Assembly (NCBI GenBank): GCA_024641335.1
Contig: JAHEDG010000003.1
Location: forward strand, 65,586 to 103,324
From: Candidatus Zixiibacteriota bacterium
GTDB lineage: Bacteria; Zixibacteria; MSB-5A5; UBA10806
Direction: 5' to 3'
Length of the DNA: 37,739 nucleotides
The position numbers and the translations under genes are program-made. Below, piece after piece: positions 1-37,739 of this stretch (position 1 is the first letter of the stretch; each line of letters begins with the position of its first letter). Under the pieces are notes generated by a model. The model saw nothing but the letters and a program-made list of their open reading frames with translations, was not told the origin of the DNA and made no database searches.

Positions 1-822
1 GACGCCCTGGAAAAATCGGTCGAATCATCGCCTGCTCTGGTTTCCATCTCTCCCGCTAACCCGGAAATAGGCACAATACAGGATATCGAAAAGATCTCAA
101 AAATATGCGCAGAGCACAACGCCCTGCTTCATTGCGATTGTACCTCCGCCGCAGGATTAATGGAAATCGATCTGGCCAGGCTCAAAATCGATCTTTTAAC
201 TCTGTCGGGGCATAATCTTTATGGACCGATGGGAATCGGGGCGCTGTATGTCGCCGATCATATAGCCATCGGTTCTCTTTTCCAGGGAGGCAATCAGGAA
301 AATGGAATCAGGCCGGGCACCGAGAACCTTCCGGGAATCGCCGGGATGGCCGCCGCCTGTAAAATCGCCAAAAACGATCTTCCCGCTCTTCAAACCAGAC
401 TTTCCAGAATGGGGGAGAGGCTTCGAACCGGACTCGAAAAATCTATCCCTTTCATCCATTTTACCGGGCATCAGAGGCAGCGTCTGCCCGGTCACGTATC
501 TTTCTGGGTGGAGCATATAGAAGGGGAATCGATGCTTTTGCTGCTTTCCATGAAAGGTGTTATGGCCTCATCGGGATCGGCTTGCAGCTCCAACCTCAGG
601 GCCAGGGACGAGTCCGGGCTTACCGCCTCCCACGTTCTCTCGGCCGTCGGGGTACCCTCGGATATTTGCGCGGGATCATTGACTTTTTCCCTCGGACGAT
701 ATAATAATGATGAGGATATTGATTATCTGCTTTCGGTTCTGCCGGACGTAGTGGAAAAATTACTGGCTATGTCCCCCAGTTACGCCGATTTTAAGAAAGG
801 AAGCGGCAATAAAGATGAATAA
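1..822 (+). CDS. Cysteine desulfurase-like (IscS/NifS fold) protein lacking the PLP lysine, 5'-truncated
   Basis: Class V aminotransferase fold. The reading frame is open from base 1, so the N-terminus lies outside the window. Seen in sequence: an ANPEIG stretch (IscS VNNEIG region), the PLP-ring aspartate in HCDCTSAAG, a [14 protein letters not shown] segment, and the mobile-loop cysteine in SSGSACSSN (codon 583-585). The motif that normally reads SGHK, whose lysine forms the Schiff base with PLP, reads SGHN here (Asn codon 214-216). The glutamine of the usual DATQ motif is Ser (codon 145-147). Classical desulfurase chemistry on its own is therefore doubtful. The stop overlaps the iscU start by 8 bases, so the two are translationally coupled and probably form an IscS-IscU-like complex. 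From memory, the Archaeoglobus fulgidus IscS also lacks this lysine. Family assignment is firm; enzymatic activity is uncertain. Confidence 0.88.
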
Positions 823-1207
823 TCCTTTTCCATATTCCGAGATCGTCATGGATCATTTTGCCAATCCCCGCAATATGGGGGATATGGATGATTACTCCTG
901 TGTCGGTGATGTCGGCAATCCCACCTGCGGCGATATGATGCGGTTGTATCTCAAGATTGAAAACGGCGTCATAGTAGACGCCAAATTCAAGACTTTCGGA
1001 TGCGGAGCCGCTATCGCCTCGTCATCGATGCTGACTGAAATGCTCAAAGGCCAGCCGCTCGAAGAAGCCTTGAAAATCTCCAACGAAGCTGTTGCCGAGG
1101 CTTTGGGAGGTCTTCCGCCGGCCAAGGTCCATTGTTCGGTTATGGCCGAGGAAGCTCTTAAGGCGGCCCTGGATAATTTCGAGGAAAAAAACGAATCCGG
1201 CATATAG
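815..1207 (+). CDS. iscU: Iron-sulfur cluster assembly scaffold IscU
   Basis: Scaffold on which Fe-S clusters are built before transfer to apoproteins. The 130-residue length is usual for the family. All ligand positions are present: Cys38 in GNPTCGD with the following Asp40, Cys63 in [11 protein letters not shown], and Cys107 in [15 protein letters not shown], preceded by His106. It starts inside the end of the upstream IscS-like gene (8-base overlap), so the two form one operon. The LPPAK stretch corresponds to the LPPVK HscA-recognition motif of IscU proteins, although no hscA/hscB lies in the window. The NifU-like C-terminal domain is absent, so this is a stand-alone IscU type. Confidence 0.95.
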
Positions 1208-1282
1208 ATCTGTATTCTCACAGGAGGCCGGGAATGAAATTGACAATCAGATACTTATTTTAAGAAAAACGATGGAGGAAAA

Positions 1283-1627
1283 ATGAAAAAACTATTTTTG
1301 ATCGCCGTTCTGCTTCTGGGAATGTTGACCGCCGCCTGCAGCAAACAGAAAGCTCTGGATAATATCCTGGCCGATCCGGAAATGAAAAGCTACCTGTTGA
1401 AGCAGATGCTCGGCGACGAGAGCACCAGGGCGGAAATGGCCGATTCTATTCTGGCCGACGAAAATATTGTCACCGCTTATCTTTCAGGAATGGCCGAAAT
1501 GGAGATTTCCAGGGGAGATCTCTTAAGCTATATCATGGCGGTCGATACCACTGGTGAATGGACTATCGGAAAACTATCCGAAAATCCGGAATTCAAAAAG
1601 ATAATGAAACAGGCTGTCAGAAAATAA
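1283..1627 (+). CDS. Small lipoprotein of unknown function
   Basis: A 114-residue protein with a lipoprotein signal: basic start MKK, a hydrophobic stretch and a lipobox LTAAC, with Cys19 expected to be lipidated. The mature part is Met/Glu/Asp-rich and probably alpha-helical. It contains a repeated theme, ILADPEMKSYLLKQML followed by ADSILADENIVTAYLSG, and ends in a similar NPEFKKIMKQAV segment, so it may be built of short helical repeats. The start is supported by GGAGG at 1274-1278. It lies 75 bases after iscU, possibly in the same transcript, and is followed by a hairpin terminator. I do not recognise a named family. Confidence 0.75.
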   Translation: MKKLFLIAVLLLGMLTAACSKQKALDNILADPEMKSYLLKQMLGDESTRAEMADSILADENIVTAYLSGMAEMEISRGDLLSYIMAVDTTGEWTIGKLSENPEFKKIMKQAVRK

Positions 1628-1647
1628 GTCAAACAGTTAGAATAATG

Positions 1648-1688
1648 AAGGCTGCCAGGCTGTCATATCGATAGCGGCGGCCTTTTTT
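1648..1688 (+). terminator. Intrinsic terminator after the iscU-lipoprotein operon
   Basis: The arms AAGGCTGCC (1648-1656) and GGCGGCCTT (1676-1684) pair with one G-U and run straight into a T tract (1683-1688). It sits between two convergent genes and ends the plus-strand operon. Confidence 0.75.
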
Positions 1689-2241
1689 ATTTTGATGTTT
1701 TCTCGAATTCCATTATCGAAAACGCCCATATCAGCGCGGTCAGCCCGGTCAGCGCTATCGGAATCAGAGGCGTCTCGCCGAGATACGTTCCTATCCTGGT
1801 CAAATTGATCACCGGGATATTCAAATTATTTATCAGCCTCGACGTGTCGGATAAAAGAGGGCTGAAATTAATTTTCGAGACCGCCGCTATGAAATCGTCC
1901 CATCCGGCCAAAATCATCGCAATCGGGAGTATAGATACCGCCGCCGCCGCGTAACGAATTATCTTTTCCATACGCTGAGCCGGCGCGGAACTCTTTTCCG
2001 TTCGGCGGATTCGGACCATAACCGGATCGGTAAAATCTACAGCCACGCCAGTCGGTGATAAAAGCCTAAGCCCGCTTTCCAATTTCGGATCTAATTCGAT
2101 CAGCGTCCGGCATACGGCGCATGAGTCCAAATGCGATACAACCGCATTCGATATAGCTGGATCTTCAGAGTCGGAAATCATCATCAGCATTATATCAGCG
2201 CAGCTATACGGCATGTTTATCCCACATTCTTTTAAGCTCAT
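1687..2241 (-). CDS. Anti-sigma factor with zinc-finger (ZAS) domain and membrane segments
   Basis: This 184-residue protein is expected to sequester the adjacent ECF sigma factor. The N-terminal part contains the ZAS signature His37-x3-Cys41-x2-Cys44 (HLDSCAVC), with an additional Cys14. A hydrophobic segment at about residues 96-114 (AAAAVSILPIAMILAG) and another near the C-terminus (about 158-177, LIPIALTGLTALIWAF) suggest a membrane-anchored regulator with a short extracytoplasmic loop. The start codon lies 38 bases inside the 3' end of the sigma gene, so the pair is translationally coupled, as is typical of sigma/anti-sigma operons. The signal it senses cannot be read from the sequence. 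Confidence 0.85.
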   Translation of the reverse strand: MSLKECGINMPYSCADIMLMMISDSEDPAISNAVVSHLDSCAVCRTLIELDPKLESGLRLLSPTGVAVDFTDPVMVRIRRTEKSSAPAQRMEKIIRYAAAAVSILPIAMILAGWDDFIAAVSKINFSPLLSDTSRLINNLNIPVINLTRIGTYLGETPLIPIALTGLTALIWAFSIMEFEKTSK

Positions 2242-2812
2242 ATTTCGCTCTATAAAGCCTGATCTTGACCGTTCCGATCGGGCAGGCCAGAACCTCGGCT
2301 ATCTCCTCGTATTTCAAATCATCGTAATAATGAAGAATGACAACCGCGCGCAGATCCGGTTTTAGCATACCTATGAGTTTTTCCAGTGTCATTTTCAATG
2401 ATCTGTTTTTATAGGTATCGTCTTTCGGCTCATGAACATTTTCTTCAAGCGCCTTACTCCTTGATTTCTCTCTGGAGATATGGGCCAAGGTGGTGTTATA
2501 GGCTATACGATAGAGCCAGGTTTTGAAGCTGGAATTGTGTTCGAATCGACGGATCCCCTTATACGCTCTTAGGAAAACTTCCTGGGAAATATCTCTGGCC
2601 GGTTCGTTCGTCCTGATCATCCCGAAGACCAGAGTGTAAACAAAATCCTCGTATTTCCGCACTAATATTCCGAACGATTCGGTATCGCCTTCTCTGACAG
2701 CCGCGATTATCGCGTCGTCCGAATCTACTACGTTGACTGCTTCGAAGCGAACGCTCGCGGGTCTCTTCGCGAAAGTGCCGGATAACGCCTGTGAAATCGA
2801 TTCCTGTTTCAT
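2204..2812 (-). CDS. ECF-family RNA polymerase sigma factor
   Basis: This 202-residue sigma-70 family protein contains only regions 2 and 4. Region 2 is seen in AAVREGDTESFGILVRKYEDF, the ISQEVFLRAYKG core-binding segment and the FKTWLYRIAYN promoter-melting segment. Region 4 ends in an HTH, EEIAEVLACPIGTVKIRLYRAK. The N-terminus has about 30 residues before region 2. The ATG at 2812 is the only ordinary start and follows AAAGGA. The gene overlaps the downstream anti-sigma gene by 38 bases. A perfect inverted repeat upstream (2843-2877) carries TGAAAC elements on both strands and suggests autoregulation together with the divergent gene at 2919. Confidence 0.93.
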   Translation of the reverse strand: MKQESISQALSGTFAKRPASVRFEAVNVVDSDDAIIAAVREGDTESFGILVRKYEDFVYTLVFGMIRTNEPARDISQEVFLRAYKGIRRFEHNSSFKTWLYRIAYNTTLAHISREKSRSKALEENVHEPKDDTYKNRSLKMTLEKLIGMLKPDLRAVVILHYYDDLKYEEIAEVLACPIGTVKIRLYRAKYELKRMWDKHAV

Positions 2813-2822
2813 CGTTGGTCCT

Positions 2823-2851
2823 TTGACTTCTAATACGTGAAAATTGTTTCA
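2823..2851 (-). promoter_or_regulatory. Candidate ECF-type promoter for the sigma/anti-sigma operon
   Basis: Reading the minus strand: TGAAAC (2851-2846), a 17-base spacer, then AGTCAA (2828-2823). The spacing and the GTC core match the divergent promoter at 2869-2897. The predicted start of transcription (about 2816) leaves only a few bases before the ATG at 2812, so the message would be almost leaderless. Inference from motif only. Confidence 0.45.
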
Positions 2852-2877
2852 AAAGATGCGAGGTATTTTGAAACAAT
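2843..2877. repeat. Perfect 12-bp inverted repeat between divergent sigma and membrane-protein genes
   Basis: Arms ATTGTTTCAAAA (2843-2854) and TTTTGAAACAAT (2866-2877) are exact reverse complements separated by 11 bases. Each arm supplies a TGAAAC, the usual look of an ECF -35 element, so the dyad can be read as two back-to-back ECF promoters or as an operator. Confidence 0.85.
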
Positions 2878-2897
2878 ATGATGACTATCCAGGTCTA
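2869..2897 (+). promoter_or_regulatory. Candidate ECF-type promoter for the DUF6249-like gene
   Basis: TGAAAC (2869-2874), a 17-base spacer and GGTCTA (2892-2897), close to the general ECF pattern of an AAC-containing -35 and a GTC-containing -10. A start of transcription near 2904 would leave room for the AAAGGAGG ribosome site at 2907-2914 and the ATG at 2919. Confidence 0.55.
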
Positions 2898-2918
2898 AGA
2901 GCCAAAAAAGGAGGAATT

Positions 2919-3305
2919 ATGTGGCAAGCAGATCCCAATTTCAACATCGTTTTGATCGTCGCCCTCGTATTCAGCGGTCTTATCGCGGTCCCCATCATGA
3001 TAATTTCACTCATCTACCGCAATAGCCAGAAACGACGGGAAACCGAATTGATCAGAATGGCGATCGAGAAAGGGCAGCCGGTGCCGGTATTCCCCGCGGC
3101 ATATCCGTCGAAATTCCGCAGTCTCAAAGCGGCCCTGGTTTGGATGGCAGTGGGTATCGGCTTGCCGCTTATGGTCGTCTTTGAGGAATTGAGCGGGTGG
3201 AGCGGAATAGCAATGGGCTTTATACCGTTCCTTGTCGGAGTCGCGCTGCTTATAGGTTGGCTGATCGAGAATAAAGCCGATGCAAAAAATAGCGCCGGCT
3301 CCTGA
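2919..3305 (+). CDS. Small membrane protein, probably DUF6249 family
   Basis: A 128-residue protein. I chose the ATG at 2919 because an excellent AAAGGAGG (2907-2914) precedes it; a longer frame from TTG 2844 would start inside the regulatory dyad. Three hydrophobic helices are visible: IVLIVALVFSGLIAVPIMII near the N-terminus, AALVWMAVGIGLPLMVVF in the middle and FIPFLVGVALLIGWLI near the end. A basic cytoplasmic stretch RNSQKRRETELIRMAIEKGQPVP joins the first and second. This arrangement resembles DUF6249 proteins, which I recall as neighbours of ECF sigma genes in several phyla. Its divergent position and the shared promoter dyad suggest it belongs to the sigma factor's regulon. Function unknown. 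Confidence 0.75.
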   Translation: MWQADPNFNIVLIVALVFSGLIAVPIMIISLIYRNSQKRRETELIRMAIEKGQPVPVFPAAYPSKFRSLKAALVWMAVGIGLPLMVVFEELSGWSGIAMGFIPFLVGVALLIGWLIENKADAKNSAGS

Positions 3306-3307
3306 CT

Positions 3308-4645
3308 CTATTTCTTATACCATTTGCCGAATTTAAACCAGATCAGGATGGCTATTCCCTTGAGCCCTGTGGAAATAGTGATAGCCCAGAATATACCGGC
3401 CGGACCCAGCCCCAGGGGGATCGCCAGATAATAAGCCAGAGGAATCCGAATCAAGGTACCCGGAATCGAAACGATCGTCGGGGGCAGCGTATGGCCGGCG
3501 CCGCTGAACGCTCCCCCGAAGGCGAATTCGAACCCCATGAATATCTGGGATACGGCCATGATCCTCAAATAATCTGCTCCGTACTTAATGACATCGATTT
3601 CATTGCTGAAAAGCGAGGCTATTTGTTCCGGGAGGAAAAAGAATATCGCGCTGAATGCTATTGTTACAATCGATAAAATACCAGCGCTCGTCCAAACCGC
3701 TTTTGCCGCGCGTTCCGGTGATTTCGCCCCCAGGTTCTGACCGACTATCGATGATATAGCCATATAAAAGCCAAAGCAGGTCATATAGGATATAGATTCC
3801 GCCCTGTTGCCCACCGGTATCGAGGCTATTGCCGAGGTCCCGAATTCCGACATTATTCTGGTCATGGCCAGATACACCAGCGAAAAATTGATACTCGAAA
3901 GCGATACCGGAGCCCCTATCCTGAACATTTTCCCTATAACGCTAAAATCGATTGGAAATAGTTTGCGGGGAATTATCCGGTAGGGAACCCGTCCCTTCTT
4001 AACAAAATACAATCCCAGTACCGTGCCCAAAATATGAGAGATAGCCGTGGCCACAGCCGCTCCGACCGTCTCCAGCCGGGGGAAAATCCATATCCCGTAT
4101 ATCAGCAGGATATCCAGGATTATATTCAGTACAACCGTGCTGACCATGATAATCATAGGAGTCTTGGTATCGCCAACCGATCGGAAAGTGGCCCAGATAA
4201 CTTCGCCGATAAACATGGGGGGAACCGCCAAAAATATGATCTTCAGATAAACTGTGGCCATCGATTCCACTTCCGGCCCGAGATTCAACAGCCGCAGGAT
4301 AATCCCTGAGAACGAAAAACCTATAACCGCCAATATCGACGAGAAAATTATGGAGAACCTGAATATACTCCTGGTCTTTTCGCCGGCCGTTTCTCCCTGG
4401 CCCGCGCCGATATCTCTCGATATGATCGCCACTGTACCGATCGAGAAAATATCCATCAACGAGAAAATCATCCAGATGATGAAACCAGCCGATCCCACCG
4501 CCGCCAACTCGGCGTTTCCCAGATGACCTACCAGGGCGGTATCTATGAAATTATTGGCTACGATGGCGAACATCGAAAGTACCGCGGGGAAAGCCAGAGC
4601 GAGTATATGCCCGTAAATCGAGCCTTTTGTCAGATCCCTTGCCAT
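3308..4645 (-). CDS. MATE-family multidrug/sodium antiporter
   Basis: A 445-residue inner-membrane exporter of the MATE (MatE) superfamily with about 12 hydrophobic helices in two homologous halves. The N-terminal signature is recognisable in LALAFPAVLSMFAIVANNFIDTALVG followed by LGNAELAAVG; the second half repeats the theme in SSINFSLVYLAMTRI. These proteins expel cationic compounds in exchange for Na+ or H+; the substrate cannot be predicted. The gene is convergent with the DUF6249-like gene (2 bases apart) and appears monocistronic. The start ATG has only a weak ribosome site. Confidence 0.9.
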   Translation of the reverse strand: MARDLTKGSIYGHILALAFPAVLSMFAIVANNFIDTALVGHLGNAELAAVGSAGFIIWMIFSLMDIFSIGTVAIISRDIGAGQGETAGEKTRSIFRFSIIFSSILAVIGFSFSGIILRLLNLGPEVESMATVYLKIIFLAVPPMFIGEVIWATFRSVGDTKTPMIIMVSTVVLNIILDILLIYGIWIFPRLETVGAAVATAISHILGTVLGLYFVKKGRVPYRIIPRKLFPIDFSVIGKMFRIGAPVSLSSINFSLVYLAMTRIMSEFGTSAIASIPVGNRAESISYMTCFGFYMAISSIVGQNLGAKSPERAAKAVWTSAGILSIVTIAFSAIFFFLPEQIASLFSNEIDVIKYGADYLRIMAVSQIFMGFEFAFGGAFSGAGHTLPPTIVSIPGTLIRIPLAYYLAIPLGLGPAGIFWAITISTGLKGIAILIWFKFGKWYKK

Positions 4646-4710
4646 TATTGAACTATCTTGATTCTTATGATTAAAATCGCGTTTTGGATTCCAAAATCCG
4701 CCGGCTCCGG

Positions 4711-5322
4711 CTAATTATTGTAAAATTCGGAGACCGGCCTGAAACTTCTCCGGTGAACAGGGCAGGGTCCCAGACGGCCAAGGCTGGCTATATGCTCGCT
4801 GGTGGGATAACCTTTATGCCTGCGGAACCCATATCCCGGGTACTCTCTATCCAACTTCTCCATTATCTCGTCTCTGTGGACCTTGGCCAGTATAGACGCG
4901 GCCGAGATGGCCGGAATTTTGCCGTCCCCGCCGATCACAGCTTTTTGAGGATAACCAAGTCCGGGAATCTCCATTCGACCGTCCACCATTACCATGTCCG
5001 GTTCAATTTCAATTCGTAAAATCGCTTCCTTCATAGCCAGAAACGTGGCCTGCAGAATATTAATCCGGTCGACTACCTCCGGACCGATCACTCCGATACC
5101 CCAGCGGCTCGCTGAATCCAAAATTCGCTTGTTCATAGCCTCTCGCTTTTCCACCGACAGCTTTTTGGAATCATCCAATCCGGATATATCGAAATCGTCA
5201 CAGAGTATTACCGCGGCCGCTACCACCGGCCCGGCCAATGGACCTCGCCCGGCCTCGTCGACCCCGCAAATAAAAGGCCCGGCAAATTGGCCGGGCCCTA
5301 ATTTTAGCTTTTTAAGTCCGAT
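4711..5322 (-). CDS. rnhB: Ribonuclease HII, with a non-canonical start codon
   Basis: RNase HII removes ribonucleotides from DNA and RNA from RNA-DNA hybrids. Seen: the active-site segment GVDEAGRGPLAGPVVAAAV (Asp22, Glu23), DDSKKLS, MVMVDGR, and SAASILAKVHRDE, with the C-terminal YPGYGFRRHKGYPTSEH. No ATG, GTG or TTG occurs between the upstream in-frame stop (5371-5373) and the catalytic DEAGRG. The first conventional codon is the TTG at 5238, the Leu of GPLAGP, which would delete the catalytic residues. The best alternative is ATC at 5322-5320: it overlaps the rplS stop (TGATC) and follows AAGGGA by 6 bases, giving 203 residues starting IGLKKLKLG. An ATG changed to ATC, or a base error, would explain it. 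The first codons also contain the rplS terminator hairpin. Confidence 0.85.
   Translation of the reverse strand: MGLKKLKLGPGQFAGPFICGVDEAGRGPLAGPVVAAAVILCDDFDISGLDDSKKLSVEKREAMNKRILDSASRWGIGVIGPEVVDRINILQATFLAMKEAILRIEIEPDMVMVDGRMEIPGLGYPQKAVIGGDGKIPAISAASILAKVHRDEIMEKLDREYPGYGFRRHKGYPTSEHIASLGRLGPCPVHRRSFRPVSEFYNN
5268..5297 (-). terminator. Terminator-like hairpin after rplS, inside the rnhB 5' coding region
   Basis: On the minus strand GGCCCGGC (5297-5290), a 6-base loop and GCCGGGCC (5283-5276) form a perfect 8-bp GC stem followed by TTTTATTT (5275-5268). This is the form of a Rho-independent terminator. It lies within the N-terminal codons of rnhB, so it may reduce transcription into rnhB relative to the ribosomal genes. 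Confidence 0.7.
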
Positions 5323-5669
5323 CAGGAATCCCTTTTCTCGGCTATTCTGGCCTTCTTCCCCTTGACATCTCTAAGATAGTAAAGCTTGGAACGGCGAACA
5401 CGCCCTTTTTTCAATACCTGTATCTTTTCCACGTTGGGAGAATGCAGCGGGAATACGCGTTCCACGCCGATACCGGCCGAAACCTTGCGTACTGTGAACG
5501 ACGCTCCGATTCCTCCGCCTCTGCGCGAGATAACAATCCCCTGGAAAATCTGAATTCGCTCTTTGTCTCCCTCTTTGATTTTCACATGGACCTTGAGGGT
5601 ATCGCCCGGACCGAACTCAGGCAGATCGTCTTTGAGGTACTTTCCCTCTAGAACTTCTATTTTTGACAT
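5322..5669 (-). CDS. rplS: 50S ribosomal protein L19
   Basis: L19 (bL19) sits at the 30S-50S interface of the ribosome. The 115-residue length is normal. Typical stretches are [52 protein letters not shown] and the basic [12 protein letters not shown] near the C-terminus. The start overlaps the 3' end of trmD by 13 bases, and the gene is followed by a GC-rich terminator-like hairpin. Confidence 0.97.
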
Positions 5670-6415
5670 TTCTCAGTCTCCGTCCTTTTCAAATCAGTTT
5701 CATATTCATCCAAAATATCATTCTCTTCTTTTGTCAGCGTTCGGTTACTAAATAGATCCGGCCGCCTGTTTCTGGTGCGGTGAAGGGCGTTCCCCAGCCG
5801 CCATCTGCGTATCTTCTCATGATGCCCGGAAAGCAATACTTCCGGCACCCTGCAACCGCCAAAATCCTCCGGACGGGTATACTCTGCCGGCCCGATTATC
5901 CCCGAATAATGAGAGTCCTCTTCGGCCGATCCGAAATCTTTCATGGTACCGGGCAAAAGCCGCAATATAGCGTCGGCTATTACCACCGCCGCGTATTCTC
6001 CTCCGGTCAGAATGTAATCTCCTATGGAGATCTCCCGGAGATTGCCCATCTCGACTACCCTTTGGTCGACTCCCTTATAATGGCCGCATACCATTACGAT
6101 CCGCTCATACCCCGCGAATTCAATCGCGGTTTTCTGGGTGAATACCTCTCCGGCGGCGGAGGTGATCAAACGAAGCGCCCGGTTCTCCGGATCGATTTTC
6201 CCCAGCGCCTCCAATATCGGCTCCGGTTTCATAACCATACCGGGACCGCCCCCGTAAGGTACATCGTCCACTACGCTGTGTTTATCATAAGTGAAGCTCC
6301 GAAGATCATGAGTCTTGATCTCGAATAATTCACCGGCTTGTCCTCTGCCTATCAGGCTTTCGGAAAGCGGAGCCTCAACCATATTGGGGAATATCGTTAT
6401 TATATCGATACGCAT
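5657..6415 (-). CDS. trmD: tRNA (guanine-N1-)-methyltransferase TrmD
   Basis: TrmD methylates G37 in tRNAs reading codons that start with C, using S-adenosylmethionine, and prevents +1 frameshifting. The 252-residue protein has the SPOUT trefoil-knot signatures: [31 protein letters not shown] and [14 protein letters not shown], plus the conserved [13 protein letters not shown] region leading into [10 protein letters not shown]. It lies directly after rimM (2-base gap) and overlaps rplS, the usual bacterial order. Confidence 0.97.
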
Positions 6416-6417
6416 GC

Positions 6418-6915
6418 TTAAAATAAATCCTCTATCTTCTCGACCACAATTCGCCTGCTCTCGATATCAATCGATTTGACAAATGCCTTCACGAATGGAA
6501 TCATAATCTCAGCTTTTTCCGTTCTCACATTCAAGATATCGTTCCCGGCGTTGCTGTCGACAAATGTCACAGTTCCGATCAACTCCCCGTCGGTATCGAA
6601 AACCTCCGCTCCCTCGATCTCGAAATGATAAAACTCCGATTTGTCTAATGGGGCGAGATTTTCCTTTTCCAAAAGAATCTCGCCGCCCCGCCAACTCGAG
6701 GCCGCTTCCTCGTCTTCGATTCCCTTGAGTTTTACTCCGACCCGGTTTTTGAGGAGCTTGATCTCTTCCACTTCGTACTCCCCGCTGCGGTCATCCTTTT
6801 GCAGGGTGACCTTGACTCCGGGTTTCAGACTTTCCGAGCTCGGACGATAGAGAACTGCCGCCAGTTCGCCTTTATAGCCGCGCAGCCCCCTGATGTATGC
6901 CACTGCGATTTTCAT
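6418..6915 (-). CDS. rimM: Ribosome maturation factor RimM
   Basis: RimM binds S19 and assists 30S head assembly. The N-terminal half forms a beta-barrel (VAYIRGLRGYKGELA) and the C-terminal half a PRC-barrel (EFYHFEIEGAEVFDTDGELIG, then NDILNVR, ending IMIPFVKAFV). I place the start at the ATG at 6915 (165 residues) rather than the TTG one codon upstream; neither has a strong ribosome site. The family's usual GxxGLKGE reads GLRGYKGE here. It sits between khpA and trmD. Confidence 0.9.
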   Translation of the reverse strand: MKIAVAYIRGLRGYKGELAAVLYRPSSESLKPGVKVTLQKDDRSGEYEVEEIKLLKNRVGVKLKGIEDEEAASSWRGGEILLEKENLAPLDKSEFYHFEIEGAEVFDTDGELIGTVTFVDSNAGNDILNVRTEKAEIMIPFVKAFVKSIDIESRRIVVEKIEDLF

Positions 6916-6959
6916 CAAATTGCCGGCGGCCTGGACTTCCCAGTCTCTAAACTTCCGGG

Positions 6960-7190
6960 TTATTCCAATATTTCCAGGAGAGCCCGTTTTCCTTTCTTGG
7001 CTGAAACCGCCGAAATTATTGTTCTGATAGCTTTGGCGGTCTGTCCTTTGCGTCCGATCACTTTTCCGAGATCTTCGTTAAAGACCCGCAATTCGTAAAC
7101 AGTTGTTTTTTCGCCCTCTACTTCTGATACACTGACCGAGTCTGGATGATCAACCAACGCTCTCGCGATGAATTCGATGAACTCCTTCAA
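6960..7190 (-). CDS. khpA: KH-domain RNA-binding protein KhpA
   Basis: A 76-residue single KH-domain protein of the KhpA (YlqC) family, an RNA chaperone/regulator often encoded between rpsP and rimM. The KH GxxG loop is seen in [18 protein letters not shown], preceded by [12 protein letters not shown]. The start is a TTG at 7190 with a strong AAGGAGG just upstream. Position and length match the family. Confidence 0.92.
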
Positions 7191-7226
7191 AATCTCCTCC
7201 TTGCTTGAGGTGGAATACGAGGTCCT

Positions 7227-7583
7227 TTACGCGCTCTGTTGCTCTGCCTTCTTCGCCTTTTTCTTCTTAATTCTCTCGGTAATCACGGATTTCAATTCCA
7301 TACCCGAAATATCGCCCCCCGCTTTCCTGGTCGACCACTTATCCCACAGGCCGATCTCCTTGAAGAGCGAAGATACCGTATCGGAAACTTCAGCGCCGTT
7401 CTCCAGCCAGTAATACACCTTATCCTCGTTCAGAGATACCTTGGCCGGTTTTTCTATCGGATGATAAAATCCAAGCACCTCTATGAAACGGCCGTCGCGG
7501 GCGTTGCGCGAATCGGTCGCCACAAACCTGTAGAATGGACGCTTCTTGGCTCCCATCCGACGTAACCTGATTATTGCTGCCAC
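7227..7583 (-). CDS. rpsP: 30S ribosomal protein S16
   Basis: S16 (bS16) is an assembly protein of the small subunit. The family N-terminus reads IIRLRRMGAKKRPFYRFVA, followed by DGRFIEVLGFYHP and YYWLENGAEVSDTV. At 118 residues it is longer than the usual 80-90 because of an added Lys/Ala-rich C-terminal tail (ERIKKKKAKKAEQQ), an extension seen in several phyla. The start is GTG at 7583, with AGGAGG upstream. Confidence 0.96.
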   Translation of the reverse strand: MAAIIRLRRMGAKKRPFYRFVATDSRNARDGRFIEVLGFYHPIEKPAKVSLNEDKVYYWLENGAEVSDTVSSLFKEIGLWDKWSTRKAGGDISGMELKSVITERIKKKKAKKAEQQSA

Positions 7584-7620
7584 TTATCCTCCTGCTCGCT
7601 TCGGATCTATCCGAAGTCGT

Positions 7621-8928
7621 TTATATCGGGAATCCTTTGGGCATTCCCATACGTGAAACATTTTTTATCATCTTCTGCATCCCGTGAAACTGCTTCAATA
7701 ACTGGTTGACCTCCTGAACGCTCGTTCCCGAACCATCGGCGATCCTCTTGCGTCGGGAACCGTCTATTAGCGATGGCATCAGACGTTCTTTCCGGGTCAT
7801 ACTGTTTATTATAGCCTCGATCCTGCCTAACCCGGAATCGTCGACCTCCACGCCCTTCAACTGTTTATTTAAACCCGGAATCATATCCAAAAGGTTCTTA
7901 AGCGGGCCCATCTTTTTTAGCTGATGAAGCTGCGATAGAAAATCCTCGAACGTGAAACTCTCTTTTAAAAGCTTTTTCTCCAGCTTCCTGGCCGCTTCGA
8001 AGTCGACCGCTTCCTGCGCCTTTTCCACCAGGCTGACAATATCCCCCATGCCGAGAATCCGCGAGGCTACCCGGTCGGGATGAAACTCCTCCAGATCCGA
8101 TAATTTCTCCCCGGTGCCGATGAACTTGATCGGGATACCCAATGCCGCCTTCAACGACATAGCCGCTCCGCCTCTGGCGTCGCCGTCCATCTTGGTCAGG
8201 ACTCCGCCCGTGAGAGTGACCCGGGTGTGAAATTCAGATGCTACATTGAGCGCTTCCTGCCCGGTCATGGCGTCAGCCACAAACAAAATCTCATTGGGCG
8301 CGGATGCCTTCTTGACTTCCTGAAGTTCGTTCATCAATTCGTCGTCTATCTGCAGCCGCCCGGCAGTATCGATTATAACCGTATCAAGCATCTTCTCCCG
8401 AGCGTGGCGAATAGAGCCTGACGCTATCCCGGCCGCCGAATCATCCGATGCGAAAAACGAAATATTTAGCGATTCAGCTAATATCTGAAGCTGTTTCTTC
8501 GCAGCCGGACGATGAATATCCGCCGCCGCCAATAGGGGAGAATGACCCTTATTCCGCAGATACAAGGCCAGTTTTCCCGCCAATGTTGTCTTGCCGGATC
8601 CCTGCAGACCGGCCAGCAGAATTACCGTCGGAGGCGTACCGGACACAGATAGACCTTGGCGCGAACCGCCCAAAAGATCGACCATCCGGTCACGGACTAT
8701 CTTCACCAATAACTGTCCAGGAGTGATCGATTTGGTCACCTCCCGCCCGATAGCATCGGCTTCCACGTCGGCGACGAACCCCTTAACTACCTTGTAGTTA
8801 ACATCAGCCTCCAAAAGAGCCATGCGGATTTCGCGGGTCGCCTCCTTGATATTCTTCTCGGAGAGGAAACCACGGCCGGTGACTTTCTTGAAAATTCCGT
8901 CGAGTTTGTCGGTTATCTGCTCAAACAT
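7621..8928 (-). CDS. ffh: Signal recognition particle GTPase Ffh (SRP54)
   Basis: Ffh binds signal peptides of nascent membrane proteins and, with SRP RNA, delivers ribosomes to FtsY. The 435-residue protein has an N domain (to about residue 90), a G domain with GLQGSGKTTLAGKLA, DTAGRLQ, and TKMDGDARGGAAMS, and a C-terminal M domain (from about 300) with the LLDMIPGLNKQ and RRKRIADGSGTSVQEVNQLLKQF signal-peptide/RNA-binding segments. It heads the ffh-rpsP-khpA-rimM-trmD-rplS-rnhB operon. The M-domain end is shorter and less Met-rich than in E. coli. Confidence 0.97.
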   Translation of the reverse strand: MFEQITDKLDGIFKKVTGRGFLSEKNIKEATREIRMALLEADVNYKVVKGFVADVEADAIGREVTKSITPGQLLVKIVRDRMVDLLGGSRQGLSVSGTPPTVILLAGLQGSGKTTLAGKLALYLRNKGHSPLLAAADIHRPAAKKQLQILAESLNISFFASDDSAAGIASGSIRHAREKMLDTVIIDTAGRLQIDDELMNELQEVKKASAPNEILFVADAMTGQEALNVASEFHTRVTLTGGVLTKMDGDARGGAAMSLKAALGIPIKFIGTGEKLSDLEEFHPDRVASRILGMGDIVSLVEKAQEAVDFEAARKLEKKLLKESFTFEDFLSQLHQLKKMGPLKNLLDMIPGLNKQLKGVEVDDSGLGRIEAIINSMTRKERLMPSLIDGSRRKRIADGSGTSVQEVNQLLKQFHGMQKMIKNVSRMGMPKGFPI

Positions 8929-8977
8929 ACTTTAACACTCATGATCTTCCGGGTCGGTCTCAAGGTCGGAAAATGGT

Positions 8978-9007
8978 AATATTCCACCCCTGGCCCGGAA
9001 AGGTCAA
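8978..9007 (-). promoter_or_regulatory. Candidate promoter of the ffh operon
   Basis: On the minus strand TTGACC (9007-9002), an 18-base spacer and AATATT (8983-8978). Transcription would start about 45 bases before the ffh ATG. A second TATAAT lies farther upstream at about 9011-9016 without a clear -35. Motif inference only. Confidence 0.4.
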
Positions 9008-9189
9008 GCTATTATAATAATGATTTTCTCCGTTTACGCAACAACAATTTACGGGGAAATGGGGTGATCCCGGAGTCGTCAATCCGCTTAAGGCGAACTT
9101 CCTGACCATTCAAGCGCTGCTAAGAGAGCCGCCGGGAACCTATTCCTGGAAGCGCGCGTCAGGGAGGGATTCCGTAGATCGTAGCGGAA

Positions 9190-9335
9190 GTCATTGCGAG
9201 CGCCGGCGCGTCAGCGACCGGGACGAAGCAATCCTGCGTTTTCCACGTCACTCATATTTTTTATAATCCATTTTACATGACAGAAAGATAAGATTGCTTC
9301 GTCGTCCCGTTTTAGACGGGACCGCTCGCAATGAC
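9190..9335. repeat. Interspersed inverted-repeat element with GTCATTGCGAGCG ends
   Basis: The ends GTCATTGCGAGCG (9190-9202) and CGCTCGCAATGAC (9323-9335) are exact reverse complements. Inner arms GGGACGAAGCAATC (9220-9233) and GATTGCTTCGTCGTCCC (9292-9308) also pair, apart from an extra CGT/GTC unit. The element therefore consists of two facing copies of a GTCATTGCGAG...GAAGCAATC module of about 44 bases. I recall similar modules from many bacterial genomes. No ORF inside. Confidence 0.8.
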
Positions 9336-9374
9336 ATGAATCCGATGTTTCAGCGAGGTCATTCGTTCCTCAAG

Positions 9375-10025
9375 TTAGGCCATATGGTTCGAATGAGTAA
9401 CCTTATAATCGCCTGATTTGAAAATATAATTCCCCGCCACTATCACACTCGCTCCGGCCCCGACCGCGGTTTTCACTGTCTGATCGTTCAAGCCGCCGTC
9501 AACCTCGATCTCATATTTATAGCCGTTCTCTTCTTTCAACCGGGCTGCTTCCCTGATAGTCGGCACAGTCGCTTCGATAAACGATTGCCCCCCGAATCCG
9601 GGATAGACTGTCATCACTAACAGCATATCGAGCATATCGAGATAATCGCCGATCGAATCCAGCGGCGTATCCGGCTTGATACTGACTCCGAATCCGATAT
9701 TGAAGCTCTTGACAATCTCGAAAAGCAGGGCTACCGGTGCGCTGACCTCGCAATGAACCGTGATATTATCCGCCCCGGCCCTGACAAAACGTTCGATGAA
9801 TACCTGTGGATTATCTATCATCAGATGCACGTCGAGAGGGAGAGTCGTTATTTTTTTAAGCGCCGCGACTATATCCGGGCCATAGGTCAGATTCGGCACG
9901 AAGTGCCCGTCCATGATATCCACATGAATAAGATCGGCGCCCGCTTTCTCTATGGCTTTTATTTCGTCTCCGAAACGCAATATATCGGCTGAGAGTATGG
10001 ATGGAGCGATTTTTATCCGGTTCAT
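9375..10025 (-). CDS. rpe: Ribulose-phosphate 3-epimerase
   Basis: Interconverts D-ribulose 5-phosphate and D-xylulose 5-phosphate in the pentose phosphate pathway. The 216-residue TIM barrel shows the family motifs: IAPSILSADILRFGDEI at the N-terminus, the metal/acid-base HVDIMDGHFVPNLTYGP, the second metal site in PLDVHLMIDNP, the loop MTVYPGFGGQSF and the catalytic IEVDGGLN. It is the last gene of the radical SAM-rsmB-PASTA-rpe cluster, 3 bases from its neighbour. Confidence 0.96.
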   Translation of the reverse strand: MNRIKIAPSILSADILRFGDEIKAIEKAGADLIHVDIMDGHFVPNLTYGPDIVAALKKITTLPLDVHLMIDNPQVFIERFVRAGADNITVHCEVSAPVALLFEIVKSFNIGFGVSIKPDTPLDSIGDYLDMLDMLLVMTVYPGFGGQSFIEATVPTIREAARLKEENGYKYEIEVDGGLNDQTVKTAVGAGASVIVAGNYIFKSGDYKVTHSNHMA

Positions 10026-10028
10026 CGG

Positions 10029-10778
10029 CTATTCCAATATCGAGATGGTCAGATCGACCACGCTCCATTTTTTGACCAGGTCACCGACAGGTATCGATTG
10101 CCGAATGACCGTTTCCGGCAGGAGATTTTCGTTTACCTCGGAACCCGCTTCTCCGATCAGAAGAAAATTTTCCTCGGCCAGTATGACCGCCGTTTCCAGA
10201 TCCATGCCGACGAAACTGGGAACAGTTACCATCTTATCCGTTTCCACCCTGTTGACAATAAGCTGAACCTCGGCGTTTAGCCTCATCACCGTTCCCTCGG
10301 AAGGCGACGAGCTCAATATCACACCGTCGGGTTTTTCCTGATCGGTGAACCAGACGATTCCGCCTGGCCGCAACCCCTCTTTCTCCAAAAGGAAACGGGC
10401 TTCTCTCAAGGAAAATCCCTCTAACACCGGGACCGTGGCCGATGCCGATCCTTTGCTGGTAGTCAGAATCACCCGGCGTCCCTTCTTGACAATAGCTCCG
10501 CCTTCAGGCCTTTGGTTAATTACTGTTCCCAATGGTCTTTCCGGGTCGAATTCCTCGCCCCCGGTAATAACTCCCAAACCCATGTCGTTCAGTCGTGCTT
10601 CCGCCGCTCGCAGCGACAGATCGATCACATCAGGTACTCTGGTCTCGGAACCCTCCTTCACAATTAGCGGCATTACGATAAAATCCACCAGAGCGGCCAG
10701 GATCACCATACCGACAATATAAACTCCCAGCGCGATTGACGATCCCAGGATATTTTCTCTATCCAGTTTGAAATTCAT
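10029..10778 (-). CDS. Membrane-anchored protein with three PASTA domains
   Basis: A 249-residue protein with a short cytoplasmic N-terminus, one membrane helix (about residues 15-37, LGVYIVGMVILAALVDFIV) and three successive extracytoplasmic PASTA domains. These begin near residues 46 (TRVPDVIDLSLRAAEARLND), 114 (ATVPVLEGFSLREARFLLE) and 183 (VTVPSFVGMDLETAVILAE). PASTA domains bind muropeptides or uncrosslinked peptidoglycan and usually follow a Ser/Thr kinase or a PBP domain; here there is neither. A role in cell-wall sensing or division is an inference. The start ATG overlaps the rsmB stop (ATGA), so the two are coupled. Confidence 0.88.
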   Translation of the reverse strand: MNFKLDRENILGSSIALGVYIVGMVILAALVDFIVMPLIVKEGSETRVPDVIDLSLRAAEARLNDMGLGVITGGEEFDPERPLGTVINQRPEGGAIVKKGRRVILTTSKGSASATVPVLEGFSLREARFLLEKEGLRPGGIVWFTDQEKPDGVILSSSPSEGTVMRLNAEVQLIVNRVETDKMVTVPSFVGMDLETAVILAEENFLLIGEAGSEVNENLLPETVIRQSIPVGDLVKKWSVVDLTISILE

Positions 10779-12115
10779 GTTTTATTCCTTAGTCTCGCGA
10801 AGCCTGCTCCACCGATTGCGTGCTTGTGCGGCCAGCTTCGATAAATGCCGGTATTCGACTTAAACGGCCGAAGAACCGGCGAGTTTCCATCCTCCAACCA
10901 AAAATCCGGATTAATCTTCAGAAATCCGGCGATAACTTCCTCGATCTCATCCGGTTCCGTGGTGCAGGTGGAATAAATCAGTACTCCGTCATCGGCCAGC
11001 CAGGTCGACGCTTTCTTCAGCATTTCCAATTGAATCCTCGAGAGATTGATAATATCACTTTCCTTTTTCGCCCAGCGAAGATCCGGATTGGACGATATCG
11101 TCCCCAACCCGCTGCACGGCACATCGAGAAGAATATACCGGAACTTCTCACCCGGTTCATATTGTAGGAGATCCTGCCGTATAATTTCAATGATTTTAAA
11201 ACCTGTTCGGGAGATATTTTCTTCTATTTCCTTAATACGCTCGGAGTCGATCTCCACCGATACCACCCGGCTGCCGGGTCCTATCCTGTCGGCCAGGGCG
11301 ATACTCTTGCCTCCGGGCGCGGAACAAAGATCCAGAACCGTCGATCCCGGCGGCGGATCGAGAAGTAGAGCAGCCAGTCCCTGCGATTCATCCTGGACAT
11401 TTATAAGACCGTCGGCGAATGATCCTGATTTGATAATCGGTTGAGCGCCGGGCGATGAAATAAAATCAGGCAGATACCGTCCCTTTTCAGTCTCCAGCCC
11501 GTCGGCAGTCAGTCTCTTTATCAAATCGTTGACTTCGATTTTGCTTTCTAAAATTTTGAAATTGGCCTTAGGTCTTAGATTCATGGCCTTGAAAAGATCC
11601 TCGGTTTCCTCCAGTCCCAGCCTGCCAAGCCAGCGTCTGACCAGCCAATCCGGATATGAATAATAGTTGGATAGAAAACCGGCCGCGTCGGTGTGTCTGT
11701 CGGGAAAAACAACCTTGTTCGGCTCGCGAATATAAGATCGCAGCACAGCGTTGATAAAACCCGCCTCTCGTTTGGAAAACTGTTTGGCTGTCAGGCTGAC
11801 AGTCTCGTCAACCGCGGCAAATTCAGGCACCCCGGAAAGCTCGGAAAGCTGATATATTCCCAGCCGCAAAGCCGCCAATATCCCCGGCTTTTGATTCCGC
11901 AGGGGAGCCTTGATAAAGCTCTTGATTATAAAATCGAGCCTTTTTCGAAACCGCACCGTTCCCAATGTCAATTCCCAGGCCAGCGATAAATCCCTGGCCG
12001 GCATTTCCGCAGGCATAAATCTTTTCAATATCAACCCAGGATTTTCTCCGGTTTGGTCATATTCCACCAGAGTACGCCAGGCAAGTTCGCGGGAATTGTT
12101 CTTCGCCCGGCTCAA
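10775..12115 (-). CDS. rsmB: 16S rRNA (cytosine-967-C5)-methyltransferase RsmB
   Basis: RsmB (Sun/Fmu) makes m5C967 in 16S rRNA. The 446-residue length and layout match: an N-terminal NusB-like domain (to about residue 140, REAGFINAVLR), then a Rossmann methyltransferase with the SAM motif VLDLCSAPGGKSIALA, the LLDVPCSGLGTISSNPDLRW motif with the covalent-intermediate region, and the catalytic cysteine in YSTCTTEPDE. The start is a TTG at 12115 overlapping the stop of the radical SAM gene (TTGA), and the end overlaps the PASTA gene by 4 bases, so translation is coupled on both sides. Confidence 0.95.
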   Translation of the reverse strand: MSRAKNNSRELAWRTLVEYDQTGENPGLILKRFMPAEMPARDLSLAWELTLGTVRFRKRLDFIIKSFIKAPLRNQKPGILAALRLGIYQLSELSGVPEFAAVDETVSLTAKQFSKREAGFINAVLRSYIREPNKVVFPDRHTDAAGFLSNYYSYPDWLVRRWLGRLGLEETEDLFKAMNLRPKANFKILESKIEVNDLIKRLTADGLETEKGRYLPDFISSPGAQPIIKSGSFADGLINVQDESQGLAALLLDPPPGSTVLDLCSAPGGKSIALADRIGPGSRVVSVEIDSERIKEIEENISRTGFKIIEIIRQDLLQYEPGEKFRYILLDVPCSGLGTISSNPDLRWAKKESDIINLSRIQLEMLKKASTWLADDGVLIYSTCTTEPDEIEEVIAGFLKINPDFWLEDGNSPVLRPFKSNTGIYRSWPHKHAIGGAGFARLRNKT

Positions 12116-14658
12116 ACCAGATCCAGAGGTTCTATCTGACGGCCGCCGAATTTATTGAACTGGTTTTTTCTATGAATCATCAGAGATTTGACCGATTCGG
12201 GATTGACGCCCAGACCGAATATCAGGATCTCATCGGGCTTGATATGACCGTCAGGGGTCTGGCTGATATCCGCTTCCAGGAAATCATCCTTGAGCCTTAA
12301 ATCCTCGATAAATTCCCCGGCTTCGACCTCTTTTATGTTATCATTCCGGGTCCTGATCACGGTCACCTGCTTATCGTCCAATAGTCTTTTGATAACACTC
12401 GAGCTGTACGGCGCGCAGTCGATAAACGGTATTTCGTAGCTTGCCAGGTTGAGTTGTTTCACCAGAGAAGCTGTATTGGAAAAGTAATGCTTATGTCCGG
12501 TGATTTTCATAGGATCGGGAAAAGCGCCGTTCAGGTTTCTGATGAACTCCTCGCGGTAAGGCTGCGAAAGCTGCAGATCGAAATACTCCGCCTCCGATGA
12601 AAACCCTAAAGGTAAAGGAGGGCCGAAAGAAACTTTCAGATGAGGATTGTAACCCTCGCTGAAGGCCACCGGAATTCCGCTTCTGCGGATACTCCGGAAT
12701 ATCGTCCTGATCATATCCAGATGAGATAGAAAACGAAGCTCCGGTCCGCGGGTGTAACGTACCCTGAGCTTGTAGGTGCCCCTGGGGGAAGCCGGATCTT
12801 TGGCCACCCTTTTTGTTCGACGGCCATAACCCGGATCGGCTGTGGGCGTCTTATCAGGGGCTTTCCTGTTATCGAACGTGGTCCTCGGAGGAATCCCCTC
12901 TTTGGATTTCATGTTGTCCTTTTTCAAAAATTTCTTTGAGATGCCTTTATCTATATGATCCCAGGGGAGAGGGCTGTTCTCGTCGAGCGCGGTCTGGTAA
13001 AAAGCCATATCGATCCCGCTATCGGTGAAAGCCTGGCTCCATTTGCCCATGTCGAACCATTCCGACCAGCCGTCCAGCCTGACTCCCTGCTCATAGGCCT
13101 TGTAGATAACGTCGCCCAGCCTCCTGTCGCCTCTTCCCAGGACGCTTTCCAGAATAGCCACATCGAGATTAGGATACTTGATGTTTATATTTGGCTTGTT
13201 GAGTCTCTTCTTGATTTTTTCGATTTTCTTTTTGATTTCTTCTTTGCCTTCCTGTTTCTCCCACTGCCAGGGAGTATGGCTCTTGGGATTGAAAGGGGAG
13301 ATAGTGACATTGATTGTGAATTTTCCTCCACGCTGACGGGCGATATAGGCCGCTTTTCTCAAAATAGCGATTATCCCCTCGAGATCCTCTTCGGTTTCGC
13401 CCGGCAGTCCGATCATGAAATATAGTTTTAAAGTCTGCCATCCGGCGTCAACTGCCGACTGCACCGCCTCGAATATCCGTTCGTCGGTGATGTTTTTTCC
13501 CAACGCGTTTCTCAGACGTTCGGTCCCGGCTTCCGGCGCCAGGGTCAGGCCCGATTTCCGGGTGGCCGAGAGCGTATCCATGAGAGACGGCGTAATGGTT
13601 TCCGGTCTCAAAGACGGCAATCCCAGTCCGACCTTCTGCTCGATTAATCTCGGCATTATCCTGTTCAGCAATTCATCGATATTATCGAAATCGGTCGATG
13701 ACAGCGAAAGCAGGGTTATATCGTCATAGCCTGTCTCTTTGAGCGACGAGAAAACCTGGCCGGTTATCGAATCAACCTCTCTTTGCCTGCGTGGACGGTA
13801 CTGAAAACCAGCCTGGCAGAAACGGCATCCGCGAACACAGCCGCGCATTATCTCTATAGCCAGATGATCCTGGCTCGTTTCTATATAAGGCACCATCGGT
13901 TTCTCCGGATAATAATCGTCTTTAAGCTCTCCAACCGATTTCACCTTGATTTTTTCAGGCGTGTTGGGATTGAGCCTTTTCAATGACTCGAATCGCCCGT
14001 CGAGGCCGTATAGCGGCTCGTAAAACCTCGGCACATAAATTCCCTGTATAACCGCGAGCTTTTCAAGAAGCTGGTTTTTGGATAATCCGGCTTTTTTCGA
14101 TTCGGAGATGGAGTCGATTATGCCGCATATATCCTCTTCGGCGTCACCGATAAAAAACGCGTCGATATAATCGGCAATCGGTTCGGGGTTCATCACCGAC
14201 GGCCCTCCGGCAAGGATAATCGGATCATGTTCGGATCGCTCCCCGGAGCGCGCGGGGATGCCGGCCAGTTCGAGCATCGCTATAGCGGAGGCGTAAGTCA
14301 TTTCGTAGGTCAAATGAAAACCGAGAATATCGAACTCCTTAAGCGGTGTGGATGATTCCAGGGAGAACAGGGGAATCTGCTTTTGCCGCATACGATCTTC
14401 CATATCCGGCCAGACCAAAAAGGCCCGTTCGGCTAAACAATCGGATTTCCGGTTGATCAGGTGATACAGGATTCTCATGCCCAGATAGGGCATTCCAATC
14501 TCGTACATTTCAGGGAAACATAGAGCTATTTTTGTCAAACTAGCGTCGTGCGGTTTGCTGATGGCATTTATCTCATTACCGGCGTAACGGGCCGGTTTGG
14601 TAACAAACGGTAGTACCTCTTTTTCAAGAGTATTCCAGAGCGGGTTTTTGTAGTTCAA
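12112..14658 (-). CDS. Radical SAM protein (TIGR03960 type) fused to a TIGR03936/DUF2344 domain
   Basis: An 848-residue fusion. Residues about 1-230 form a B12-binding-like N-terminal region. The radical SAM cluster motif is CVRGCRFC (Cys274, Cys278, Cys281), followed by LSSTDFDNIDELL and SLRPETI in the barrel and an EAGTERLRNALGKN segment. After a charged linker (about 580-620) comes the DUF2344 domain (about 625-848: RVRYTRGPELRFLSHLDMIR, SEGYNPHLKVSFGPPLPLG). This is the known rSAM_fuse architecture, often near RNase G and L21 genes and suspected to act in rRNA/tRNA modification; the substrate is not known to me. The start is a TTG at 14658 with AAAGGCAGG upstream. It heads the rsmB operon. 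Confidence 0.88.
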   Translation of the reverse strand: MNYKNPLWNTLEKEVLPFVTKPARYAGNEINAISKPHDASLTKIALCFPEMYEIGMPYLGMRILYHLINRKSDCLAERAFLVWPDMEDRMRQKQIPLFSLESSTPLKEFDILGFHLTYEMTYASAIAMLELAGIPARSGERSEHDPIILAGGPSVMNPEPIADYIDAFFIGDAEEDICGIIDSISESKKAGLSKNQLLEKLAVIQGIYVPRFYEPLYGLDGRFESLKRLNPNTPEKIKVKSVGELKDDYYPEKPMVPYIETSQDHLAIEIMRGCVRGCRFCQAGFQYRPRRQREVDSITGQVFSSLKETGYDDITLLSLSSTDFDNIDELLNRIMPRLIEQKVGLGLPSLRPETITPSLMDTLSATRKSGLTLAPEAGTERLRNALGKNITDERIFEAVQSAVDAGWQTLKLYFMIGLPGETEEDLEGIIAILRKAAYIARQRGGKFTINVTISPFNPKSHTPWQWEKQEGKEEIKKKIEKIKKRLNKPNINIKYPNLDVAILESVLGRGDRRLGDVIYKAYEQGVRLDGWSEWFDMGKWSQAFTDSGIDMAFYQTALDENSPLPWDHIDKGISKKFLKKDNMKSKEGIPPRTTFDNRKAPDKTPTADPGYGRRTKRVAKDPASPRGTYKLRVRYTRGPELRFLSHLDMIRTIFRSIRRSGIPVAFSEGYNPHLKVSFGPPLPLGFSSEAEYFDLQLSQPYREEFIRNLNGAFPDPMKITGHKHYFSNTASLVKQLNLASYEIPFIDCAPYSSSVIKRLLDDKQVTVIRTRNDNIKEVEAGEFIEDLRLKDDFLEADISQTPDGHIKPDEILIFGLGVNPESVKSLMIHRKNQFNKFGGRQIEPLDLV

Positions 14659-15035
14659 ACAGAGCCTGCCTTTATCCGATCGGGTCAGAAAAATCCAAAG
14701 AAATCATTTACCGCCCATGACTTAGGCCAAAAGCGGCTGTCGTTCGCCTGACGAATATAACGTTTTCCGCCGTCCATATCAACATTCTCATCGATAAATC
14801 GGCCGGCGTTTCGAACTGATTCTGGCTTACTCGTTATAATATCATCCGAAATCAGTCGACTAAAACAGGGGAAATCGAGGCTTTTTCGGAAGATTCTGAA
14901 TAATCGGACAGTCTCTCTTTCAGGAACGATTGACAAAAACATCAGGTTTAGGTATAATTCAGGCTGATGTAAAACCAGGCTTGGTTCGAGTGGATCGGCT
15001 TTTGTGAATAAACCTCGTAAGCTAAGGGGGAATTT
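14659..15035. other. Divergent intergenic region between the radical SAM operon and lemA
   Basis: No supported gene. An 85-codon minus-strand frame (14685-14942) has no recognisable domain or ribosome site. The informative element is the consensus promoter at 14930-14958. The remainder, including the upstream region of the radical SAM operon, shows no clear motif. Confidence 0.55.
14930..14958 (+). promoter_or_regulatory. Perfect consensus sigma-70 promoter upstream of lemA
   Basis: TTGACA (14930-14935), exactly 17 bases, TATAAT (14953-14958). Both hexamers and the spacing are ideal. Transcription should begin near 14965, about 70 bases before the lemA GTG, and may run on into rnpB and recJ. 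Confidence 0.85.
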
Positions 15036-15605
15036 GTGGCTTTATCAAAAGGCGGATGGATAATCATCATACTGATAGTATTGGCTGTTATACTGGCAGG
15101 CACATTCATATCTAAATATAACTCGTTGGCTCGCATGGACGTATCTGTTGATAATGCCTGGGCGGAAATAGAGAATCATCTCAAGCGAAGAAGCGATCTT
15201 ATTCCCAACCTGGTGGAGACAGTCAAAGGGTACGCCACGCATGAAAAAGAGCTTTTCGAGAACATCGCCAACGCCAGAGCGAAGCTGGCCGGCTCCGCGA
15301 CCGTCCCTGGCAAGATAGGAGCCGCCAATGAGTTAAGCGGTTTCCTGGGACGTCTGTTGGCTATCGCGGAAAATTACCCTCAGCTCAAAGCCAACGAGAG
15401 TTTTTTAAAGCTCCAGGATGAACTGGCCGGAACCGAAAATCGGATAGCTGTTGCGAGAACCCGATATAATCAGGCTGTCAGGGAATTTAATACAACCATT
15501 CGGGTATTCCCGTCGAATATTGTCGCCGGGATTTTCGGTTACGAGAAGAAATCATTTTTCGAGGTTCCCGATTCGGAGAAAGAAGTACCGGCGGTCAAAT
15601 TCTGA
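15036..15605 (+). CDS. LemA family membrane protein
   Basis: A 189-residue protein with an N-terminal membrane helix (about residues 8-26, WIIIILIVLAVILAGTFI) followed by a long helical extracytoplasmic domain. LemA hallmarks: YNSLARMDVSVDNAWAEIEN, LKRRSDLIPNLVETVKGYATHE, ENYPQLKANESFLKLQDEL, and AVREFNTTIRVFPSNIVAGIFG. The start is GTG at 15036, supported by AAGGGGG at 15024-15030. LemA proteins are widespread; their biochemical role is unsettled. It follows a perfect promoter and precedes the RNase P RNA gene. Confidence 0.92.
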   Translation: MALSKGGWIIIILIVLAVILAGTFISKYNSLARMDVSVDNAWAEIENHLKRRSDLIPNLVETVKGYATHEKELFENIANARAKLAGSATVPGKIGAANELSGFLGRLLAIAENYPQLKANESFLKLQDELAGTENRIAVARTRYNQAVREFNTTIRVFPSNIVAGIFGYEKKSFFEVPDSEKEVPAVKF

Positions 15606-15660
15606 TTTGATCCCGGTTATCTGATAATTTTCCTCTTGCTGAAGAGGGAAAAAATTTAAT

Positions 15661-16043
15661 AGCAGGCCGGGCGGCCGCTTTATTCGGCTAAAACCGGATA
15701 GGGAGGAAAGTCCGAGCTTTCAAGGGCGAGGATGCCTCGTAACGCGAGGGGATTCGATTCGTAAGGGTCGGGTCACGGAAAGCGCCACAGAAAATATACC
15801 GCCCGCAAGGGTAAGGGTGAAATGGCGGTGTAAGAGACCACCGGGTCCCGCGAAAGCGGGATCGCATGGCAAGCCCCATCCGAAAGAAAGGCCAAATAGG
15901 AGGAGAGAGGCTGCCCGCCTCGCTTGATCCTCGGGTAGGCCGCTTGATCTTGATGGTGACATCGGGACCAGATAGATGGCCGCCGTCCCGTGGCGATCTT
16001 CGGATTGTTTCGGGATACAGAACTCGGCTTACAGGCCTGCTTT
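15661..16043 (+). ncRNA. rnpB: RNase P RNA (class A)
   Basis: Catalytic RNA of RNase P, which removes 5' leaders from tRNA precursors. Terminal arms AGCAGGCC (15661-15668) and GGCCTGCT (16034-16041) pair as P1. Universally conserved blocks are visible in order: GAGGAAAGTCCGAGCT (15703-15718), CCACAGAAAATATACCGCC, AGGGTGAAATGGCGGTGTAAGAG, the ATGGCAAGCCCC...AAGGCCAAATAGG stretch, AGATAGATGGCCGCCGTCCC, and finally ACAGAACTCGGCTTACAGG (16018-16036). Boundaries are set from the P1 pairing. It lies between lemA and recJ, 55 bases after lemA, with a small hairpin (about 15635-15650) in the gap. Confidence 0.96.
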
Positions 16044-16074
16044 TAATTAGAGATTGTAGATATTGGAGAAATAA

Positions 16075-17784
16075 ATGGAGCTGAAGTGGGTAGTTCAACC
16101 ACAACAAGATTACGACCTTATTCGGAAATTAACGACTGAGCTGGATCTTCCGGATGTATCCGCTATAATATTAGCCTCCAGGGGTATTACCGATCCAGTG
16201 GAAGCCGGGAAATTCCTTAATCCTTCGCTAAGCGATCTTTTCGATCCTTTCGTTATATCTCAGATGGATAAAGCCATAGACCGGGTCATAAAGGCTTTGA
16301 CTAATAATGAGAAAATTATGATCTACGGCGACTACGACGTCGACGGTATAACCAGTACTGCGGTTATGTTCATGGTTTTGAACCGTCTGGGAGCCAATGT
16401 CTCCTACTACCTGCCGAACAGGCTGGTGGAAGGATACGGGATCTCGGAGGACGGTTTGCAGGAAGCCGAAAAAAGGAAGATCGATCTTCTGATCTCGGTA
16501 GATTGCGGTATCACGGCTATAGAAGAGGTCCTGATCGCCAAGCGAAAAGGTATAGATACCATAATCACTGATCACCACGAGCCGGGGGACAGGCTGCCCG
16601 AGGCTGTGGCCATAGTCAATCCCAAGCTCGACGGTGAGAGCGGACCGGGTTTCGAACTCTCCGCGGTAGGAGTCGCCTACAAGTTCTCGCAGGCGCTGTA
16701 TAGACGGTTGGGGCAGGATGAATCGATCCTCGAAGAGCATCTCGATCTGGTTGCCCTGGGTACGGCCGCGGATATAGTTCCGATGATAGGCGAGAACAGA
16801 ATCCTGACCAAGTTCGGCCTGGACCAAATCGCCCGGACCACCAAGCCGGGGCTCAAGTCGCTGATTTTCGTTTCCGGGCTGATGGGCCAGAAAATCGGTA
16901 CCGGCCAGGTTGTTTTTATACTGGCTCCCAGGATCAATGCCATCGGCCGGCTGGGCGACGCTCAGCAGGCTATAAAGCTCTTGACCACCAAAGACGAAAC
17001 CCATGCCTCGCGTATCGCCAGAATACTCAACGCAGAAAACAAAAGACGAAAAGATATCGATGAACAAACCTTGAACGAAGCTTTGGAACAGATCGAAGAA
17101 AAGATCGATCCCGATAGAGACCGGGCCATCGTACTCTCGTCAAGAGGGTGGCATCAGGGGGTCATAGGGATCGTGGCGTCGAGGCTGGTAGAACGTTACC
17201 ATCGGCCTACGGTTATGATCGCTATTGACGGCGAAGAGGGGAAAGGCTCGGCCCGTTCCATTCCTGGATTCCATCTTTATGAGGCGTTGAAGGAATGCGA
17301 ATCCGATCTTATCCGCTACGGCGGCCATAAATACGCGGCCGGATTGTCTATCGCCCCGGAGAGAATAGAGTCGTTCAGAAAACGGCTCAACGAGGTCTCC
17401 ACCAGAATGCTCTCCGACGAGGATTTGATCCCCAAGCTGAATATCGACGCTGAAATAGAGCTGGATACGATCAATGATAACCTGGTCGATCTTTTGGAAA
17501 GATTCGCTCCCTTCGGTCCGCAGAACATGAGGCCGGTATTTGTCAGCTACGGCTGTGAAATCATCGGAACCCCCCATATAGTCGGACGGAAGCATCTTAA
17601 GTTCAAGATCAGAAAAGGCGAGAATATTATCGATTGTATCGGTTTCAACCAGGGGGAGTTTTTGAAAAACCTGAATTACCGTCCTATGCTGGTCGATATC
17701 GCCTACTTGGTGGAGCATAATATCTGGAACGGGGTCAAACGGATTCAGATCCGCACCAAGGCTATCAGGCTTACCGGAAAATAA
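16075..17784 (+). CDS. recJ: Single-stranded-DNA-specific exonuclease RecJ
   Basis: 5'-3' ssDNA exonuclease used in RecF-pathway recombination, mismatch and base excision repair. The 569-residue length is standard. DHH phosphoesterase motifs: MIYGDYDVDGITS (Asp86, Asp88, Asp90), SVDCGITA, TDHHEPGD, and VALGTAADIVPM. The DHHA1 domain carries GEEGKGSARSIPGFHL and RYGGHKYAAGLSI, and an OB-fold-like C-terminal part follows (RFAPFGPQNMRPVF). Mn2+/Mg2+ ligands all appear present. It follows rnpB by about 30 bases and probably shares the lemA promoter. Confidence 0.95.
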   Translation: MELKWVVQPQQDYDLIRKLTTELDLPDVSAIILASRGITDPVEAGKFLNPSLSDLFDPFVISQMDKAIDRVIKALTNNEKIMIYGDYDVDGITSTAVMFMVLNRLGANVSYYLPNRLVEGYGISEDGLQEAEKRKIDLLISVDCGITAIEEVLIAKRKGIDTIITDHHEPGDRLPEAVAIVNPKLDGESGPGFELSAVGVAYKFSQALYRRLGQDESILEEHLDLVALGTAADIVPMIGENRILTKFGLDQIARTTKPGLKSLIFVSGLMGQKIGTGQVVFILAPRINAIGRLGDAQQAIKLLTTKDETHASRIARILNAENKRRKDIDEQTLNEALEQIEEKIDPDRDRAIVLSSRGWHQGVIGIVASRLVERYHRPTVMIAIDGEEGKGSARSIPGFHLYEALKECESDLIRYGGHKYAAGLSIAPERIESFRKRLNEVSTRMLSDEDLIPKLNIDAEIELDTINDNLVDLLERFAPFGPQNMRPVFVSYGCEIIGTPHIVGRKHLKFKIRKGENIIDCIGFNQGEFLKNLNYRPMLVDIAYLVEHNIWNGVKRIQIRTKAIRLTGK

Positions 17785-17937
17785 TCTCGATATTTCTTTT
17801 TATAAATCGATATATTATATAGATCAATATTGTTCAATTCCCGGAAAAACTGACAATAAAGCTTCGGCTACCAAGAAAATCGCCATTCGGCGCCCCACGG
17901 CTTGCTATGGGATAATTTTGATAATGAACAGCTGTAG

Positions 17938-17994
17938 GTCAAGTTCCCCTGGAACTTGACTGCCCGGTATTCATCAAATCCCGGTGGGATTTGA
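17938..17994. repeat. Two adjacent short palindromes of a dispersed intergenic repeat family
   Basis: GTCAAGTTCC (17938-17947) and GGAACTTGAC (17951-17960) are perfect 10-bp arms with a 3-base loop. After 13 bases comes TCAAATCCC (17974-17982)/GGGATTTGA (17986-17994), with perfect 9-bp arms. The first is preceded by TGTAG, giving TGTAGGTC at 17933-17940. Related palindromes occur at 21438-21455 and 28848-28868. Confidence 0.75.
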
Positions 17995-18009
17995 CCTATT
18001 TCAATAGGA

Positions 18010-18537
18010 CTATCTTGAAATACATAGCGATATTATTCCCATTACCAAGCCAGAGATACCGAAAAAGACAGAACAGCCCAACGCCACGTAAGTAAACCAA
18101 AATACTTTTCGTGTATCGGCAATGTTCATCAAACGATAAACATCGCTTTTTAAATGCCATATTTCCTGATTTAATTGGATAGCATTTGTAGCCAGCTGAT
18201 TGGCTGCTATCAATGAAAAAACTGTATGGCTCGTCGCGTCTTGGGCATCGATCTTATCTTGGGCATCGATCTTAAATTTTGGGTTATTAATGAAACTGCC
18301 CCATTTGACATTCCAGCTATTGTATGGATTTTCGATTTTTGCTTTGTATTCCTCTCTCAAATCCAAGATAATTACGTTATTCTTAAATGGCCAGATTTTT
18401 GAAAGATCAGTTGATTGCAGCCTAGAAAACATCTCCCTGATAGAATCTCTTATAGAATCGGAATCTTTGGCACATTCCATATATTCCGGACTTTCTTCTC
18501 TATTGATTCCACCTTTATAATCACGATTCTCTTCCAT
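18010..18537 (-). CDS. Hypothetical protein with C-terminal membrane segments
   Basis: A 175-residue protein from the ATG at 18537, chosen because GGCGAGG precedes it; an upstream frame to 18576 is open but unsupported. The N-terminal half is hydrophilic with a predicted helix (SDSIRDSIREMFSRLQ). The middle contains a duplicated KIDAQD from an exact 18-bp tandem repeat. A helical stretch follows (AANQLATNAIQLNQEIWHLKSDVYRL), and the last 30 residues are strongly hydrophobic (one or two membrane helices). The gene is visibly more AT-rich than its neighbours and flanked by repeats, suggesting an accessory or acquired gene. I recognise no family. Confidence 0.55.
   Translation of the reverse strand: MEENRDYKGGINREESPEYMECAKDSDSIRDSIREMFSRLQSTDLSKIWPFKNNVIILDLREEYKAKIENPYNSWNVKWGSFINNPKFKIDAQDKIDAQDATSHTVFSLIAANQLATNAIQLNQEIWHLKSDVYRLMNIADTRKVFWFTYVALGCSVFFGISGLVMGIISLCISR
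18239..18274. repeat. Exact 18-bp tandem duplication within a hypothetical gene
   Basis: TCTTGGGCATCGATCTTA is present twice back to back (18239-18256, 18257-18274), giving KIDAQDKIDAQD in the minus-strand protein. Being a multiple of three, it preserves the frame. Confidence 0.9.
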
Positions 18538-18645
18538 TTTTGCCTCGCCTTTTATGTACTTTCCAATAGAACGCAAATGCCCTTCTTTTCGAGAATAGTC
18601 TCAATTGTTTCTTGCGTCAAGATCTTATCACCAGCAGGCCCCCTC

Positions 18646-18674
18646 TTGCCCCGCCCGCCCAAATATCGTATATT
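18646..18674 (+). promoter_or_regulatory. Candidate promoter of the meaB-mutase operon
   Basis: TTGCCC (18646-18651), 17 bases, TATATT (18669-18674). Transcription would begin near 18681, about 30 bases before the meaB ATG. Motif inference. Confidence 0.5.
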
Positions 18675-18711
18675 CCCCCCATGTCAAACCACGCAAAAGG
18701 CAGGGGATAGG

Positions 18712-19647
18712 ATGTCCGTACTGACCGAGTTCTACGCCGGGGATCTGTTGGCCCTGGCCAAAATCATCTCCCATGTGGAAAACCGCGGCCCGGAAACCGA
18801 CCGGATCTTAGCCGAGATCTACCCCCGCACCGGAAAAGCCCTCTCCATAGGGATAACCGGGCCTCCGGGGGCCGGCAAATCAACAATAGACGATAAGCTT
18901 TGCGCTCTTTTCGCCGGCCGGGGGCAGACTGTCGGAGTTATCGCGGTCGATCCGACCTCCCCGTTTACAGGCGGCGCGCTTTTAGGCGACCGGATCAGGA
19001 TGCAGGATTTAACCGCCAATAAGAATGTTTTCATCCGCAGTATGGCCAGCCGGGGGAGTACCGGCGGACTGGCGGTGGCCACTACCGAGGTTATCAAGGT
19101 CCTCGACGCTTTCGGCAAGGATATCATCCTGGTCGAGACGGTCGGGGTCGGGCAGGTCGAGCTCGACGTGGCCGAGGCTTGCGATATCACCGTGGTCGCG
19201 CTGGTGCCGGAATCGGGTGATTCCATCCAGGCCATGAAGGCCGGTCTGATGGAGATCGCCGATATTTTCTGCGTCAACAAGGCCGATCGGGACGGCTCCG
19301 GGCGAATCATATCCGAAATCAATATGATCCTCGATATCAAACGGGATAAGAAGAAGCGTGACTTCCCGGTTGTAGGCACGCAGGCAGTTAATAATCTCGG
19401 TATGGACGAGTTGTTGGAAAGAATCGATAAGGAACACGAGTATCTGAAGACGGGGGATAACTACGTGTCGCATCGCAAAAAAAAGATCCGTTACGATATT
19501 ATGAAAACGGTGGAGCACCGTCTCAAGGCCAGGCTGGCAAAAGAAATCTTGTCGGAGCGGCGGCTTTCCGATTATATTGACTCTATATATGCCGGGCAGG
19601 GGAATCCATACGATCTGGCCCGGAACCTCGTGGACGATCTAAAGTGA
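18712..19647 (+). CDS. meaB: Methylmalonyl-CoA mutase-associated GTPase MeaB (ArgK family)
   Basis: G3E-family GTPase that protects methylmalonyl-CoA mutase and gates adenosylcobalamin loading. 311 residues from the ATG at 18712 (AGGGGATAGG upstream); the longer open frame from 18415 runs through unrelated sequence. Walker [10 protein letters not shown] (residues 50-58), the long [19 protein letters not shown] switch, the second G-motif [13 protein letters not shown], and the base-recognition NKAD are all present, with the C-terminal dimerisation helices ([16 protein letters not shown]). Its stop overlaps the mutase frame region and the mutase ATG is 8 bases on, so the two are co-translated. 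This strongly supports a B12-dependent acyl-CoA mutase next door. Confidence 0.95.
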
Positions 19648-19655
19648 GGGAGCGA

Positions 19656-21326
19656 ATGAGTAAATCGATAGATAAGAAGAATAAAGTATCAGGCTATTCG
19701 AAATGGCTCGAGGAATACGAGAAATCGGGAACGTCGAAGGACAGGAAGTTCATGACGACCTCCTCGCGGCCGATCAAGCCGCTCTACACTCCGGAGGATG
19801 TGTCCGGTATAGATTTCGAGCGGGATATCGGTCAGCCGGGGCAATATCCATATACACGGGGAGTACACGCTTCCATGTACCGCAAGAAGATCTGGACTAT
19901 GCGGCAGTTCTCCGGTTTCGGCGCTCCCAAGCAGACTAATGAACGGCTTCATTTTCTTTTGAGCCGGGGACAGATGGGACTTTCCGTAGCATTCGATCTG
20001 CCGACGCTCATGGGCTACGATTCCGATTCGCCCCGTTCGTTCGGCGAGGTCGGCGTATGCGGCGTAGCTGTGGATACGTTGAAGGATATGGAGACCATAT
20101 TCGACGGTATCGATCTGGGCGCGATATCCACCTCTATGACCATCAATTGCACGTCGACCATACTGCTGGCCATGTATATCGCGGTGGCCGAGAAAAACGG
20201 GGTGCCGTCGAAGAAACTGACCGGCACATTGCAAAACGATATCCTGAAAGAATATATCGCCCAGAAAGAATGGATTTATCCGCCGGAACCGTCGATCCGT
20301 CTGATCACCGATATGATGGCCTTCTGCGCTGATAACGTGCCCAAATGGAATACGATTTCGATCTCCGGCTATCATATCCGCGAAGCCGGGGCGACCGCCG
20401 CGCAGGAATTAGCGTTCACATTGGCCGATGGTTTCGCCTATGTCGAGGCGGCCATCAAGGCTGGCATGGACGTCGACACGTTCGCGCCGAGACTTTCGCA
20501 TTTTTTCAATTCGCATCTCGATTTCTTCGAGGAGATCGCCAAATATCGGGCTGCCCGGCGAATCTGGGCCCGTCATATGAAGGGAAAATACAAAGCTAAA
20601 GATCCCCGTTCCTGGCTGATGAGGTTTCATACGCAAACCGCGGGATGCTCCTTGACCGCCCAGCAGCCGGAGAACAACATTGTCCGCACCGCGATTCAGG
20701 CGCTGGCCGGAGTTCTCGGAGGGACTCAGTCTTTGCATACCAACTCAATGGATGAGACCTACGCCTTGCCGAGCGAGAAAGCGGTCAAGATCGCGCTTCG
20801 TACGCAGCAGCTTCTGGCTTTTGAGACAGGGACAGCCAATACGATCGATCCTTTGGCCGGTTCGTATTTCGTTGAATCGCTGACTAACGATCTGGAACGT
20901 GAGGCCGAGGAATATTTCAATGAGATCGAGAAACGGGGCGGCGTCCTGAAATGTATCGAGCAGGGATATTTCCAGCGCGAGATCGCCGAGGCGGCCTACA
21001 GGTATCAGAAAGAGATCGAGGCCAACGATAGGATTATTGTCGGTATCAACGATTTCACCGATAATGACGAGCAGGTGGAGATTCCCATTCTCAAGATAGA
21101 CGAGCAGGTGGAGAAAGAGCAGATAGCGTCGCTAAATGAGGTCAAGGCTTCCCGCGACAATGACCGGGTCAAAACCACCTTAGCGGCCTTGAAGAAGGCG
21201 GCCCAGGACGGCACGAACCATATGCCCCCGCTGTTGGATTGCGTGAAGTGTTATACGACCGAGGAGGAGATCACCTCGGTCCTGACGGAGGTTTTCGGGA
21301 CATATACGGAGCCGCCATTGATATAG
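19656..21326 (+). CDS. mcmA: Methylmalonyl-CoA mutase-type large (catalytic) subunit
   Basis: Adenosylcobalamin-dependent carbon-skeleton mutase, catalytic TIM-barrel subunit of the split type (B12 domain on a separate chain). 556 residues from the ATG at 19656, with GAGGGA upstream. Substrate and radical motifs: [92 protein letters not shown] and [12 protein letters not shown]. The arginine contacting the CoA-ester carboxylate in methylmalonyl-CoA mutases is present (Arg215). The tyrosine of the RQYAG motif is Phe here (Phe85), so the exact substrate deserves care. The B12 subunit is 2.5 kb downstream rather than adjacent. Confidence 0.9.
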
Positions 21327-21437
21327 GTATGGGTTAACCGCAGGTTTTTTTTACCGCATATTGATTTTCGCATATACGATTTTGTTGGTTCCCTGGCAAG
21401 CGCTTGGGAATCGGAGGAGCAATTGCAGATTTGTTAT

Positions 21438-21455
21438 CAGTTCCCGGGGGAACTG
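21438..21455. repeat. Short palindrome of the dispersed AGTTCC family
   Basis: CAGTTCCC (21438-21445), GG, GGGAACTG (21448-21455). The core AGTTCC/GGAACT is shared with the palindrome at 17938-17960. Confidence 0.6.
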
Positions 21456-21800
21456 TCATAGTATCGTTTAGTTTTTAATCCAATTTCTTTTACTTTATGT
21501 CCTCATTTTGTTGAGTGGGGGCGATCCCGGGATCTGAGTAATAATCCCACGCAAGGTAGTATCTGCCTTTCATAGTCCATACAGCGCCCCCCGGCGCGAT
21601 AGAGATTACCGAAGCGGTTCCATACGGGCCCGCGGTACTTGGAAACAGCGGGGGTCCGAACAGGCAGCACACCTACAGAAGGAGATTAAGACGTCTTAGG
21701 TGTTTCCTTCAATTATTACTGCACAACAAAAATAATGCGTCAAGCACAGGGAACTGTCGCGGGTAGGCGGATGCTGGATCATCGGTCCTGCGTATCATGC

Positions 21801-21840
21801 AAATAAAAATCCCCCGGGAATCCGATGTTCCGCGGGGGAT
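21801..21840 (-). terminator. Intrinsic terminator of the dockerin-repeat gene
   Basis: On the minus strand ATCCCCCGCGGAA and TTCCCGGGGGAT pair around a 7-base loop with one bulged base, followed by TTTTTATTT (21808-21801). It lies 26 bases after the stop codon of the minus-strand gene. Confidence 0.8.
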
Positions 21841-21866
21841 CGAGTAGTATTTGGAAAAATCCTTTT

Positions 21867-23081
21867 TTACGGTTGCGGAAGACAATCAGCGCAGGGGATA
21901 GGTCCGGCGCCGCCCTTGAAGTAAGCGACTCCATAAGTGATATCCAGACCGTTGAATGTGCAGCTGTTGTTGACATCACCGGCAACAAACCAGGTATTCC
22001 CGGGCGTGCATTCGCACTCGTATGGAGGAGCCGGTCCACCTTTCAGGTAGGCGACCGAATAGGTGATATCCAGTCCGTTGTAGGAGGTGCTGTTGTTGAC
22101 ATCACCGGGTACGTACTGGCAGCCACTGGGCGGAGGTCCGGCTCCGGTCGAGACCAGCTCGATAAAGCGTCCCGATCCGGTTGCCTTTTGTTCGATAATA
22201 GCGCCTGTGACAGGGTCGATTTCGAACACGCCGTTTCCGTTGGTAGCCAGCAAGTTACCATTACCAAGACGGTAAACACCGCGACCGCTTGACCATGGAA
22301 CGGTGGAGATAATGCTGCCGTTGAGTTCGAAATCGGTTATCAGGGCCGCGGAGAATGAGGTATTCAGATAATCTCCCGGAGCTACGAGATCTATTTGGAT
22401 CTGCTCTGGAAAATTGACACTGAATAGCTCCATTACAAAACTGCCGTCCGCGTTGTAAAGCCTGATATTGTCGGTAGTGCCCTGGATATCAGCCAGCAGA
22501 GCGCGGCCATCCGGCAAGAAGTAGATATCAAACGAATCTGTTCCGTCATTGATGAAATCGCTAAGGCGGTTATGTTCTCCGGCGAATCTGGCTACGTAAT
22601 CGTCACCGCTGGTTACAAACAGGGTATCGTTGCGGAAATCAATTCCCCTGATATTGTTCAATCCATCTGTCCCGTCGGCATAGGTGGAGATATAATTACC
22701 TTCACGGTCATAGACGAATACAGCGTCCGCAACCTGGTCGGACACATAAATTTTACCGTCAGGCCCTGGAATAGCGCAGATGGGGGTTGAAAAATGAGTA
22801 GTATCGGTGAGAAATGTTCCGATGAGATTGCCGTTGGCCGGATCGTAGATTCCGATATCGTCCGCGGTGGAATTGGGGATAAGAAGGACATCAAAATCAG
22901 GCAGAGAGTCCAGGAGAATGGATGGCGGCGCGTCAGGCATGGCGGCGCTCCCGGATGAAATATCGTTTGTCAGCTCGATTCCCTGTTCTTCAAGTTGTGT
23001 TAAATCGGCAGCCCAAAGGGGCAAAGCCAGGATGAGCACCAGGGAGAGAACCAGGCTGACCTTATAATAGCCGTTGGTCAT
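21867..23081 (-). CDS. Secreted beta-propeller protein with two C-terminal dockerin-like repeats
   Basis: A 404-residue protein with a Sec signal peptide (MTNGYYKVSLVLSLVLILALPLWA, cleavage near residue 25). A blade-repeat region of NHL/SMP-30 type follows from about 65 to 310: repeated units such as GPDGKIYVSDQVADAVFVYDREG, NIRGIDFRNDTLFVTSGDDYVARF and LPDGRALLADIQGTTDNIRLY. The last 80 residues contain two dockerin-type Ca-binding units, GDVNNSTSYNGLDITY (326) and GDVNNSCTFNGLDITY (368), each with an Asp-x-Asn-x-Ser loop and a VAYxKGG tail, separated by a Cys-containing spacer. The repeats may mediate cell-surface or complex attachment. No enzyme motif is seen. It is transcribed against the flanking mutase genes. 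Confidence 0.85.
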   Translation of the reverse strand: MTNGYYKVSLVLSLVLILALPLWAADLTQLEEQGIELTNDISSGSAAMPDAPPSILLDSLPDFDVLLIPNSTADDIGIYDPANGNLIGTFLTDTTHFSTPICAIPGPDGKIYVSDQVADAVFVYDREGNYISTYADGTDGLNNIRGIDFRNDTLFVTSGDDYVARFAGEHNRLSDFINDGTDSFDIYFLPDGRALLADIQGTTDNIRLYNADGSFVMELFSVNFPEQIQIDLVAPGDYLNTSFSAALITDFELNGSIISTVPWSSGRGVYRLGNGNLLATNGNGVFEIDPVTGAIIEQKATGSGRFIELVSTGAGPPPSGCQYVPGDVNNSTSYNGLDITYSVAYLKGGPAPPYECECTPGNTWFVAGDVNNSCTFNGLDITYGVAYFKGGAGPIPCADCLPQP

Positions 23082-23262
23082 TGAAAAACCCTTTCATTTA
23101 AGGTTAAAAGTAATCTTTCTCGAAGCCTTTTGATAAGAAAAGAAGCCGGTCCGAACGCACTTATAATCGGTATTTCAAATAACTCTCCCCAGTTACAATA
23201 TAAATATATATTGATTATCTGTCAAGTCAAGGTTTTTTGGATATAGATTTTTAAATCGACAG

Positions 23263-23291
23263 TTGACAAAAGGGATGACAATTATTAGAAT
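23263..23291 (+). promoter_or_regulatory. Candidate sigma-70 promoter of the small lipoprotein gene
   Basis: TTGACA (23263-23268), 17 bases, TAGAAT (23286-23291). The predicted transcription start (about 23298) is only a few bases before the ATG at 23302. Either the message is nearly leaderless, the true start is downstream, or this is a fortuitous match. Confidence 0.5.
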
Positions 23292-23301
23292 AGGAACAGT
23301 T

Positions 23302-23727
23302 ATGAGACTTATCAGACTGACAGTGAAAATTCTGCCCGTCATATTTATATTCCTGGGCTGTTCCTCCGGTGAGGATATTACCAACGCCCCTCCGAGCTAT
23401 TTAAGGGGAGAGGTAGTTATCCGGAATGAATCGACTGTAGTGATACGGTTGATTGAATTTACGCAAATTCGGGGCGAGATCCGTCATTCGAACAATCTTA
23501 ATATCCGGGTAGCCTCGGGGCACGGGTATACTCTTACCAACCGGATAGATTCAGGTGACTCAGATGAATTCCCCGGAGGCGATCTGGTTACTGTCAGGTT
23601 CGTATCGGAGGCCCGCGATCCTGGAAACCCCGACCGTCCATTGTTTGAGAATACGATAAGCCATCGGGTTAACGGGAATTCGACGATATATGTCAAATCC
23701 GGGGGCAGGTACGGAACAAGTCCATAG
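23302..23727 (+). CDS. Small lipoprotein of unknown function
   Basis: A 141-residue protein from ATG 23302. The signal (MRLIRLTVKILPVIFIF) ends in the lipobox FLGC, so Cys20 is expected to be lipidated. The mature domain is beta-rich with evenly spaced strands (GEVVIRNESTVVIRLIEF, GDLVTVRFVSEAR, NGNSTIYVKSG) and resembles a small periplasmic beta-sandwich. The frame is also open back to a TTG at 23263, but the lipobox supports the later start; AGGAA lies just before it. It sits alone between the dockerin gene (divergent) and the mutase B12 subunit. No family recognised. Confidence 0.65.
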   Translation: MRLIRLTVKILPVIFIFLGCSSGEDITNAPPSYLRGEVVIRNESTVVIRLIEFTQIRGEIRHSNNLNIRVASGHGYTLTNRIDSGDSDEFPGGDLVTVRFVSEARDPGNPDRPLFENTISHRVNGNSTIYVKSGGRYGTSP

Positions 23728-23756
23728 TATTTGGTTGTTTATTTTATAACAACCAT

Positions 23757-23779
23757 AACGGAGCTTTGGGCCGTTTTTT
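23757..23779 (+). terminator. Weak terminator-like hairpin
   Basis: AACGG (23757-23761)/CCGTT (23771-23775) followed by a six-T run. It is preceded by another palindrome, GGTTGTT (23733-23739)/AACAACC (23748-23754). The stem is short, so this is tentative. Confidence 0.4.
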
Positions 23780-23875
23780 ATTTTGGTCTATTGCCATACT
23801 GGTCGTAAATGCTTATATTGGCGGTTTGTAAGAGTTCCTTAGGTGGGTCTAAATAGAAAGTTGCAAGGGACAATT

Positions 23876-24295
23876 ATGGAGCGAAAATACCGAATATTAT
23901 TGGCCAAGCCCGGTCTTGACGGCCACGACCGGGGAATAAAGGTTATAGCGGCGGCGTTGCGCGACGCCGGATTCGAAGTCATCTATACCGGACTTCGGCA
24001 GACCCCGGAACAGATAGTATCGGCGGCTGTTCAGGAGGATGTCGACGCCGTGGGGTTATCGATTCTTTCCGGGGCGCATATGACCTTGTTCCCGCTGGTG
24101 TTGGAGAATCTCAGGAAACAAGGAGCCGTCAATATTTTGCTTTTCGGCGGTGGGATAATCGCCAAAAGCGAAGAGAATGATCTTAAGAAAATGGGAGTAG
24201 GGGAGATCTTCACACCGGGAGCGTCAACGCAGGAAATTATCGACTATCTCAATCTGGCCCTGCCGAAGATCAAGAAAGACGAAAAGATTATTTGA
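23876..24295 (+). CDS. mcmB: Methylmalonyl-CoA mutase-type small (B12-binding) subunit
   Basis: A 139-residue cobalamin-binding domain that binds adenosylcobalamin in the base-off/His-on mode. The DxHxxG motif is Asp15-Gly-His17-Asp-Arg-Gly20 within [10 protein letters not shown]; His17 is the lower axial cobalt ligand. The family's [10 protein letters not shown] and LFGGGII motifs follow, with [12 protein letters not shown] near the end. The start at ATG 23876 is set by AAGGGA at 23865-23870. It is the partner of the large subunit at 19656 but is separated from it by two accessory genes; normally the two are adjacent. Confidence 0.95.
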
Positions 24296-24331
24296 TATTT
24301 TCTTAACGGTTAACAGATAAAGCGAGGGATT

Positions 24332-25510
24332 ATGTTTCGTTACAACGCAGATAACAGCCAGCAGGCGATAAGAGACCGTGTGGCCGCGTTCGCCAAGAAA
24401 TACATCGAACCTGTCTCCAGGGATCTCGACCACCGGGATGATCCCGACCGTTTTGCCATGGATATGTACAAAACCCTGGGCAAAGAGGGATTTATCGGCA
24501 TGAAGATGCCGAAGGAGTACGGCGGAAGCGGAGTATCATCGCTGGAATACACTACGCTGGTCGAGGAGCTTTGCTATTACGATCCGGCTGTCTGTCTTCT
24601 TGACGCTGTCGCGGAACTGGCGACCTATCCGATCTACACTTTCGGCACCGATGAGCAGAAGAAAAAATATGTGCCCAAATGCGCTTCCGGCGAACTTATT
24701 CCGGCTTTTGTATTGACCGAGCCGGATGCCGGTTCCGACGCCGTTAACCAGAAAACAACCGCCGTTCTCAATGGTGATCATTATGTAGTCAATGGCGAGA
24801 AGATTTTTATCATGCACGGCGACGTGGCCGATATATTGGTACTGTTTTTGAAGATCGAGGATGGCGACGGCAATGAAAAAGCGTCCCGTAAAATCTCGGC
24901 CCTGTTAGTCGAAGCCAGGAAAGACGGTAAACTTATTCCCGGCATCAAAGTATCGACATTGAAGAAGAAAATGGGAATGAGGGCCGCCACTACAGGCCGT
25001 CTCTGGTTCGATAATCTCAAGGTTCCCAAGGAGAACCTGCTCGGCGAAGTCGGCAAGGGTTTCAAGATCGCCATGAACACTCTCGACGGCGCCCGTGTAG
25101 GGGTGGCCGCGCAGGGGTTAGGTGTGGCTGAAAGGGCTTTGCAGGAATCGGTCGACTACGCCAAAAAGAGAATATGTTTTGGCCAGCCGATAGGTAAATT
25201 TCAGGCGATTCAATGGATGATCGCCGATATGGCCACTCAGATCGAGGCGGCCAGAGGTCTGGCTTACAGGGCATCTCAAATGCAGGATAAAGGAGAGAAA
25301 TTCTCACTGGAAGCGGCCAAGGCGAAACTGTATTGTTCGGAAGTCGCCAAGTTCTGCGTTGATAAGGCTATGCAGATACACGCGGGTTACGGATATATCG
25401 GCGAATTTTCGATAATCGAAAAACTCTACCGCGACCAGAGGATTATGGAGATATACGAGGGGACATCCGAGGTTCAGCGGCTGGTAATAGCCGGCTCTTA
25501 CTTAAGATAA
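24332..25510 (+). CDS. Acyl-CoA dehydrogenase
   Basis: FAD-dependent alpha,beta-dehydrogenase of acyl-CoA thioesters passing electrons to ETF. The 392-residue length is standard. Seen: KMPKEYGGSGVSSLEYTTLVEEL in the N-terminal helical domain, the flavin/substrate loop FVLTEPDAGSDAVNQKT, VNGEKIFIMHGDVADI in the beta-domain, and the C-terminal helices with YGYIGEFSIIEKLYRDQR and the catalytic glutamate in IYEGTSEVQRL (Glu376). It follows the mutase B12 gene by 36 bases, so it is probably co-transcribed and works in the same acyl-CoA pathway. Chain-length specificity cannot be assigned. A strong terminator follows. Confidence 0.94.
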   Translation: MFRYNADNSQQAIRDRVAAFAKKYIEPVSRDLDHRDDPDRFAMDMYKTLGKEGFIGMKMPKEYGGSGVSSLEYTTLVEELCYYDPAVCLLDAVAELATYPIYTFGTDEQKKKYVPKCASGELIPAFVLTEPDAGSDAVNQKTTAVLNGDHYVVNGEKIFIMHGDVADILVLFLKIEDGDGNEKASRKISALLVEARKDGKLIPGIKVSTLKKKMGMRAATTGRLWFDNLKVPKENLLGEVGKGFKIAMNTLDGARVGVAAQGLGVAERALQESVDYAKKRICFGQPIGKFQAIQWMIADMATQIEAARGLAYRASQMQDKGEKFSLEAAKAKLYCSEVAKFCVDKAMQIHAGYGYIGEFSIIEKLYRDQRIMEIYEGTSEVQRLVIAGSYLR

Positions 25511-25517
25511 AACTACC

Positions 25518-25537
25518 GGGGCCGAAAGGCCCCTTTT
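25518..25537 (+). terminator. Intrinsic terminator after the acyl-CoA dehydrogenase gene
   Basis: GGGGCC (25518-25523), GAAA tetraloop, GGCCCC (25528-25533), then TTTT. A compact perfect stem with a stable loop, although the T tract is short. Confidence 0.8.
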
Positions 25538-25567
25538 AAATAGCCGCCGATTTTAGAGGATCAGTTT

Positions 25568-26407
25568 ATGCAAATAGGCGATAAACAGCTCCGTCCGATA
25601 CTGGAAAACTATTTTCATCTCGACGGCGGGGCTATGTTCGGGGTTATCCCCAAGGTGATGTGGGGGAAGTTATACCAGTCCGATGAGAACAACATGATCC
25701 GGCTGGATCTTAATCCGCTTTTGATCCGGACAGAAGCGGAGAATATTATTGTGGATACCGGGTTCGGGGATGTGCTCAACGAAAAGCAGCGGAAGATTTA
25801 TTCATTAGTCGGGCCGACCCGGTGGGATGATGAACTTAAAGCGGCCGGTCTGGAGGCAGAACAGATCACCTCGGTAATCCTGACTCACGCCCACGCGGAT
25901 CATGCTATGGGAGCGTTGCGGCTGGGGCAGGACGGCAGGCCGGAGCTTCGTTTTCCGAAGGCCAGGATTTTCGTTCAGAAACGTGAATGGCAGGACGCCA
26001 TGAACCCCAACGAACGAACCGCGGCGACTTATCTGGTGGATAATTTGAGGATCTTGGAGGAATCCGGGAAACTCGAGCCGCTCGATGGCGATACCGAGGT
26101 ATTCAAGGGTATATCGGTGAAAGTTACCGGCGGGCATACACCCGGTTCACAGGCTGTAATTATCGACGGCGGCGGTCAGAGGGTTATTTACCCGGCCGAT
26201 ATAATGCCGTCAAGCGCCCATATCAGGGTGCCGTACGTGGCGGCTGTGGATCTCGACCCGTTAACCACCATGAAGGGCAAGCGCTGGCTGCATGAGCGGA
26301 TGCTTAAAGACGACTGGATAATCGCGTTCGATCATGACATAGATATCAAGTTTGCCAGGTTCAAGGAAGGGGAAAAAGGGCGGGTCGAAGCGGTCAAGGT
26401 AGAGTAG
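25568..26407 (+). CDS. Metallo-beta-lactamase fold hydrolase
   Basis: A 279-residue MBL-superfamily protein. The dinuclear metal motif is HAHADH (His107, His109, Asp111, His112) in VILTHAHADHAMG, preceded by NIIVDTGFGD. Later ligands are supplied by the GGHTPGSQ histidine, the Asp of YPADIMPS and the His of AFDHDID. The layout resembles lactonase/AttM-like or glyoxalase II-like hydrolases. Its neighbourhood might suggest a thioester or lactone substrate, but nothing in the sequence decides this. It is separated from the acyl-CoA dehydrogenase by a terminator. Confidence 0.85.
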   Translation: MQIGDKQLRPILENYFHLDGGAMFGVIPKVMWGKLYQSDENNMIRLDLNPLLIRTEAENIIVDTGFGDVLNEKQRKIYSLVGPTRWDDELKAAGLEAEQITSVILTHAHADHAMGALRLGQDGRPELRFPKARIFVQKREWQDAMNPNERTAATYLVDNLRILEESGKLEPLDGDTEVFKGISVKVTGGHTPGSQAVIIDGGGQRVIYPADIMPSSAHIRVPYVAAVDLDPLTTMKGKRWLHERMLKDDWIIAFDHDIDIKFARFKEGEKGRVEAVKVE

Positions 26408-26416
26408 GGATTTACT

Positions 26417-26505
26417 TTGTCATTCCCGTGGAAGCGGGAATCCAGAGGGAGGCCACGCACTGGATTCTCTACGAGCTGTAAGCCCAATCAAGTTGGGAAT
26501 GACAA
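26417..26505. repeat. Interspersed repeat with TTGTCATTCCC inverted ends
   Basis: The ends TTGTCATTCCC (26417-26427) and GGGAATGACAA (26495-26505) are exact reverse complements. Inside are a CCCG...CGGG hairpin (26425-26438) and facing AATCCAG/CTGGATT segments (26439-26445, 26460-26466). No ORF. It has a module layout like the element at 9190-9335 but a different sequence. Confidence 0.75.
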
Positions 26506-26558
26506 GGGTTGGAGATTTCTATTTAATGCGAAGCCGTGAGAGCCAGGTAACTTTATAA

Positions 26559-27158
26559 ATGAAAAACCATTTAATTAAATTGTTGTTTTCCGTATTGTTT
26601 GTTGTTGTCTCTATTGCATGTGATTCACATGAAAACTACATATTGTTACAATCTGGGGACAATACGCAAATAGCTGAATTTAGTATGGGAAAGATGGAAG
26701 TTTATCAGAGTATGGCCATTGATACAATGGTATTGCTTCAGAAAATGAGAAGTTATGAATACTCTAACAGCGACTTTTCGAATATCATTATTGACGAGAC
26801 GGTTAATCTGACTTGGGTGGTAAGGATAGATAAAGAATATCATGAACATGAAGATGAAGTAAATGTTTCGTTGTTTTTTGAGATCATACATGCTCAAATC
26901 ACAAAATTATTCTATGTTGAAGCATGTCAAGGTGTCTGGTGCCGGGCATTGGAAACTGGACAAATTTGCGCTGCTAAAACCAAAAACGAAATAATTGAAA
27001 TAAGGGCGGCCATAAGATCAATGGGATTCGCACTATCGAATATTATCAGATTCCCATATGAAGAAGGCCTTTACGATTATGATATTTATAGATTTATGAA
27101 GTTAGACCTGCAGTTTAGCCTTGACGAAAACGAGGAAATATTAAAATATCCCGGATGA
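26559..27158 (+). CDS. AT-rich hypothetical lipoprotein
   Basis: A 199-residue protein with a signal peptide and lipobox (MKNHLIKLLFSVLFVVV, then SIAC; Cys21). The mature part is mixed alpha/beta (DTMVLLQKMRSYEY, VNVSLFFEIIHAQITKLF, ETGQICAAKTKNEIIEIR) and contains several cysteines. Base composition is clearly more AT-rich than the flanking carboxyltransferase and MBL genes, and codon choice differs (many AAT, TTT, ATA). It is bracketed by the repeat at 26417-26505 and the palindrome at 27174-27213. It is likely an acquired gene of unknown function; the ribosome site is weak. Confidence 0.6.
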   Translation: MKNHLIKLLFSVLFVVVSIACDSHENYILLQSGDNTQIAEFSMGKMEVYQSMAIDTMVLLQKMRSYEYSNSDFSNIIIDETVNLTWVVRIDKEYHEHEDEVNVSLFFEIIHAQITKLFYVEACQGVWCRALETGQICAAKTKNEIIEIRAAIRSMGFALSNIIRFPYEEGLYDYDIYRFMKLDLQFSLDENEEILKYPG

Positions 27159-27173
27159 TAGTAAAATAACAGC

Positions 27174-27213
27174 GTCGGGTTGATAAAGGATTTTGTCCGC
27201 TCCCAAACCCGAC
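27174..27213. repeat. Palindromic intergenic repeat with GTCGGGTT arms
   Basis: GTCGGGTT (27174-27181) and AACCCGAC (27206-27213) are perfect arms, with a 24-base spacer. On the minus strand it begins TGTAGGTCGGGTTTGG (27218-27203), sharing TGTAGGTC with the repeat at 17933-17940. Confidence 0.65.
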
Positions 27214-27239
27214 CTACAGAATAGACAAGGGGTTTGATC

Positions 27240-28790
27240 TTGGAACTCGAAGAAAAACTAAAAAAACTAAAAGAGATGCGCGATGCCGCCAAGCTCGGCG
27301 GCGGGCAGCAACGGATCGACTCACAGCATAAAAAAGGGAAACTGACGGCCCGTGAACGGCTCGATCTTCTTCTTGACGACGGCTCGTTCGAAGAGTTCGA
27401 TATGTTTGTCACCCACCGCACCAAGGAATTCGGGCTGGAGAACGAGAAATACTTAGGCGACGGCGTGGTGACCGGTTTCGGTACCATCGACGGCCGTCTG
27501 GTGTTCGTATTCTCGCAGGATTTCACGATTTTCGGGGGGACTCTTTCCGAGGCATTCGCGGAGAAGATCTGCAAGGTCATGGATATGGCCATGAAGGTCG
27601 GCGCTCCGGTTATCGGGCTTAACGATTCCGGCGGGGCCCGCATTCAGGAAGGGGTGGTATCGCTGGGAGGATACGCGGATATATTTCTTCGCAATACTCT
27701 GGCCTCGGGGGTGGTACCGCAGATTTCGGTAATCATGGGTCCGTGCGCTGGGGGCGCGGTATATTCTCCGGCCATCACCGATTTCACATTTATGGTGAAG
27801 AAGTCATCGTTTATGTTTGTCACCGGTCCGCATGTGGTCAAGACAGTCACGCATGAGGAAGTAACATTCGAGGATCTCGGCGGTGCCGATATTCACTCGT
27901 CGAGGTCGGGGGTCAGTCATTTCGCGTGCGAGAACGAGGCCGACGCTCTGTTGAAAGTCCGCAAGCTGGTCGATTTTCTGCCAGCGAACAACATGGAAGA
28001 TCCGCCCGCGATAGAGCCATCTGACCCGATCGACCGTATTGATGAATCACTCAACTCCATTGTCCCGGATAATCCCAATAAGCCTTACGATATCAAAGAT
28101 GTGATAATCCGGGTTGTAGACGGGGGCGATTTCTTAGAGGTTCATTCCGATTACGCCATGAATATTGTTGTTGGATTTGCCCGTCTCGGAGGCAAGCCTG
28201 TAGGCATTATAGCCAACCAGCCCGCGCATCTGGCCGGGGTGCTCGACATAGACAGCGCCATCAAGGGAGCGCGGTTTGTTCGTTTTTGCGATTGTTTTAA
28301 TATCCCTTTAATAACTTTCGAGGATGTCCCGGGATTTTTACCGGGCGTGGCGCAGGAGCATGGGGGCATAATCAAACATGGCGCCAAACTGCTTTACGCT
28401 TACTGCGAGGCTACAGTGCCCAAGCTGACGGTTATCACCCGCAAGGCGTATGGCGGCGCCTATGATGTTATGTCGTCGAAGCATATACGCGGAGATATCA
28501 ATTATGCCTGGCCGACCGCCGAGATAGCGGTTATGGGGCCCAAGGGAGCGGCGGAGATAATTTTCAAGAAGGAGATATCCGACGCCAAAGATCCGGAAGC
28601 CGCTTTGAAGGAGAAAGAGGAAGAGTATCGCCGTATGTTCGCGTCGCCATTTAAAGCGGCCGAGCGGGGGTATATAGACGATGTCATCATGCCGGAAAGC
28701 ACCCGGCCCCGTCTGATCAGAGCGTTGCGAATGTTGGAAAATAAGCGCGATAAAAACCCGCCGAAAAAGCATGGGAATATTCCGCTGTAG
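27240..28790 (+). CDS. pccB: Acyl-CoA carboxylase carboxyltransferase (propionyl-CoA carboxylase beta type)
   Basis: Transfers CO2 between biotin and an acyl-CoA. 516 residues from TTG 27240, chosen because AAGGGG lies 7 bases upstream; the TTG at 27234 is too close to it. Domain [66 protein letters not shown]. Domain [49 protein letters not shown] and [18 protein letters not shown]. From memory, the Asp of GGAYDVM is tied to propionyl- rather than acetyl-CoA preference. Biotin carboxylase and BCCP genes are not in the window. The same fold also serves Na+-pumping methylmalonyl-CoA decarboxylase, which cannot be excluded. Confidence 0.9.
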
Positions 28791-28815
28791 GGGTTTGATT
28801 AATCGAACCCCTACA
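28786..28815. repeat. 30-base near-perfect palindrome overlapping the pccB stop codon
   Basis: TGTAGGGGTT (28786-28795) and AACCCCTACA (28806-28815) are perfect arms. The centre continues as GATT/AATC with a single T/G mismatch. The pccB TAG stop lies inside the left arm. No T tract follows, so it is not a typical intrinsic terminator. Confidence 0.75.
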
Positions 28816-28847
28816 AATATTATCATAATATCATTATAAGTCGTAGA

Positions 28848-28868
28848 TCAAATCCCTCCGGGATTTGA
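28848..28868. repeat. Short palindrome of the TCAAATCCC family
   Basis: TCAAATCCC (28848-28856), TCC, GGGATTTGA (28860-28868): the same 9-bp arms as the palindrome at 17974-17994, preceded by GTAGA. Confidence 0.7.
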
Positions 28869-28975
28869 CGTCTGGGGGAAACCGGGAATCCATCCCGCCG
28901 CGCTATGGCGAAGTGCCAGCCTGTAGCCGGGCGTCCCGAAGGGACCCCTGAGCTTCCCAAAGGATTTGTTCTGTC

Positions 28976-29713
28976 CTATCCCATCATTCCCATAAATCTC
29001 ATGGCTGTGGCCGGGGAATGCCCCGAATAGTGATTGTTAAAATAGCCGTAGAAATCGTCGATGTTATCCTCCAAGGCATTTATCAGCTTTTTCCAGTCTT
29101 CCAGTTCCCGCGTCCGATCGGCCCGCTCACGCGAAAAATCATCGGGAATCAGATTGCGGTCGCCCAAAAATCGAACATACAAAGTCCTCGATGTCGCTAC
29201 TTCCGGTTTGGGCATCCAGGGATGATCGAGAAGCGCCAGGCAGATTCCGGCTTCACGAAGAGAGTCGTAAAAACGGTCATCAAGCCATTTTTTATTGCGG
29301 ATCTCAACTACAAAATCGAAATCAGCGGGAAGTATTTTCAGGAATTTATATAGATTATTCCCCATATCCGGTTTAAACGAATAGGGGAACTGCAAGAGCA
29401 ATGGGCCCAGCTTCTCCTTCAATCCGGACATCGTATCGAGGAATTTGGCCAAAATATCCTCGACCCCGGTCAGATCGGATTCGTGGGTTATTTTTTTAGG
29501 GAATTTGGCCGCGAATTTGAAATGATTCGGCGTGGATTTACGCCATTTTTCGATAGTCGTTTTCGCGGGAACTCGATAAAAAGTGGAATCGATTTCAACT
29601 GTTCTGAATTTTTCCGCGTAGGCGGCCAGCATATCGACCGGTTTGATGTTCGAGGAGTAGAAGCTGCCGATCCAGTCTTTGTAGCTCCATCCGGATGTTC
29701 CGATTCTGATCAT
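28976..29713 (-). CDS. DUF72 (YecE-like) family protein
   Basis: A 245-residue TIM-barrel-like protein of the DUF72 family. Characteristic stretches: IRIGTSGWSYKDWIGSFYSS at the N-terminus, VEIDSTFYRVPAKTTIEKWRKSTP, FKFAAKFPKKITHE, LGPLLLQFPYSF, DFVVEIRNKKWL and, near the end, DDFYGYFNNHYSGHSPATAM. I start at ATG 29713; the TTG immediately upstream is less likely. The function of the family is not established. Monocistronic, flanked by repeats on its 3' side. Confidence 0.92.
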   Translation of the reverse strand: MIRIGTSGWSYKDWIGSFYSSNIKPVDMLAAYAEKFRTVEIDSTFYRVPAKTTIEKWRKSTPNHFKFAAKFPKKITHESDLTGVEDILAKFLDTMSGLKEKLGPLLLQFPYSFKPDMGNNLYKFLKILPADFDFVVEIRNKKWLDDRFYDSLREAGICLALLDHPWMPKPEVATSRTLYVRFLGDRNLIPDDFSRERADRTRELEDWKKLINALEDNIDDFYGYFNNHYSGHSPATAMRFMGMMG

Positions 29714-29793
29714 CAATATATATAAATAGCGATCGATCCGGTAAGTTCCCGGTCCGCAAAAAGTCGTTTATAGGACTCGCTTTATGCTTTTGC

Positions 29794-29821
29794 TTGACTA
29801 TCTATAAATCCGTCCTAATAT
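29794..29821 (+). promoter_or_regulatory. Candidate promoter of the ferritin-like/rubredoxin operon
   Basis: TTGACT (29794-29799), 16 bases, TAATAT (29816-29821). Transcription would begin near 29828, about 48 bases before the GTG start at 29876. No regulator box is obvious. Confidence 0.5.
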
Positions 29822-29875
29822 TAGCAGCAGCAGGCGGCCGATAGTAAAGCCCGAGGTTAAGAAGGAGAAGTCGAA

Positions 29876-30376
29876 GTGAAAATTGAGGATATGACAATCG
29901 AAGATGTCCTGGGGATGGCGATGAAGACCGAAGTCATGGGTCGGAAATTCTACCTGGGACTGACTGAAAAGGTGACTCATCCGGAAATCAAGCAGAAGAT
30001 CCAGTCGCTGGCCGATGATGAGGAAAGACATGAAAAACTGGTTCACGAACTATATAAAAGCACTCTGGGCAGGGAACCGGGAGAGCTTCCCGAAAAAGGC
30101 GTGCCGGATATAGTTAAAGCTATCTCCGATATGAAGGTGGACGACAGATCGAAGCTTTTGGATGTTCTGGATATGGCTATAGAGGCCGAACGGTTGGCGG
30201 CCAAATTTTACGGCCGCGGGATTGTACTGACAGAGGATAATAAAACCAGAGCGATTTTCGAGGAACTCGAAAAAGAAGAGGACGGTCATTATAATATGTT
30301 GATTGCCGAGAAAGCGGCTATTTCAGGCGATTTATATTGGTTTTCTATGGGTGATTCATCAATCATGGAGGAATGA
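29876..30376 (+). CDS. Ferritin-like diiron protein (rubrerythrin erythrin domain)
   Basis: A 166-residue four-helix-bundle protein with two pseudo-symmetric diiron half-sites. The first has Glu19 (MKTEVMGRKFY) and the EERH motif Glu49-Glu50-Arg-His52. The second has Glu103/Glu105 (AIEAERLAAKFY) and Glu135-Asp-Gly-His138 (EKEEDGHYN). These are peroxide-reducing, oxygen-defence proteins of anaerobes. Rubrerythrins usually carry a C-terminal rubredoxin domain on the same chain; this protein stops before it, and the rubredoxin module is the next gene (TGATG overlap). The start is GTG 29876, with AAGGAG at 29862-29867. Confidence 0.9.
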   Translation: MKIEDMTIEDVLGMAMKTEVMGRKFYLGLTEKVTHPEIKQKIQSLADDEERHEKLVHELYKSTLGREPGELPEKGVPDIVKAISDMKVDDRSKLLDVLDMAIEAERLAAKFYGRGIVLTEDNKTRAIFEELEKEEDGHYNMLIAEKAAISGDLYWFSMGDSSIMEE

Positions 30377-30486
30377 TGAAAAAATGGGTATGCACTATAT
30401 GCGGCTATGTTCACGAAGGGGATGAACCTCCCAAAGTATGCCCGGTTTGCAGCGCGCCGCGGCATGATTTCGAGGAGATACCATAG
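30376..30486 (+). CDS. Free-standing 36-residue rubredoxin-like protein
   Basis: A very short gene overlapping the previous stop codon (TGATG). The protein has MKKWVCTICGYVHEGDEPP followed by VCPVCSAP: Cys6-x2-Cys9 and Cys22-x2-Cys25, the four ligands of a rubredoxin-type Fe(SCys)4 or Zn site. The spacing matches the truncated rubredoxin domain of rubrerythrins. It probably supplies electrons to the ferritin-like protein, replacing the domain normally fused to it. GGAGGA precedes the ATG (about 30367-30372), which supports real translation. Confidence 0.85.
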   Translation: MKKWVCTICGYVHEGDEPPKVCPVCSAPRHDFEEIP

Positions 30487-30577
30487 CGGCAAAACAAGCG
30501 GGCAGCATCCAATGGTTATTGAGGGCAATGGGTAAACTAAGATAGAGCAATAGGTTGAACGGTCGAAAGGAACAGCG

Positions 30578-30823
30578 ATGAGTGCTGACGAAAAAGGCGA
30601 AGGCAGATTCGAATTGAAAGTGGATAGGAACACGTCGCCGGCCGAGGCGGCCAGACTGGCATTGGCGCAGGAGGTCAAGGCCAGGAAGTTTTATGAGGAA
30701 TGCGCCAGAATTATGGAACATCCGGCGGCTAAGAAGATGTTCGAGTTCTTAGCTGATGAAGAAAGAAAGCACGAAGCTTTAATTCAGAAAGAGATCGACG
30801 AGCAGTTTTTGCAGGAGATGTAA
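30578..30823 (+). CDS. Two-helix half-ferritin (rubrerythrin-like) protein
   Basis: An 81-residue protein with a single helix pair: a first helix around ALAQEVKARKFYEECARIM (Glu32) and a second around FEFLADEERKHEALIQKEID (Glu61, Glu62, His65). This is one half of a ferritin-like bundle, so a dimer would be needed to complete four helices and a diiron centre, as in encapsulated-ferritin-type proteins. The N-terminal 20 residues are charged and probably flexible. Its stop overlaps the nadA start by one base (TAATG), so the two are translationally coupled. No encapsulin gene is in the window. Confidence 0.8.
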   Translation: MSADEKGEGRFELKVDRNTSPAEAARLALAQEVKARKFYEECARIMEHPAAKKMFEFLADEERKHEALIQKEIDEQFLQEM

Positions 30824-31914
30824 TGAGCTACCGAGCGGCGGTTTTGCCGGAGGAATATCGGGTTGCCGGCGAGGATAAGTTAGCCGGCAGAATCCTGGCC
30901 AGAAAGAAGGAGTTGGGGGAGAGGCTCCTGATTCTGACTCATCATTACCAGCGGGTCGAGATAGTCCGTTTCGGCGATGAAGTCGGGGATTCCTACGGTC
31001 TGGCCAAGATCGCGTCCAGGTCTCCCAAGGCTGAATATATAGTTTTTTGCGGGGTCAGGTTCATGGCCGAAGCGGCCGATATTTTAGGCCGTCCGGGGCA
31101 GAAAGTATTTCTTCCCAACGCCACGGCCGGATGTCCGATGGCCGATATGGCGCCGTCGGAAAAAGTATATAACGCCTGGGATGATATCGAGGAGAGAATC
31201 GGGAAAGGGCGGACTGTCCCGATTTCATATATGAACTCGTCGGCGGAGTTGAAGGCGTTTACCGGTATGAACGGCGGGCTGATCTGCACGTCGTCCAACG
31301 CGGACGCCGCATTCAAATGGTCGTACGAGCGGTTCGAGAAGCTCTTTTTCTTCCCAGATCAGCACCTCGGTCGGAACACCGCCAAGAAGTTCGGTATCCC
31401 GAAAGATGAGATAGCGCTTTATGATCCGAGGCAACCGTCGGGCGGGATTGACGATGCCAGGCTGGAAAAGGCCAGGGTGATTTTGTGGTATGGATTATGC
31501 CATGTTCATGCCAAATTCAGGCCGGACCATATAGATCAATGGCGGGCGAAAGATCCGTCAGTCAGGATAGTGGTACATCCCGAATGCGAAGAAGAGGTGG
31601 TCGACAGGGCTGACGCGGTTGGCTCGACGGCATTTATTGTCAATTATGTGGAATCGGCTCCGGCCGGTTCGACTATCGCCATCGGGACCGAGCTGAACCT
31701 GATTCACCGGCTGGCTCTGACTCATAAGGATAAAAATATCTACGAGCTTTCCGGGGATACCTGCCCGATGTGTTCTAATATGTTCAGGACGACGTTAGCG
31801 GATCTTTGCTTTACTCTGGAAAATCCCGATAAGGGGGAATTAGTAGTGGTACCGAACGAAATCAAGAGGGATGCCAAAACAGCGTTGGAAAGAATGCTCC
31901 ATATCGGCAAATAG
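30823..31914 (+). CDS. nadA: Quinolinate synthase A
   Basis: NadA condenses iminoaspartate with dihydroxyacetone phosphate to quinolinate in NAD synthesis, using an oxygen-sensitive [4Fe-4S] cluster. 363 residues. Conserved elements: LTHHYQRVEIVRFGDEVGDS, FLPNATAGCPMADM (Cys104), YMNSSAELKAFTG, FFPDQHLGRNTA, VHPECEEEVV (Cys255) and SGDTCPMCSNM (Cys314, Cys317). The three cluster cysteines are expected to be Cys104, the HPEC cysteine and one of the CPMC pair. Overlap with the half-ferritin gene suggests co-expression with iron/oxygen-defence proteins. nadB and nadC are not nearby. Confidence 0.95.
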   Translation: MSYRAAVLPEEYRVAGEDKLAGRILARKKELGERLLILTHHYQRVEIVRFGDEVGDSYGLAKIASRSPKAEYIVFCGVRFMAEAADILGRPGQKVFLPNATAGCPMADMAPSEKVYNAWDDIEERIGKGRTVPISYMNSSAELKAFTGMNGGLICTSSNADAAFKWSYERFEKLFFFPDQHLGRNTAKKFGIPKDEIALYDPRQPSGGIDDARLEKARVILWYGLCHVHAKFRPDHIDQWRAKDPSVRIVVHPECEEEVVDRADAVGSTAFIVNYVESAPAGSTIAIGTELNLIHRLALTHKDKNIYELSGDTCPMCSNMFRTTLADLCFTLENPDKGELVVVPNEIKRDAKTALERMLHIGK

Positions 31915-31956
31915 CGTAGTATAAAACAGATATACCGGCGGTATTATCAGCTCGTT

Positions 31957-32091
31957 ATGGGAGGAACGGCTGGCTTGAATTCATCGGGAAGATGCCGATA
32001 CAAAGATAAAGCGTTCGATAATAAGATCATATTGCAGGATCTATGGTCGAGCCGGTCCGGACAGAATATGGTCCGGGACAAATTCAACTAA
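31957..32091 (+). CDS. Possible 44-residue small protein (doubtful)
   Basis: A short frame between nadA and pckA starting at an ATG. The translation is basic and hydrophilic (for example DKAFDNKIILQDLW) with no known motif and no good ribosome site. The interval also contains an inverted repeat TCCGGAC/GTCCGGG at about 32056-32077 that might act as a terminator. Listed only so the interval is described; it may well be non-coding. Confidence 0.15.
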   Translation: MGGTAGLNSSGRCRYKDKAFDNKIILQDLWSSRSGQNMVRDKFN

Positions 32092-32115
32092 ATAAGGATT
32101 TAAAGTCGGGGGTTT

Positions 32116-33720
32116 ATGCAATCGAAGAAATACAAGAGTTCTTACGGACTCGACAAGCATGGGATTTTTAACGTCGGCAGAGAATACTGGAATCTGCATA
32201 CGTCATCGCTTTACGAAGAAGTAATCAAGCGCCGGGAAGGCAAGATAGCCCATCTCGGGCCGTTAGTTGTCCGTACCGGGCAATATACCGGCAGGGCGGC
32301 CAAGGATAAGTTTATAGTCGAGGAGCCGTTATCAAAAGACAAAATCTGGTGGGGCGATTCCAATCAACCGTTTACCACGGCCAAATTCGAACAGCTTTTT
32401 CACCGTTTGCTGGCATATCTTCAGGGGAAAGATCTTTTTATTCAGGATTGTTTCGCCGGCGCTGACGAGGATTATCGTCTGCCGATCAGAGTAATAACCG
32501 AAACCGCCTGGCACAGCCTTTTCGCCAGGAATATGTTCATTCAGGCTCCCATAGAGAGTCTGGAGGAGCATAAGCCGGAATTCACCGTTCTGCATGTCCC
32601 GCATTTCAGGGCTCTGCCGGAACTCGACGGCACCAAATCGGAGGCTTTCATTATACTCAGCCTGGAGAAAAAACTGGTTTTAATCGGCGGAACCAGCTAC
32701 GCGGGGGAGATAAAAAAATCAATTTTTACGGTTTTGAACTATATTTTGCCGGAGAAGAATGTGCTCTCTATGCATTGTTCGGCTAACGCCGGCAAATCTG
32801 GGGATACCGCATTATTTTTCGGTCTTTCGGGCACAGGGAAGACAACGCTTTCGGCCGATCCGGAGAGACTGCTTATCGGGGATGACGAACATGGCTGGAG
32901 CGATAACGGAATTTTCAATTTCGAAGGCGGATGCTATGCCAAAGTTATCAGGCTTTCCAGGGAGCAGGAGCCGGAGATATTCGATACGACCAGGAAGTTC
33001 GGGACGATTCTGGAAAATGTCAGTATCGATCAATGGACTGGACGGCTCGATCTGGATGATGGAACATTAACCGAAAACACAAGGGCGGCCTATCCGCTCG
33101 GGCATATCCCCAATATTTACGCCGATTCGGTGGCCTCTCATCCGAAAAATATCATTATGCTGACAGCTGACGCTTTCGGCGTGCTGCCTCCTATATCCCG
33201 TCTTTCCGCGGCTCAGGCGATGTTCCATTTTATTTCGGGTTACACGGCCAAATTAGGAGGAACGGAGAAAGGGATGGGCAGTGAACCATCGGCTACGTTC
33301 TCGGCCTGCTTTGGCGCGCCGTTTATGGCTTTGCATCCTGTCAAATACGCTACGCTCCTGCAGGATAAGATATCAGGGAATAAAGTCAAATGCTGGTTGG
33401 TCAATACAGGCTGGACCGGGGGAGCGTATGGAGAAGGACAGCGGATGAATATCGCTCATACCAGGGCGATGGTCAAGGCGGCCATTAACGGATCTCTGGA
33501 TAAGGTAGAGACCCAGACAGACCCCGTTTTCGGTATCGAGATTCCGAAGAGCTGTCCGGGAGTCCCGGCCGAGGTTCTCTGGCCCAAGAACACATGGAAA
33601 AACAAGAGCGATTTTGATAAGCAGGTAAAACGTCTGGCGGAACTATTTTCCAGGAATTTCAGTAAGTTCGCGGATATGGCATCTGATGAGGTCAAGCAGG
33701 CAGCCCCGAGGACCGATTAA
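32116..33720 (+). CDS. pckA: Phosphoenolpyruvate carboxykinase (ATP)
   Basis: Converts oxaloacetate and ATP to PEP, CO2 and ADP: the first committed step of gluconeogenesis, or the reverse anaplerotic reaction in fermenters. The 534-residue length and motifs match the ATP-dependent class. Seen: LVVRTGQYTGRAAKDKFIV, the substrate/metal region GGTSYAGEIKKSIFTVLNY, Walker-type GLSGTGKTTLSADPE (236-250, Lys242), LIGDDEHGWSDNGIFNFEGGCYAK, and the adenine-binding TGWTGGAYGEG. With the glucan phosphorylase gene next door it forms a carbohydrate storage/gluconeogenesis pair. Confidence 0.97.
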   Translation: MQSKKYKSSYGLDKHGIFNVGREYWNLHTSSLYEEVIKRREGKIAHLGPLVVRTGQYTGRAAKDKFIVEEPLSKDKIWWGDSNQPFTTAKFEQLFHRLLAYLQGKDLFIQDCFAGADEDYRLPIRVITETAWHSLFARNMFIQAPIESLEEHKPEFTVLHVPHFRALPELDGTKSEAFIILSLEKKLVLIGGTSYAGEIKKSIFTVLNYILPEKNVLSMHCSANAGKSGDTALFFGLSGTGKTTLSADPERLLIGDDEHGWSDNGIFNFEGGCYAKVIRLSREQEPEIFDTTRKFGTILENVSIDQWTGRLDLDDGTLTENTRAAYPLGHIPNIYADSVASHPKNIIMLTADAFGVLPPISRLSAAQAMFHFISGYTAKLGGTEKGMGSEPSATFSACFGAPFMALHPVKYATLLQDKISGNKVKCWLVNTGWTGGAYGEGQRMNIAHTRAMVKAAINGSLDKVETQTDPVFGIEIPKSCPGVPAEVLWPKNTWKNKSDFDKQVKRLAELFSRNFSKFADMASDEVKQAAPRTD

Positions 33721-33779
33721 ACGGCAAATCTTTTTACCAGTAAGAATACCGGGGATCAAGGGAGAGGGCAGGAGACAAT

Positions 33780-36389
33780 ATGACGAAAGCGTTCGATACA
33801 TTCAGGATAAAGGCCAGGCTGACCGGCGATCTGGCAGCGCTGGAGGAGTTGGCGTATAATCTGCGCTGGTCCTGGAATCCGGAGACGATAGATTTATTCC
33901 GGCGCCTGGATTCGGATCTTTGGAATTCCACCCGGCATAATCCGGTGAAAATGCTGGGGAATATTTCGCAGGAGAAATTAAGCCGAGCGGCCGGCGATGA
34001 CGCTTTTATCGCTCTTTTGAACAGGGTTCATAAGGATCTGCTCGATTATTTCTCCAGTCCTAACTGGTTCGAGGCCAAGTACGGGAAATTCGAGTCTCCC
34101 AAGATCGCTTATTTCTCTATGGAATATGGTTTGACCGAATGCTTACCGATCTATTCCGGCGGACTGGGAGTGCTCTCGGCCGATCATTTGAAGGCGGCCA
34201 GCGATCTGGGTTTGCCGTTGGTAGGGATCGGGCTTCTTTACCAGCAGGGGTATTTCCAGCAATATTTAAACGCTGACGGCTGGCAACAGGAAAGATATCC
34301 TTTCAATGATTTCTATAATCTGCCCATCCGGTTGGAAACCGACGACAGCGGCAATCCGATATTAGCTGAAATACAATTTCCCGGCAGGATGGTATATTGC
34401 AGAATCTGGAGGGCTCAGGTCGGTCGGGTACCGTTGTATCTTCTGGATACAAATGTCCCGGAAAACAACGAAGCGGACCGCAAGATCACTTACCAGCTAT
34501 ACGGGGGAGACAAGGAAAACCGTCTCAAGCAGGAAATGGTGCTCGGTATAGGAGGGATGAGGGCGCTGCGCAGTCTCGGGCTTCATGTAAGAGTATGCCA
34601 TATGAACGAAGGGCATGCCGCTTTTATGGCGTTCGAACGGATCAGGCATCGCAAAGAGAAGAATAATATGACTACCTATGAAGCGCTGCAGGTGGTTCAG
34701 AGCGGTACGATATTTACGACTCATACTCCAGTTCCGGCCGGTATCGATCAATTCGAACCATCGATGGTGGAACGATATCTCGGTCATTACCTGGCCAAGG
34801 CGGGAATCGGCAATAATGAATTTTTGGCCTTGGGCCGCAGGAATCCCGATGATAATACCGAGCTTTTTAATATGGCCCTTTTCGCGCTGCGAACCACGGC
34901 TTTCGCCAACGGAGTCAGCAGGCTGCATGGTCAGGTTTCCAGAAATATGTGGCACAGTATCTGGCCGAATATCCCTCCGGAAGAGGTCCCCATATCGCAT
35001 ATCACCAACGGGATTCATACCAGATCATGGATTTCGCACGAAATGCTGGAGTTGTTCTCCCGTTATTTAGGGCCGAACTGGAGCCGTAATCCTGTAGATC
35101 ATACTGTTTGGCAAAGGGTGGAAGAGATCCCGGACGTGGAACTCTGGCGGGTTCATGAAAGACGTCGCGACCGTCTGATAGCCTTCACCAGAAAGCGTCT
35201 GGTGGAGCAGCTCAAAAGCCGGGGCGCGGGCTCATGGGAACTCGACGGGGCGCATGAGGTATTGAATCCGGAAGCGTTGACTATTGGGTTTGCCAGGAGA
35301 TTCGCGACTTATAAAAGAGCGACTCTACTTTTGAAAGACCCGGAACGTTTAAAGAGGATTCTGACAAATCCCAAGCAGCCGATTCAGTTCATTTTCGCCG
35401 GCAAAGCGCATCCGCACGACAACGGAGGCAAAGAGCTAATCAAGGAACTCATTCATTTTACCCGCGATAACGGTATCCGCGGTCATTTTGTGTTTCTAGA
35501 AAATTACGATCTTAATGTGGCCCGTTATTTAGTTCAGGGCGTCGATGTCTGGCTGAACACGCCGCGCCGACCATTGGAGGCCAGCGGTACCAGCGGTATG
35601 AAGGTGATCCCCAACGGCGGTTTGAATTTGAGCGTGCTGGATGGCTGGTGGTGCGAAGGGTATTACCCAGAAACAGGATGGTCGATAGGGGCCGGCGAAA
35701 ATTACAGCGACGCGGAGTATCAGGACGAAGTCGAAAGCAAGGCTTTATTCGATATTCTCGAAAACGAAATGATACCTCTTTATTACGAGCGCGGCCGCGA
35801 TGATTTGCCGCGTAAGTGGATAGCCAAAATAAAAAGTTCCATGATGACTCTGGGTCCTAAATTTAACACTACCAGAATGGTCCAGGAGTACGCGGAGCAG
35901 TTTTATATGAAGGCCCACGCCAGCTGGAAGGATCTTTCGGCCGATGATTTTGCCAGGACCCGTAATCTGGCATCGTGGAAAAAATATATCCTCGATCACT
36001 GGAATAATGTGGAACTCACCGATGCTCGATCAGACCAGAAGGAAGGGGACGTGGGAATCGCGATTAAGATAGAGGCCGGTGTTCGTCTGGGAGGATTGAA
36101 ACCCGAGGACGTAGCGGTGCAGATTTGCAGCGGTCCGATCGATCCGGATAATAATATCCCGGGGGGATCGGCGGAAAATATGAGCTGTAAGTCTAAAGCC
36201 GAAGACGGGACTTATTATTACGAGGGATTTATTCCCTGCAGCGAAAGCGGACTTTACGGTTATTCGATCAGGATATTGCCGTATCACGCGGACATGGTTG
36301 ATCATTTCGGCCTGGATTTATTACGCTGGATTAACGAAAAAGTCAGGGAAAAACCGATACAAACTCAGCCGATATATCAGGCCTTGTGA
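33780..36389 (+). CDS. glgP: Alpha-glucan (glycogen) phosphorylase
   Basis: PLP-dependent phosphorolysis of alpha-1,4-glucans to glucose 1-phosphate. The 869-residue protein is of the bacterial/archaeal TIGR02094 type. An N-terminal DUF3417 domain (about 1-115: [15 protein letters not shown]) precedes the GT35 fold. Seen: [64 protein letters not shown], and [17 protein letters not shown]. The PLP lysine lies in [13 protein letters not shown] (Lys608), followed by LDGWWCEGY. The last 130 residues form an added C-terminal domain. ATG start with GGAGA just upstream. 59 bases after pckA, possibly in the same transcript. Confidence 0.95.
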
Positions 36390-36672
36390 AATAGATAAAA
36401 ATATACTGCGACTGAAATATTTCCGCTGAAGTCGTTTCAAAATATGGTTAAAATATAGGATTAACCCTATATATATGGTCATGATCCAATAAAAATCTCC
36501 TATTAGTGTATTGCGATTTTCCGGATAGTAATTTGTATCCTCATGATATAAAACGAGTTTATGTTCCCAAATAGAAAACATCGGGATCGGCCGGGATTAT
36601 GCTTAATATTGGTTGGATAAACTATATTTGCTCGATTTGGATGAACTTCTAATAAAGCAGTAAGGAGGCGCG

Positions 36673-37227
36673 ATGAGTAAATGGCTAAAGGGTTTATCGA
36701 TAGTCAGCAGTTTTGCGGTATTGGCGGCTATTTTAATAATTGCCGGCTGCTCGCAAAACTTGTCGTTGGAGCCGAATAGTCCTCAAACGTTGAGCCTTAA
36801 CAAGGATCTTGCCTTATCCGGCTCCAGTTCCGATCCGCTAAGTTCTACAGTATCAGCGGAGAAGGATATCTCGGCCGATCTGGGCGGAACGATAGTCATC
36901 GACCGCGATGGTTATCGGCACGAGTTTACTGTTCAGGCTCTTTCTATCTCCGGCGATACGCATTTCACAGTTGTATCGTCAAAGGATAGAATAGGTCTGA
37001 AAGAAGCGGTAGTATTCGAATTCGGTCCTGATGGTTTGGTTTTTTCCACTCCGGCCGACCTGATATTCGAAATAGCCGAATTGAACGCCAAGGCGTCGTC
37101 GGCTAAGCTTTACTATTATGATCCGGGAACCGGGAAATGGGTTTATCAGGGTTCGAGCCTGATCGACGGTTCCGGGAAAGCGGTATTTCCGATTTCGCAT
37201 TTCAGCAAGTACGCCATCAGCGATTGA
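36673..37227 (+). CDS. Lipoprotein with a ZU5-like beta-sandwich domain
   Basis: A 184-residue protein with a perfect AAGGAGG at 36662-36668. Signal peptide and lipobox: SSFAVLAAILIIAGC (Cys26). A Ser/Leu-rich linker (about 27-65) leads into a beta domain starting ADLGGTIVIDRDGYRHEF, with EAVVFEFGPDGLVFSTPADLIFE, then KLYYYDPGTGKWVYQG and a closing FPISHFSKYAIS. The GG.I.I..dG, FxFGPxGxxFxxPxxL and HFSxYxI pattern resembles ZU5-type domains of bacterial surface proteins. Function unknown. An excellent terminator follows. Confidence 0.75.
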   Translation: MSKWLKGLSIVSSFAVLAAILIIAGCSQNLSLEPNSPQTLSLNKDLALSGSSSDPLSSTVSAEKDISADLGGTIVIDRDGYRHEFTVQALSISGDTHFTVVSSKDRIGLKEAVVFEFGPDGLVFSTPADLIFEIAELNAKASSAKLYYYDPGTGKWVYQGSSLIDGSGKAVFPISHFSKYAISD

Positions 37228-37274
37228 TCAAGGTATTCCAGGTAAGTTGTAAAGAAATCAGAATATTTTAATAG

Positions 37275-37307
37275 ACAGGGTCGGCGGGGAGCCGGCCCTG
37301 TTTTTTT
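37275..37307 (+). terminator. Strong intrinsic terminator after the ZU5-like lipoprotein
   Basis: ACAGGGTCGGC (37275-37285), loop GGGGA, GCCGGCCCTGT (37291-37301): an 11-bp stem with one G-U pair, followed by a seven-T run (37301-37307). Confidence 0.92.
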
Positions 37308-37353
37308 ATTCGCCATGGCGGGTGGGGCGGGAAACGGGGCGGTCTCGAACAAG

Positions 37354-37596
37354 ATGCATTATGTTTATATTCTTAAGAGCGAATTTGATGGCGGTTATTA
37401 CTACGGTTCGACATCAGACCTGAACAAGCGAATCAGGGAGCATAATGCGGGGCAGGTAAAGTCAACGAAATCCCGCAGGCCATTGCGCCTGCATTACCAT
37501 GAAGAATACGCCGCCAAAGGTGAAGCCCTGAATCGGGAGCGGTATTTCAAGAATCGCTCTGGTTACAAGTGGCTTAAGCGGCAGGCGATTATTTAA
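37354..37596 (+). CDS. GIY-YIG domain protein (UPF0213/excinuclease subunit C-like)
   Basis: An 80-residue single-domain GIY-YIG protein. The start is placed at ATG 37354 because the domain begins at once: MHYVYILKSEFDGGYYYGSTSD, where YVY and YYG are the GIY...YIG equivalents. LNKRIREHNAG carries the conserved Arg/His pair, and the metal-binding Glu occurs in KGEALNRERYFKNRSGYKWL. Such small proteins are common in Bacteroidota and candidate phyla. A nuclease activity is presumed from the family; their cellular role is unclear. Confidence 0.85.
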   Translation: MHYVYILKSEFDGGYYYGSTSDLNKRIREHNAGQVKSTKSRRPLRLHYHEEYAAKGEALNRERYFKNRSGYKWLKRQAII

Positions 37597-37616
37597 TAGA
37601 CCCAGCTGTTTTTCCG

Positions 37617-37645
37617 TTTCCATTTTAATTAAAACCTGCTATAAT
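37617..37645 (+). promoter_or_regulatory. Sigma-70-like promoter in front of a structured RNA at the window edge
   Basis: TTTCCA (37617-37622), 17 bases, perfect TATAAT (37640-37645). The expected transcription start is about 37652-37653, exactly where GGAGAGGTGCC begins. Confidence 0.6.
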
Positions 37646-37652
37646 GGCCGAC

Positions 37653-37739
37653 GGAGAGGTGCCGGAGCGGTCGCGCCGCATTGCCCTTTGGGCAAGCAGG
37701 CGTCCCTGCCCCTGACCCGGTAATAATAGATGGCGGGTG
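37653..37739 (+). ncRNA. 5' part of an unidentified structured RNA (tRNA-Ser-like first 20 bases), cut by the window edge
   Basis: The first bases, GGAGAGGTGCCGGAGCGGTC, look like the acceptor and D-arm start of a bacterial serine tRNA. What follows does not fold as a tRNA: no seven-base anticodon loop and no GGTTCGA T-arm within reach. Instead there are consecutive hairpins: GCGG/CCGC (37667-37679), TTGCCC-TTT-GGGCAA (37681-37695) and GCAGG-CGTC-CCTGC (37696-37709). It could be a tRNA interrupted by an insertion, or another stable RNA. The 3' half is outside the window. Confidence 0.35.

Follow-up and report, generated by a model that had tools for sequence, protein, structure and literature searches.

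A hairpin-broken tRNA-Ser(CGA) copy and a small GIY-YIG nuclease gene at a contig end: a candidate homing-type element of bacterial tRNA genes

The nearest working analogue of the locus described here comes from phages. Two reports describe SegB of phages T4 and T6 as a free-standing GIY-YIG homing endonuclease encoded in a tRNA gene cluster, which cuts in the tRNA region and is able to spread with, and amplify, tRNA genes; in T6, tRNA-Tyr has been amplified in tandem together with segB (PMC13096335, PMC2988022). According to one of them, the co-localization of SegB with tRNA genes favors no isotype (PMC13096335). The T4 segB gene is co-oriented with the surrounding tRNA genes, and a co-oriented GIY-YIG gene among tRNA genes is what our locus shares with it. 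SegB differs in being 221 aa long, against 80 aa for the protein studied here, and the region common to both is the GIY motif only (26% over 53 aa, E 0.09; a profile match of 24 columns); membership of the SegB family was therefore rejected, as there is no sequence relation beyond this motif. Moreover, SegB is a phage gene, whereas genes of the present type are chromosomal, form lineages that follow tRNA identity, and lie alongside hairpin-broken tRNA copies.

Among solved proteins, profile comparison places our protein closest to the UPF0213 proteins 1zg2 and 1ywl (E ~1e-16), which likewise consist of a single GIY-YIG domain, followed by SLX1 and the catalytic domain of I-TevI; we know of no tRNA-linked layout for either UPF0213 protein. 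Group I introns with GIY-YIG endonucleases exist, some of them in tRNA genes, and they resemble the present locus in that a conserved tRNA gene is the site of a GIY-YIG gene, selfish in the introns and putatively so here; a weak match to the NCBIfam model "group I intron endonuclease" is seen in 13 of 20 relatives of our protein. However, no intron model matched the locus, and because genes of this type lie beside an intact tRNA, no splicing is needed. In REP sequences with RAYT and in the double-hairpin elements of fungal mitochondria, too, short palindromes go together with a nuclease or mobile DNA, but these systems involve another type of enzyme or other genomes, and are without tRNA copies. 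No account of hairpin-broken tRNA copies accompanying chromosomal GIY-YIG genes was found in searches of open-licence PubMed Central papers.

The window (the whole 37,739-nt stretch analyzed, from a Candidatus Zixiibacteriota genome, G000) spans bases 65586-103324 of contig C32 and ends on the final base of that contig, in an assembly of 98 contigs; its relevant features are collected in Table 1. Between the terminator of an upstream gene and a promoter-like site lies a short ORF that matches Pfam family PF01541 with an E-value of 1.5e-15 and qualifies as a member of the GIY-YIG superfamily, with Y4, Y15, G17, R25, and E49 invariant across 20 relatives. Its start codon was placed from relatives. 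The predicted protein is barely larger than the GIY-YIG domain, and no extra DNA-binding domain was seen in it.

The window's two longest exact matches to the tRNA-Ser(CGA) gene of the related genome G001 lie on either side of this ORF: nt 1-21 of the tRNA downstream of it, and nt 22-38 in its leader, the latter a 17-nt match of which ~0.0004 would be expected by chance. The two pieces adjoin precisely at position 21|22 of the tRNA. The ten bases that open the leader recur, 415 bp on, as the last ten of the contig, and the window therefore probably ends inside a second 415-bp unit; another 10-nt repeat was found in the same 540 bases, which weakens this 10-nt repeat as evidence. Judged from the letters of this one contig end, the simplest reading would be a tandem array in which each unit comprises promoter, tRNA nt 1-21, hairpin insertion, tRNA nt 22-38, and GIY-YIG ORF, with unit 1 lacking its front and unit 2 truncated by the contig end. 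Past the contig end, a second nuclease ORF followed by an intact tRNA-Ser(CGA) would be expected.

Table 1. Features of the window at and near the contig end (positions count from the first base of the window).
Feature	Position	Strand	Remark
Upstream marker gene, putative lipoprotein, outside the element	36673..37227	+	39% identity to the G001 gene; no Pfam match
Terminator-like hairpin of the upstream gene	37273..37303	+	also ahead of the intact tRNA in G001 and G003
Leader of nuclease ORF 1: ATGGCGGGTG (recurs at 37730) ... tRNA-Ser nt 22-38 ... CAAG	37315..37353	+	
Exact 17-nt copy of tRNA-Ser(CGA) nt 22-38, 5' part of the anticodon arm	37333..37349	+	
GIY-YIG nuclease ORF 1, 80 aa from ATG 37354	37354..37596	+	PF01541
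Promoter-like site of the tRNA-Ser gene	37617..37645	+	promoter scan; -10 aligned in G001/G003
Truncated 5' portion of the broken tRNA-Ser(CGA) copy, with insertion	37653..37739	+	stops at the contig end
tRNA-Ser(CGA) nt 1-21: 5' strand of the acceptor, D-arm to D-loop	37653..37673	+	exact identity
D-loop hairpin insertion	37673..37703	+	z -3.47, 1/200 shuffles
Probable leader start of a second nuclease ORF	37730..37739	+	10-nt exact repeat of 37315-37324

An earlier note on this stretch, made from its letters alone, had proposed a near-consensus promoter feeding a multi-hairpin RNA that begins like tRNA-Ser. The promoter-like site (TTTCCA-17-TATAAT, with TG ahead of the -10) agrees with consensus at 10 of 12 positions. 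A scan of 37000-37739 found one sigma-70-like site where shuffled sequences average 0.9, so the scan by itself is not above chance; what lends the site credibility is the TATATT found at the aligned position of the intact tRNA-Ser(CGA) gene in both G001 and G003. The tRNA-Ser-like start is borne out by the exact identity with nt 1-21, as is the absence of a T-arm after it within the window, and the right half that was said to be missing is indeed cut off by the contig end. The note's three tight hairpins fared less well. One hairpin, in the D-loop, is clearly non-random, at -19.6 kcal/mol and equalled in a single one of 200 shuffles, and ~36 more bases follow it before the contig ends. The full 87 nt fold no better than random (z -1.24; 20 of 200 shuffles), and the third hairpin is doubtful because its bases resemble the start of the next unit. 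A new stable RNA, one of the identities that had been suggested, is thus unsupported, as the whole stretch folds like its shuffles.

The tRNA, tmRNA, and Rfam models that had been proposed as checks were run on the in-window part, and none matches the stretch. ARAGORN called no tRNA and no tmRNA over the window, and at gathering level Rfam returned RNase P alone, located elsewhere (bacterial RNase P RNA class A, a full-length match at 15659-16047, plus strand). When the Rfam threshold was relaxed to E<=10 over the last 1240 bases, the sole match touching the stretch was antisense and at chance level. An intact tRNA, a tmRNA, or a known RNA family was rejected on these searches of the in-window part: the tRNA-Ser cloverleaf is represented in the window just by nt 1-21 and, separately, by nt 22-38, with no full anticodon arm or T-arm. 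An intron, another earlier suggestion, is likewise unsupported, since neither group I or II models nor any other Rfam covariance model matched the in-window part of the stretch, and in relatives the nuclease gene adjoins an intact tRNA and does not lie inside one that needs splicing. A tRNA gene interrupted by an integrated element came close without being exact: a tRNA-Ser(CGA) copy is broken in its D-loop, and it forms a unit with the GIY-YIG gene.

When the locus is compared with genomes of the same family (G001 and G003), it is apparent that this is the native site of the tRNA-Ser(CGA) gene. The upstream gene is 39% identical over its full length to the gene that stands just before the intact tRNA-Ser(CGA) in G001, and by reading, an equivalent gene likewise precedes the intact tRNA in G003; a Pfam search of the window's copy gave no match. 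A search with the last 150 bases matched 39 of 98 genomes at E<=0.01, mostly through query bases 50-84 (up to 37673), and tRNA-Ser(CGA) stands at that place in 17 of the 19 relatives' loci that were read. The tRNA-Ser genes of the source genome, whose stated completeness is 100%, are Ser(GCT), Ser(GGA), and a Ser(TGA) of unusual form; an intact Ser(CGA) was not found elsewhere in its assembly. A search of the same genome for a tRNA-Ser 3' half gave eight pattern matches, of which the best two are the known genes for Ser(GCT) and Ser(GGA); a Ser(CGA) half was not among them, three weak matches aside. The only other match to the stretch in this genome at E<1, on contig C24, reads like part of a coding region and was rejected as a further copy. 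Two other tRNA genes were seen in passing: a tRNA-Ser(UGA) with an unusual D-arm, present in G000 (contig C56, L048; a low tRNA-model score of 37 bits) and in G007 (L189:1665-1751), and an ARAGORN-called tRNA-SeC (selenocysteine) gene on G000 contig C69 (L050:1000-1094). What the stretch contains, then, is the native tRNA-Ser(CGA) gene in a broken copy, its D-loop split by a strong-hairpin insertion, paired with a UPF0213-like GIY-YIG ORF.

The same architecture, in which a small same-strand nuclease gene has a broken copy of a tRNA on one side and an intact copy on the other, is found at many tRNA genes in many phyla. Our first survey compared the window's GIY-YIG protein with 194 genomes at E<=1e-8 and gave 103 matches, all of whose neighborhoods were examined. 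An intact same-strand tRNA lies within 400 bp in 61 of the 103, against ~0.9% expected by chance for a co-oriented neighbor; antisense-only neighbors number zero, and 52 of the 103 loci also carry a partial copy of the neighboring tRNA. The 61 tRNA-linked loci are spread over 46 genomes and involve tRNAs for Met, Gly, Asp, Ala, Ser, Asn, Val, Pro, Leu, Thr, and Tyr. A second survey, of named genomes and limited to the best 80 of 171 relatives, gave 51 loci with a co-oriented tRNA within 400 bp, none antisense-only, and 44 with partial copies, in Calditrichota, Ignavibacteria, Bacteroidota (several Pedobacter isolates), Cloacimonadota, Omnitrophota, Patescibacteria, and others; the two surveys overlap by at least two loci (L238 and L254). 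Among these best 80 of 171, the closest relatives of the window's protein (L198-L215) have a tRNA-Ser neighbor in 16 of 18 cases, with no tRNA called at L201 and L204. The viral collection gave a single relative, L278; no tRNA was found in the 400 bp around it, of which just 132 bases are available on the left. Distant matches were seen in 18 phage records.

The association also holds when it is approached from the tRNA side. In this reverse test, 132 genomes were searched for tRNA-fMet copies with a D-loop hairpin, ignoring the nuclease, and 14 places in nine genomes were returned, against none for a reversed-pattern control. A GIY-YIG ORF or its start adjoins the fMet copy in all nine. Seven of these genomes were already in the nuclease match list, and G045 and G098 were judged by eye from the DNA: in G045, the GIY-YIG start beside the fMet copy is identical to that of a different match in the same genome, one located where a contig ends, whereas the start in G098 continues into masked bases.

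Two layouts are seen: broken copy, nuclease, intact tRNA, the intact tRNA being downstream at 23 of the 61 tRNA-linked loci, and intact tRNA, nuclease, broken copy, with the intact tRNA upstream at the other 38. Broken copies mostly preserve their outer end, whether 5' or 3', exactly, with 86 of 111 fragments 100% identical to the neighboring tRNA. The breaks fall in tRNA loops, the 79 inserted segments being divided among the anticodon arm (36), the D-loop (23), and the variable arm or T-loop (20), and for 38 of the 79 the fold is more stable than that of 95 or more out of 100 shuffles. Examples include a D-loop palindrome in tRNA-fMet copies, a four-pair hairpin in place of the anticodon arm in tRNA-Gly copies, and double hairpins in the tRNA-Ser copies of Pedobacter relatives. 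Across nine distinct Gly copies every hairpin pair is kept, and one pair is changed on both sides in three of them (2 of 500 shuffles do as well); the corresponding test on six Asp copies was not significant. Tandem broken tRNA-Gly(TCC) copies are present at both the end of G000 contig C44 (L113:2777-2903) and the start of contig C50 (L058:1-560); the two contigs probably adjoin, followed by tRNA-Gly, a GIY-YIG ORF, and a 3' broken copy.

The nuclease was compared with its tRNA and its host on a tree built from 61 GIY-YIG proteins over 86 columns, leaving out two duplicates and any row shorter than 50 residues. The labels of the window, L161, and the second copy of L095 were set by hand (the intact tRNA being out of reach), and L100 was relabelled Asp on reading. 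The tRNA amino-acid label changes 16 times on the tree, against 39.9 in 200 shuffles (minimum 35), and the host-family label 42 times, against 46.8 (minimum 43). The nuclease therefore tracks the tRNA and hardly the host family, giving the target-specific lineages independent of host that would characterize a homing gene, on a poorly resolved tree in which 32 of 58 inner branches are left open. Occupied and empty alleles, a second such mark, are also found. The Ser(CGA) site is occupied in G000 and empty in G001 and G003, and for tRNA-Gly(TCC), within one family, G001 has two empty copies while G002 and G000 have full units. G003 (L302:1400-1591) has what looks like an orphan remnant, a broken tRNA-Gly copy followed immediately by an intact tRNA-Gly; there is no nuclease gene in between, and no nuclease match was found for it, part of the upstream sequence being masked. 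A search of G003 for an empty tRNA-Asp locus returned only a tRNA-Ala. Five ORFs contain in-frame stops, all of them among the 61 tRNA-linked loci (Fisher p 0.078). On G000 contig C41 (L059:1447-1809), a GIY-YIG ORF with two in-frame TAG codons lies just downstream of tRNA-Asp and represents a decaying unit.

Location, layout, break sites, lineage specificity, and patchy presence are matters of observation; as to what they reflect, we rather favor a free-standing, homing-type nuclease element that lives in tRNA genes together with hairpin-broken tRNA copies. Such a selfish unit would be transcribed from the tRNA promoter, and its nuclease would cut unit-free tRNA genes of the matching kind. 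The flanking tRNA sequences could then act as homology arms, so that repair either copies the unit in or yields tandem copies, and the intact copy would maintain the host's supply of that tRNA. The loop hairpins of the broken copy probably destroy both the nuclease site and the tRNA function of the copy. The weak point of this model is that the intact tRNA of the same unit should be cut too if the nuclease cuts that tRNA gene; it would escape only if the recognized site also spans native flank, from which the unit separates the intact copy at loci where nuclease and tRNA nearly touch (for example L203, L211, and L230). The loci with no tRNA within 400 bp (42 of 103 in the first survey and 29 of the best 80 of 171 in the second) also count against homing, as does the small size of a protein hardly larger than its GIY-YIG domain.

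The strongest rival, which we regard as unlikely, is a toxin-antitoxin-like pair, in which the GIY-YIG enzyme would cleave one tRNA and the RNA of the hairpin-broken copy, made from the tRNA promoter, would serve as an uncleavable decoy or inhibitor. It would suit the broken copies, which are always of the neighboring tRNA and co-oriented with the nuclease, and therefore presumably co-transcribed, as well as their tandem occurrence, the nuclease lineages that track tRNA identity, and the hairpins in place of loops, most often in the anticodon arm. However, 38 of the 61 loci have the intact tRNA upstream, and the broken copy there, if any, is mainly a promoterless 3' piece, and G003 retains a broken copy with no nuclease match. 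The relatives returned by the PDB search also argue against it, being either what we take to be DNA nucleases or UPF0213 proteins of putative function.

We give slightly less credence to a structure-dependent DNA element, in which a UPF0213- or SLX1-like nuclease would act on the broken copy's own hairpin or cruciform and drive tandem duplication of the unit with no homing. The ranking of the solved proteins, the perfect palindromes held by most broken copies, and the tandem copies are consistent with this, but it leaves unexplained why nuclease lineages track tRNA identity across phyla. An equally slim chance attaches to the idea that the transcript of the broken copy binds the tiny GIY-YIG protein and confers specificity for the tRNA gene (or the tRNA), as guide or as inhibitor; were that so, the system would amount to an RNA-associated nuclease element of a new type, in which a domain-only nuclease is made specific for one tRNA.

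More improbable still is an assembly artefact, the contig end being a chimera of tandem units or of strains and the true locus a normal tRNA-Ser(CGA). The position at a contig end of a metagenome-like assembly would invite this reading, as would the poor assembly of tandem units (contig C44 also ends in tandem broken tRNA-Gly copies), but the layout is repeated in independent genomes, including Pedobacter isolates, and the source genome has no intact Ser(CGA). Chance neighborhood and decay, with ordinary deletion or spreading palindromic repeats having broken tRNA-Ser and the GIY-YIG gene merely nearby, could appeal to two G000 GIY-YIG genes (L060 and L061) that lie among dispersed palindromic repeats away from tRNAs, but is very improbable given the strict co-orientation far above the expected ~1%, the tree that tracks tRNA identity and, above all, the reverse test.

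If the homing reading is right, a minimal nuclease element for single tRNA genes, which are among the most conserved sites, would be present in many bacterial chromosomes, including those of cultured Pedobacter, and each kind of tRNA would have a lineage of its own. The element would extend the story of SegB and phage tRNAs to bacterial chromosomes, and would be one way in which tRNA pseudogenes and tandem tRNA arrays arise in bacteria. This raises the questions of how a domain of ~80 residues recognizes one tRNA gene, and why its companion copies are broken by loop hairpins. For annotation, tRNA-like fragments and small "GIY-YIG family" ORFs beside tRNAs should be considered as one unit, and contigs tend to end there.

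Finally, two near-identical copies of a more distantly related GIY-YIG gene (L060 and L061) lie 758 bp apart at the end of G000 contig C66, in short palindromic repeats and with no adjacent tRNA.
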